From: an uncultured Pseudomonadota bacterium
Lineage (GTDB): Bacteria > Pseudomonadota > Alphaproteobacteria > RF32 > CAG-239
Length of the DNA: 42,111 nucleotides
Assembly: GCA_949290295.1 (NCBI GenBank)
Contig: CASERH010000004.1
Span: forward strand, 1 to 42,111
Direction of reading: 5' to 3'
Both the position numbers and the translations under genes were made by a program. This document shows, one piece after another, positions 1 through 42,111 of this stretch; position 1 is the first letter of the stretch; each line of letters starts with the position of its first letter. The notes under the pieces are model-generated. The model was given only the letters and a program-made list of their open reading frames with translations. It did no database searches and was not told the DNA's origin.

Positions 1-165
1 CTAACGCCCTCTCGCGCTTAATTGGCTTGGCGTTCTTTCAGAGCCGCCGACGCCGATCTCCGCCATGGCTGCGATTCCAGCCTCTCTGCCACTCATCCAA
101 AGCATTTTATCTGGCCTCAGTATTAAAGGCATTATTTTTATTTTGCAAGCAGTTTTTATAAAAAA

Positions 166-540
166 CTATCTCTCGTTTTCCGGCCGAAGTTTCACATTAA
201 CCATATCCGGCAACACCTTAATAAAGAACCCAACGGCATTTAGCTCTTTTTGAATATCTGCCGGATAAACCCTGTTTAACCTGATCATGATTTCTTCCTT
301 ATCATGATACCCCAAAGCCTGCGGAGTCACGGCATCAACCAAGTCGTCAAAATTATCAAAAATCGCGATGCCGACAACTTCACACTCAAGTTTTTCACCT
401 GTTGCCGCATTTTGCATTTCCAAGATATCATGCAACTTGACTTGTTGCGCTTTTTTATCAAACAAATGCACGCCGATTTTGCGACTTCCGCTTTTGATTT
501 TATTAAAAGAAAACTCATGAACGACCAAAGAATATTTCAT
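166..540 (-). CDS. ASCH-domain (PUA-like) protein
   Basis: Protein of 124 residues that fits the ASCH fold, a small PUA-like beta-barrel thought to bind RNA or modified nucleotides. Visible family marks are an early I-x-SG-x-(K/R) segment (KIKSGSRKIGVHLFD), a following DILEMQNAATGE strand, the hydrophobic VVGIAIFDNFDDLVDAV stretch, and a late YPADIQKELNAVGFFIKVL segment. I chose the ATG at 540 because GGGAGG lies 4 nt upstream; an in-frame TTG at 552 would overlap that ribosome binding site. The gene follows a ROK kinase gene on the same strand, but with its own -10 element and a perfect inverted repeat over the start region. The exact ligand cannot be told from sequence. Confidence in the domain is fair, in cellular function low. 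Confidence 0.75.
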   Translation of the reverse strand: MKYSLVVHEFSFNKIKSGSRKIGVHLFDKKAQQVKLHDILEMQNAATGEKLECEVVGIAIFDNFDDLVDAVTPQALGYHDKEEIMIRLNRVYPADIQKELNAVGFFIKVLPDMVNVKLRPENER

Positions 541-572
541 AATGCCTCCCAAAAAACTCGAGAGGCATTATA
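539..572 (-). promoter_or_regulatory. Perfect 10-bp inverted repeat over -10, ribosome binding site and start of the ASCH gene
   Basis: ATAATGCCTC (minus-strand reading, 571-562) and GAGGCATTAT (548-539) are perfect inverted copies separated by 13 nt. The left arm overlaps a perfect -10 hexamer TATAAT (572-567). The right arm contains the GAGG of the ribosome binding site and the first two bases of the ATG. As DNA this looks like an operator over the transcription start; as RNA from a more upstream start it would hide the ribosome binding site. There is no T-run after it, so it is not an ordinary terminator of the upstream ROK gene. Confidence 0.6.
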
Positions 573-591
573 ACAAAAATTTCTAAAAAGT

Positions 592-1461
592 CTACAATCT
601 CTCGATGAGTAAAAGAGCCGCGCCGAGCATTCCGGCATTATTTTCAAAATGAGCCTGCTTCAAAATAAACGGTTGTGTCAAAATATCTTCATTGGCTTGT
701 TTGTTAAGCTTTTCATACTCTACAAACTGAGCCATTGAGCCGGAGAGGACAATGACTTCAGGGTCAAAAATATTTGCCATCATCACTAAAGTATTTTCCA
801 AACATTCCTGCCAATGATCAAATGCCGCTCTAGCCTTTGGATTACCCTCTTTTAGGCCGCGGATAACATCATAGCTGGTGGCATCTGGCGCAAGATAAAT
901 CTTGGCATCGGTAGATAGAGCCGTACCCGAAACATAAGTCTCCAAACAATCCCAAAGTCCGCACCCGCATTGACGCTCATGCCCAAAGCTAAAACGTACA
1001 TGCATTTCACCGGCCGAGCCAGATTTGCCCTTGAGCAACTTGCCGTTAACAATAATACCAGACCCAACGCCTGTTCCCAAAGTTAAGATAACGGCATCTT
1101 TTGTGCCTTTAGCCGCACCGATTTTAAACTCCGCCCAAGCGGCGGCGTTAGCATCATTTTCAAGCAAAATAGGTTTTTCCGTCAAAGACAAAAAGTCAGT
1201 TTCATCATAGCCCTCAGGCAAATTTCCGACCCGTCCGATGATTTTATTATTTTCGTTATTAACCGGGCCTGCGGTTGCAATGGCAACACCGTCGATTTCA
1301 TCTTCAGAGCCTTTGATAACGGTTTTCAAAAGCTCATAAATACCGGAAGATGTTTTTGGTGTGGTAACCTTAATAACTTCGTTGGTAAAATTTCCTTTTT
1401 CATCAATAATGGCATAAGCGATTTTAGTGCCGCCGATATCAAAAGCTAAAACTTTTTTCAT
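592..1461 (-). CDS. ROK-family sugar kinase (glucokinase / N-acetylhexosamine kinase type)
   Basis: 289 residues, the normal size of a single-domain ROK kinase without a DNA-binding domain. The N terminus has the phosphate-binding motif FDIGGTKIAYAIID; a second motif is ENDANAAAWAEF, with the catalytic Asp, followed by TLGTGVGSGI. The ROK zinc signature is GHERQCGCGLWDCLE, with the Cys-x-Cys-x4-Cys spacing and the preceding GEMHVRF region. Such enzymes phosphorylate a hexose or N-acetylhexosamine in the cytoplasm using ATP; the substrate cannot be read from sequence. The ATG at 1461 has GAAGGAAGG upstream. It stands alone between the ASCH gene and a 430-bp non-coding stretch, and no transporter or catabolic partner is nearby. 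Confidence 0.88.
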   Translation of the reverse strand: MKKVLAFDIGGTKIAYAIIDEKGNFTNEVIKVTTPKTSSGIYELLKTVIKGSEDEIDGVAIATAGPVNNENNKIIGRVGNLPEGYDETDFLSLTEKPILLENDANAAAWAEFKIGAAKGTKDAVILTLGTGVGSGIIVNGKLLKGKSGSAGEMHVRFSFGHERQCGCGLWDCLETYVSGTALSTDAKIYLAPDATSYDVIRGLKEGNPKARAAFDHWQECLENTLVMMANIFDPEVIVLSGSMAQFVEYEKLNKQANEDILTQPFILKQAHFENNAGMLGAALLLIERL

Positions 1462-1573
1462 GTGAACCTTCCTTCAAGTAGAAATATAATCAATAAATCT
1501 GATTATAAAACGGTTTTACTAAAAAAGGTTGAAAAAGCAGATAAAAAATAAAGATAGTTTTTGAAATTTTTGC

Positions 1574-1638
1574 CTGAAACGACGCCCGCAACAAAAAACA
1601 CCCGTCGAAAGGACGGGTGTTTTTGAATTGGAGCGGGC
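1574..1638. repeat. Direct repeat, copy 1: decayed tRNA-Gly 3' end plus terminator
   Basis: This 65-bp segment matches 1839-1902 with three substitutions and one 1-nt indel. It contains the same hairpin (CACCCGTC...GACGGGTG) and, at its right end, TTGGAGCGGGC, which equals the CCA tail plus part of the acceptor strand of the tRNA-Gly gene read on the minus strand. No tRNA body follows. It is therefore a partial duplicate of the 3' end of the tRNA locus. Confidence 0.75.
1594..1624. terminator. Hairpin terminator in repeat copy 1
   Basis: AAACACCCGTC / GACGGGTGTTT stem with a GAAAG loop and A/T runs on both sides, so it could end transcription in either direction. It is near-identical to the terminator directly behind tRNA-Gly. 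Confidence 0.65.
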
Positions 1639-1647
1639 TGGAGGAAG

Positions 1648-1675
1648 AAAAACAACCGTTGCTCCGGTTGTTTTT
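1648..1675. terminator. Bidirectional hairpin terminator
   Basis: 11-bp stem AAAAACAACCG / CGGTTGTTTTT with loop TTGCTC and T-runs on both strands. It lies inside the segment between the two direct-repeat copies and has no gene immediately upstream on either strand. Confidence 0.6.
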
Positions 1676-1838
1676 CAACGACAGGCGACAGTTTGTTAGC
1701 GAGCCAAGCAAGCGTGAGCGCCTCTTGGCAAGCGTTACAAACCGAGTGACCGACGCGCACTTAGCGAACATTTGTGAGCTTAGTAAGCTAGAAAGGGATA
1801 AATCCCGTCCGTTGAAGACGAGCCTTTTAAGGCGAAGA

Positions 1839-1902
1839 CTGAAACGGCGCCCGCAACAAAAAACACCCGTCAAAAGGACGGGCGTTTTTGAATGGAGCGG
1901 GC
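1839..1902. repeat. Direct repeat, copy 2: tRNA-Gly 3' end plus its terminator
   Basis: The intact counterpart of the repeat at 1574-1638. Its right end is the true 3' end of tRNA-Gly. About 265 bp separate the starts of the two copies. Confidence 0.75.
1858..1889 (-). terminator. Terminator of tRNA-Gly
   Basis: Begins about 4 nt after the encoded CCA. The stem is GCCCGTC...GACGGGT with an A/T-rich base, followed by a T-run on the minus strand. Confidence 0.75.
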
Positions 1903-1967
1903 GAAGGGATTCGGACCCTCGACATCAACCTTGGCAAGGTTGCGCTCTACCCCTGAGCTACGCCCGC
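1893..1967 (-). tRNA. tRNA-Gly (anticodon GCC)
   Basis: On the minus strand the 75-nt sequence folds as a cloverleaf. The acceptor stem is GCGGGCG / CGCCCGC, the D-arm GCUC...GAGC, the anticodon arm AACCU-UGCCAA-GGUU with anticodon GCC, and the T-arm contains GUCCGAAUC. The discriminator is U and CCA is encoded. GCC reads GGC and GGU glycine codons. A promoter lies just upstream and a terminator just downstream, so it is a single-gene unit. Confidence 0.95.
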
Positions 1968-1985
1968 ATCGGCAGAACGGAATAC

Positions 1986-2013
1986 TTAATAACATATCTT
2001 AAAAAAATTGCAA
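1986..2013 (-). promoter_or_regulatory. Promoter of tRNA-Gly
   Basis: On the minus strand, -35 TTGCAA (2013-2008), 16-nt spacer and -10 TATTAA (1991-1986), placing the start about 12 nt before the mature tRNA 5' end. This is the vegetative sigma pattern. Confidence 0.55.
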
Positions 2014-2060
2014 GAGCTATTTTTTAGTTTTTTCATTTTTTTTCTTTTGCTACCCAAGAA

Positions 2061-2522
2061 TTACTGTATATCTATAACCATTTCTTCAAAATCAGGCTCA
2101 TCAATAACCAATGAGCTATAAGAAAAAGCCAGAGCCAGCACGACAACCGTTGCCGCTTTTAGGCCGAGAATCACCGAACGTCTGCCGCTAAAAGGCACTC
2201 CGTTTGCCCCCTTGCCGACAAAGAGCAACTCCAGCAAAACCCAAATAGAGACAAAGAACACCGGAACATATAAAAACCACGGAGCAATCAGAGTCAAACA
2301 AAGCTGAGAAAGTGCTCTGCCCCAATAACCTGCATAAAAATTATGCAACCCGAGCGAGCCCAAAAAGAAAGCCAAAAGGATATATATGATTCCGTTTTTA
2401 GGCGGCAGTTTTTTATTTTCCTGCATTATTTTTGCGGCCAAACGTTTTTTTTGCACCACAAACTCTTCCTCGCTTAAATCTCCGTGGTCATACATCTCTT
2501 GCAATTTCTCGGCATCAAGCAT
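2061..2522 (-). CDS. TM2-domain membrane protein
   Basis: 153 residues. Residues 1-38 form a short SHOCT-like helical pair (LQEMYDHGDLSEEEFVVQKKRL), a common partner of membrane anchors. A TM2 domain follows, with two hydrophobic helices around a turn containing the family motif LGSLGLHNFYAGYWGRA, then a third hydrophobic stretch (LKAATVVVLALAF). It is an inner-membrane protein; bacterial TM2 proteins have no agreed function. The ATG at 2522 is preceded by TAGGAGAG at good distance. It stands alone between tRNA-Gly and the groESL terminator. The acidic C-terminal tail (EPDFEEMVIDIQ) is not part of the domain. Confidence 0.8.
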   Translation of the reverse strand: MLDAEKLQEMYDHGDLSEEEFVVQKKRLAAKIMQENKKLPPKNGIIYILLAFFLGSLGLHNFYAGYWGRALSQLCLTLIAPWFLYVPVFFVSIWVLLELLFVGKGANGVPFSGRRSVILGLKAATVVVLALAFSYSSLVIDEPDFEEMVIDIQ

Positions 2523-2579
2523 GATTCTCTCCTAAAGCATTTAATTTTAATATAGGCCATAAATATAAATTTCCAAGCA

Positions 2580-2612
2580 CAAAAAAAGAGATTCCGAAGA
2601 ATCTCTTTTTTT
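2580..2612. terminator. Terminator of groES-groEL (bidirectional)
   Basis: Stem AAAAAGAGATTC / GAATCTCTTTTT with a 4-nt CGAA loop, A/T runs on both sides, 18 nt after the groEL stop codon. Confidence 0.85.
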
Positions 2613-2629
2613 AACTCAAGCACTAACGC

Positions 2630-4276
<1,647 letters not shown>

Positions 4277-4289
4277 TTATCCTCACAAA

Positions 4290-4580
4290 TTAATCTTCAA
4301 TAATACCCAAAATTTCCGATTCCTTAATCAGCAAACGTTCCTCGCCGTTTACCTTAACTTCAGAGCCGGACCATTTTCCAAACAAAACTTTATCGCCGAC
4401 CTTTACCGTCATCGGGATTAATTTTCCCTCCGGGCTGACCATTCCCGGTCCGACAGCCTCAACCAAACCCTCGCTGGGTTTTTCTTTAGCCGTATCGGGG
4501 ATGATGATTCCGCCGGCAGTTTTTGTATTTTCTTCCAAACGTTTAACCAAGACACGGTCTTGCAATGGTCTGATTTTCAT
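4290..4580 (-). CDS. groS: 10 kDa chaperonin GroES
   Basis: 96 residues, the usual length. It forms the heptameric lid of the GroEL cavity. It starts [14 protein letters not shown], contains the mobile loop [19 protein letters not shown] (about residues 20-38) that docks on GroEL, and has the conserved [14 protein letters not shown] segment. It is first in the groES-groEL operon, with a heat-shock-like promoter about 40 nt upstream. I looked for a CIRCE operator in the leader and did not see one, which fits sigma-factor control rather than HrcA control. Confidence 0.98.
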
Positions 4581-4622
4581 TTTTGCTTACTCCGTTAGAT
4601 TAGATTCAAAATTTCTACTGAT

Positions 4623-4652
4623 TACTTAGGTACTGAATTTTGCGATGTCAAG
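4623..4652 (-). promoter_or_regulatory. Heat-shock-like (RpoH type) promoter of groES-groEL
   Basis: Minus strand: CTTGAC (4652-4647), 16 nt, CCTAAGTA (4630-4623). The htpG promoter in this window has CTTGCA, also 16 nt, then CCTACATA. The CTTG -35 and the CCTA start of the -10 resemble sigma-32-type promoters. The same site could also be read as TTGACA-17-TAAGTA for the vegetative sigma factor. Confidence 0.55.
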
Positions 4653-4671
4653 CACACGCGCCAACTTTTAT

Positions 4672-4701
4672 AAAAAAAAGTGCCGAAATCGCTTTCGGCG
4701 C
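4672..4701 (-). terminator. Terminator of the prepilin-peptidase / ion-channel unit
   Basis: Minus strand: GCGCCGAAA / TTTCGGCAC stem with a short loop, followed by eight T residues. It lies about 20 nt after the channel gene and just upstream of the groES promoter. Confidence 0.8.
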
Positions 4702-4722
4702 TCATAAGAGATTGATATTCAG

Positions 4723-5478
4723 CTAATTTTTTGTATCCATGATTTGCCTGATAGCACTGACCACAAAACTGACCACAATCAAGAAACCAAGGACAATAAG
4801 CGATGCAAAATATATCCACGCATGCGGGAACACCAGCATAACCGGCCGTGCAATGGTAGAGGCCCAGCCATCCAAAGTCAGGGCTTGCAAGAGCGTAAAC
4901 ATGGCCGTCCCCACACTTGAGAACGCGGCAAAAACATCGCCAAACAAGCTCACGGCAATAATTGCAAAGGCGTAGGAGAAAATAATCAACACTGCCAAAA
5001 AGGATAAGAATGTCGGCAACAGCTCAATAAATACTTGCACCAAGTTATGCAACCGAGAGAAACGGTTAACATACTTAAACAGCCTAAACAATCTAAATGT
5101 TCTGAGAACGATGAACGTGCTTGCCGCCGGCACGGAAGAAACCGCCACAATCACCAAATCAAAAATATTCCAGCCGGATTCGAAAAACTTTTTCTTAAGC
5201 GCATAAATTTTGAGAAACATCTCAACAATAAATATGGCCATAAACAAGCGATCAAGCAAGAACAAGATGTTATGAAAATAGAGGGTGATTGAATCAGAGG
5301 TCATTAGCCCCAAGACAATGGCATCAGCCAAAATCACGCCCATAATAAACATATCAAAACTAAACCCGCTGACAAGTTTAGCCAAACGCCGTTGCTCATC
5401 TTTGTAAAAAAGTTTCTTAACAATTTTCTTTTTTACCTTGGCAACCTTAGAAGTTTTCTCTTGTGCATTTTCTTTCAT
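4723..5478 (-). CDS. Single-domain voltage-gated cation channel (NaChBac/Nav family relative)
   Basis: 251 residues with six membrane helices, one repeat of the kind that assembles as a tetramer in the inner membrane. The voltage sensor S4 is VLRTFRLFRLFKYVNRFSR (about residues 124-142), with Arg/Lys at every third position; S2-S3 carry the acidic partners (FIVEMFLKI, NIFDLVIV). The pore segment reads LLQALTLDGWAS. The selectivity filter TLDGW (201-205) differs from TLESW of classical bacterial sodium channels by Asp for Glu and Gly for Ser. The basic N terminus is cytoplasmic. The start has GAGGGG upstream. It follows the prepilin peptidase by 41 bp and is probably cotranscribed with it. Ion selectivity cannot be concluded from sequence. 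Confidence 0.85.
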   Translation of the reverse strand: MKENAQEKTSKVAKVKKKIVKKLFYKDEQRRLAKLVSGFSFDMFIMGVILADAIVLGLMTSDSITLYFHNILFLLDRLFMAIFIVEMFLKIYALKKKFFESGWNIFDLVIVAVSSVPAASTFIVLRTFRLFRLFKYVNRFSRLHNLVQVFIELLPTFLSFLAVLIIFSYAFAIIAVSLFGDVFAAFSSVGTAMFTLLQALTLDGWASTIARPVMLVFPHAWIYFASLIVLGFLIVVSFVVSAIRQIMDTKN

Positions 5479-5519
5479 AAGTTTTACCCCTCACAAAAAA
5501 ACGTTGGCTTTATTTTAGC

Positions 5520-6191
5520 TTAAAAAAACAGGAATGCAACAATTATCGCCGCAAGAGACAATGCCGGCCCAAAGGCCACCGTTTTCTGCCGCCGCAGCAA
5601 GGTATAAACAAGCATCAAGACAGAAGCCGCCGCAATAACATAAAGCAAGAGTTCAAATCCGAGCCAAGCACCGATAGCCGCCAAAAGTTTAATGTCACCG
5701 CCGCCAAAAGCGTCCTTGTTTTTCCACACCAACAACAAGCTTACCAACACCGGCAGCAGGTAGCCAGCAACCGCGCCCAAAGCACTCTCGGCACCTATCA
5801 CCCAACCATGCCCCCAGGCGGCACAAGCAAAACCGCCAACCAGCAGAGGAATTGTCAAGATATCCGGCAGCAAGAACATTCGCCAATCAATTTCGGCCAA
5901 CAGCAACAAAGTCCACAGATAAAAGACACTCCAGCCAAAATTCTCCGCTCCGAACTGCCAATAATAAGCATACGTCAAACAAGCCGTAAACAAGGCGGCC
6001 ACAAAAGAGCGCCAATAATAGGTTTTAGCAAGTTTTTTGTAGTGTTCATTTTGTTTCTTGGCACTTTGCCCCGGCCGAAACAACTGGCACAAGGCATAAG
6101 CAGGGGTTGCCGGCATAAACTTGGCAAACCGCCTGGCCATATAAGGAATAAGCCCCCCAAACACAAAACCGGCAAGAACATAATAAAGCAT
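5520..6191 (-). CDS. Type IV prepilin peptidase (A24 aspartyl protease)
   Basis: 223 residues from the ATG at 6191, chosen because AAGGAGG lies 8 nt upstream; the in-frame codon at 6230 has no such site. A24 peptidases cleave the leader of type IV pilins and pseudopilins at the inner membrane. The two catalytic Asp motifs are visible: LAEIDWRMFLLPD (Asp about 102) and FGGGDIKLLAAIGAWLG (Asp about 166), within a series of hydrophobic helices. The four-Cys zinc site of the large PilD type is absent; only a single Cys sits in the early cytoplasmic loop (ALCQLFRPGQ), so N-methylation is uncertain. No pilin gene is in the window. It is probably cotranscribed with the downstream ion channel. Confidence 0.85.
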   Translation of the reverse strand: MLYYVLAGFVFGGLIPYMARRFAKFMPATPAYALCQLFRPGQSAKKQNEHYKKLAKTYYWRSFVAALFTACLTYAYYWQFGAENFGWSVFYLWTLLLLAEIDWRMFLLPDILTIPLLVGGFACAAWGHGWVIGAESALGAVAGYLLPVLVSLLLVWKNKDAFGGGDIKLLAAIGAWLGFELLLYVIAAASVLMLVYTLLRRQKTVAFGPALSLAAIIVAFLFF

Positions 6192-6258
6192 TGAAAAATC
6201 CTCCTTAAATAATAAAAAAAGATAGCTCAAAATAAATAAAATTTAATTAACTCTCTCA

Positions 6259-6292
6259 CAAAAAAACAGCCGCTTGAAAAAGCGGCCGTTTT
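6259..6292 (-). terminator. Terminator of htpG
   Basis: Stem AACGGCCGCTT / AAGCGGCTGTT with loop TTTC, followed by a T-run on the minus strand, about 10 nt after the htpG stop. Confidence 0.85.
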
Positions 6293-6301
6293 CTTTGGAG
6301 A

Positions 6302-8140
6302 TTAGAGTGATTTCAAAATAAAGTCGCTCATCTTTTCGCTAAAGAAAGAAGGATCGCTGACAGCCTCTCCTTCGGCGATTTTGGCTTGGTCCAGCAACAG
6401 CTTTGCCACATCTTCCACCTGTGCACGTTTGCCCTCATCCATACTCATGTCTGCCAATTTTATAATCAACGGGTGATATGGATTGAGCTCCAAGATTCTG
6501 GTGCTGGCAAAGGCGGTTTGCTGCTGGTGGTTGCGCATCAAGCGCTCTAAGTGCAGGCTCATTTGTCCGTTTTCAACCGTCAAGCTGACAGGAGATTTGG
6601 TAAGTTTTTCGGTTGTAGTGACCTTGCCGACTTCATTTTTAAACATCTCGCTCATAAGGTCGGTGAGCTTTTTCAAGCTCCCCTCGTCGGCCTTTGCCTC
6701 CTCACGCTTCCATCCCATATCAGCTTCTGCTTGAGTAATATGCTTAACGGCAAAGCCTTTGTAATTCGGCAGCACCTGCGGCCAAAACTCATCAATCGGG
6801 TCAGTTAAGAGCAAAACTTCGATTCCTTTCTCAAAAAACGCCTCCAACTGCGGATTATTTTTCAAAACCTTAACATCATCGCCGGTAATATAGTAGATGG
6901 CCTTTTGGCCTTCTTTGGCTCTGGCAATATATTCATCCAAAGTCGTCAACTTATCGTCGCTGAAAGTAGAGGAGAAATAAGATAATCCGGCAATTTCCTC
7001 ACGGTTTGAGAAGTCTTCGTAGATTCCCTCTTTCAAGACAACCCCGAAGTTTTTCCAAAACGTCATATAATCATCATAATCTTTGGTGCGTTTTTTAAGT
7101 TCCTTGAGGATTCTTGAAACCACACCATGTTTGATTTTCTCAATCAAGGGAGAATGTTGCAGCATTTCCCTTGAGATATTGAGCTGCAAATCCGCCGAAT
7201 CAATCACTCCTTTAACAAAGCGCAGATAATTTGGCATCAACTCCTCAATTTTATCAGAGATAAACACCTTGTTGACATAGAGCTTCAGACTGTTTTTGCG
7301 ATCGGGTTGAAACAAGTCATAAGGAGCGGCGGAAGGAACAAAGAGCAAACCCGTATATTCGATATTACCCTCGGCTTTAAAATGAAGAGTGAGCCACGGA
7401 TCATCGAAATTATGAGAGATATGATGATAAAACTCCTTGTACTGATCTTTGGTAATTTCGGATTTATGACGTGTCCACAAAGCAGAAGCGGTGTTAACCG
7501 TTTCTTCTCCGGCCTTGCCCAAATCAAGCACAATCGGATAGCTGATATGGTCGGAATAAGTGCGGATAATCTGACGCAAATAAATTGTATCAACATAGTC
7601 TTTGGCATCAGCTTTCAAGAACAACTTGATGTCTGTGCCGTTCGATTCTCTTTTGGCGGCAGAAATCTCAAAACCGTCCACCCCGTTTGAGGTCCACTTC
7701 CAAGCCTCATCCTCCCCTGCCTTGCGGGTAGTGATTTCAACTTTGTCGGCCACCATAAATGCGGCATAAAACCCAACGCCGAATTGACCAATAAGTTCAA
7801 CAGCGGAACCGTTTTCGGCAACATTTTTAACAAACTCAGCCGTGCCTGACTTGGCAATTGTTCCTAAGTGATTGATTAAATCTTCCTTATTCATGCCGAT
7901 TCCGTTATCGGAGATGGTTAAGGTATTAGAAGCGGCATCAGGCGTTATTTTAATTTTCATCTGTCCGGATTCTTTAGCGATTCCAGGGTTTGTCAGCGCC
8001 AAATATTTGAGTTTATCGCAAGCATCTGATGCGTTTGAGATAAGCTCTCTCAAAAATATCTGTTTTTCCGAATAAAGAGAGTTAACCACAATATTGAGCA
8101 TTTTGCTGACATCAGCCTGAAAAGACATTTTATCTGACAT
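6302..8140 (-). CDS. htpG: Chaperone HtpG (bacterial Hsp90)
   Basis: 612 residues, full length for HtpG. It is a dimeric, ATP-driven cytoplasmic chaperone. The N-terminal GHKL ATPase has the motifs LFLRELISNASDACDKL (with the ATP-binding Asn and catalytic Glu), ISDNGIGM, GTIAKSGT and GQFGVGFYAAFMV. The middle domain contains DLFQPDRKNSLKLYVNKVFI, followed by the ring of helices used for dimerisation. I chose the ATG at 8140 (MSDKMSF), with GGGAGA upstream, over a TTG at 8155. It is monocistronic, with a heat-shock-like promoter and its own terminator. A ferredoxin gene diverges from it. Confidence 0.97.
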   Translation of the reverse strand: MSDKMSFQADVSKMLNIVVNSLYSEKQIFLRELISNASDACDKLKYLALTNPGIAKESGQMKIKITPDAASNTLTISDNGIGMNKEDLINHLGTIAKSGTAEFVKNVAENGSAVELIGQFGVGFYAAFMVADKVEITTRKAGEDEAWKWTSNGVDGFEISAAKRESNGTDIKLFLKADAKDYVDTIYLRQIIRTYSDHISYPIVLDLGKAGEETVNTASALWTRHKSEITKDQYKEFYHHISHNFDDPWLTLHFKAEGNIEYTGLLFVPSAAPYDLFQPDRKNSLKLYVNKVFISDKIEELMPNYLRFVKGVIDSADLQLNISREMLQHSPLIEKIKHGVVSRILKELKKRTKDYDDYMTFWKNFGVVLKEGIYEDFSNREEIAGLSYFSSTFSDDKLTTLDEYIARAKEGQKAIYYITGDDVKVLKNNPQLEAFFEKGIEVLLLTDPIDEFWPQVLPNYKGFAVKHITQAEADMGWKREEAKADEGSLKKLTDLMSEMFKNEVGKVTTTEKLTKSPVSLTVENGQMSLHLERLMRNHQQQTAFASTRILELNPYHPLIIKLADMSMDEGKRAQVEDVAKLLLDQAKIAEGEAVSDPSFFSEKMSDFILKSL

Positions 8141-8173
8141 TTCAATCTCCCACAAAACATAAATTCTGATGTC

Positions 8174-8203
8174 TATGTAGGGACTATTTTTTGCATTTGC
8201 AAG
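8174..8203 (-). promoter_or_regulatory. Heat-shock-like (RpoH type) promoter of htpG
   Basis: Minus strand: CTTGCA (8203-8198), 16-nt spacer, CCTACATA (8181-8174), preceded by one more C (CCCTACATA). The spacing equals that of the groES promoter. The predicted start is roughly 25-30 nt before the ATG. Confidence 0.6.
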
Positions 8204-8280
8204 ATTATGCTTGATTTATTTGAGAAATTAGCTAAAGTTGGCTTTGATTTTTCAAAATAACCAACCATGGAGTTAAATGA

Positions 8281-8520
8281 ATGGTATCTGTAGTAAATGA
8301 CGCTTGCGTAAAATGCAAATCTTGTGCTGATGTATGCCCGGTAGATGCTTTCCACGAGGGTGAAACCCAATTGGTTGTAGATCCCGACACCTGCATTGAT
8401 TGCGGTGTTTGCATTTCTGAATGCCCGCAAGAAGCCATCACTTCTGACGATGAAGCTGATGAAAAATGGATTAAATTCAACGCTGAAAATGCAAAGATTT
8501 GGCCGAACGCCAACGAATAA
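8281..8520 (+). CDS. 2[4Fe-4S] ferredoxin
   Basis: 79 residues with two classical four-cysteine motifs: Cys9-x2-Cys12-x2-Cys15-x3-Cys19-Pro and Cys38-x2-Cys41-x2-Cys44-x3-Cys48-Pro. This is the arrangement of two [4Fe-4S] clusters. The segments CPVDAFHEG and [12 protein letters not shown] resemble the FdxA group, but the wide first-motif spacing of seven-iron ferredoxins is absent. It is a soluble low-potential electron carrier; the partners are not visible here. The acidic C-terminal tail ([20 protein letters not shown]) is typical of this group. GGAG lies 8 nt before the ATG. A terminator follows within 25 nt, so it is a single-gene unit. Confidence 0.93.
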
Positions 8521-8542
8521 TTTTTCAAGTTTGAAGAAAAAT

Positions 8543-8572
8543 AAAAGCTCTTGCTTTGGCGAGAGCTTTTTT
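8543..8572 (+). terminator. Terminator of the ferredoxin gene
   Basis: Stem AAAAGCTCTTGC / GCGAGAGCTTTT (one G-T pair) with loop TTTG, followed by T residues. Confidence 0.85.
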
Positions 8573-8573
8573 A

Positions 8574-8601
8574 TTGCAAATAAAAAATTTATCCGTTAGA
8601 T
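8574..8601 (+). promoter_or_regulatory. Candidate promoter of the adenosine kinase gene
   Basis: TTGCAA (8574-8579), 16-nt spacer, TTAGAT (8596-8601), starting right at the end of the preceding terminator. The -10 is imperfect. Confidence 0.35.
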
Positions 8602-8647
8602 TTAAGCTTAATTTGATGGCTTAAAAAATAAGGAAACAAGAATAAAA

Positions 8648-9664
8648 ATGAGCAAAGCAGAAATATATTATGACATTGTTGGTATCGGCAACGCAATTGT
8701 AGACGTTTTGGCCAAAGTCGGCGACGGTTTCTTGAAAGAGAGAAATTTGCCCAAGGGCTGCATGACCCTAATGGATGCCAAAACCGCAGGTAAAATTTAC
8801 GCCGACATTGTACCTGAGCGCGAGGTCCCCGGTGGTTCTGCGGCCAACACGGTTGCAGGCATAGCCTCTTTGGGCGGTACCCCGGCCTTTATCGGCAAAA
8901 TTCATGATGATGAGCTGGGCCAAGAATTCACCCGTGATATCGGTGCCGCCGGTGTAGACTTTTTTACGATTCCCCTAAATGAGGGTCCGGTCACCGGCCG
9001 CAGTGTCGTTTTAGTCACGCCCGATGCCGAACGCTCAATGTTTACCTACCTCGGAGCAGCCACTCACTTAACGGAAGAAGACATTGATGAAGAAATCATT
9101 CAGGCCGGCAAAATTACTTACATTGAGGGCTATTTGTGGGACACTGATAACTGCCAAGGAGCACTAATCAAGGCTTGTCAATTGGCCCACAAACACGGGC
9201 GCAAAGTCGCTTTTACTTTATCAGACACCACTTGCATAACTCGCAATCGAGAAGCAATCTTCAACTTTGTCAAAGAATATGTAGACATTCTTTTTGCCAA
9301 TGAAGAAGAAATAAAAGCCCTGTTTGCAGAAACTGATTTTTACAAAAGTCTGGACCTAATCAAGCCACATGTAGAAATCGCAGCCATCACTAGGGGAATT
9401 AAGGGATCTGTGGTTGTTAACGGCCGCACAAAAACATTTGTTGAGGCAGAAGTTGTTGAAAATGTAGTTGATACCACCGGTGCCGGAGATTTATATGCAG
9501 CAGGCTTTTTATTTGGCATGACGCAAGAACGCAGCCTTGGTACTTGCGCCATGATAGGCTCCATCGCCGCTGCAGAAATCATCACTCACTATGGTGCCAG
9601 ACCGGAGGTTTCTTTGCGTGGCTTGGTTCGCAACAAACTGCTGTCTTATGGCAAGAAGGCTTAA
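8648..9664 (+). CDS. PfkB-family carbohydrate/nucleoside kinase, probably adenosine kinase
   Basis: 338 residues. The ribokinase (PfkB) fold is marked by VGIGNAIVDVLAKV at the N terminus, the GGSAANTVAGIASLGG glycine-rich motif (about residues 62-77), and the C-terminal signature VVDTTGAGDLYAAGFLFG, with the catalytic Asp in the GAGD segment. Alphaproteobacterial proteins with this sequence are generally annotated as adenosine kinase, which makes AMP from adenosine and ATP in the cytoplasm. Substrate is inferred from family resemblance, because PfkB kinases also act on sugars. AAGGA lies 13 nt before the ATG, rather far. It is followed by the structured typA leader. Confidence 0.85.
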   Translation: MSKAEIYYDIVGIGNAIVDVLAKVGDGFLKERNLPKGCMTLMDAKTAGKIYADIVPEREVPGGSAANTVAGIASLGGTPAFIGKIHDDELGQEFTRDIGAAGVDFFTIPLNEGPVTGRSVVLVTPDAERSMFTYLGAATHLTEEDIDEEIIQAGKITYIEGYLWDTDNCQGALIKACQLAHKHGRKVAFTLSDTTCITRNREAIFNFVKEYVDILFANEEEIKALFAETDFYKSLDLIKPHVEIAAITRGIKGSVVVNGRTKTFVEAEVVENVVDTTGAGDLYAAGFLFGMTQERSLGTCAMIGSIAAAEIITHYGARPEVSLRGLVRNKLLSYGKKA

Positions 9665-9713
9665 AAACACACGACAAGCCAGCCTACACTGATAAAAAAA
9701 TTTCATTAGGTTA

Positions 9714-9741
9714 TTGAAATTTAATTTTAAAAGTGTATTGT
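9714..9741 (+). promoter_or_regulatory. Candidate promoter of typA
   Basis: TTGAAA (9714-9719), 16-nt spacer, TATTGT (9736-9741). If used, the typA mRNA has a leader of about 260 nt containing both structured repeat units. Confidence 0.4.
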
Positions 9742-9775
9742 AAGGCGAATTTACAAGATTGAAGAGATTACAAAA

Positions 9776-9884
9776 GCACGGCGTTTTCTTTCATAAATGG
9801 CCGTGCTGGAAGTAAATTTGTTGACGACGTGTACAAAAAGAGGTACACGAGGAGACAAATTTGCTTCAATGACAACCATTTAGG
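9776..9884 (+). repeat. Tandem structured repeat, unit 1 (109 bp)
   Basis: 107 of 109 positions agree with unit 2. It holds a GCACGGC/GCCGTGC hairpin, then nested arms: TAAATGG/CCATTTA, GAAGTAAATTTGT/ACAAATTTGCTTC and CGTGTAC/GTACACG around an 8-nt AAAAAGAG loop. The inner core belongs to the GTAC-loop-GTAC element family found elsewhere in the window. Confidence 0.9.
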
Positions 9885-9993
9885 GCACGGCGTTTTCTTT
9901 CATAAATGGCCGTGCTGGAAGTAAATTTGTTGACGACGTGTACAAAAAGAGGTACACGAGGAAACAAATTTGCTTCAATGACGACCATTTAGG
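9885..9993 (+). repeat. Tandem structured repeat, unit 2 (109 bp)
   Basis: Directly abuts unit 1. It differs by two substitutions (GGAGAC versus GGAAAC, and GACAACC versus GACGACC). Arms: TAAATGG 9903-9909 with CCATTTA 9985-9991; CGTGTAC 9937-9943 with GTACACG 9952-9958. Confidence 0.9.
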
Positions 9994-10006
9994 GAAGAAA
10001 ACGAAG

Positions 10007-11824
10007 ATGAATATGAGAAATATTGCCATAATAGCTCACGTTGACCACGGCAAGACCACGCTGGTTGACGGGCTCCTAAAACAAAGCGGAACCTTCCGCG
10101 ATAACCAAAAGGTAGAAACCTGTGTTATGGACAGCAACGAGCTGGAAAGAGAGCGTGGTATCACCATCCTTTCAAAATGCACCTCTGTTAACTGGCACGG
10201 AACTCACATTAATATTGTGGACACTCCGGGCCACGCTGACTTTGGCGGCGAGGTTGAGCGCATTCTCTCCATGGTTGATGGTGTTGTTTTGCTGGTTGAT
10301 GCCTCTGAAGGCCCAATGCCGCAAACTAAGTTTGTGCTGGGCAAGGCATTAAAACTAGGTCTCTGCCCGATTGTGGTTATTAACAAAGCCGACAAAGCCG
10401 ATGCCCGCTGTGACGAGGTATTAAACGAGGTCTTTGATCTTTTTGTCAGCTTAAATGCCAATGACAAACAACTGGACTTTCCGGTTCTTTACGCCTCTGG
10501 GCGCAACGGTTGGGCTGTTAAAGAATTAGAAGATGAGAAAAAAGATTTAAGCCCCTTGTTTGAGCTGATTTTATCTTATGTTCCCGAACCTGCCTGTGAG
10601 CCGAACAAACCTTTTTCAATGCTGGCCACCACTTTGGAATCCGACAAATTCATCGGCCGTTTGCTAACCGGAAAGATTCAATCAGGCACCTTGCATTTGA
10701 ACGATACGGTAAAAGTTTTGGATGGCCAAAACAACGAGATTGAACGTGTCCGCATCAGCAAAATTTTGGCCTATCGCGGGCTCAACCGTGAATCTCTGAC
10801 CGAGGCTCATGCCGGAGATATTGTAGCAGTTGCCGGTGTTGTCAAGGGCACCGTAGCCGATACGATATGCGCTTTTGAGGTTAATGAGGCCATCAAAGCT
10901 CAGCCAATAGATCCTCCGACTTTGGCCATGACTTTTTCAATCAACGATTCGCCTTTGGCTGGCCGTGAGGGGGATAAAGTTACCTCTCGTATGATTTGGG
11001 ACCGTTTGTGCAAAGAAGCCGAAGGCAACATTGCCCTCAAGATTTCCCGCACCGACAGCAGTGATTCTTTTGAAGTCGCCGGCCGCGGAGAATTGCAGTT
11101 AGGCGTGCTGATTGAGACCATGCGCCGAGAGGGCTTTGAGCTTTCCATCTCTCGTCCGCGTGTATTGATGAAAAAAGATGAAAACGGCCAACTTTTGGAA
11201 CCGATAGAAGAAGTTGTTGTCGATGTTGATGAGGAATTTTCCGGAGCTGTTGTTGAGAAATTAGGACAAAGAAGAGCCGAGATGGTAGATATGATTCCTT
11301 CCCAAATCGGCAACAAAGTCCGCCTGATATTCAACGCTCCTTCACGCGGTCTGATTGGTTATCACTCAGAATTTTTAACCGACACCCGCGGCACCGGCGT
11401 CATGAACAGATTGTTCAAATGCTATGAACCCTACAAAGGAGAGATTGACAGCCGCCGCAACGGAGTTCTGATTTCCTCAGAAACCGGCACAGCCATTGCT
11501 TATTCTTTGTGGAAGTTGCAAGAGCGCGGCCCCATGTTTATTGACCCGGGTGTTCCGGTCTACACCGGCATGATTATCGGTGAACACACCAAACCAAATG
11601 ACTTGGAAGTCAACCCTTGCAAAGCTAAGCAGCTGACCAACATCCGTGCAGCAGGCAAGGATGAGGCCATAGATTTGGTTCCGCCCCGCAAACTGACTTT
11701 GGAACAAGGCTTGTCTTACATTCAAGAAGATGAGCTCTTAGAGGTTACGCCCAAGACTTTGCGCCTGCGCAAACGGATTTTGGACCCGATAGCCCGTCGC
11801 CGTCAAAAACCAGGTGATTTGTAA
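10007..11824 (+). CDS. typA: Translational GTPase TypA/BipA
   Basis: 605 residues from the ATG at 10007 ([17 protein letters not shown]), the usual length. TypA is an EF-G-like GTPase that binds the 70S ribosome and helps 50S assembly and stress adaptation, especially in the cold. G1 is [10 protein letters not shown] (about 10-19), the switch region carries RGITI, G3 is [15 protein letters not shown] and G4 is NKADK. The C-terminal part holds the TypA-specific segments [12 protein letters not shown] and [14 protein letters not shown] longer in-frame start at 9938 would lie inside the leader repeat and is rejected. It is monocistronic, with a strong terminator 8 nt after the stop. Confidence 0.96.
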
Positions 11825-11832
11825 GAAAAAGG

Positions 11833-11865
11833 AAAACCCTCGATACAAAAATATCGAGGGTTTTT
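11833..11865 (+). terminator. Terminator of typA
   Basis: 13-bp perfect stem AAAACCCTCGATA / TATCGAGGGTTTT with a 6-nt CAAAAA loop and T-run. It also abuts the stop of the minus-strand gene at 11871 and may serve both. Confidence 0.9.
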
Positions 11866-11870
11866 CATCT

Positions 11871-12164
11871 TCAAATTTTAGAATTCTTACTCTCTGGCGC
11901 GGAAATCATTCCAAACAAGGAACATACCCCTATGGCCAAAGCATAGCTGATGAGCTGAGAAAACAGCACCATCCCATCTTCGGTTTGCCAATGGACAAAA
12001 AAGAGTGGAAGAATCATGATGGCGGTAATCAAAAAAGCATGCATTTTTCGCACATGAAACCGATGTTCCAAAACGCGCAAACGGCTCTCAAAATGGAAAA
12101 ACATAAACACAACCAACAAAACAACCACGATGAGTTCTTTGGGCTGAGGCAGAATAAACTCCAT
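11871..12164 (-). CDS. Small three-helix membrane protein of unknown function
   Basis: 97 residues; I do not recognise a family. Three hydrophobic helices are visible at about residues 11-24, 42-58 and 64-86. A basic, His-containing loop (RLRVLEHRFHVRKMH) lies between the first two. The start lacks a clear ribosome binding site (only ATAGG close to the ATG), so the coding call rests on the clean membrane-protein pattern and the fit between flanking elements. It converges on typA and shares its terminator region. A homology search would decide whether it is real. Confidence 0.5.
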   Translation of the reverse strand: MEFILPQPKELIVVVLLVVFMFFHFESRLRVLEHRFHVRKMHAFLITAIMILPLFFVHWQTEDGMVLFSQLISYALAIGVCSLFGMISAPESKNSKI

Positions 12165-12240
12165 AACCTATAATATTTAAATTGTTTGTATTTAATTGTT
12201 AACTGCCACAAGGTATAGCACCAAAAGATTAAAATTCAAT

Positions 12241-12270
12241 AAAAAACTCCGGAATTTTTCCGGAGTTTTA
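12241..12270. terminator. Terminator of the 12,303-12,608 gene
   Basis: 10-bp stem AAAACTCCGG / CCGGAGTTTT with a 7-nt AATTTTT loop and flanking A/T runs on both strands, about 30 nt after that gene's stop. Confidence 0.8.
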
Positions 12271-12302
12271 AGCCATGTCGTCTATGGAGAAATCAGAAAA
12301 TA

Positions 12303-12608
12303 TTATCGTCCGCTATTGCCCTTATTTGTATTAACGAAATGAACTTTCTTAGGCTTAAACGGCGCCTTAACGGTATTAATCAGAGAAGCCACTCTATCAC
12401 TCATAGATGGTTTTCCGTGAGCGGCTTTTTCCAAACGAGGAGAATACCCCTCAAACGTCTTAGTATTTCCGTTTGCCCCCAAAGAATTAAAATCAACATA
12501 CAACTTCTTAGGGCTCAAATCAAACTTTATCTCATAATCGCCAGGACCGGAAGCCAGATGCTTAGCCCCGTCCTCAATACGTGTCATGGTTTCTTTAACA
12601 TCAGTCAT
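12303..12608 (-). CDS. Small hypothetical protein
   Basis: 101 residues from the ATG at 12608, chosen because GGAG lies 7 nt upstream. No family recognised. The N terminus is a short charged helix (MTDVKETMTRIEDGAKHL). The middle (YEIKFDLSPKKLYVDFNSLG) looks like a beta hairpin, and the basic C terminus is rich in Lys, Pro and Asn (APFKPKKVHFVNTNKGNSGR). There is no signal peptide or membrane segment. The gene has a strong consensus promoter and its own terminator, so it is an independent, probably well-expressed unit. A nucleic-acid-binding role is possible from the basic tail but unsupported. Confidence 0.65.
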   Translation of the reverse strand: MTDVKETMTRIEDGAKHLASGPGDYEIKFDLSPKKLYVDFNSLGANGNTKTFEGYSPRLEKAAHGKPSMSDRVASLINTVKAPFKPKKVHFVNTNKGNSGR

Positions 12609-12646
12609 AACATTTCTCCACAAACAAAATCTCATCTCTTTTGTCT

Positions 12647-12675
12647 ATTATCGCAATTTAAAAGCATTTTGTCAA
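12647..12675 (-). promoter_or_regulatory. Strong vegetative promoter of the 12,303-12,608 gene
   Basis: Minus strand: TTGACA (12675-12670), 17-nt spacer, GATAAT (12652-12647). This is one of the best matches to the sigma-70 consensus in the window. Confidence 0.75.
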
Positions 12676-12800
12676 CCAAAAAACTTTAAAAAACGGCGAA
12701 AAACTTAGGCAAAAGTTGATATTTAGTGTTTCATTATTGGAAATAATAACCTATAATCTCTTAAAATCAACTTAATAAACCAATTAGGCCACAAAATATA

Positions 12801-14384
12801 ATGAGTTTATTCAAATCTATTGCCACCTTTGGCAGTTTTACGCTCCTTTCCCGCATAACCGGATTCTTTCGCGACATGGTTTTGGCCAACTTTCTGGGCG
12901 CCGGCATGATTTCAGATGCTTTTTTTGTTGCTTTCAAGCTGCCCAACCTGTTTCGCTCTCTGTTTGCAGAAGGGGCTTTTACCTCTGCCTTTGTGCCGAT
13001 GCTTTCTCACAAACTGGTGACCGACAGCAAGCAAGACGCCATAGATTTTGCCGCCCGAGCAATATCGGTTTTGGCCTTCTTCTTGGCGATTTTTGTAATC
13101 ATAATGGAATTGTTAATGCCCTTTGTGGTCCAGCTTCTGGCGCCCGGGTTTATTGATGACCACGGCAAGATAGAGCTGGCGACCGAGCTTTCAAGAATCA
13201 CTTTTCCATTTTTGCTTTTTATATCTATTGTTTCTTTCCAATCTGGGATTCTGAACGCGCTTGGCAAATTTGCCGCCCCGGCAGCCGCTCCGGTTATCTT
13301 GAATGTGATGATGATTTTATCCGTCTTCATTTTTGTACCGTTTGGCAGCACGCCGGCGCACGGTATTGCCATTGGCGTAACCGTTGCCGGTTTTTTAGAG
13401 ATTTTATGGCTGATGTTCTTTTTACACCGCCAGCAGGTCTACCTAAAGCCGGATTTCAAGATGTTATCTTTACTCAAAGACAGCAGTATTCGCACACTTT
13501 TTAAAAGAATTACCCCCGGCGTATTGGGTGCCGGTGTTTACCAAATCAACATGGTAGTAGACACCATTTTGGTATCTCTGGTGGGAACCGGTGCCATATC
13601 ATGGCTGTATTATGCCAACAGATTGCAGCAACTGCCTTTAGGGGTGGTCGGTGCCGCCATTGGCGTTGCGGTTTTGCCGATTCTCTCACATCATCTAAAA
13701 GCCGGAGAAATTGACGAGGCCGGACGTGTGCAAAACAAGGCTTGGGAGTACGGGGCCCTGCTTTCGATTCCGGCCGCGGTTGCCCTGATTTTCCTGGCCG
13801 AGCCAACGATTAATATTCTTTTCCAACACGGCAAATTTGGTAGTTTTCAAACGGATATGACCGCCAAAGCCGTCATTGCCTATGCCATAGGTTTGCCGGC
13901 TTATGTCTTAGTCAAAGCCTTGGCACCAAACTTTTTTGCCAGAGGAGATACGAAAACGCCGGTCAAATACAGTATTGTGGTGCTGCTCACCAATTTGTGT
14001 TTTTCGGTTATCCTAATGAAACCTTTTGGACATGTGGGCATAGCTATGGCCACCACAATAGCCGCTTTTGTATCATTGGGCCAATACATTCATGGCCTCA
14101 AAAAACGAGGCTTCTGGACTTGTCCCAAAGAACTCTTGATACAAACGGCAAAAATTCTGGCATGCTCAATTGTGATGGGAATAATAATTGATTTTGGCGA
14201 GATTTTATTGAATATGCATTACGGCAACTGGCTAAACCTTTCCATATGGTCCAAACTATGCTGGTTCTTGCTTTTGTGCATTTTGGGTGTTGCAACTTTT
14301 GCAATAACCGCTAAACTAAGTGGTACCTTTGATATTAAAGAGCTAATAAAGATGCTTGGCAAACGGAGTGGCAAAAATGCGTAA
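12801..14384 (+). CDS. murJ: Lipid II flippase MurJ
   Basis: 527 residues with about 14 hydrophobic helices, the MOP-superfamily flippase that moves lipid II across the inner membrane for peptidoglycan synthesis. Family marks are the start LLSRITGFFRDMVLANFLGAG, the conserved DAFFVAFKLPNLFRSLFAEG, AFTSAFVPM, and the mid-protein RITPGVLGAGVYQINMVVDT. The ATG at 12801 has no strong ribosome binding site. A perfect TATAAT lies about 45 nt upstream (12752-12757), with a poor -35. It is first in an operon: the next gene starts inside its last codons (8-nt overlap), followed by an Nfu protein and a Bax-like glucosaminidase. Confidence 0.95.
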   Translation: MSLFKSIATFGSFTLLSRITGFFRDMVLANFLGAGMISDAFFVAFKLPNLFRSLFAEGAFTSAFVPMLSHKLVTDSKQDAIDFAARAISVLAFFLAIFVIIMELLMPFVVQLLAPGFIDDHGKIELATELSRITFPFLLFISIVSFQSGILNALGKFAAPAAAPVILNVMMILSVFIFVPFGSTPAHGIAIGVTVAGFLEILWLMFFLHRQQVYLKPDFKMLSLLKDSSIRTLFKRITPGVLGAGVYQINMVVDTILVSLVGTGAISWLYYANRLQQLPLGVVGAAIGVAVLPILSHHLKAGEIDEAGRVQNKAWEYGALLSIPAAVALIFLAEPTINILFQHGKFGSFQTDMTAKAVIAYAIGLPAYVLVKALAPNFFARGDTKTPVKYSIVVLLTNLCFSVILMKPFGHVGIAMATTIAAFVSLGQYIHGLKKRGFWTCPKELLIQTAKILACSIVMGIIIDFGEILLNMHYGNWLNLSIWSKLCWFLLLCILGVATFAITAKLSGTFDIKELIKMLGKRSGKNA

Positions 14385-15396
14385 AATCCAAATAAAAGAA
14401 CGGATACTTGCACTAAGGATTCCTCAACGATTAAAGGTATTGCTGCGCCCTTGGCCACGCTTGAGAAATTTGGTTAACACCTGGCCCAAGCTGATTTTGC
14501 TGTTTATTGCCGCTTTTATCTTTTTGTACTACCCCTTGGGTGCCATGGTCAGTGAAAATATCGATAAAACCACCAACTATGAATTTCACAAAAAGGGCTC
14601 TCAATCCGCAACAATCGGAGCCATGGCATTTTTAATCCGCAGGGAGGTCTATGACAAGAGCTGGACGCCTAGCCTTCCTTTTGTGTTCCCTGCCTCCATG
14701 CTGGATAACATGCCCTCATTTCAGCTGGGGCTGATGTCTTCAATCGGCACTCTCTCCAAGGCCCTTGCCCAAAGGATAGATATGCTATCCCAAGAAGAAT
14801 CTCCTCTGCAGACAGCTGCAGAATTATTGCAATATCCCGGCACGATTTGGATGTTTTCTCCAGACAATAATTTGGTTCCGGCCCCCTCATCCAACAGCCA
14901 ATACAGAAGAGCTCGCAAACAGCTGCAAAACTACAATCGTGATTTAGCTGAAGGCCAGGCAGTGTTCATCACCAAAGCAGAAGACCTTAGTTATTTTCTG
15001 AAAGCCATCCAAAAAGACTTGGCCAAGAGCTCCCGCAAACTGGAAACACAAATCAGGGAACACAGCACCGATTTTTATGATGGCAAGGCTGATGATGTTT
15101 TCTACTATGAGCAAGGCAAGTTATATGCCTACTACCTGCTCTTAAAAGCTCTCGGCACAGACTACAAAGAGACTATCTTACAACACAACATTTACCAGCC
15201 CTGGACATCGCTGTTAAAGACGCTGGAAAACGCAAGTCTTCTTTCACCGACAATTGTTCGCAACGGAGAATTAGATAGTCTGACGGCCCCCAACCACCTG
15301 GCATCGCTCGGATATTTTAACCATAAAGCCATTGCTCTTCTACAAAACATGCAAGCAATGCTTAATCGCCCTCAAACACAAGGAATAGCAAAATGA
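14377..15396 (+). CDS. DUF2333 family membrane-anchored protein
   Basis: 339 residues. A basic N-terminal stretch is followed by one membrane helix (LILLFIAAFIFLYYPLGAMV, about 37-56) and a large domain, probably periplasmic, matching DUF2333 by the WTPSLPFVFPASMLDNMPSF motif, the helical ELLQYPGTIWMF region and the late NHLASLGYFNHKAIALLQNM segment. Function is unknown. GGAG lies 8 nt upstream of this ATG, inside murJ; the start overlaps the murJ stop by 8 nt, and its own stop overlaps the next start by 4 nt (ATGA), so translation is probably coupled. Its place between a lipid II flippase and a glucosaminidase suggests a cell-envelope role, which is inference. Confidence 0.75.
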   Translation: MRKIQIKERILALRIPQRLKVLLRPWPRLRNLVNTWPKLILLFIAAFIFLYYPLGAMVSENIDKTTNYEFHKKGSQSATIGAMAFLIRREVYDKSWTPSLPFVFPASMLDNMPSFQLGLMSSIGTLSKALAQRIDMLSQEESPLQTAAELLQYPGTIWMFSPDNNLVPAPSSNSQYRRARKQLQNYNRDLAEGQAVFITKAEDLSYFLKAIQKDLAKSSRKLETQIREHSTDFYDGKADDVFYYEQGKLYAYYLLLKALGTDYKETILQHNIYQPWTSLLKTLENASLLSPTIVRNGELDSLTAPNHLASLGYFNHKAIALLQNMQAMLNRPQTQGIAK

Positions 15397-15935
15397 TTAT
15401 AGAAACTCAGCCCACTCCGGACAAAAACGTGCTGAATTTTTTTCCACCGCAACCGGCTCTCAAGGCCGGGCGAGCAGAATTTGTTGATGCAAAATCTTTA
15501 CGCAAATCACCTTTGGCCGAACATATTTTTGACCTGGGAGGTATCAAATCACTTTTTATCACATCTGACATGATCTCGGTGACCAAAGAAGAAAATGCCT
15601 CATGGGAAGAATTAAAGCCGCAAATTTTGGCAGAAATCATGGACCATCTTTCCACAGGAGAAGAAACTATTCCCGTTGTAACAGGAGAAGCTGACGACGT
15701 AGTAGGGCAGATAAAAGGCTTGCTCAACGCAAGGATTCGTCCGGCTGTCAAACAAGACGGTGGAGATATCGTATTTAAGGATTTCAAAGATGGGGTTGTC
15801 TACGTGGAAATGCAAGGCTCCTGCAAAGGCTGCCCCTATGCCCTTGTCACTCTGAAAGAAGGAGTTGAAAAGATATTAAAGACCTATATTCCACAAGTAA
15901 GAGAGGTTAGGAATCAATCGGCTGAAGAGGAGTGA
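15393..15935 (+). CDS. Nfu-type iron-sulfur cluster scaffold/carrier
   Basis: 180 residues. The N-terminal Nfu_N domain (about 1-85; TPDKNVLNFFPPQPAL and IFDLGGIKSLFITSDMISV) is joined to a C-terminal NifU-like domain with the cluster-binding Cys-x2-Cys in GSCKGCPYA (about 143-150), preceded by RPAVKQDGGDIVF. Such proteins accept [4Fe-4S] clusters and pass them to target enzymes in the cytoplasm. This is the mitochondrial/alphaproteobacterial architecture rather than the A-type fusion of E. coli NfuA. It overlaps the DUF2333 gene by 4 nt. The following gene starts 2 nt after its stop. Confidence 0.93.
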   Translation: MIIETQPTPDKNVLNFFPPQPALKAGRAEFVDAKSLRKSPLAEHIFDLGGIKSLFITSDMISVTKEENASWEELKPQILAEIMDHLSTGEETIPVVTGEADDVVGQIKGLLNARIRPAVKQDGGDIVFKDFKDGVVYVEMQGSCKGCPYALVTLKEGVEKILKTYIPQVREVRNQSAEEE

Positions 15936-15937
15936 GA

Positions 15938-16861
15938 ATGAGACACCTTCTCTTTGTTTTATGTCTTTTGTTAGCCCTACCTTTTCCGGCAAAAGCGGCA
16001 GATGACTTAAACCTAGGCAAAATAAGCGTTGCCGAGTTAGAAGAAATTTACGATTTTTACGGTTATCATGGAGAAAAAGACTACCTTATGATACCGAGTT
16101 ATCACTACCCGCCGATTTTCTTAAAATATTTTCCGAGCGATTTTGCCAAAATAACTGATGAAAAAAAGCGCAACGCAATGTTCATTAAAATTTTAGCTCC
16201 ACTAACGATGAGGTTAAACAAAGAGATTTTGGCAGAAAGAAAAGAAATATTAGCAGTTTTAAAAGACTTTCAAAAGCATCAAGAACTCAGCAGCGAACAA
16301 GAAAAATTCATTGAAGATAAAGCCACAAAATATGATGTATTCACCCGTTTTCAAGGATATCGAAGATACGCCTATTTTTTAGATGAACTGCCAAAAAAAG
16401 TTCATGTTATTCCGCCATCAATTTTAATCACGGCATCAGCTCTGGAAACCAACTGGGGAACATCGCGTATTGTTAAAGAGGGTAATTCTCTATACAAAGC
16501 ACTCAACTGGTACAGTGATGAGGGGCTAAAACCGATAGGAGAAAAAGAAGATGACAGCTATCGGATAAAAACCTACCCAGATATTTACAGCTCGATGCAA
16601 GAATTTGCCCTAAAACTCAACTCCAGTATTTCCTTTAAGGAATTAAGAGGATTTCGCGACAAAATTTTAGACCGCCGCACCCCACTACTCGGCACCATGT
16701 TAGCACCGCACATGGTTTGGAACTCTCCCTTACAAAACTACGCCGGACTTTTTGACTATACTCTTGCGTATTACGAGCTCAATATAATTGACAAATCTGT
16801 GCTAGATAGTAAGATGATAGAGAAATCATTGCCTAAGAAGCTGCAAAATTTGGCCTTGTAA
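15938..16861 (+). CDS. Secreted Bax-like glucosaminidase
   Basis: 307 residues. A signal peptide is clear (MRHLLFVLCLLLALPFPAKA), so the product is exported. The C-terminal half matches the Bax/glucosaminidase family (GH73-like): PPSILITASALETNWGTSR carries the probable catalytic Glu (about 170), followed by EGNSLYKALNW, the YRIKTYPDIYSSMQEF segment and the FKELRGFRDKI region. It probably cleaves the N-acetylglucosaminyl bond in peptidoglycan glycan strands. The ATG at 15938 with AGGAG 5 nt upstream is better than a GTG two codons earlier. It is last in the murJ operon, a wall-hydrolase counterpart to the flippase. Confidence 0.85.
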   Translation: MRHLLFVLCLLLALPFPAKAADDLNLGKISVAELEEIYDFYGYHGEKDYLMIPSYHYPPIFLKYFPSDFAKITDEKKRNAMFIKILAPLTMRLNKEILAERKEILAVLKDFQKHQELSSEQEKFIEDKATKYDVFTRFQGYRRYAYFLDELPKKVHVIPPSILITASALETNWGTSRIVKEGNSLYKALNWYSDEGLKPIGEKEDDSYRIKTYPDIYSSMQEFALKLNSSISFKELRGFRDKILDRRTPLLGTMLAPHMVWNSPLQNYAGLFDYTLAYYELNIIDKSVLDSKMIEKSLPKKLQNLAL

Positions 16862-16936
16862 CAAAAATGTCATTAGGTTTTGGCAGCATTTGGTATTATT
16901 ATATACTTTAGGACAACCACTTTTTGGTATATAACC

Positions 16937-18043
16937 ATGAACAAAACGCCGTTAACAAAACAAGATGTTGAGAATTTATCTTTGCACCCCGGGCTGGGTG
17001 CAAAAACAGTTGTTGCCCAAAAGGTAAGCAACTATTATAACGGCACCACTGTTACGCCTAAAGGGCTGAAACTGGCGGAAGATATTTTCCGCATTATGGT
17101 CAGAGACGTAGAGCTAAAAGTTCGTGAGGTTTTGGCTGAGAGCTTAAAAAACTGCCACAACTTACCTGAAGATATTGTTGATTCCGTCATCAGAGATTCT
17201 GACAGTGTTGCCATTCCGTTTTTGAAATACTACTCCAGCTTGAGCAACAATGATTTAATCCGAATTCTGAATATTTCCGGCATCAACAAACAAAAAGCGG
17301 TTGCAGAAAGACTAAATCTCCCGCATGAGATCTCGCAATATATTGCCGAAAAATGCCCGGAAGAGGTCGTCGGAGCGCTGATATCAAATGAAACCGCCAA
17401 TATTCATGAAAAGACCTATGACACGATTTTAGAAAAATATCACGAAAGCGAAGACATTAAACGCCGCCTGGTATATCGTACGGAAGTCCCGACCTCTGTT
17501 ATTGAAAAAATTGCCAACTCCCTATCTGAGGAGCTGAAAAAGCATCTGATATTAACCCACAACTTGCCGGCCGATTTAGCTACGGACATTGTTGAAGAAG
17601 TCCGAGAAAAGACGACCTTAAAGATATCTGAGGAATATAGTTCTGACAAACAAGTAGAAGAACTGGTACATCAATTATACACATCTAACCGCCTCACCGC
17701 TAATTTGGTTGTTCGCGCCATCTGCATGGGGGATTTGAAATTTTTTGAATATGCTATTGTGTATTTATCTAACACACCGATTTTAGAGGTCAGAAAAACC
17801 TTGTTTAACCCCACAGCAGATTTCATGGTTCGCAATCTTCTGCGCAAAGCCTACATTCCCAAGACGATGTTTCCGGCAGTTTTCTCGGCCTTAAAGGTTA
17901 TAAAAGACATCAAATTTGATTGCAATAGGAGCAATCGGCAGTCTTTTGCGCACAAGGTAATTGAGCGAATTTTATCATACACCCCCGGCAATGATGAACT
18001 AAGTGAAGACGATATTCGTTATCTTGTATCTAAAATCAGCTAG
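16937..18043 (+). CDS. DUF2336 protein
   Basis: 368 residues, all helical, with repeated short amphipathic helices (for example VREVLAESLKNCHNLPEDIVDSVIRD), the HEAT-like pattern of DUF2336, a family found mainly in Alphaproteobacteria. Function is not established; some members are linked to regulation of motility, cell cycle or stress. The MNKTPLTKQDVENL start at 16937 has only a weak ribosome binding site; an earlier in-frame codon gives a hydrophobic leader that does not look like a signal peptide. It lies 57 bp before an HD-GYP phosphodiesterase gene on the same strand, so the two may share a transcript and a signalling pathway (inference). Confidence 0.8.
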   Translation: MNKTPLTKQDVENLSLHPGLGAKTVVAQKVSNYYNGTTVTPKGLKLAEDIFRIMVRDVELKVREVLAESLKNCHNLPEDIVDSVIRDSDSVAIPFLKYYSSLSNNDLIRILNISGINKQKAVAERLNLPHEISQYIAEKCPEEVVGALISNETANIHEKTYDTILEKYHESEDIKRRLVYRTEVPTSVIEKIANSLSEELKKHLILTHNLPADLATDIVEEVREKTTLKISEEYSSDKQVEELVHQLYTSNRLTANLVVRAICMGDLKFFEYAIVYLSNTPILEVRKTLFNPTADFMVRNLLRKAYIPKTMFPAVFSALKVIKDIKFDCNRSNRQSFAHKVIERILSYTPGNDELSEDDIRYLVSKIS

Positions 18044-18100
18044 GCTTATATTTTTCTTAATAAATATTGTTTACACTAGGCGGCTAAGGAGGACCAACTT

Positions 18101-19783
18101 TTGCCGAGCGAAAGAGACATAATTTTAAATGATTTGTTAGCCCTAAACACGGCTATTGCCAAAGATACAGATACTCAAATCTTGGTAGAAAAAGTCATGA
18201 GAGTTGCGGCCAAAGCGGCCTCTGCCGATGGCTGTTTTTTCTTTGAGATTGGGCAAGACAAATTTATGTCCCTCACCTACAGCAACATCAAAAGCCTAAG
18301 AGAGCGCCAAGTTGGCTTTGATAACCTAGACTTTTTTGAACCGATAGCTTTGGCAGATATAAAAAACAAAGCAGCTAAACGTCCGGCAGAAATCTGCGCC
18401 ATAAACCGAGAAATCATAAACACCGACAACATTTACAATGATGACGAAATAGATACGTCATTCATCTCAGGATTTGACTACAAAAATGACTATGCCACCG
18501 TTTCTGTTTTGGCCCTTCCGCTGATTGACAGAAAGGATAATCTCATCGGTGTGGCGCAATTTATCAATGCCATGGACAACAACGGCAAAGTGATAAACTT
18601 CACCTCTGAGACGGTCAATATGCTGTTATCCATCTGCCAAAAGCTTGTTGTCGTGTTGGAAAATAAAGGATTAAGAGAGGCATATTCTCAGCTTTTGGAA
18701 TCTTTTATTGAGGTTTTGGCACGCGCCATTGATGCCAAATCACCTTACACAGGCAGCCACTGTCAAAAAGTTCCGATTATCACCAGAATGTTGACCACTG
18801 CAGCCACGGAAGAAACAGAAGGCCCCTTAAAAGATTTTGAGATGAGCGATGACGACTGGTATGCTTTACATATTGCATCATGGTTGCATGACTGCGGCAA
18901 AGTGACCACACCTGAATATATCGTCGACAAGGCCACCAAGTTAGAAACCATAAACAACCGCATTCACGAGATTCGCAATCGTTTTGAAATTTTAAGAAGA
19001 GATGCCCACATCACTTACCTGCAAAAACGCTTGGCAGAAGTTGACAGTAAAGAGAACCTACAGGCAGAATTTGTAGCAAAAGTAAAGCAATTAGAAGATG
19101 ATTTTGCCTTTGTAGCCTGGTGCAACACAGGAGATAACGAGATAAGCAAAGCCGATCAACAGCGCTTAGATGAAATCGGCAAACAGACATTTACGAGATA
19201 CTTCAACCGCATGTTGGGACTTTCCTGGTCGGAACGCAATGCCGTCACAACGCCTGAAATTTATAATCACCCCTGCCAAGAGCAGCTTTTGCAAGACAGA
19301 CCCGATCATTTGATAGATGGCTACAACAGAGGAGAGTTATATAATCTCAAGATAAAACAAGGAACCATTAATAAGGAAGAAAGGGAGAAGATTAACGACC
19401 ATATTGTTGTGACCATTGATATGCTAAAAGCGCTGCCTTTCCCCAAAGAGCTTGCCAATGTGGTAGAATACGCCGGCTGCCACCATGAATGGGTCAACGG
19501 CAAGGGCTACCCCAACCACCTGACCGGTGATCAGATGTCAATTCCGGCCAAGATAATGGCCATTGCTGATGTTTTTGAGGCCCTCACGGCCAAAGACCGC
19601 CCCTACAAGGAGCCCAAAAAGTTATCAGAAGTTTTGCGAATTATGCAAGAGATGAAAAACATCGGACACCTAGACCCTGATTTATACAGAGTATTTATCA
19701 CACATAAGGTTTACTTGGACTATGCGGAACAATATATGGACAAAGAACAAATAGATGAAATTAATCCCGAGGAGTATTTATAA
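18101..19783 (+). CDS. GAF and HD-GYP domain cyclic-di-GMP phosphodiesterase
   Basis: 560 residues starting at a TTG with AAGGAGG 8 nt upstream; no ATG fits. Residues of about 10-185 form a GAF sensor domain (AAKAASADGCFFFEIG; YATVSVLALPLIDRKDNLIGVAQFIN). The HD-GYP domain begins near 200 (SPYTGSHCQKV). It has the metal-binding WLHDCGK (about 263), KATKLETINNRIHEIRNRFE, then an insertion of about 120 residues, and HHEWVNGKGYP (about 461) with AIADVFEALTAKDRPYKEPK. These residues predict hydrolysis of c-di-GMP. The insertion occurs in a known HD-GYP subgroup. No transmembrane segment, so cytoplasmic. The stop overlaps the start of the next gene (TAATG). Confidence 0.9.
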   Translation: MPSERDIILNDLLALNTAIAKDTDTQILVEKVMRVAAKAASADGCFFFEIGQDKFMSLTYSNIKSLRERQVGFDNLDFFEPIALADIKNKAAKRPAEICAINREIINTDNIYNDDEIDTSFISGFDYKNDYATVSVLALPLIDRKDNLIGVAQFINAMDNNGKVINFTSETVNMLLSICQKLVVVLENKGLREAYSQLLESFIEVLARAIDAKSPYTGSHCQKVPIITRMLTTAATEETEGPLKDFEMSDDDWYALHIASWLHDCGKVTTPEYIVDKATKLETINNRIHEIRNRFEILRRDAHITYLQKRLAEVDSKENLQAEFVAKVKQLEDDFAFVAWCNTGDNEISKADQQRLDEIGKQTFTRYFNRMLGLSWSERNAVTTPEIYNHPCQEQLLQDRPDHLIDGYNRGELYNLKIKQGTINKEEREKINDHIVVTIDMLKALPFPKELANVVEYAGCHHEWVNGKGYPNHLTGDQMSIPAKIMAIADVFEALTAKDRPYKEPKKLSEVLRIMQEMKNIGHLDPDLYRVFITHKVYLDYAEQYMDKEQIDEINPEEYL

Positions 19784-20535
19784 TGCCAGAGATACACACG
19801 GTCCTGTGCCGAGCCGGACAAATGGATAATTACAGCTATATTTTGCATGATAAAAAAAGCGGCATTACAGCGGTGATAGACCCTTCGGAAAACGCGCCGA
19901 TAATAAAGAAATTGCAAGAGCTGGAGCTGAGGCTGGACTATATCTTAAACACACATCACCACTTTGACCACACAGATGGCAATTTGGAACTAAAAGAGCT
20001 GTTTGGCGCTAAAGTTATCGGCAACCAAAAAGATGCTCAACGGATTCCGGGGCTAGATTTTGGCGTCGAAGATGGGCAGACTTACGGCCTGGATAAGGCA
20101 GGCTTAGATTTGGCAGACACAAAAAAAGATACCGATTTTATTTTTAAGGTTATAGATGTTTCTGCCCACACCCAAGGACATGTTTTATATTATTTTCCTC
20201 AAGATAAGGCTGTTTTCACCGGAGATACCTTGTTTAACCTATGTGTTGGCGGGTTATTTGAGGGAACGATTGAGCAGATGTTTACCGCACTGTCAAAAAT
20301 CAGAGCTCTGCCTGAAGACGTGAGATTTTACCCCGGACACGAATATACTTTTGGCGGAGCCCACGAGGCTTATAATTATTTTGGCGGCAATGAGGATATC
20401 CAGAATTATTTGAGCCAAGCCCAAATGAGGCTGAAACAAGGGCTTCCGGCCGGCCCTTTTACGCTTGGCGAGGAGAAGAAATGCAACCCCTATCTGGCAG
20501 CAGATAGCTTGGAAGAGTTTAGAAAATTATTTTAG
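19783..20535 (+). CDS. gloB: Hydroxyacylglutathione hydrolase (glyoxalase II)
   Basis: 250 residues, the normal length. It hydrolyses S-D-lactoylglutathione to D-lactate and glutathione, the second step of methylglyoxal detoxification. The metallo-beta-lactamase metal motif THHHFDHTDG (about 57-66), the later His in DVSAHTQGH, the bridging Asp in FTGDTLF and the His in YPGHEYT are all present. The C-terminal end (EEKKCNPYLAADSLEEFRKL) matches the glutathione-binding domain. The loop normally reading GCGRLFEGT is CVGGLFEGT here, a small deviation. Its start overlaps the HD-GYP stop by 1 nt, so it is translated from the same message. Confidence 0.92.
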   Translation: MPEIHTVLCRAGQMDNYSYILHDKKSGITAVIDPSENAPIIKKLQELELRLDYILNTHHHFDHTDGNLELKELFGAKVIGNQKDAQRIPGLDFGVEDGQTYGLDKAGLDLADTKKDTDFIFKVIDVSAHTQGHVLYYFPQDKAVFTGDTLFNLCVGGLFEGTIEQMFTALSKIRALPEDVRFYPGHEYTFGGAHEAYNYFGGNEDIQNYLSQAQMRLKQGLPAGPFTLGEEKKCNPYLAADSLEEFRKLF

Positions 20536-20607
20536 GGTTTAGCAGGACACTTTTGATCTTGCAAATTGCTCTAGATGCGCCGTTATACAAATTTTTACGA
20601 CAAAATG

Positions 20608-20637
20608 TTGGACAAAATTGTTTTCATATGCTACTAT
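20608..20637 (+). promoter_or_regulatory. Promoter of the 20,670-21,677 gene
   Basis: TTGGAC (20608-20613), 18-nt spacer, TACTAT (20632-20637) with an upstream TGC that makes an extended -10. It lies about 30 nt before the ATG. Confidence 0.6.
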
Positions 20638-20669
20638 ATGATTAGAAATAAGAACTTCGGAGAACCAAA

Positions 20670-21677
20670 ATGGCAAACTTTACGGAAGAAGAAAAGAAAG
20701 AATTAAGAGAGAAATTCAAAAACAATCACCCCGAGATTGAAGAGAAAGATCTCGAGCAAAAGTTCAGTGAATATCTGCAAGATAACGGCGATGCCCTACG
20801 TAAAGAACTAGATGAAACCCAAGAAATAACCGTTGATGAAAATATCTCCGAAGCAAAAGAAGACGACGGCTGGAAAAAAGAAGTCAGAGAAGCGGTTAAA
20901 AAAGCCAACACCGACCTCAAACAAGAATTTGAAGAATATAAAGATGAAGAACACCCAGAACATCTGTTCTTCAAAGACAAAAAGAACGATAAAAACATCA
21001 TTGCTTTTGCCAGCAAATCTGAGGGCTATGTTGAAGGTGAGCAAGCCGCTTTTGATGAGTTAGTCAAAACCGCTCAGAACATGGGCAAAGAGACCGTTAA
21101 CTTTGGTAAATTTGAAAAACATCCGGAATACAAAGCCCGCTTATATCTTGCCTGCCTCAAATTCGGCATGAAGATGAAAAACGCCCCGGAGATTGAAGAA
21201 CTTAAAGAATATCCGGAATATAAAGAGATAAAAAGAATAGACTTAAAAAGCAAATTAAAAACGACAAAAGAAGCTTTTAGCTCCAGCCTAGCAGAAGCAA
21301 AAAATGATAACGATTATTTAGCTTTAAGAGATGCGGCCAAAGAAGCTCGCAAAAAATTTGATACAGACAACTCTGATGCAAATAAAACAGCCTTAGAAAA
21401 CGTCCAAAAAGCGCTCAAAGAAAATAAGACCTACCAAGATATTGAACAAAAGAAAAAAGCTTACCACGATACCCTCAAAGACGCCGCCGACTTTTACATT
21501 GAATATGGCTTCGCAAAAACAGACAGCAGAGAAGACGCTGAAGAAAGAAGGAAAAAACTAGAGAATCACGTTAAAAGTGATGAACATGGCGTAGCAGAAC
21601 GGGGAGATGCACGAAACACTTACACACAAGAACGTCTGGTAATTAAAGAAGTCCTGAGCCGTCGCAACAGTCGATAA
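20670..21677 (+). CDS. Charged coiled-coil protein of unknown function, with a possible LPD7-like segment
   Basis: 335 residues, very rich in Lys, Glu and Asp, no signal peptide or membrane helix. Residues 1-105 and 190-335 are predicted helical and coiled-coil-like (DALRKELDETQEI; KEAFSSSLAEAKNDNDYLAL). The central part (about 105-185) looks folded: IIAFASKSEGYVEGEQAAFD, then MGKETVNFGKFE, then EYKARLYLACLKFGMKMKN. This order, a Gly-x-x-x-V-Gly strand followed by a helix and a KFGMK turn, recalls LPD7-like domains that occur in large polyvalent mobile-element proteins; the match is by eye and weak. A good promoter, GGAG ribosome binding site and terminator make it a stand-alone unit. Confidence 0.7.
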   Translation: MANFTEEEKKELREKFKNNHPEIEEKDLEQKFSEYLQDNGDALRKELDETQEITVDENISEAKEDDGWKKEVREAVKKANTDLKQEFEEYKDEEHPEHLFFKDKKNDKNIIAFASKSEGYVEGEQAAFDELVKTAQNMGKETVNFGKFEKHPEYKARLYLACLKFGMKMKNAPEIEELKEYPEYKEIKRIDLKSKLKTTKEAFSSSLAEAKNDNDYLALRDAAKEARKKFDTDNSDANKTALENVQKALKENKTYQDIEQKKKAYHDTLKDAADFYIEYGFAKTDSREDAEERRKKLENHVKSDEHGVAERGDARNTYTQERLVIKEVLSRRNSR

Positions 21678-21695
21678 CTTTTTATGTCAACTTTT

Positions 21696-21737
21696 CTCCG
21701 CAGTCGTTCCTCTCAGGCGGCTGCGGAGTTATTTTTT
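21696..21737. terminator. Terminator between the orphan gene and trmL
   Basis: Stem CTCCGCAGTCG / CGGCTGCGGAG (one mismatch) with an 11-nt loop, then TTATTTTTT on the plus strand. The trmL stop codon lies within its 3' flank, so the two convergent genes meet here. Confidence 0.75.
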
Positions 21738-22193
21738 CCACCTGGTCTGGCGCAAAGCCTCCCCGACAACCATGGTCGCAGACACCGCCACGTTAATGGA
21801 GCGAGCTTTCTCATTCATGGGAATCAAAAGCCTGGCATCGGCGATTTGATGAACTTCTTCCGGCACCCCGGCAGATTCGCGCCCCATTAAGATAATGTCA
21901 TTTTCCTTAAATTCAAAATCAACATAAGGCTTGCTGGCATGGGTTGTCAGCAACACAATACGGCCATATTCGGCAGGATGCTCGGCCCGATATTGCAAAA
22001 AATCTTGCCAGGAATCATGGCGGCGATAATCAACCATATCCAAATAATCCATCCCGGCACGGCGCATGGCCTTGTCATTAAAGATAAAACCACACGGCTC
22101 AATAATGTCTATGGGCAAATCCACACAAGCGCACAAACGCATTAAAGTCCCAGTATTTTGCGGAATATCCGGCTGAAACAAGGCTAAACGCAT
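21729..22193 (-). CDS. trmL: tRNA (cytidine/uridine-34 2'-O)-methyltransferase TrmL
   Basis: 154 residues, typical length of this minimal SPOUT enzyme, which methylates the 2'-O of the wobble base in certain tRNA-Leu isoacceptors using S-adenosylmethionine. Motif 1 is PQNTGTLMRLCACVDLPIDI; motif 2 is DIILMGRESAGVPEEVH; motif 3 is ARSINVAVSATMVVGEALRQ, which forms the knot that binds the cofactor. I chose the ATG at 22193 (MRLALFQPDIPQNTG), with AGAGGGAAG upstream; an upstream extension adds a tail foreign to the family. The gene ends the long minus-strand cluster and converges on the orphan gene at 20,670. Confidence 0.93.
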   Translation of the reverse strand: MRLALFQPDIPQNTGTLMRLCACVDLPIDIIEPCGFIFNDKAMRRAGMDYLDMVDYRRHDSWQDFLQYRAEHPAEYGRIVLLTTHASKPYVDFEFKENDIILMGRESAGVPEEVHQIADARLLIPMNEKARSINVAVSATMVVGEALRQTRWKK

Positions 22194-22279
22194 TTCTTCC
22201 CTCTCAATTTTACACAAAAAATTTATCAATGACCGATGTCGCACCGATTATCGAGCATGATCGACCCTCTTGCAAGCTC

Positions 22280-23389
22280 CTAAACGTTGAATAAGAAATT
22301 CAACAAATCTCCATCCTGCACCACATAGTCTTTACCCTCGGAGCGCATTTTGCCGGCTTCTTTACAAGCCTGCTCGCCGCCGAACTTGACAAAGTCATCA
22401 TAAGATATGGTCTCGGCGCGGATAAAGCCTTTCTCAAAGTCAGAATGGATAATTCCGGCACATTGCGGCGCTTTTGAACCTTTGATAAAAGTCCATGCAC
22501 GCACTTCTTTTGGCCCTGCGGTAAAATAAGTTTGTAAGCCAAGCAAATCATACCCGGCACGGATAATTTTGGTAAGCCCGGTTTCCTCCAACCCCAGCGC
22601 ACCCAAAAATTCTCTTTTCTCCTCTTCGGTCTCCAATTGAGCCACCTCGGATTCTATCTCGGCAGAAATAATCACCGCCTGAGCATTTTCCGCTCTTGCT
22701 TTTTCAAACACTCTCTTTGAATATTCATTGCCGGAAGCCGCCGATTCCTCATCCACATTGCACACATACAAAACCGGCTTAGAAGTCAAAAGTTGCAGCA
22801 TCTTATAAGCTTTGCAGGCATCTTTGTTGGAAGCATCAGGTGCCGCAGTGCGAGCTGGTTTTCCAGCCTTTAGAGCCTCAATCACGGGGCCCATCACGCT
22901 CACATTGACAATGGCTTCTTTATCACCACCTTTGGCTTTTTTCTGAGCTTGGTCAAACCTCTTTTCCAAAGATTCAAGGTCGGCAATCATCAATTCTGTT
23001 TCCACAATTTCGGCATCACGGATGGGATCAACGCTACCCTCAACATGGGTGATGTTTTCATTTTCAAAACAGCGCAACACATGGATAATGGCATCCACCT
23101 CGCGGATATTGGCCAAAAATTGGTTGCCCAGCCCTTCACCCTTGGATGCGCCTTTAACCAAGCCGGCGATATCAACAAACTCCAGCTGTGTCGGTACCAC
23201 ATTTTTGGGTTTAACCATCTCAACCAACTTATCTAGGCGTTTATCAGGCACCGCCACCCGCCCGGTGTTGGGTTCAATCGTACAAAACGGGAAATTGGCT
23301 GCCTGCGCCGCAATGGTTTGGGTCAGAGCATTAAACAAGGTTGATTTCCCGACATTAGGCAAGCCGACAATACCGCAGTTAAATCCCAT
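22280..23389 (-). CDS. ychF: Redox-regulated ATPase YchF (Obg family)
   Basis: 369 residues, usual size. P-loop [15 protein letters not shown] (about 8-22), switch motif [18 protein letters not shown], and a base-recognition segment [10 protein letters not shown] in place of the NKxD of true GTPases, consistent with YchF's preference for ATP. The C-terminal TGS-like domain contains [20 protein letters not shown] and [11 protein letters not shown]. YchF associates with ribosomes and affects oxidative-stress responses. The ATG at 23389 has AAGGAG 8 nt upstream. It starts 12 nt after the pth stop, the well-known pth-ychF pair. Confidence 0.97.
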
Positions 23390-23401
23390 AATCAAAACTC
23401 C

Positions 23402-23977
23402 TTATTGTTTTCTCAAAACATCGCCGAGCTTATTGCAAAAAGCAGCGATTCCATCTTTAATCAAGACCTCGATTAAAGAGGCCACAATCTCTATCTCATT
23501 ATAAATAACATCTTCATCGGCCTTGCCAAAGCGTGACAACACATGGTTCACCACCGCCTCGCCACCGGTTTGCGGATGTCCCACCCCGATTCTGATGCGG
23601 TTATAATTAGGGCTGATGGCCGCATCAATAGACTTGATTCCGTTATGCCCGCCGGCACCACCGCCGATTTTGGCCTTAACCTTGCCGACCGGCAAATCCA
23701 TATCATCATGAATAACGATAATATTTTCAGGCAAAATCTTATAAAAATGAGCAGCTTTCACCACCGAATTTCCGGATAAGTTCATATAGGTTTGCGGTTT
23801 CAAGAGATAAACCTTTTCTCCACCGATTTTACCCTCGGCAATTTCACCGTCAAACTTATCTCTAAAAGCTGAAAAATTAAACTTCTGGTACAAGAAATCT
23901 GCCGCCATAAACCCAACATTATGACGTGTACCGGCATATTCTGCCCCCGGATTTCCCAAACCAACGATAAGAAACAT
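23402..23977 (-). CDS. pth: Peptidyl-tRNA hydrolase
   Basis: 191 residues, usual length. It releases tRNA from stalled peptidyl-tRNA. Conserved residues include [21 protein letters not shown], with catalytic His near residue 19, [15 protein letters not shown], the catalytic Asp in [12 protein letters not shown], and [13 protein letters not shown]. The start is the ATG at 23977; an adjacent TTG gives only one more residue. It lies between rplY (88 bp upstream) and ychF (12 bp downstream), the classical rplY-pth-ychF order. Confidence 0.97.
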
Positions 23978-24065
23978 CAAAAACTCTTCAATCAGATAAA
24001 ATAAATTGGCGGGCCATCATGCAACAACCGCACACTCCGGCACCGCCAAAGACAATCACTCCGAA

Positions 24066-24356
24066 TTATTTGCGGAGAAAATCTACATGGATAGGCATAT
24101 CGGTAACCGGGTGGAATTGAACATCCTGGCATTTAACCTTGTGTTTTTTGCCATCCAAAACGATCTCGATATCAGCCTCATAAAGACCGGCGGTATTCAA
24201 AGCTTTTTCAAGCTCAACCGGGTGCAAAGAGATCATGATAGACTCTTGTTTGCCACCATAGATAACGGCAGGGATACGCCCCTCACGACGACATGCACGA
24301 GCTGCCCCCTTACCTGCTTTCTCACGCTTTTCAGCATTAAATGTAATATTTACCAT
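24066..24356 (-). CDS. rplY: 50S ribosomal protein L25, short form
   Basis: 96 residues. L25 binds 5S rRNA in the central protuberance of the 50S subunit. The start MVNITFNAEKREKAGKGAAR and RRREG-like segment (CRREGRIPAVIYGG) are typical, ending DVQFHPVTDMPIHVDFLRK. The ATG at 24356 has GAGG 9 nt upstream. Many alphaproteobacterial L25 proteins are of the longer CTC type, with about 100 further residues after HVDFLR; here the frame stops at that junction and no remnant of the second domain is visible in the 88 bp before pth. The short form, as in E. coli, is known to work. Confidence 0.93.
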   Translation of the reverse strand: MVNITFNAEKREKAGKGAARACRREGRIPAVIYGGKQESIMISLHPVELEKALNTAGLYEADIEIVLDGKKHKVKCQDVQFHPVTDMPIHVDFLRK

Positions 24357-24461
24357 GTTAAAAATCCTCAAATAAAATTAAGACTCTATCCAAACCTCCA
24401 GGGGTGTCTGAACAGTGACTCAAGACATACACCGTTTTATTTTATTTTTCAAGGACTTTTT

Positions 24462-24494
24462 AAAAAGCCAAAGGGCCGGCTTAAACCGACCCTT
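24462..24494 (-). terminator. Terminator of the 24,511-24,927 gene
   Basis: Minus strand: AAGGGTCGG / CCGGCCCTT stem (one mismatch), then GGC and five T residues. Confidence 0.55.
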
Positions 24495-24510
24495 CTGCAA
24501 CTTCCTTACA

Positions 24511-24927
24511 CTATCTCTCCCACCGCAAACATTTTTGTTCTGCGGCTTCCTCAGCAGAGAGAGATGGGGGAGATACGTACAATCTATACATATCCCTACC
24601 TTCGTCATACTCTTCAGGCGAAACCGAAACCTTACTTGCCGGGAATTTGGCAACGAAGGTTTCCGCATTGGGCTCCTGCGGGTTCACAAACACGATTTCG
24701 CCTCTTACTTTCTTGTAAAAGACCATAATCGTATCTCCAGCAAACTGCCACCTATCCTTGTCCGCCACTTGAGCATAACCCCAAACAGCTCTGCCATCTT
24801 TTTCAAACTCAAAGATATCCCCGAGTTTCTGATCATGGCAAATATATTGAGCACAATAAAACCTTGACTGCGCTCCTGCACTTATCGCTGCTACAACGGC
24901 AAGTACTGCTAAAAAAAATTTTTTCAT
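24511..24927 (-). CDS. Secreted hypothetical protein
   Basis: 138 residues with a clear Sec signal peptide (MKKFFLAVLAVVAAISAGA, cleavage likely after AGA). The mature part is a small beta-rich domain (KLGDIFEFEKDGRAVWGYAQ, RWQFAGDTIMVFYKKVRGE) with two Cys near its start and one near its end, suited to a periplasmic disulfide. No family recognised. The ATG has no good ribosome binding site. It stands between pnp and rplY on the same strand, with a terminator on each side and a candidate promoter, so it seems to be an independent insert in the conserved cluster. Confidence 0.65.
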   Translation of the reverse strand: MKKFFLAVLAVVAAISAGAQSRFYCAQYICHDQKLGDIFEFEKDGRAVWGYAQVADKDRWQFAGDTIMVFYKKVRGEIVFVNPQEPNAETFVAKFPASKVSVSPEEYDEGRDMYRLYVSPPSLSAEEAAEQKCLRWER

Positions 24928-24954
24928 AATTTAATATTGTTATCTATCTCTTTT

Positions 24955-24983
24955 GGTTTAGACAAAAAAAGAGAAAGAGTCAA
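24955..24983 (-). promoter_or_regulatory. Candidate promoter of the 24,511-24,927 gene
   Basis: Minus strand: TTGACT (24983-24978), 17-nt spacer, TAAACC (24960-24955). The -10 is weak. The -35 begins immediately after the T-run of the pnp terminator. Confidence 0.4.
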
Positions 24984-24984
24984 T

Positions 24985-25015
24985 AAAAAACCGCCGGAGA
25001 TTTTCACCCCGGCGG
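24985..25015 (-). terminator. Terminator of pnp
   Basis: Minus strand: CCGCCGG / CCGGCGG stem with an 11-nt loop and six T residues, about 30 nt after the pnp stop. Confidence 0.85.
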
Positions 25016-25045
25016 CGTTGAAAGATTCAAGTTAAACCTCAAAAA

Positions 25046-27166
25046 TTATTTTTCGAGATCTTCACCTGTTTCTTGGTTTACTCTCTTGGCAGAAAGCTTA
25101 ATCTTGCCGCGATTATCACTACCCAAGCACTTAACCCAGATTTGGTCACCTTCTTTATAGAAGTCAGAAACAGAGGCAATACGCTCGTTCTTAACTTCAG
25201 AAATATGAACCAATCCTTCAGTTGTGCCAAGGAAGCGAACAAACGCACCAAAATCCATGATTTTGGTAATTGTTCCATGGTAGATTTTGCCTTCCTCCGG
25301 CTCTGCCACAATACCCATAACCCATTCCAGAGCGGCATCGCCTTCTTCTTTCTTCATTGAGGCGATTTTAACCACACCGTCATCAGAAATATCGATTTTT
25401 GTATGTGTCTTCTCAACAATCTCTCTGATAACCTTACCGCCGGTGCCGATAACCTCACGGATTTTATCAACCGGGATCTTAATGGCAACGATTCTCGGAG
25501 CCCGATCAGAAACATGCGGACGCGGCTCGGCAATAGCCTTTGCCATCTCACCCAAGATATGGATTCTACCCTCATGAGCCTGAGCCAAAGCAGTTTTCAT
25601 AATATCTTTGGTGATGGAGGTGATTTTAATATCCATCTGCAAAGCAGTAACACCGTCTTTTGTTCCGGCAACCTTAAAGTCCATATCACCCAAGTGATCT
25701 TCGTCACCCAAAATATCTGTCAAGACGGCGACACGCCCGTCGTCTTCCTTAATCAACCCCATGGCAATACCGGCAACAGGTTTAGCCAAAGGCACACCGG
25801 CAGACATCAAAGACATTGTGGTTCCGCAAACAGTAGCCATAGAAGAAGAACCGTTAGATTCCATAATTTCAGATACAACACGTACTGTGTACGGGAAAGC
25901 ATCTTTGTCTTTTGGCATCATCGGGTGAATAGCACGCCAAGCCAATTTTCCGTGCCCGATTTCACGGCGTCCGGGGCTACCGATACGACCACATTCACCA
26001 ACAGAAAACGGCGGGAAGTTGTAGTTGAGCATAAAGTCTTCTTTGTACTCATCCATCAAACCGTCAACAACCTGAGCATCCTCACCCGTACCAAGGGTAG
26101 TAACAACCAAAGCCTGAGTTTCGCCACGAGTAAACAAAGCAGAACCATGAGCTGTCGGCAAAACATCAACCTGGCAAGCAATCGGGCGCACTGTCTTGGT
26201 ATCGCGGCCATCGATTCTATGTCCGGTTGTCAAAACCGCCTCGCGCATAACTTTGTGCATCAATTTCTCAATAGCATCTTGAGCATAGCGTTGTTCAAAC
26301 TCATTTTCCGGATCAAGCGTTGCCTTGAATTTCTCAGAGGCAGCGGCAATCAGCTCACCGCGTTTAAGTTTATCTGTTTCTTTGAAAGCTGTTTCAAACT
26401 CAGCCGTAAAATTTTTAGCCAATTTAGCATAAAGCTCATCAAACTCCGGCGGGAAAGTTGGAGTTTCCCACTTTTCTTTGCCAGCCTCGCTGGCGAGTTC
26501 GGCAATCAGCTTAATAACCGGCTGGAAGCTCTCAAAACCGAACATAACCGCACCGAGCATAGTATCTTCAGAAAGCTCTTGAGCCTCAGATTCAACCATC
26601 AAAACACCTTCAGATGTTCCGGCAACAACCAACTCCAAGTCAGTGTCTTTGAGTTGCTCCAAAGTCGGGTTCAAGATATATTCACCGTTTTTATATCCGA
26701 CTTTTGCCCCGCCAATCGGCCCCATAAACGGAATACCGGAAACGGCCAAAGCGGCAGAAGCGGCAATCATGGCCGGAATATCGGAATCTGTATTTTGGTC
26801 ATGAGCCAAAACAGTACAAATAATTTGCACCTCATTTTTGAATGCATCAGGAAACAGCGGGCGAATAGGTCTGTCAATCAAGCGAGAAAGCAAAACCTCA
26901 CGCTCGGATGGTTTACCCTCACGTTTCATAAAACCGCCCGGAACCTTACCGGTTGCATAGTATTTTTCCTGATAATTAACTGTCAAAGGAAAGAAATCCT
27001 GATCAGCCTTTACCTCTTTTGCGGCACAAACCGTTGCAATAACCTGCGTTTCACCATAAGTAACCACAACCGCACCCTGTGCCTGTCTGGCCATTTTACC
27101 TGTTTCCAAAACCAACTTGCGGCCGCCCCATTCCATTTCTTTGCGGCACACTTTAAAATCGATCAT
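25046..27166 (-). CDS. pnp: Polyribonucleotide nucleotidyltransferase (PNPase)
   Basis: 706 residues, usual length. It degrades RNA 3' to 5' by phosphorolysis as a trimer, often in the degradosome. The order is RNase PH domain 1 (from residue 1; [22 protein letters not shown]), helical linker, RNase PH domain 2 ([41 protein letters not shown], with the catalytic Asp), KH domain with the GxxG loop [11 protein letters not shown] (about 560-570), and a C-terminal S1 domain ([26 protein letters not shown]). It follows rpsO on the same strand, the classical rpsO-pnp pair, but 245 bp apart with a large palindrome in the gap. Confidence 0.98.
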
Positions 27167-27286
27167 ATTTCTTTACCTTTCATATAAAAACCTCTACCTG
27201 CCCCATGCAGGATTTTTTTATAAAGAACGGCGGAGGCTCATTCCCCCGCGGCTCAAATATTCCTTAAAGCACAACTTTAGGAAAAA

Positions 27287-27404
27287 GGCGCGTTTTAGGC
27301 AGATAGATAAAGCCAAGACACGGAGCGCAAAAACGGAGCGTACTAAAATGTACGAGAGTATTTGAGCACCGGATTTTGGCTTTAGATGCTGCATAAAACA
27401 CGCC
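27287..27404. repeat. Large palindromic element of the GTAC-core family between rpsO and pnp
   Basis: Outer arms GGCGCGTTTTAGGCAG (27287-27302) and CTGCATAAAACACGCC (27389-27404) pair over 16 positions with two mismatches. Inner arms AAAGCCAA / TTGGCTTT follow, then a core CGTAC-TAAAAT-GTACG at about 27339-27354, followed by AGAG. The element sits in the rpsO-pnp mRNA, where E. coli has an RNase III site used by PNPase to control itself. Confidence 0.8.
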
Positions 27405-27411
27405 GACAACC

Positions 27412-27681
27412 TTATTTTCTCAGGTCTAACTTTTTAATCAAAGCCTGATAGCGCTCCTCGCTCTTACCCTTGAGGTAATCCAACAGGTGGCGACGACGGC
27501 TGACTTTCTTCATCAAACCCAGACGAGAATGAGTATCCTTAGCGTGGGTTTTGAAGTGCTCAATCAGGTTATTGATTTCTGCGGTCCAGATAGCGATCTG
27601 AACTTCCGGAGACCCGGTATCATTGGGGTTCAAGCCATAAGCTTTAACCAATTTTTGTTTTTCTTCATTAGAAATCGACAT
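27412..27681 (-). CDS. rpsO: 30S ribosomal protein S15
   Basis: 89 residues, exact family length. S15 binds the central domain of 16S rRNA early in 30S assembly and forms bridge B4. Family marks are the helical start [57 protein letters not shown] and the end LIKKLDLRK. It starts 15 bp after the truB stop and is probably cotranscribed with it. The downstream gap to pnp holds the palindromic element at 27,287-27,404. Confidence 0.98.
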
Positions 27682-27696
27682 CTTTTAATCCTTTAT

Positions 27697-28608
27697 TTAA
27701 TTAAAGTTAAAAACACGAACCGGAGAGATGCGTCCCTCATCGATTCTCACCATTGCCACCAACGCCCCGTTGCAAGTAGCCACCACCTCTTGCCCCAACA
27801 GGTGAGACACCTGATAAGCTCTTGGCGAAAGCCCCTGCCCCAAACGCAGTTTGGCGGCATCTGCTTCGGTTACGGCAATATCCGCGATGTCGCGCAGACA
27901 TGTTATTACCGGAAGCAAAACTTTTCGGCGTTCCTCAACATACTCTATATTTTTCAAATTTTCCAGCAAAATCTTCTCTGAAAGGTCAAAATTTCCGCAT
28001 TTTGTGCGTCTTAAGGCCTGCAAATGGCCTACTGTGCCGAGTTTTGCAGCAATATCAGCCCCCAAGGTGCGGATATACGTACCCTTAGAGCAGCCGACAA
28101 GACAGTGGAGCAGATTTTCCTGCGGGCGCTCCAAAATTTTGATTGAATGGATTCGCACCTTGCGTGCCGGAACATCCACATTTTGGCCTTTGCGCACCAA
28201 ATCATAGGCTCTCTGCCCGTTGATTTTTATGGCCGAATAAGCCGGCGGCACTTGGGTAATTTCTCCCACAAACTGCGGCAACACCGATTCGATTTCTGCC
28301 AAGGTCGGAATTTTGGAGTTGGTCTCGATAATTTTGCCGTCACAATCGAGTGTATCGGTAGCCTCACCGAATTTGAGCAAAAACTCATACTCCTTATCGC
28401 CGTCTGTTACATAAGGAATAAGCTTGGTAGCCTCGCCAAAAGCCACCGGCAGCACCCCGGTCGCAAACGGATCAAGTGTTCCGCAATGGCCGTTTTTATT
28501 GGCATTAAGCAGCCTTCTGGTTTGGCTCACCACCTGGGTAGAACCCATACCGGCGGGTTTATCAATAACCAGCCAACCGCTGATTTTATCACCTTTTTTA
28601 TGCTTCAT
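27697..28608 (-). CDS. truB: tRNA pseudouridine(55) synthase TruB
   Basis: 303 residues, usual size. It makes pseudouridine-55 in the T-arm of tRNAs and acts as an RNA chaperone. The start GWLVIDKPAGMGSTQVV and the catalytic motif HCGTLDPFATGVLP, with Asp46, are canonical. YEFLLKFGEATDTLDCDG, the KINGQRAYDLVRKG loop and CSKGTYIRTLGADIAAKLG follow. The ATG has AAGGAG upstream. It lies just before rpsO; the usual upstream partner rbfA is separated from it by an orphan gene and two terminators. Confidence 0.97.
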   Translation of the reverse strand: MKHKKGDKISGWLVIDKPAGMGSTQVVSQTRRLLNANKNGHCGTLDPFATGVLPVAFGEATKLIPYVTDGDKEYEFLLKFGEATDTLDCDGKIIETNSKIPTLAEIESVLPQFVGEITQVPPAYSAIKINGQRAYDLVRKGQNVDVPARKVRIHSIKILERPQENLLHCLVGCSKGTYIRTLGADIAAKLGTVGHLQALRRTKCGNFDLSEKILLENLKNIEYVEERRKVLLPVITCLRDIADIAVTEADAAKLRLGQGLSPRAYQVSHLLGQEVVATCNGALVAMVRIDEGRISPVRVFNFN

Positions 28609-28664
28609 TTTTGCTCCTTATACAGGAGTTGATACTGGAGCTTTTCTTCTTTGTCAAATTTAAA

Positions 28665-28700
28665 ACAAAAAAGCCGACGTTGTCTTAAGCAACATCGGCT
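28665..28700 (-). terminator. Terminator of the 28,708-29,160 gene
   Basis: Minus strand: AGCCGATGTTG / CAACGTCGGCT stem (one G-T pair) with a short loop and six T residues, directly after the gene. Confidence 0.85.
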
Positions 28701-28707
28701 CTTTCCT

Positions 28708-29160
28708 TTACTTATCCCAACTGGTCAAAAATACGTCACGACGGCCATCCAAATCCGGCTCCCCGTAAGCATATTCATAAACTCTCATCTTTCCGTTTGG
28801 CAACTTGATCCGGACAGAATTCTCTGCCAGCTCATAGTCCTGAGCGCAGGCAAAATATTCTCCATACCCTGAGAGTAGGAAGATAGCCTTGAAAGGAAGC
28901 TTGAGTTGAGAGGTATCAAACATCCGAAGTATGCCAGACGCAACCCTGTCCGAAAGGACGACCTCTCCTTCACCCAAAGGATAGAGCTTACCCTCATAGG
29001 CAAAATAATAGTTCGAATCCGCCCGCAAAAACGCATCTTCACAAACAGAATATGCCTTACAGGCACACACCTTTTCAAAGCGGTCATTCTCCTCGTTATA
29101 AAAACGAACGACAATCCGGTCTTTTTCGACCTGGACAAACTGAAACTTAGATACTTTCAT
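28708..29160 (-). CDS. Hypothetical beta-rich protein
   Basis: 150 residues; no family recognised. It is rich in short beta-strand-like, aromatic segments (FQFVQVEKDRIVVRFYNEEN; SNYYFAYEGKLYPLGEG; YGEYFACAQDYELAENSVRI), without signal peptide or membrane helix. The gene has a good promoter, a terminator and no clear ribosome binding site. It is placed between rbfA and truB, which are usually adjacent. Its composition resembles the orphan at 33,923-34,849, but I cannot align them convincingly. Confidence 0.6.
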   Translation of the reverse strand: MKVSKFQFVQVEKDRIVVRFYNEENDRFEKVCACKAYSVCEDAFLRADSNYYFAYEGKLYPLGEGEVVLSDRVASGILRMFDTSQLKLPFKAIFLLSGYGEYFACAQDYELAENSVRIKLPNGKMRVYEYAYGEPDLDGRRDVFLTSWDK

Positions 29161-29195
29161 AAGCTTAAAGAATTAATAGTAAGACATTTTCTTCA

Positions 29196-29223
29196 AATTT
29201 ATCAGCTTTCGCATTTATGTCAA
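29196..29223 (-). promoter_or_regulatory. Promoter of the 28,708-29,160 gene
   Basis: Minus strand: TTGACA (29223-29218), 16-nt spacer, TAAATT (29201-29196), directly behind the rbfA terminator. The leader would be about 29 nt. Confidence 0.6.
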
Positions 29224-29229
29224 CCCGAC

Positions 29230-29255
29230 AAAAAAGCCGCCCTTTTGAGGCGGCC
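29230..29255 (-). terminator. Terminator of rbfA
   Basis: Minus strand: GCCGCC / GGCGGC stem with a short loop and six T residues, 12 nt after the rbfA stop. Confidence 0.8.
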
Positions 29256-29266
29256 TGCCAAAACAT

Positions 29267-29644
29267 TTATTTCAAGTCCTGGGCAACTTTTGGGTCACGC
29301 AAAAGCTTTTCAATCTTGTCTACCGCTTCAAAACTCTTATCAACCCTAAAGTTTATTTCCGGCACATAGCGCAAAGATGTCTTGGCCGCCACCTGTTTGC
29401 GGAAAAAGTTTGCTGCCAACTGCAGACCGCCCAGCACCTCTTGCAAATATTTGTCATTGGTGGTTATAAACCAGACTGTGCAATATTTCAAATCCGGAGA
29501 AACCGTCACCTTAGTCACGGTCACCATGGTGTCAATTCCTTCCAGATTGTGCACCTCTCCGCGGTCAATAAAATTGACGATGATTTTTCTGATTTCCTGT
29601 GCCACTCTGAGCTGGCGTTGCGAAGGCTCTTTATTTTCGGCCAT
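29267..29644 (-). CDS. rbfA: Ribosome-binding factor A
   Basis: 125 residues, usual size. RbfA is a small KH-fold protein that binds the immature 30S subunit and helps 16S 5'-end processing. Conserved features are RQLRVAQEIRKIIVNFI at the start, VTVTKVTVSPDLKYCTVWF, and the LRYVPEINFRVDKSFEAVDKI segment near the end. The ATG at 29644 has AGGAG 7 nt upstream; an earlier in-frame codon adds a non-conserved tail. It has its own terminator and so is uncoupled from truB here. Confidence 0.95.
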   Translation of the reverse strand: MAENKEPSQRQLRVAQEIRKIIVNFIDRGEVHNLEGIDTMVTVTKVTVSPDLKYCTVWFITTNDKYLQEVLGGLQLAANFFRKQVAAKTSLRYVPEINFRVDKSFEAVDKIEKLLRDPKVAQDLK

Positions 29645-29737
29645 AAAATTTCTCCTCAAAATACGTTTAATTCATATATAGAAAAGAAATAAAAATTATT
29701 CAAGCAATTACTTTTCCAAGAAAAGCCCTGTTCTTTG

Positions 29738-32005
29738 CTATATAACCTCTCTTTTGCCGGCGTGGTCGGGAGGAGTGATAATTCCTTCTGCTTCCATCCG
29801 CTCGATAATGGTGGCCGCACGATTATAACCGATGCGCAAACGCCGCTGAACATAGCTGGTTGAGGCTTTTTTATCATTCTGCACGATTTGCACCGCTTGC
29901 CGATATAGGTCATCATCACTGCTGCCGGCGCCGAAATCCCCGTTATCAAACACGGCGCCGCCACCGCTTTTGTCCGAAAGCTCACCTTCGGTAACCGCCT
30001 CCACATATTCTGGCTCACGCTGAGACTTCAAGAACTCAACAATCTGCTCAACCTCACTGTCCTTAACAAACGGTGCATGAATACGATGCGGCCTCTGCCC
30101 GGCAGGCATATAAAGCATATCGCCCATGCCCAACAACTGCTCGGCGCCTTGTTCACCCAAAATGGTGCGGCTGTCGATCTTAGATGTCACCTGAAAGCTG
30201 ATACGGGTCGGAAAGTTTGCTTTAATGGTACCGGTAATAACATCAACGGACGGACGTTGGGTAGACATAATCAAATGTATGCCCGCCGCTCGCGCCATCT
30301 GTGCCAAACGTTGAATGGCGGCCTCCACGTCTTTGCCGGCCACCAACATCAAATCGGCCATTTCATCAACCACAATGACAATATAAGGAAGCGGGGTCAA
30401 ATCGAGTTCTTGTTCCTCATAAATCGGTTTCCCGGTTTCCATATCAAACCCGGTTTGCACCGTGCGGCTGACCTTGCCGCCGCTCGCGCGCAACTCTTCC
30501 AGACGCTTGTTATAGCCGGTGATATTACGAACATTGAGCTGTGCCATCGCCCGGTAGCGGTCTTCCATTTCTTTCACCGCCCATTTCAAGCCGACAACCG
30601 CTTTTGAAGGATCGGTAATAACCGGCGTCAACAAATGAGGAATACCGTTATACATGGTAAACTCAAGCATTTTCGGATCAATCATGATAAGCTTGCACTC
30701 ATCGGGCCGCATCTTATACAAAAGCGAGATAATCATGGAGTTAACGCCGACAGACTTACCTGAACCGGTAGTACCGGCAACCAACAAGTGAGGCATTTTT
30801 GCCAAATCTGCATAAATATTCTTTCCGCCGATATCCTTACCCAAAGTAATTGTCAACGCGGCTTTGGATTCCTTAAATTCATCGCTTTCCAAAAGATCAC
30901 GCAGATAAACGATTTCTCTTTTGGAGTTGGGGAGCTCTATACCGATGGTGTTAGACCCCGGCACCACGGCAATACGCACGGACACGGCACTCATTGAGCG
31001 AGCAATATCATCTGCCAAGCCGATAACTCTGGCGCTTTTTGTTCCCGGAGCTGGCTCCAACTCATAAAGTGTGACCACCGGTCCGGGGCGAACTTTAACA
31101 ATCTTGCCATTGACCCCGAATTCCTGCAACACGCCCTCCAACTCACCGGCGATTCTCTCAAGCTCTTTTTGATTAACATTTTCTGCCTTATCCTTACTTT
31201 TGGAGAGCAGATTAATATCCGGAAAACGATAGCCGTCGTCAACTTGTTTAGGTTTGGCGATTTTAATTGTTTCTTTTGCCTTCTCAGACGGGGCAGAAGT
31301 TTCTTCACGCACTTTTGGTTCCTTGCGAACTTTTGGCTCTCTTGTTTTGCGAGGAGTCGGCTCGGAAGAAAAGCTGAATTTTTCAAAAACAAAACGGCAA
31401 CCTTTAGCGCACCCTCTGGCAACAAAAGCAACGGCCGCGGCGATTTTTTTGCACACACGCCACCAACCGCCGAAAGTTATTCCGCAGGCAAGATTAAAAG
31501 AAACCAAGGCAACAAGAAATAAAACCGCCGCCAAAATATAATTTCCATAGCCAAAAGCATAAATACGGTTAAACAAGTTCATGCCCTGCTCGGCAAAAAA
31601 TCTGCCGACAGCGCCCCCGGTCTTAAAGCCATTGATGTGGGGAATAACCAAAGCTAGAGAGGTAGCAAAAGAAAAATTGCCCAAGATAAAAGCAAACAAA
31701 CGCCAATAAGGGCACACCATTTCTCTCAAGCGCAAAAATCCATAACCCCAAATAACAGGGGCGATAAGAAACAACGGCAGTGCCACACCCCACCAAGTGA
31801 GGATAACATCGGCATTTTTGGCACCATAAAGCCCCAGCCAATTAGCGGCCGGTTTGGTTGTGGCATTACTAAAACTTGGATCATAGAAATGATACCCCAA
31901 ACAGCTGATAATAAGGCTGATTACCCACAACATCAACAACGCGCCAAACAGACGCCGACAAAGCTTTTTCCACCAGGTTTGTTCTTTTTTCTTACGTTTT
32001 GCCAT
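29738..32005 (-). CDS. ftsK: DNA translocase FtsK
   Basis: 755 residues, the compact FtsK/SpoIIIE form. It pumps DNA at the septum and activates XerCD recombination at dif. The N terminus has about four membrane helices (residues 15-190), then a Lys/Glu/Pro-rich linker (about 215-255), then the motor. Walker A is AGTTGSGKSVGVN (about 408), Walker B is YIVIVVDEMADLM, and MSTQRPSVDVITGTIKANFPTR is typical. The C-terminal gamma domain (VQRRLRIGYNRAATIIERME) reads KOPS sequences. The ATG at 32005 (MAKRKKKEQTWW) is preferred to an upstream codon. It diverges from fabD and lies between rbfA and infB. Confidence 0.96.
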   Translation of the reverse strand: MAKRKKKEQTWWKKLCRRLFGALLMLWVISLIISCLGYHFYDPSFSNATTKPAANWLGLYGAKNADVILTWWGVALPLFLIAPVIWGYGFLRLREMVCPYWRLFAFILGNFSFATSLALVIPHINGFKTGGAVGRFFAEQGMNLFNRIYAFGYGNYILAAVLFLVALVSFNLACGITFGGWWRVCKKIAAAVAFVARGCAKGCRFVFEKFSFSSEPTPRKTREPKVRKEPKVREETSAPSEKAKETIKIAKPKQVDDGYRFPDINLLSKSKDKAENVNQKELERIAGELEGVLQEFGVNGKIVKVRPGPVVTLYELEPAPGTKSARVIGLADDIARSMSAVSVRIAVVPGSNTIGIELPNSKREIVYLRDLLESDEFKESKAALTITLGKDIGGKNIYADLAKMPHLLVAGTTGSGKSVGVNSMIISLLYKMRPDECKLIMIDPKMLEFTMYNGIPHLLTPVITDPSKAVVGLKWAVKEMEDRYRAMAQLNVRNITGYNKRLEELRASGGKVSRTVQTGFDMETGKPIYEEQELDLTPLPYIVIVVDEMADLMLVAGKDVEAAIQRLAQMARAAGIHLIMSTQRPSVDVITGTIKANFPTRISFQVTSKIDSRTILGEQGAEQLLGMGDMLYMPAGQRPHRIHAPFVKDSEVEQIVEFLKSQREPEYVEAVTEGELSDKSGGGAVFDNGDFGAGSSDDDLYRQAVQIVQNDKKASTSYVQRRLRIGYNRAATIIERMEAEGIITPPDHAGKREVI

Positions 32006-32095
32006 AGTTCTCACAAATCCATAAAACAGACTCTCAATTATGAGAGATAATAGCGCCAAATTCTCAATATTCTCTTAACAAATAAGGATTAAAAC

Positions 32096-32123
32096 TTGAC
32101 TTTTGGCAATTAACGGATAAAGC
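32096..32123 (+). promoter_or_regulatory. Candidate promoter of fabD-fabG
   Basis: TTGACT (32096-32101), 16-nt spacer, TAAAGC (32118-32123), about 35 nt before the fabD ATG. The -10 is imperfect. Confidence 0.4.
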
Positions 32124-32157
32124 TTTATAAGCTGTTTAATAACAAGGATATGGATTT

Positions 32158-33111
32158 ATGACTAAAGCTTTTGTTTTTCCCGGCCAGGGTTCACAATTCA
32201 TTGGCATGGGAAAAGAACTGGCCGATAATTTTTCATCGGCAAAAGAAGTTTTTAGTGAGGTCAATGAAGCTCTGCACCAAGATTTATTCAAACTCATGGT
32301 TGAAGGTCCCGAACATGAGCTGACCCTCACGGCCAACGCCCAGCCGGCACTAATGGCGCACTCTATGGCGGTGGTTAGAATTTTAGAAAAAGATTTCAAA
32401 ATCAACTTAAGAGATCATGCAACTTTTGTTGCCGGTCACTCTTTGGGCGAATATTCTGCGGCCTGTGCTGCGGGAGTTTTCTCACTGACAGACACGGCCA
32501 AACTGCTCCGCACCCGCGGCGACGCCATGCAAAAGGCTGTTCCTGTCGGGGTCGGAGGAATGGCGGCGGTTATCGGCGCAGCTTATACGGATGTTGTTGC
32601 TCTGGCGGAAGCCTGCAGTGACAACGGCCGCTACGTCTGCGTCGCCGCCAACGACAACGCCGAAGGACAAGTTGTGCTCTCTGGCCACATGGAGGCCATA
32701 GAAAAAGCTGTAGAAATAGCCTCTGAGTTTGGTGCCAAACGCTGCATCAAACTACCGGTCAGCGCACCGTTCCACAGCCCGCTAATGAAACCGGCGCAAA
32801 CGGTTATGGCCGCAGCGCTAAAAGAGGTTAAGGCCCAAGAGCCGCAAATAGCTCTGATTTCAAACGTGGCAGCTTCGGCAGTCAAAACCAAAGATGAAAT
32901 TATTCAAAATCTGATAAACCAAGTCACGGATTCTGTCCGTTGGAGAGAAACCCTAGACTGGATGAGCGAGCAAGGCGTGGATGAAGTATTTGAACTCGGC
33001 GCCGGCAAAGTTCTCTCCGGCATCATTAAAAGAAGCCACAAAGAAATGAACGCATCTTCCATCGGCACCATTGCCGAGATTGAAGAGCTCGCCAACCATT
33101 TGAGCAAATAA
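32158..33111 (+). CDS. fabD: Malonyl-CoA:ACP transacylase
   Basis: 317 residues, usual size. It transfers malonyl from CoA to acyl carrier protein to start fatty-acid elongation. The start FVFPGQGSQFIGMGKEL (about 6-22), active-site GHSLGEYSA with Ser95, the conserved catalytic His segment (KLPVSAPFHSPLM), and late FELGAGKVLSGIIKR are all present. It lies 14 bp upstream of fabG; the pair is transcribed together against the surrounding minus-strand cluster. The acpP and fabF genes that often follow are not in the window. Confidence 0.97.
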   Translation: MTKAFVFPGQGSQFIGMGKELADNFSSAKEVFSEVNEALHQDLFKLMVEGPEHELTLTANAQPALMAHSMAVVRILEKDFKINLRDHATFVAGHSLGEYSAACAAGVFSLTDTAKLLRTRGDAMQKAVPVGVGGMAAVIGAAYTDVVALAEACSDNGRYVCVAANDNAEGQVVLSGHMEAIEKAVEIASEFGAKRCIKLPVSAPFHSPLMKPAQTVMAAALKEVKAQEPQIALISNVAASAVKTKDEIIQNLINQVTDSVRWRETLDWMSEQGVDEVFELGAGKVLSGIIKRSHKEMNASSIGTIAEIEELANHLSK

Positions 33112-33125
33112 GAAAGGAAAACACA

Positions 33126-33863
33126 ATGTTTGAATTACACGATAAAGTAGCCCTCATCACCGGTGCTGCCGGCGGCTTGGGCGATAAAATTGCCCGCACC
33201 TTGCACAAACAAGGCGCCACTTTGGCTCTGACAGATATGCGCCCTGAGCCGATGGAAAAATTAAAAGCCGAGCTTGGCGACAGAGTAGAAGTTTTCACCG
33301 CCAACTTGACCAACCCTGAAGATGTCAAAAATTTGGTTGCCAATGTTGAAGCTAAATTGGGTCGCATTGATATTTTGGTAAACAACGCCGGCCTGACTCG
33401 TGACAATTTGTTCATCCGCATGAGCGATGAAGATTGGCAGTTGGTATTGGATGTAAACCTTTCTGCCGGGTTCAAATTGGCAAAAGCAGCTGTCCGCGGC
33501 ATGATGAAACGTCGTTTTGGCCGCATCATCGGTATTGCCTCTGTTGTTGGTGTCACCGGCAACGCCGGCCAGGCTAACTATGCAGCCTCCAAAGCAGGTA
33601 TGATTGCCATGAACAAATGCTTGGCACAAGAAGTTGGTTCTCGCGGCATTACCGTAAACTCAATTGCACCGGGCTTCATTCGCACCCCGATGACCGATGT
33701 TTTGCCAGATGATGTTAAAGCAGCCCTTTTAGCCAAGATTCCTGAAGCCAAATTGGGTGAGGCACAGGATATCGCCAATGTTGTAGCTTTCTTAGCCAGC
33801 GATGAGGCTCAATACATCACCGGCCAGACCATCAACATCAACGGCGGTATGGCAATGATTTAG
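33126..33863 (+). CDS. fabG: 3-oxoacyl-ACP reductase
   Basis: 245 residues, the normal length for this short-chain dehydrogenase. It reduces 3-oxoacyl-ACP with NADPH. The cofactor motif TGAAGGLG (12-19), NNAGLTRDN, and the catalytic set Asn111, Ser139, Tyr152 and Lys156 (YAASK) are visible; GQTININGGMAMI at the end is typical of FabG. AAAGGA lies before the ATG. A terminator follows within 20 nt, so the operon is fabD-fabG only. Confidence 0.97.
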   Translation: MFELHDKVALITGAAGGLGDKIARTLHKQGATLALTDMRPEPMEKLKAELGDRVEVFTANLTNPEDVKNLVANVEAKLGRIDILVNNAGLTRDNLFIRMSDEDWQLVLDVNLSAGFKLAKAAVRGMMKRRFGRIIGIASVVGVTGNAGQANYAASKAGMIAMNKCLAQEVGSRGITVNSIAPGFIRTPMTDVLPDDVKAALLAKIPEAKLGEAQDIANVVAFLASDEAQYITGQTININGGMAMI

Positions 33864-33880
33864 CAATTCTTGCAATGCAC

Positions 33881-33915
33881 AAAAAAACGCTGCCTGGTTT
33901 CAGACAGCGTTTTTT
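33881..33915. terminator. Bidirectional terminator after fabG
   Basis: Stem AAAACGCTGCCTG / CAGACAGCGTTTT (one mismatch) with a GTTT loop and A/T runs on both strands; it can serve fabG and the converging orphan gene at 33,923. Confidence 0.85.
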
Positions 33916-33922
33916 ATTGCAA

Positions 33923-34849
33923 TCAGTCTTTACCAAGACCGAAGAAGTTCTTGATTTTCAACCATCGGCTCTTGCGGGGATGGTCAAAATCAACCAACTT
34001 TTTATCGATATCTCGGGGATAAAACCATCCTCCGATTTTCACCTCAGCACCCAAGAAACATTTTTTGCCCACACAAATTTTGATACAATTAGCATTTTCA
34101 TCAACTTTATAAAGGATGACAAAACGATAATAGCCTCCAAACCCCGTTTTTCGTTGGCCAAACATCAACACGGCATTATTTGCCAGAACATAACAGTTTT
34201 GTAGTGATATTTTTTTCCAGCACTTAAGAGCCTGAGACCAGAAAAAGACACCGTTTTCAAGCTCCTTCAGATAAAGAGCTTCATCCGCTGACCCGAGCAA
34301 CGGCTGAGCATAATCATAAGCCTCAAAACAATCGTTTCCGAGTGGGACAAGAATGATCTTTTCACCCCAAAATGAAGAGGCATCACTCAACAATACCAAG
34401 GCCCCCTGATACTCTTTTTGCATCAGGAATCTATTGGGATTGATAATAGACAACACAAACTTGTCATCACCAAGGGGCAAAACAAAATATATTCTAGCCC
34501 TTTCTGGAAAAAGCGGCCACCAATTACGGTTTCCGGCTGCTTCCATTTCCCCGAGAAGAATTTCCTTTTCTTCATAATAGACATACCACAGACCTTGCTG
34601 ACAATAGATGATTTGCCCATGCAACAAGTCAACCTCAACGGTATTAACCGGAATGACCTGCCATTTGTCTTCAAGACGGCGATAGAAAGAGACTTTTTCA
34701 TCACTCTCACCCACCAGCCATCCTATCTCAAGTTCTTTAGCATATACCCCGCAGGCAATTTCGGTAAAGGTTTGTGTGGCAAAATCTGCCTCATAAAGAT
34801 GATACTTTCCATCTAGGAAAAGCAATCGATCGACATAAACATTTTCCAT
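33923..34849 (-). CDS. Hypothetical beta-rich protein
   Basis: 308 residues; no family recognised. The sequence is a run of short strands with many aromatic residues (LLFLDGKYHLYEADFATQTF; KVSFYRRLEDKWQVIPVN; QGLWYVYYEEKEILLGEMEA; GVFFWSQALKCWKKISLQNC), suggesting a repetitive beta-sheet or propeller-like fold. The tail is basic (HPRKSRWLKIKNFFGLGKD). There is no signal peptide. The ATG has no clear ribosome binding site. It lies downstream of infB, beyond the palindromic element, and converges on fabG. Like the orphans at 28,708 and 24,511, it interrupts the conserved translation cluster. Confidence 0.6.
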   Translation of the reverse strand: MENVYVDRLLFLDGKYHLYEADFATQTFTEIACGVYAKELEIGWLVGESDEKVSFYRRLEDKWQVIPVNTVEVDLLHGQIIYCQQGLWYVYYEEKEILLGEMEAAGNRNWWPLFPERARIYFVLPLGDDKFVLSIINPNRFLMQKEYQGALVLLSDASSFWGEKIILVPLGNDCFEAYDYAQPLLGSADEALYLKELENGVFFWSQALKCWKKISLQNCYVLANNAVLMFGQRKTGFGGYYRFVILYKVDENANCIKICVGKKCFLGAEVKIGGWFYPRDIDKKLVDFDHPRKSRWLKIKNFFGLGKD

Positions 34850-34961
34850 AATAGAAAATTTAATTGGTTTGACATAAAAATTATTTTTGAAACTTTTTTG
34901 TGCTACGCAGAAAACCTCTAGACGAGTTTTTACGAAAAGGTTGATATGTGAGGCGAATAAT

Positions 34962-35032
34962 AAGATTTAAGGGTGGAAGTACCGGAGCGTACATCAGAGG
35001 TACGTGAGGACACTTCCATCCCGCAAAATCTT
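34962..35032. repeat. GTAC-core palindrome A after infB
   Basis: Outer arms AAGATTT / AAATCTT, then GGGTGGAAGT / ACTTCCATCCC (one bulge), an internal loop, and the core CGTAC (34988-34992)-ATCAGAG-GTACG (35000-35004), followed by TGAGGA. Confidence 0.8.
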
Positions 35033-35088
35033 TGCCCCGCTTTCTAAAAGCTCGGATAGTGGATTTTATAGAGTGATTTTGAAGGCGA

Positions 35089-35126
35089 GGGAAATTTTAG
35101 TGTACATAGAGGTACATGAATTTCCC
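35089..35126. repeat. GTAC-core palindrome B after infB
   Basis: Outer arms GGGAAATT (35089-35096) / AATTTCCC (35119-35126), internal loop, core GTGTAC-ATAGAG-GTACAT. The outer arm sequence differs from element A while the core is shared. Confidence 0.8.
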
Positions 35127-35168
35127 GAGACCGTACAAAATTGCTCTAGAAAACCTCTAGACGAGCTT

Positions 35169-37667
35169 TTATAGTTTGGCTGCAATCTCCTCAATCTCAT
35201 AACACTCAATAAAGTCGCCTTTCTGAATGTCGTTGTAGTTTTCAAAGGAGATACCACACTCGTAGCCTTCTTTAACCTCTTTTACATCTTCCTTAAAGCG
35301 CTTGAGTTGGCCGATAGCACCATCATGAATAACCACATTGTCACGCAACAAGCGAATTTTGGCACCACGTCTGACCATACCTTCCGTAACCATACATCCA
35401 CCGACTTTGCCGACGCCGGTAATATTATATACCTCGCGGATCTCGGCATAACCGAGCAATTTTTCTTTGAGTTCGGGCGAGAGCATACCTTCCAAACCTT
35501 TCTTGATGTCATCCAAAACATCATAAATGATGGAGTAATACTTAATCTCAACCCCGTCACGGCGAGCCATATCTCTGGCCAACGGATTGGCACGAACGTT
35601 AAAGCCGATAACCAAAGCATGAGAAGCTTTTGCCAAAGAAATATCTGACTCTGAAATCGGACCGACGGCAGAGTGCAAAACCTGCACGCTGACCTCCTCA
35701 TTAGAGAGCTTATTAATGGTACCCTCAATTGCCTCAATAGAGCCTTGAACGTCGGCTTTGATAATAACCGGCAAATGCTTAACCTCGCCGGACTTAATCT
35801 TATCAAGCATCAGTTCCATCGCCGACTTGGCAGATTTAACCAATTTTGCCTCGCGCTCCTTGCGGATACGATATCCGGTAATTTCTTTGGCCTGGTTTTC
35901 ATCAGCCACAACCACAAAATCATCACCGGCGGAAGGTGTTCCCTGCAAACCCAAGACCTCAACCGGAGTAGCAGGTTCAGCCTCTTGCACCTTTTGTCCG
36001 TTTTCATTAAACATAGCGCGAACACGTCCCCACTCCTTGCCGGCGATACAAATATCACCGACATGGAGAGTTCCGTTTTGCACCAAAACGGTAACCACGG
36101 TTCCGCGGCCTTTTTCCATCTTAGCCTCAATGACAGCACCTTCAGCCTTGCGGTTGGGATTAGCCTTCAAGTCAAGCATTTCTGCCTGCAGCAAAATAGC
36201 CTCAACCAATTTATCGATATTAATGCGTTTCTTGGCAGAAACTTCGGCACACAAACACTCACCGCCCATTTCCTCAACACCGATTCCGTGCTGGAGCAAA
36301 GCAGTTTTAACTTTCATCGGATCTGCACCGGGCAAATCAATTTTATTAATGGCAACCACAATCGGCACCTCTGCGGCCTGAGCATGGCGAATAGCCTCAA
36401 TGGTCTGCGGCATAATGCCGTCATTGGCAGCCACCACCAAAACCACAATATCCGTCACCTTGGCGCCGCGAGCGCGCATCTCGGAGAATGCCTCGTGTCC
36501 GGGGGTATCAATAAAGGTGATTTTATCACCTGTCTTGACCGTAATCTGGTAAGCACCGATATGCTGGGTAATACCGCCGGCCTCTTTTGCCGCCACGTTG
36601 GTTTCACGCAAAGCATCAAGCAAAGAAGTCTTACCATGGTCAACGTGCCCCATAACCGTAACCACCGGAGGTCTGGGCCGCAGTTGGTCAGGTGTGTCTT
36701 CCTGATGCTGAATAACTTGCTCGACATCGCTGTCGGCCACACGTTTGAACTTATGTCCAAACTCCTCAACAACAATTTGAGCCGTATCGGCATCAATCGG
36801 CTGGTTAATGGTAGCCATAACGCCAAGAGCCATCAGTTTTTTAATAACATCAGCACTTTTCTCGGCCATACGGTTAGCCAATTCCTGCACGGTAATCACC
36901 TCAGGAATAACAACTTCCTTAATAACCTTTTCTTGCGGTTGCTGAACTTGCTGCACCGGCTTGGGCTGTTTTTTCTTATAGCGTCTGCGCGGACCGCCAA
37001 AACCATAATCATCATCGTCGTCATCATTCATGCCAATGGAATGGATGCTGATTTTGCTGTTTCTTCTTTGCGGCTCAAAGCTGCTTTTCATAATTTTTTT
37101 ACGCTCGCGCTCAAACACCTCTTCTTTGCTGACAGAGCGATTAGATTTCTTATTTGATACCTCATCATCGTCATCATCAAAATCATCGTCATAATCTTTA
37201 GACTTTTTCTCCTTAGCCTTCTGTCGATTTTCAGCTTCAGCCTCAGCTTCGGCCTCTGCCTGAGCCGATGCAGCCTTAGCTGCAGCAGCTTTTGCCTCAG
37301 CCTCTTCCTTAGCCTTTTTAGCAGCGTTTGCGGCAGCTTCTTCAGCTTCCTTTTGGCGGCGTTCTTCCTCCTCTGCCTCTTTTTGCTTTTGGCGCAGGGC
37401 ACTGCGTTCTTCTTCCTCTTGGCGGCGTTTATTTTCAAATTCTTTAGCCTCGGCAATCAAACGCAACTTTGCGGCTGTTTCCTCATCAATTTCGACTTTG
37501 GGTTCAGGCTTCACTGCGTTTGGCGTGATCACGCGTTTTTTGCGTACCTCGACCTGCACCACCTTTTTGCCGTCACGGTTTGAGCGAGCAGCATCGCTGA
37601 CACCTTTAAGTGTCAAAGTAGACTTGCCTGATAATGTTAACTTGCCCTTGGTATTTTCTTCTGTCAT
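35169..37667 (-). CDS. infB: Translation initiation factor IF-2
   Basis: 832 residues. IF-2 is the GTPase that brings initiator fMet-tRNA to the 30S subunit and promotes subunit joining. Residues of about 75-150 are an Ala/Glu/Lys/Arg coiled coil, followed by an acidic patch ([11 protein letters not shown]) and a second Asp run, all lineage-variable. The conserved part starts with an IF2_N motif ([20 protein letters not shown]), then the G domain with [12 protein letters not shown] (about 336-347), [16 protein letters not shown] and [10 protein letters not shown]. The end [10 protein letters not shown] is typical. It follows ylxR by 33 bp. The linked rbfA is displaced by about 5.5 kb. Confidence 0.97.
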
Positions 37668-37700
37668 CTTAAAAAATTTCTCCGTATTTTCATCCTAAAG

Positions 37701-38273
37701 TTATGAGTTCAGAAAATCAGCCAGTTTTCCAAACTCACGACTGACCATCTTAGACATTTCACCTTTCAAAAAGGCGGCATGAATTGTATTTACCTTATCA
37801 AGTGTTTGATCCAACTCCTCGCTTGTAAAGAGATTAAATATTTTCACATTTTGCGCCAAATGCACAATTTTCTGATGTCCGTCTTCAGCGGCATCTTTTG
37901 CTTCCAGCAAAAAGACGACCTTATCTTTTTTCAGAGCCTCTGCCACCTTATCCATGCCGGTGATGAGCACACCAGCCTTTCTGGCCAAAGAAACGGCATG
38001 CAAAGCAGACTGCCGCAACAAATCCTCGGCCACTTTTTCCAAATTTTCCATTGGTTTAACCTTTTGCTTGAGGCTTTTGGCAAAAAGATTAGCCGCCACC
38101 GCCTTATGCAAAAGAGCCGAAGAGTTGGAAACATAGACCCCCCTCCCCGGCAATTTATTTTTAAAATCAGGAATAACCACCGCATCCGGCCCCACCACAA
38201 ACCTAAGCAATGTGCCCTTTTCAAGCACATTTCCGGTCACGATACATTTTCTGGTCACATCTTCCTGTTTCAT
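37701..38273 (-). CDS. YlxR (DUF448) - L7Ae-like RNA-binding protein
   Basis: 190 residues with two small RNA-associated domains. The N-terminal YlxR domain (1-85) shows RKCIVTG, LLRFVVGPDAVVIPDF and the signature LPGRGVYV. The C-terminal part (about 85-180) is L7Ae/Gadd45-like (ALHAVSLARKAGVLITGMDKV; VVFLLEAKDAAEDGHQKIVHLA). YlxR homologues have been linked to RNase P and transcription control, and L7Ae-like proteins bind kink-turn RNA. The fusion between nusA and infB is a common alphaproteobacterial arrangement. GAGG lies 5 nt before the ATG, and a long intercistronic hairpin separates it from nusA. Confidence 0.9.
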   Translation of the reverse strand: MKQEDVTRKCIVTGNVLEKGTLLRFVVGPDAVVIPDFKNKLPGRGVYVSNSSALLHKAVAANLFAKSLKQKVKPMENLEKVAEDLLRQSALHAVSLARKAGVLITGMDKVAEALKKDKVVFLLEAKDAAEDGHQKIVHLAQNVKIFNLFTSEELDQTLDKVNTIHAAFLKGEMSKMVSREFGKLADFLNS

Positions 38274-38294
38274 AAACGCCTCAACTTCAGAAAG

Positions 38295-38331
38295 GAGTTC
38301 GGAGCAGCTTGCAACAAACTGCTCCCAACTC
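38295..38331 (-). other. Intercistronic hairpin between nusA and ylxR
   Basis: GAGTTGGGAGCAG / CTGCTCCGAACTC (minus strand) pair over 13 positions with a single mismatch around an 11-nt loop. It is followed by CTTTCTG rather than a T-run, so it looks more like a processing or stability site than a terminator. Confidence 0.6.
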
Positions 38332-38341
38332 TTTCACAAGA

Positions 38342-39859
38342 CTATTCTTGTGTAAACCAATGCTCACGAGCATTCATAATGATCTTATTGGCTTCTTGGA
38401 TAGAAATTGTGTTTTCGCCCAAAATTTCAATAAGTTCATCAGCGGCCAAATCAGCCAAGTCATCAATTGTTTTAATGCCTTTTGCGGCCAGGGTCAAGAG
38501 CATGTCGCGATCCAAACCTTCAACAGCCTGAAGTTTATCGTCAATACCCAAGGTTTTGCTTTTCTCTTCAAACTCTTTATTGCGTTTTTCAACATACTCT
38601 TTTGCACGAGATTGCAGCTCTTTGGCCACATCCTCATCAAACCCTTCGATGTCTGCCAGTTCTTTCAAATCAACCATAGCGATTTCATCGACATTTGAAA
38701 AACCCTCGGCAATCAAGAGATGAGCAATCATCTCATCAACATCCAAAGCTTCCATAAAGCGCTGAGAACGAACTTTATTTTCATTCTTGCGACGCTCCTG
38801 TTCCTGTTCCTCGGTCAAGACATCAATATCGCACCCCAAGAGCTGGGAGGCCAACTTAACATTTTGTCCGCGGCGGCCGATGGCAATAGAAAATTGCTCT
38901 TGCGGCACAACAGCCTCAATACGATTATTTTCCTCATCAATAACCACTTTAACAACCTCTGCCGGAGCCAAAGCGCTGACAATATACTGGGCCTTATCCT
39001 CAGAATAAGGAACAATATCAATTTTCTCACCTTGCAGCTCGGTAACCACAGCCTGCACGCGAATACCACGCAAGCCGACACAAGCACCAACGGCATCTAT
39101 TGTCACATCATCGGTTTTAACGGCGATTTTAGCCTTAGAACCCGGGTCTCTGGCCACGCCCATAATTTTAACGATTCCATCGTAGATTTCCGGCACTTCT
39201 GAAGTAAAGAGCTTAGCCAAGAATTCCGGACAAGTTCTAGACAAGAAGATTTGCGGACCCTTGTTCTCGCGACGAACGTCCAAAACATAAGCACGAACCC
39301 TATCCCCGTTTTTAAATTTCTCTCTGGGAATAATTTCATCGCGGCGCAAAATAGCCTCAGTCTTGCCAATATCCAGAATAACGTTTCCAAATTCGATTCT
39401 CTTAACCGTACCGTTGACAATGGTGCCGATTTTTTCTTTATATTCCTCAAACTGCTTATTGCGTTCAGCCTCACGAACTTTCTGCACGATAACCTGTTTT
39501 GCGGTCTGGGCGGCAATACGGCCAAAGTCAATCGGCGGCAGCTGATCAATCAAAAACTCGCCGACCTTGATTTTGGGGTCATATGCCTTGGCATCATCCA
39601 AACAAATCTGAGCAGATTCGTTTTCAATCTCGGCATCATTCTCAACCACCTCCCGATATCTGGCCATGCTGATGGCGCCTGTCTTACGGTCGATATGAGC
39701 GCGAATATCATGCTCAAAACCATATTTAGAACGTGCTGCCTTTTGAATAGCGATTTCCATTGCTTCAAACACATCGTCACGATCAATATTTTTCTCGCGG
39801 GCTACGGTATCTGCCACCAAAACAATTTCGGGTCTCGGCATATTTTCAGTATTTTCCAT
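38342..39859 (-). CDS. nusA: Transcription termination/antitermination factor NusA
   Basis: 505 residues. NusA binds RNA polymerase and controls pausing, termination and antitermination. The N-terminal domain begins near VLVADTVAREKNIDRDDVFEAMEIAI; an S1 domain follows (GTIVNGTVKRIEFGNVILDIG), then two KH domains (GVARDPGSKAKIAV, VGACVGLRGIRVQAVV; RIEAVVPQEQFSIAIGRRGQNVKLA), and C-terminal helix-hairpin-helix repeats (MVDLKELADIEGFDEDVAKEL; LDRDMLLTLAAKGIKTIDDL). The ATG at 39859 has GAGG upstream and is preferred to a TTG ten codons earlier. It follows rimP by 26 bp. Confidence 0.97.
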   Translation of the reverse strand: MENTENMPRPEIVLVADTVAREKNIDRDDVFEAMEIAIQKAARSKYGFEHDIRAHIDRKTGAISMARYREVVENDAEIENESAQICLDDAKAYDPKIKVGEFLIDQLPPIDFGRIAAQTAKQVIVQKVREAERNKQFEEYKEKIGTIVNGTVKRIEFGNVILDIGKTEAILRRDEIIPREKFKNGDRVRAYVLDVRRENKGPQIFLSRTCPEFLAKLFTSEVPEIYDGIVKIMGVARDPGSKAKIAVKTDDVTIDAVGACVGLRGIRVQAVVTELQGEKIDIVPYSEDKAQYIVSALAPAEVVKVVIDEENNRIEAVVPQEQFSIAIGRRGQNVKLASQLLGCDIDVLTEEQEQERRKNENKVRSQRFMEALDVDEMIAHLLIAEGFSNVDEIAMVDLKELADIEGFDEDVAKELQSRAKEYVEKRNKEFEEKSKTLGIDDKLQAVEGLDRDMLLTLAAKGIKTIDDLADLAADELIEILGENTISIQEANKIIMNAREHWFTQE

Positions 39860-39885
39860 TTTTTCCTCGTTTTTTATTGTTACGA

Positions 39886-40389
39886 TCAAAGTTCTGTTTC
39901 AGATGCATCTGCGGCAGCCTCAGCCAGCAGTTCATCAGTTAAAATAAGTTTAGCTTTTGAAACCAGCTCATAGGGAATGACAAATTCCTGCCCATCCATA
40001 TCAAAAAAGATATTTTGCCCATCACCAACCTTAAGGATTCGGCCCTTAAAGCGTTTGCGGCCGGCAACTTCGCCGCTGGTTTCGATTCTTGCCTCATAGC
40101 CGGAAAAACGCTCAAAATTTTCCAGCTTGGTCAAAGGCCTGTCAAGCCCCGGAGAGCTAACTTCCAAAGAATACTCTCCCTCAATGGGGTCTGCCTCGTC
40201 TAAAACCTGAGAGATTGCACGGCTGACGGTGGCACAATCATCAACCACCAAATTTTTGCGATCTTTGCGTTCAATCATCACCTGCAGGGTTGGATTCTTG
40301 GTGCCGATGGTTTTAATCCGAACGACCTCAAACCCAAGGCCCTCGACCACTGGGGTCAAAAGTTTCTCAAGCGGATGCGCCTCTGGCAT
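39886..40389 (-). CDS. rimP: Ribosome maturation factor RimP
   Basis: 167 residues, usual size. RimP binds the 30S subunit and assists late assembly. The N-terminal domain (MPEAHPLEKLLTPVVEGLGF, VVRIKTIGTKNPTLQVMIER) and the conserved EYSLEVSSPGLDRPL motif (about 90-104) are clear, followed by a small Sm-like C-terminal domain (KRFKGRILKVGDGQNIFFDM). The ATG at 40389 has AGGAG 7 nt upstream. It is first in the rimP-nusA-ylxR-infB operon; a terminator-like hairpin lies in its leader. Confidence 0.95.
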   Translation of the reverse strand: MPEAHPLEKLLTPVVEGLGFEVVRIKTIGTKNPTLQVMIERKDRKNLVVDDCATVSRAISQVLDEADPIEGEYSLEVSSPGLDRPLTKLENFERFSGYEARIETSGEVAGRKRFKGRILKVGDGQNIFFDMDGQEFVIPYELVSKAKLILTDELLAEAAADASETEL

Positions 40390-40410
40390 AGCGATTCTCC
40401 TAATTTTTTT

Positions 40411-40440
40411 AACAAAAGAGCGGGGCTTTTTGCCCCGCTC
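40411..40440 (-). terminator. Hairpin between lptG and rimP: lptG terminator and/or rimP leader attenuator
   Basis: Perfect 9-bp stem GAGCGGGGC / GCCCCGCTC with an A5 loop, followed by TTTTGTT on the minus strand. It is the natural end of lptG. A perfect -10 hexamer lies just upstream, so a rimP transcript starting there would run straight into the hairpin. Confidence 0.75.
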
Positions 40441-40451
40441 ATCTAATATCA

Positions 40452-40457
40452 ATTATA
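40452..40457 (-). promoter_or_regulatory. Candidate -10 of the rimP-nusA operon
   Basis: TATAAT on the minus strand (40457-40452), with only a poor -35 upstream (TCTGTT at 17 nt). The start would fall at about 40445, just before the hairpin at 40440-40418. Confidence 0.35.
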
Positions 40458-40505
40458 ATTATGCGAACTGTATAACAGAAAACTTTTTAAAAATCCAGCA
40501 TTTTT

Positions 40506-41612
40506 TTATCCATCCTCCAAATGGAGCAAAACAGAAACGGAGATAAGAGTTGCAATCAATGCCGGAGTAGACACGGCCAACCCGACGGGGATATAGCCGT
40601 TGATACCAAAAGCATATACAAGTTGGGTCAAGAAGTAGACAATAAACCCGGTAGAGATACCGCCCACAATCAAAAACATGACCCCGCCACGGCGGTTGTT
40701 CGGACGCAAAGCAAAGACAGCGGCCACCAGCACCATGGCACACAGCAAGAAAGGCGAAACCAGCAAAGAAAGATACCGCAGACGGTGGCGTTGAGCAGAG
40801 AACCCGGACATTTCGTAAAAATGGATAGTATCGGGCAAATCCCAAAAAGAAATAGATTCCGGCTCCACAAAATTTTCCTTAATCCGTTCTATATCAAGAA
40901 CAGTCTTATACTTCAGACTATTTTTAACCTCTGTCGGATGTCCGGCCCTAAAAATCCTAACATCGCGCAAATCAAAAAATCCGTCTTTCAGCGTTCCGAC
41001 ATAAGCCTCGATTCTTCTTCCCGGCTGGGAGTGGCGGTCCATCTCCAAAATCGTCACGCCGCGCAGCAACAGCTCGCCCTTTTCTTGGCGCAAAGACTTG
41101 GCCTGCAAAACCATCACATTGTTTTCATCAATGGCTTCCCTGATCCAAAGTCCCTTATCAGAGAACAACACCGCTTTTGGGTTTCTGGTTTTCAGGCGAT
41201 ATTCAAGCGTTTCATACAAGTCATACATATTGGCGGCCACCGGATTAACCAATGTCACATTGATAACGCCGATAAGAAAAGTCGTGACCAACACCGGCAA
41301 AAGGAACCCCCAGATAGACACTCCGGCAGCGCGCATAATCACAAATTCATTACTTTTGCTAAGCTTCCAAAAAGTGACCATGGAAGCAATCATAACCACA
41401 AAGGGAAAAACCATCTCAATGGTTTTTGGCATTTTGGTAATGGCAAGCTCCAAAACAAACCAAAAGCTCACATCTTCTCGGCCGGAGGTGCGGCGCAAAA
41501 GTTCCACCACCTCAAAAAGCATAATCACGCTCAAAACCATCAGCAAAACAGCAAAGAAATTAAACAAGATTTGCCTGGTCAGATATCGTCCGAGAATAGA
41601 TGTAGGTTTCAT
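40506..41612 (-). CDS. lptG: LPS export ABC transporter permease LptG
   Basis: 368 residues from the ATG at 41612 (MKPTSILGRYLTRQILFNFF). LptG pairs with LptF in the inner-membrane LptB2FG complex that extracts lipopolysaccharide. The YjgP/YjgQ pattern is visible: N-terminal helices with LELAITKMPKTIEMVFPFV, the conserved SKSNEFVIMRAAGVS coupling segment (about 85-100), a large periplasmic domain (about 130-270), and C-terminal helices beginning LRYLSLLVSPFLLCAMVLVA. Length and position fit LptG better than LptF, but no lptF is adjacent in the window, so which of the two it is rests on resemblance only. Confidence 0.88.
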   Translation of the reverse strand: MKPTSILGRYLTRQILFNFFAVLLMVLSVIMLFEVVELLRRTSGREDVSFWFVLELAITKMPKTIEMVFPFVVMIASMVTFWKLSKSNEFVIMRAAGVSIWGFLLPVLVTTFLIGVINVTLVNPVAANMYDLYETLEYRLKTRNPKAVLFSDKGLWIREAIDENNVMVLQAKSLRQEKGELLLRGVTILEMDRHSQPGRRIEAYVGTLKDGFFDLRDVRIFRAGHPTEVKNSLKYKTVLDIERIKENFVEPESISFWDLPDTIHFYEMSGFSAQRHRLRYLSLLVSPFLLCAMVLVAAVFALRPNNRRGGVMFLIVGGISTGFIVYFLTQLVYAFGINGYIPVGLAVSTPALIATLISVSVLLHLEDG

Positions 41613-41689
41613 GTTCTTACTTCTAGAATTAAAACATAGGCATAAGTTATCCGCAAAAACACCTCTTGGCAATAGTTTTTATCAAGCAG

Positions 41690-42111
41690 TTAGAACAGTT
41701 TCAAGATTGATTGGCTGGCCTGGCTGGCAAGGGATAAGGAGTTAATCGCTAATTGCTGGCGGGTTTGCAAGGCCAGCATATTGGCAGATTCCTCGTTCAT
41801 ATCCATCCGCCAAGGTCAATTTATCCGCCCCTTCAGTCAATACATTTATCAAGCTCTCGGTAAAATCCTGGCGCGTGGTGATGATATTGTAATTATTCCC
41901 TAGCTCCGAGGAATAATTGCGGATAGTATTTATGGCAGATGTCAGCTCTTCTATGGACTTATTGATATCTCCTTGGGTCTGCCACTCAAATGTCTTAAAG
42001 CCCAAAGCCTGGGTGCTCATGTCTTTGCCCTGCACCTCGAGTGCCGCAGTGTTTTCTTCATTGAATTTCACACTTAACTTATCTGTTTGCAGCAAATTTA
42101 TGCCTTTATAC
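41690..42111 (-). pseudogene. fliC: Flagellin, 3' end, frame broken by a 4-bp tandem duplication
   Basis: The gene enters from the right edge, so the 5' part is missing. The first frame gives a good flagellin C-terminal region (NKSIEELTSAINTIRNYSSE; NIITTRQDFTESLINVL; LTEGADKLTLAD) and then an alien tail GYERGICQYAGLANPPAISD, stopping at 41742. In the next frame, from 41806 down, the sequence reads DMNEESANMLALQTRQQLAI and on to SLASQASQSILKLF, stop at 41690, exactly the expected flagellin end. The junction lies at GGATGGAT (41808-41801, minus strand); removing one GGAT joins LAD to MNEESAN. So either the gene carries a real frameshift or the assembly has an error. Flagellin needs this D0 helix for export and filament assembly. 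Confidence 0.85.

Follow-up and report, generated by a model that had tools for sequence, protein, structure and literature searches.

A predicted RNA hairpin across the -10 element, ribosome binding site and start codon of an ASCH-fold gene in an uncultured alphaproteobacterium, possibly insulating it from upstream read-through

What does a perfect inverted repeat do when it overlaps the -10 element, the Shine-Dalgarno (SD) sequence and the start codon of one gene? The question was raised by the gene for a 124-aa ASCH-fold protein on the minus strand (166-540) of the window, a 42,111-nt stretch of DNA from an uncultured alphaproteobacterium. An earlier note had placed the repeat at 539-572. 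The perfect 10-bp arms and the 13-nt spacer were found as described, but the last base of the repeat is 571; position 572 is part of the TATAAT only and lies outside. The upstream (5') arm, ATAATGCCTC (562-571, minus strand), overlaps the -10. The downstream (3') arm, GAGGCATTAT (539-548, minus strand), matches it perfectly, overlaps the SD (GAGG) and reaches two bases into the ATG (540-538, minus strand), so that the note was right about the overlaps on both sides. The full SD, read directly from the sequence, is GGGAGG (545-550, minus strand).

The 10-bp repeat by itself is ordinary, since chance alone predicts 1.1 perfect 10-bp repeats with spacers of 3-20 nt in 42 kb. The window contained seven places with such repeats; at the other six, the arms were flanked by A/T runs and resembled intrinsic terminators. 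The simulated rate was 25.75 such repeats per Mb, which by our own arithmetic, with start regions estimated by us at about 42 kb in a 1.46-Mb genome, gives about one on some gene start genome-wide by chance. The unusual features are the position of this repeat and a G-U extension of the stem that only the sense RNA can form.

In the sense RNA, the stem extends beyond the arms by U-A and U-G pairs on the outside and by U-G, C-G, G-U and A-U pairs on the inside. The predicted product is a 16-bp hairpin (537-573, minus strand) with a UUUUU loop. The predicted fold energy was -21.4 kcal/mol (z -6.7), as against -12.8 kcal/mol for the antisense RNA. Nearly all of the SD and AUG was predicted to be paired inside the hairpin in RNA reading through from upstream. 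A stem of this stability (-20.6 kcal/mol) makes an RNA thermometer unlikely.

No stem of at least 16 bp occurred in 4 Mb of simulated sequence, and 0.3% of simulated 10-bp cores had at least six extra pairable positions beside them; both tests were chosen after the hairpin had been seen and are thus suggestive rather than formal. Among sampled stretches of the genome totaling 281 kb, no second credible gene start carried a stem of this kind. The other matches at gene starts there were both judged spurious: one ORF (window 1616) lies within a terminator-like stem, and the other, at locus L061, begins with TTG. By fold energy the ASCH start ranked 7th among the 157 starts of ORFs; several higher-ranked ones belonged to spurious ORFs in terminators, so fold energy alone was not decisive.

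No Rfam family matched the site of the repeat. A genome-wide search for further copies, allowing up to three mismatches at the same spacing, found none. This single-copy state rules out a dispersed element or a shared regulon site. A local copy, ATAATGCCT, at 135-127 and a similar sequence, GGCATTAT, at 634-650 were taken as chance.

The -10 (TATAAT, 567-572, minus strand) is of the extended type (TGtTATAAT). A -35-like TAGACT (589-594, minus strand) lies 16 nt before it and overlaps the TAG stop codon (592-594) of the upstream gene, which encodes a ROK-family kinase. The pair matched the consensus at 10 of 12 positions and was the best promoter-like site in positions 1-1600. Transcription from it would start 7-9 nt downstream of the -10, at 558-560 on the minus strand, which is inside the hairpin.

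The same promoter was kept in three orthologous loci (L035/L007, L038/L010 and L040/L011), with TAGACA or TGGACA, the 16-nt spacing and TGCTATAAT. The distance from TGCTATAAT to the ATG was 23-25 nt in these loci, compared with 26 in the window. The repeat was absent from L035, L037, L038 and L040. This suggested that the promoter is probably older than the repeat and, as judged from these loci, that the ASCH family can do without the repeat.

The ROK gene (592-1461, minus strand) ends 51 nt upstream of ASCH on the same strand, and the scan used detected no terminator in the gap. This context, absent from the earlier note, makes ROK the candidate source of read-through mRNA. The note had proposed that, if transcription began further upstream, the arms would form an mRNA hairpin hiding the ribosome binding site; this is the best-supported of its suggestions. 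The base of the hairpin lies 18 nt beyond the ROK stop codon, a distance at which a terminating ribosome would probably fail to open it.

We interpreted the repeat, with middling confidence, as an RNA element that insulates ASCH translation from ROK read-through mRNA. An mRNA initiated at ROK and running on into ASCH would fold the 16-bp hairpin, which would bury the SD and AUG and prevent translation of ASCH from that molecule. Polymerase engaged at the ASCH extended -10 would begin at about 558-560; with this -10 placed in the upstream arm, the gene's own transcript would start in the loop, lack that arm, be unable to form the hairpin and remain translatable. The hairpin could then form only on RNA coming from upstream, that is, from ROK. 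Pairing of the SD was predicted for the own-promoter transcript as well, but it was weaker, at -12.5 kcal/mol across 90 nt. The start site, the read-through and the translational effect are what we infer; the sequence analysis itself gave the repeat, the way it overlaps -10, SD and AUG, a predicted fold that is stronger on the sense strand, ROK upstream on the same strand with no terminator found, and a promoter shared with orthologues.

The arrangement resembles one known from phage T4. The starts of T4 gene e and I-TevI are masked in the longer RNAs, and transcription from late promoters gives RNAs without the 5' strand; lysozyme synthesis from the structured transcripts is cut about 100-fold (PMC3014915, PMC2988022). 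Longer transcripts of T4 gene e (lysozyme), soc, 49 and I-TevI form a helix that sequesters SD/AUG, as is predicted for ASCH. Two further traits of the gene e and I-TevI type are a promoter within the DNA for the 5' strand and transcription that also arrives from upstream genes; at ASCH, a promoter-like -10 with a putative start lies in the upstream arm, and ROK lies 51 nt upstream with no terminator detected. The ASCH hairpin would work like those of gene e and I-TevI, an analogy that claims no relatedness. Unlike these, the ASCH case concerns a bacterial chromosome and a sigma-70-type extended -10 rather than a T4 late promoter, and the proposed role is insulation from a neighbour rather than phage timing. 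Another parallel is the way IS10/IS50 guard their transposase against outside transcription: read-through mRNA folds into a hairpin that masks the transposase start, and the own-promoter mRNA lacks this hairpin. The ASCH locus, on the other hand, has no transposase or terminal repeats, and its repeat is not found elsewhere in the genome. Nothing close was found in the literature on chromosomal promoter-in-hairpin cases.

Among the orthologues fetched, three main arrangements were found upstream of ASCH. In the first (L007, L009, L010, L011, L024 and L025), the order is GroES-GroEL-TM2-tRNA-Gly-ASCH; all six loci fetched had a terminator-like site separating the tRNA from ASCH, and most also had their own promoter-like site. 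In the second (L006, L008, L012 and L015), no more than about 5 nt lie between the ROK stop codon and the start of ASCH, which has no good promoter. This near-abutment makes cotranscription of ROK and ASCH plausible in the genus. In the third (L014, L017-L020 and L022), ASCH follows a FliP-like gene, as read from its C-terminal sequence. The window clade has ROK upstream as in the second arrangement and a promoter as in the first; it lacks a terminator and has the hairpin instead.

We suggest, more tentatively, that a promoter-in-hairpin switch replaces terminator-based insulation here, keeping the ORF silent on mRNA from its neighbour but active on mRNA from its own promoter, and that it was acquired in one small clade of uncultured Alphaproteobacteria with ASCH behind ROK. 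If so, the locus would offer a clean instance, on a chromosome, of a layout familiar mainly from phage T4. Promoter, hairpin arm and translation start would share one short sequence, and where the mRNA starts would decide whether it is translated. Operon prediction by gene order alone would then wrongly call ASCH co-expressed with ROK. Two loci are counter-examples: L016, behind ROK with a 96-nt gap, and L014, behind the FliP-like gene with a 104-nt gap and a promoter-like site, both had neither a hairpin nor a detected terminator. Across L032-L049, the upstream neighbour of ASCH varied (tRNA-Gly, ROK or the FliP-like gene), and tRNA-Ser was often close downstream.

The ASCH protein was encoded in 42 of 134 related genomes and, with the window genome included, in 24 of the 35 genomes of the genus; no ASCH match was found in the other 11. 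The exact arms were present in 4 of these 35, once each and always adjoining ASCH, and the four are near-identical species. They were 97-98% identical over ROK, and the intergenic stretch was identical except for one T inserted in the loop (L004/L033). At 2-3% divergence an unchanged stretch of 33 nt is close to expectation, so the lack of change is weak evidence. The invariant stretch also reached past the repeat on both sides. The arms were identical in all four species, with no compensatory changes, and no comparable repeat was found in the fetched orthologues at or below 70% protein identity. Conservation among the four species is too shallow to prove function.

The earlier note had proposed a check for the repeat beside ASCH homologues and had held that its absence there would refute its proposal; among the orthologues examined, the repeat was found in the four near-identical species only, which comes near that outcome. 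The inverted repeat is real, the feature is restricted to a lineage, and it possibly has a function.

In L009, a 7-bp inverted repeat (TAAAGAG/CTCTTTA, -27 to +1) ends at the ATG and may be chance. It was rejected as an equivalent: its place is similar, but its SD is in the loop, and repeats so short are common. In L034 (= L005), the 5' part of ASCH was almost identical to the window, and the differences clustered in the final third of the gene and in the adjoining downstream DNA, near tRNA-Ser. This looked like local recombination.

A rather unlikely alternative is that a chance palindrome was fixed in the ancestor of the four species and has little or no effect beyond somewhat lower read-through translation. 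The shallow conservation, the lack of the repeat in every more distant orthologue examined, and the chance frequencies given above (about one per 42 kb, and about one on some gene start per 1.46-Mb genome) are all consistent with this. It accounts less well for a 16-bp stem of a kind absent from the 4-Mb simulation, for an extension by G-U pairs in the sense strand only, and for the joint coverage of -10, SD and AUG.

The leading reading of the earlier note was that the repeat has the geometry of an autoregulatory operator. On such a reading, ASCH or another repressor would bind both arms and block the promoter. As in known palindromic autoregulatory operators, the palindrome spans the -10 and the inferred start region, and, according to structure entry titles, there is a solved structure of the human TRIP4 ASCH domain with double-stranded DNA. 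We nevertheless considered a DNA operator improbable and unsupported. The repeat was absent beside all orthologues examined outside the four near-identical species, including those that keep the same promoter; it is single copy in the genome and goes with no known regulator. Typical dimer operators are compact, whereas the arm centres here are 23 bp apart. The G-U pairs that extend the stem in RNA are meaningless in duplex DNA.

That the hairpin chiefly ends or stabilises the ROK mRNA, as a weak terminator or 3'-end barrier, was judged very improbable. The hairpin lies just past ROK, no other terminator was detected, and the scan flagged it as terminator-like; but the tail, AATATTCTTT, is not a T run directly after the stem, and on this reading only coincidence would place the hairpin over SD and AUG.

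The ASCH protein itself was compared by structure and profile. Its AlphaFold model (pLDDT 75) matched PH0355 (Z 18.0, rmsd 1.5, 107 aligned), YqfB (Z 12.9, rmsd 2.4, 101 aligned) and ZmASCH (Z about 10), and the profile match to PH0355 had an E of 4e-10. Pfam (PF04266) gave no match for the window protein and matched 2 of 26 relatives (best E 0.019); the sequence is divergent, and the ASCH assignment thus rests on the fold. On this model the protein is of the ASCH/PUA-like fold even though Pfam misses it. PHROG 19935, a phage 'RNA-binding protein' family, matched all 26 aligned homologues.

The catalytic set of the ac4C amidohydrolase YqfB consists of Lys21, Thr24 and Arg26 (K-x-x-T-x-R) with Glu74 (PMC9599836). 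K-x-x-T-x-R is absent from the window protein, in which the region reads SRKIGVHLFDKK and no Thr precedes residue 47. In this part of the catalytic set the protein differs from the YqfB type.

Binding of the hairpin by the ASCH protein to repress its own translation was the least probable reading and found no support here: the protein has an ASCH fold, and the ASCH protein of Zymomonas is a nucleic-acid binder that cleaves single-stranded RNA (PMC5615036), but the predicted hairpin would hide the SD even without protein, it is absent beside other ASCH orthologues, and own-promoter mRNA is expected to lack the upstream arm.

Elsewhere in the window (1574-1893), a 55-nt terminator-containing segment beside tRNA-Gly was repeated 265 nt away at 95% identity. 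The stretch between the two copies shares pieces with about a dozen further sites in the genome, several of them at contig ends. This suggested that the 1574-1893 dispersed repeat probably breaks the assembly.
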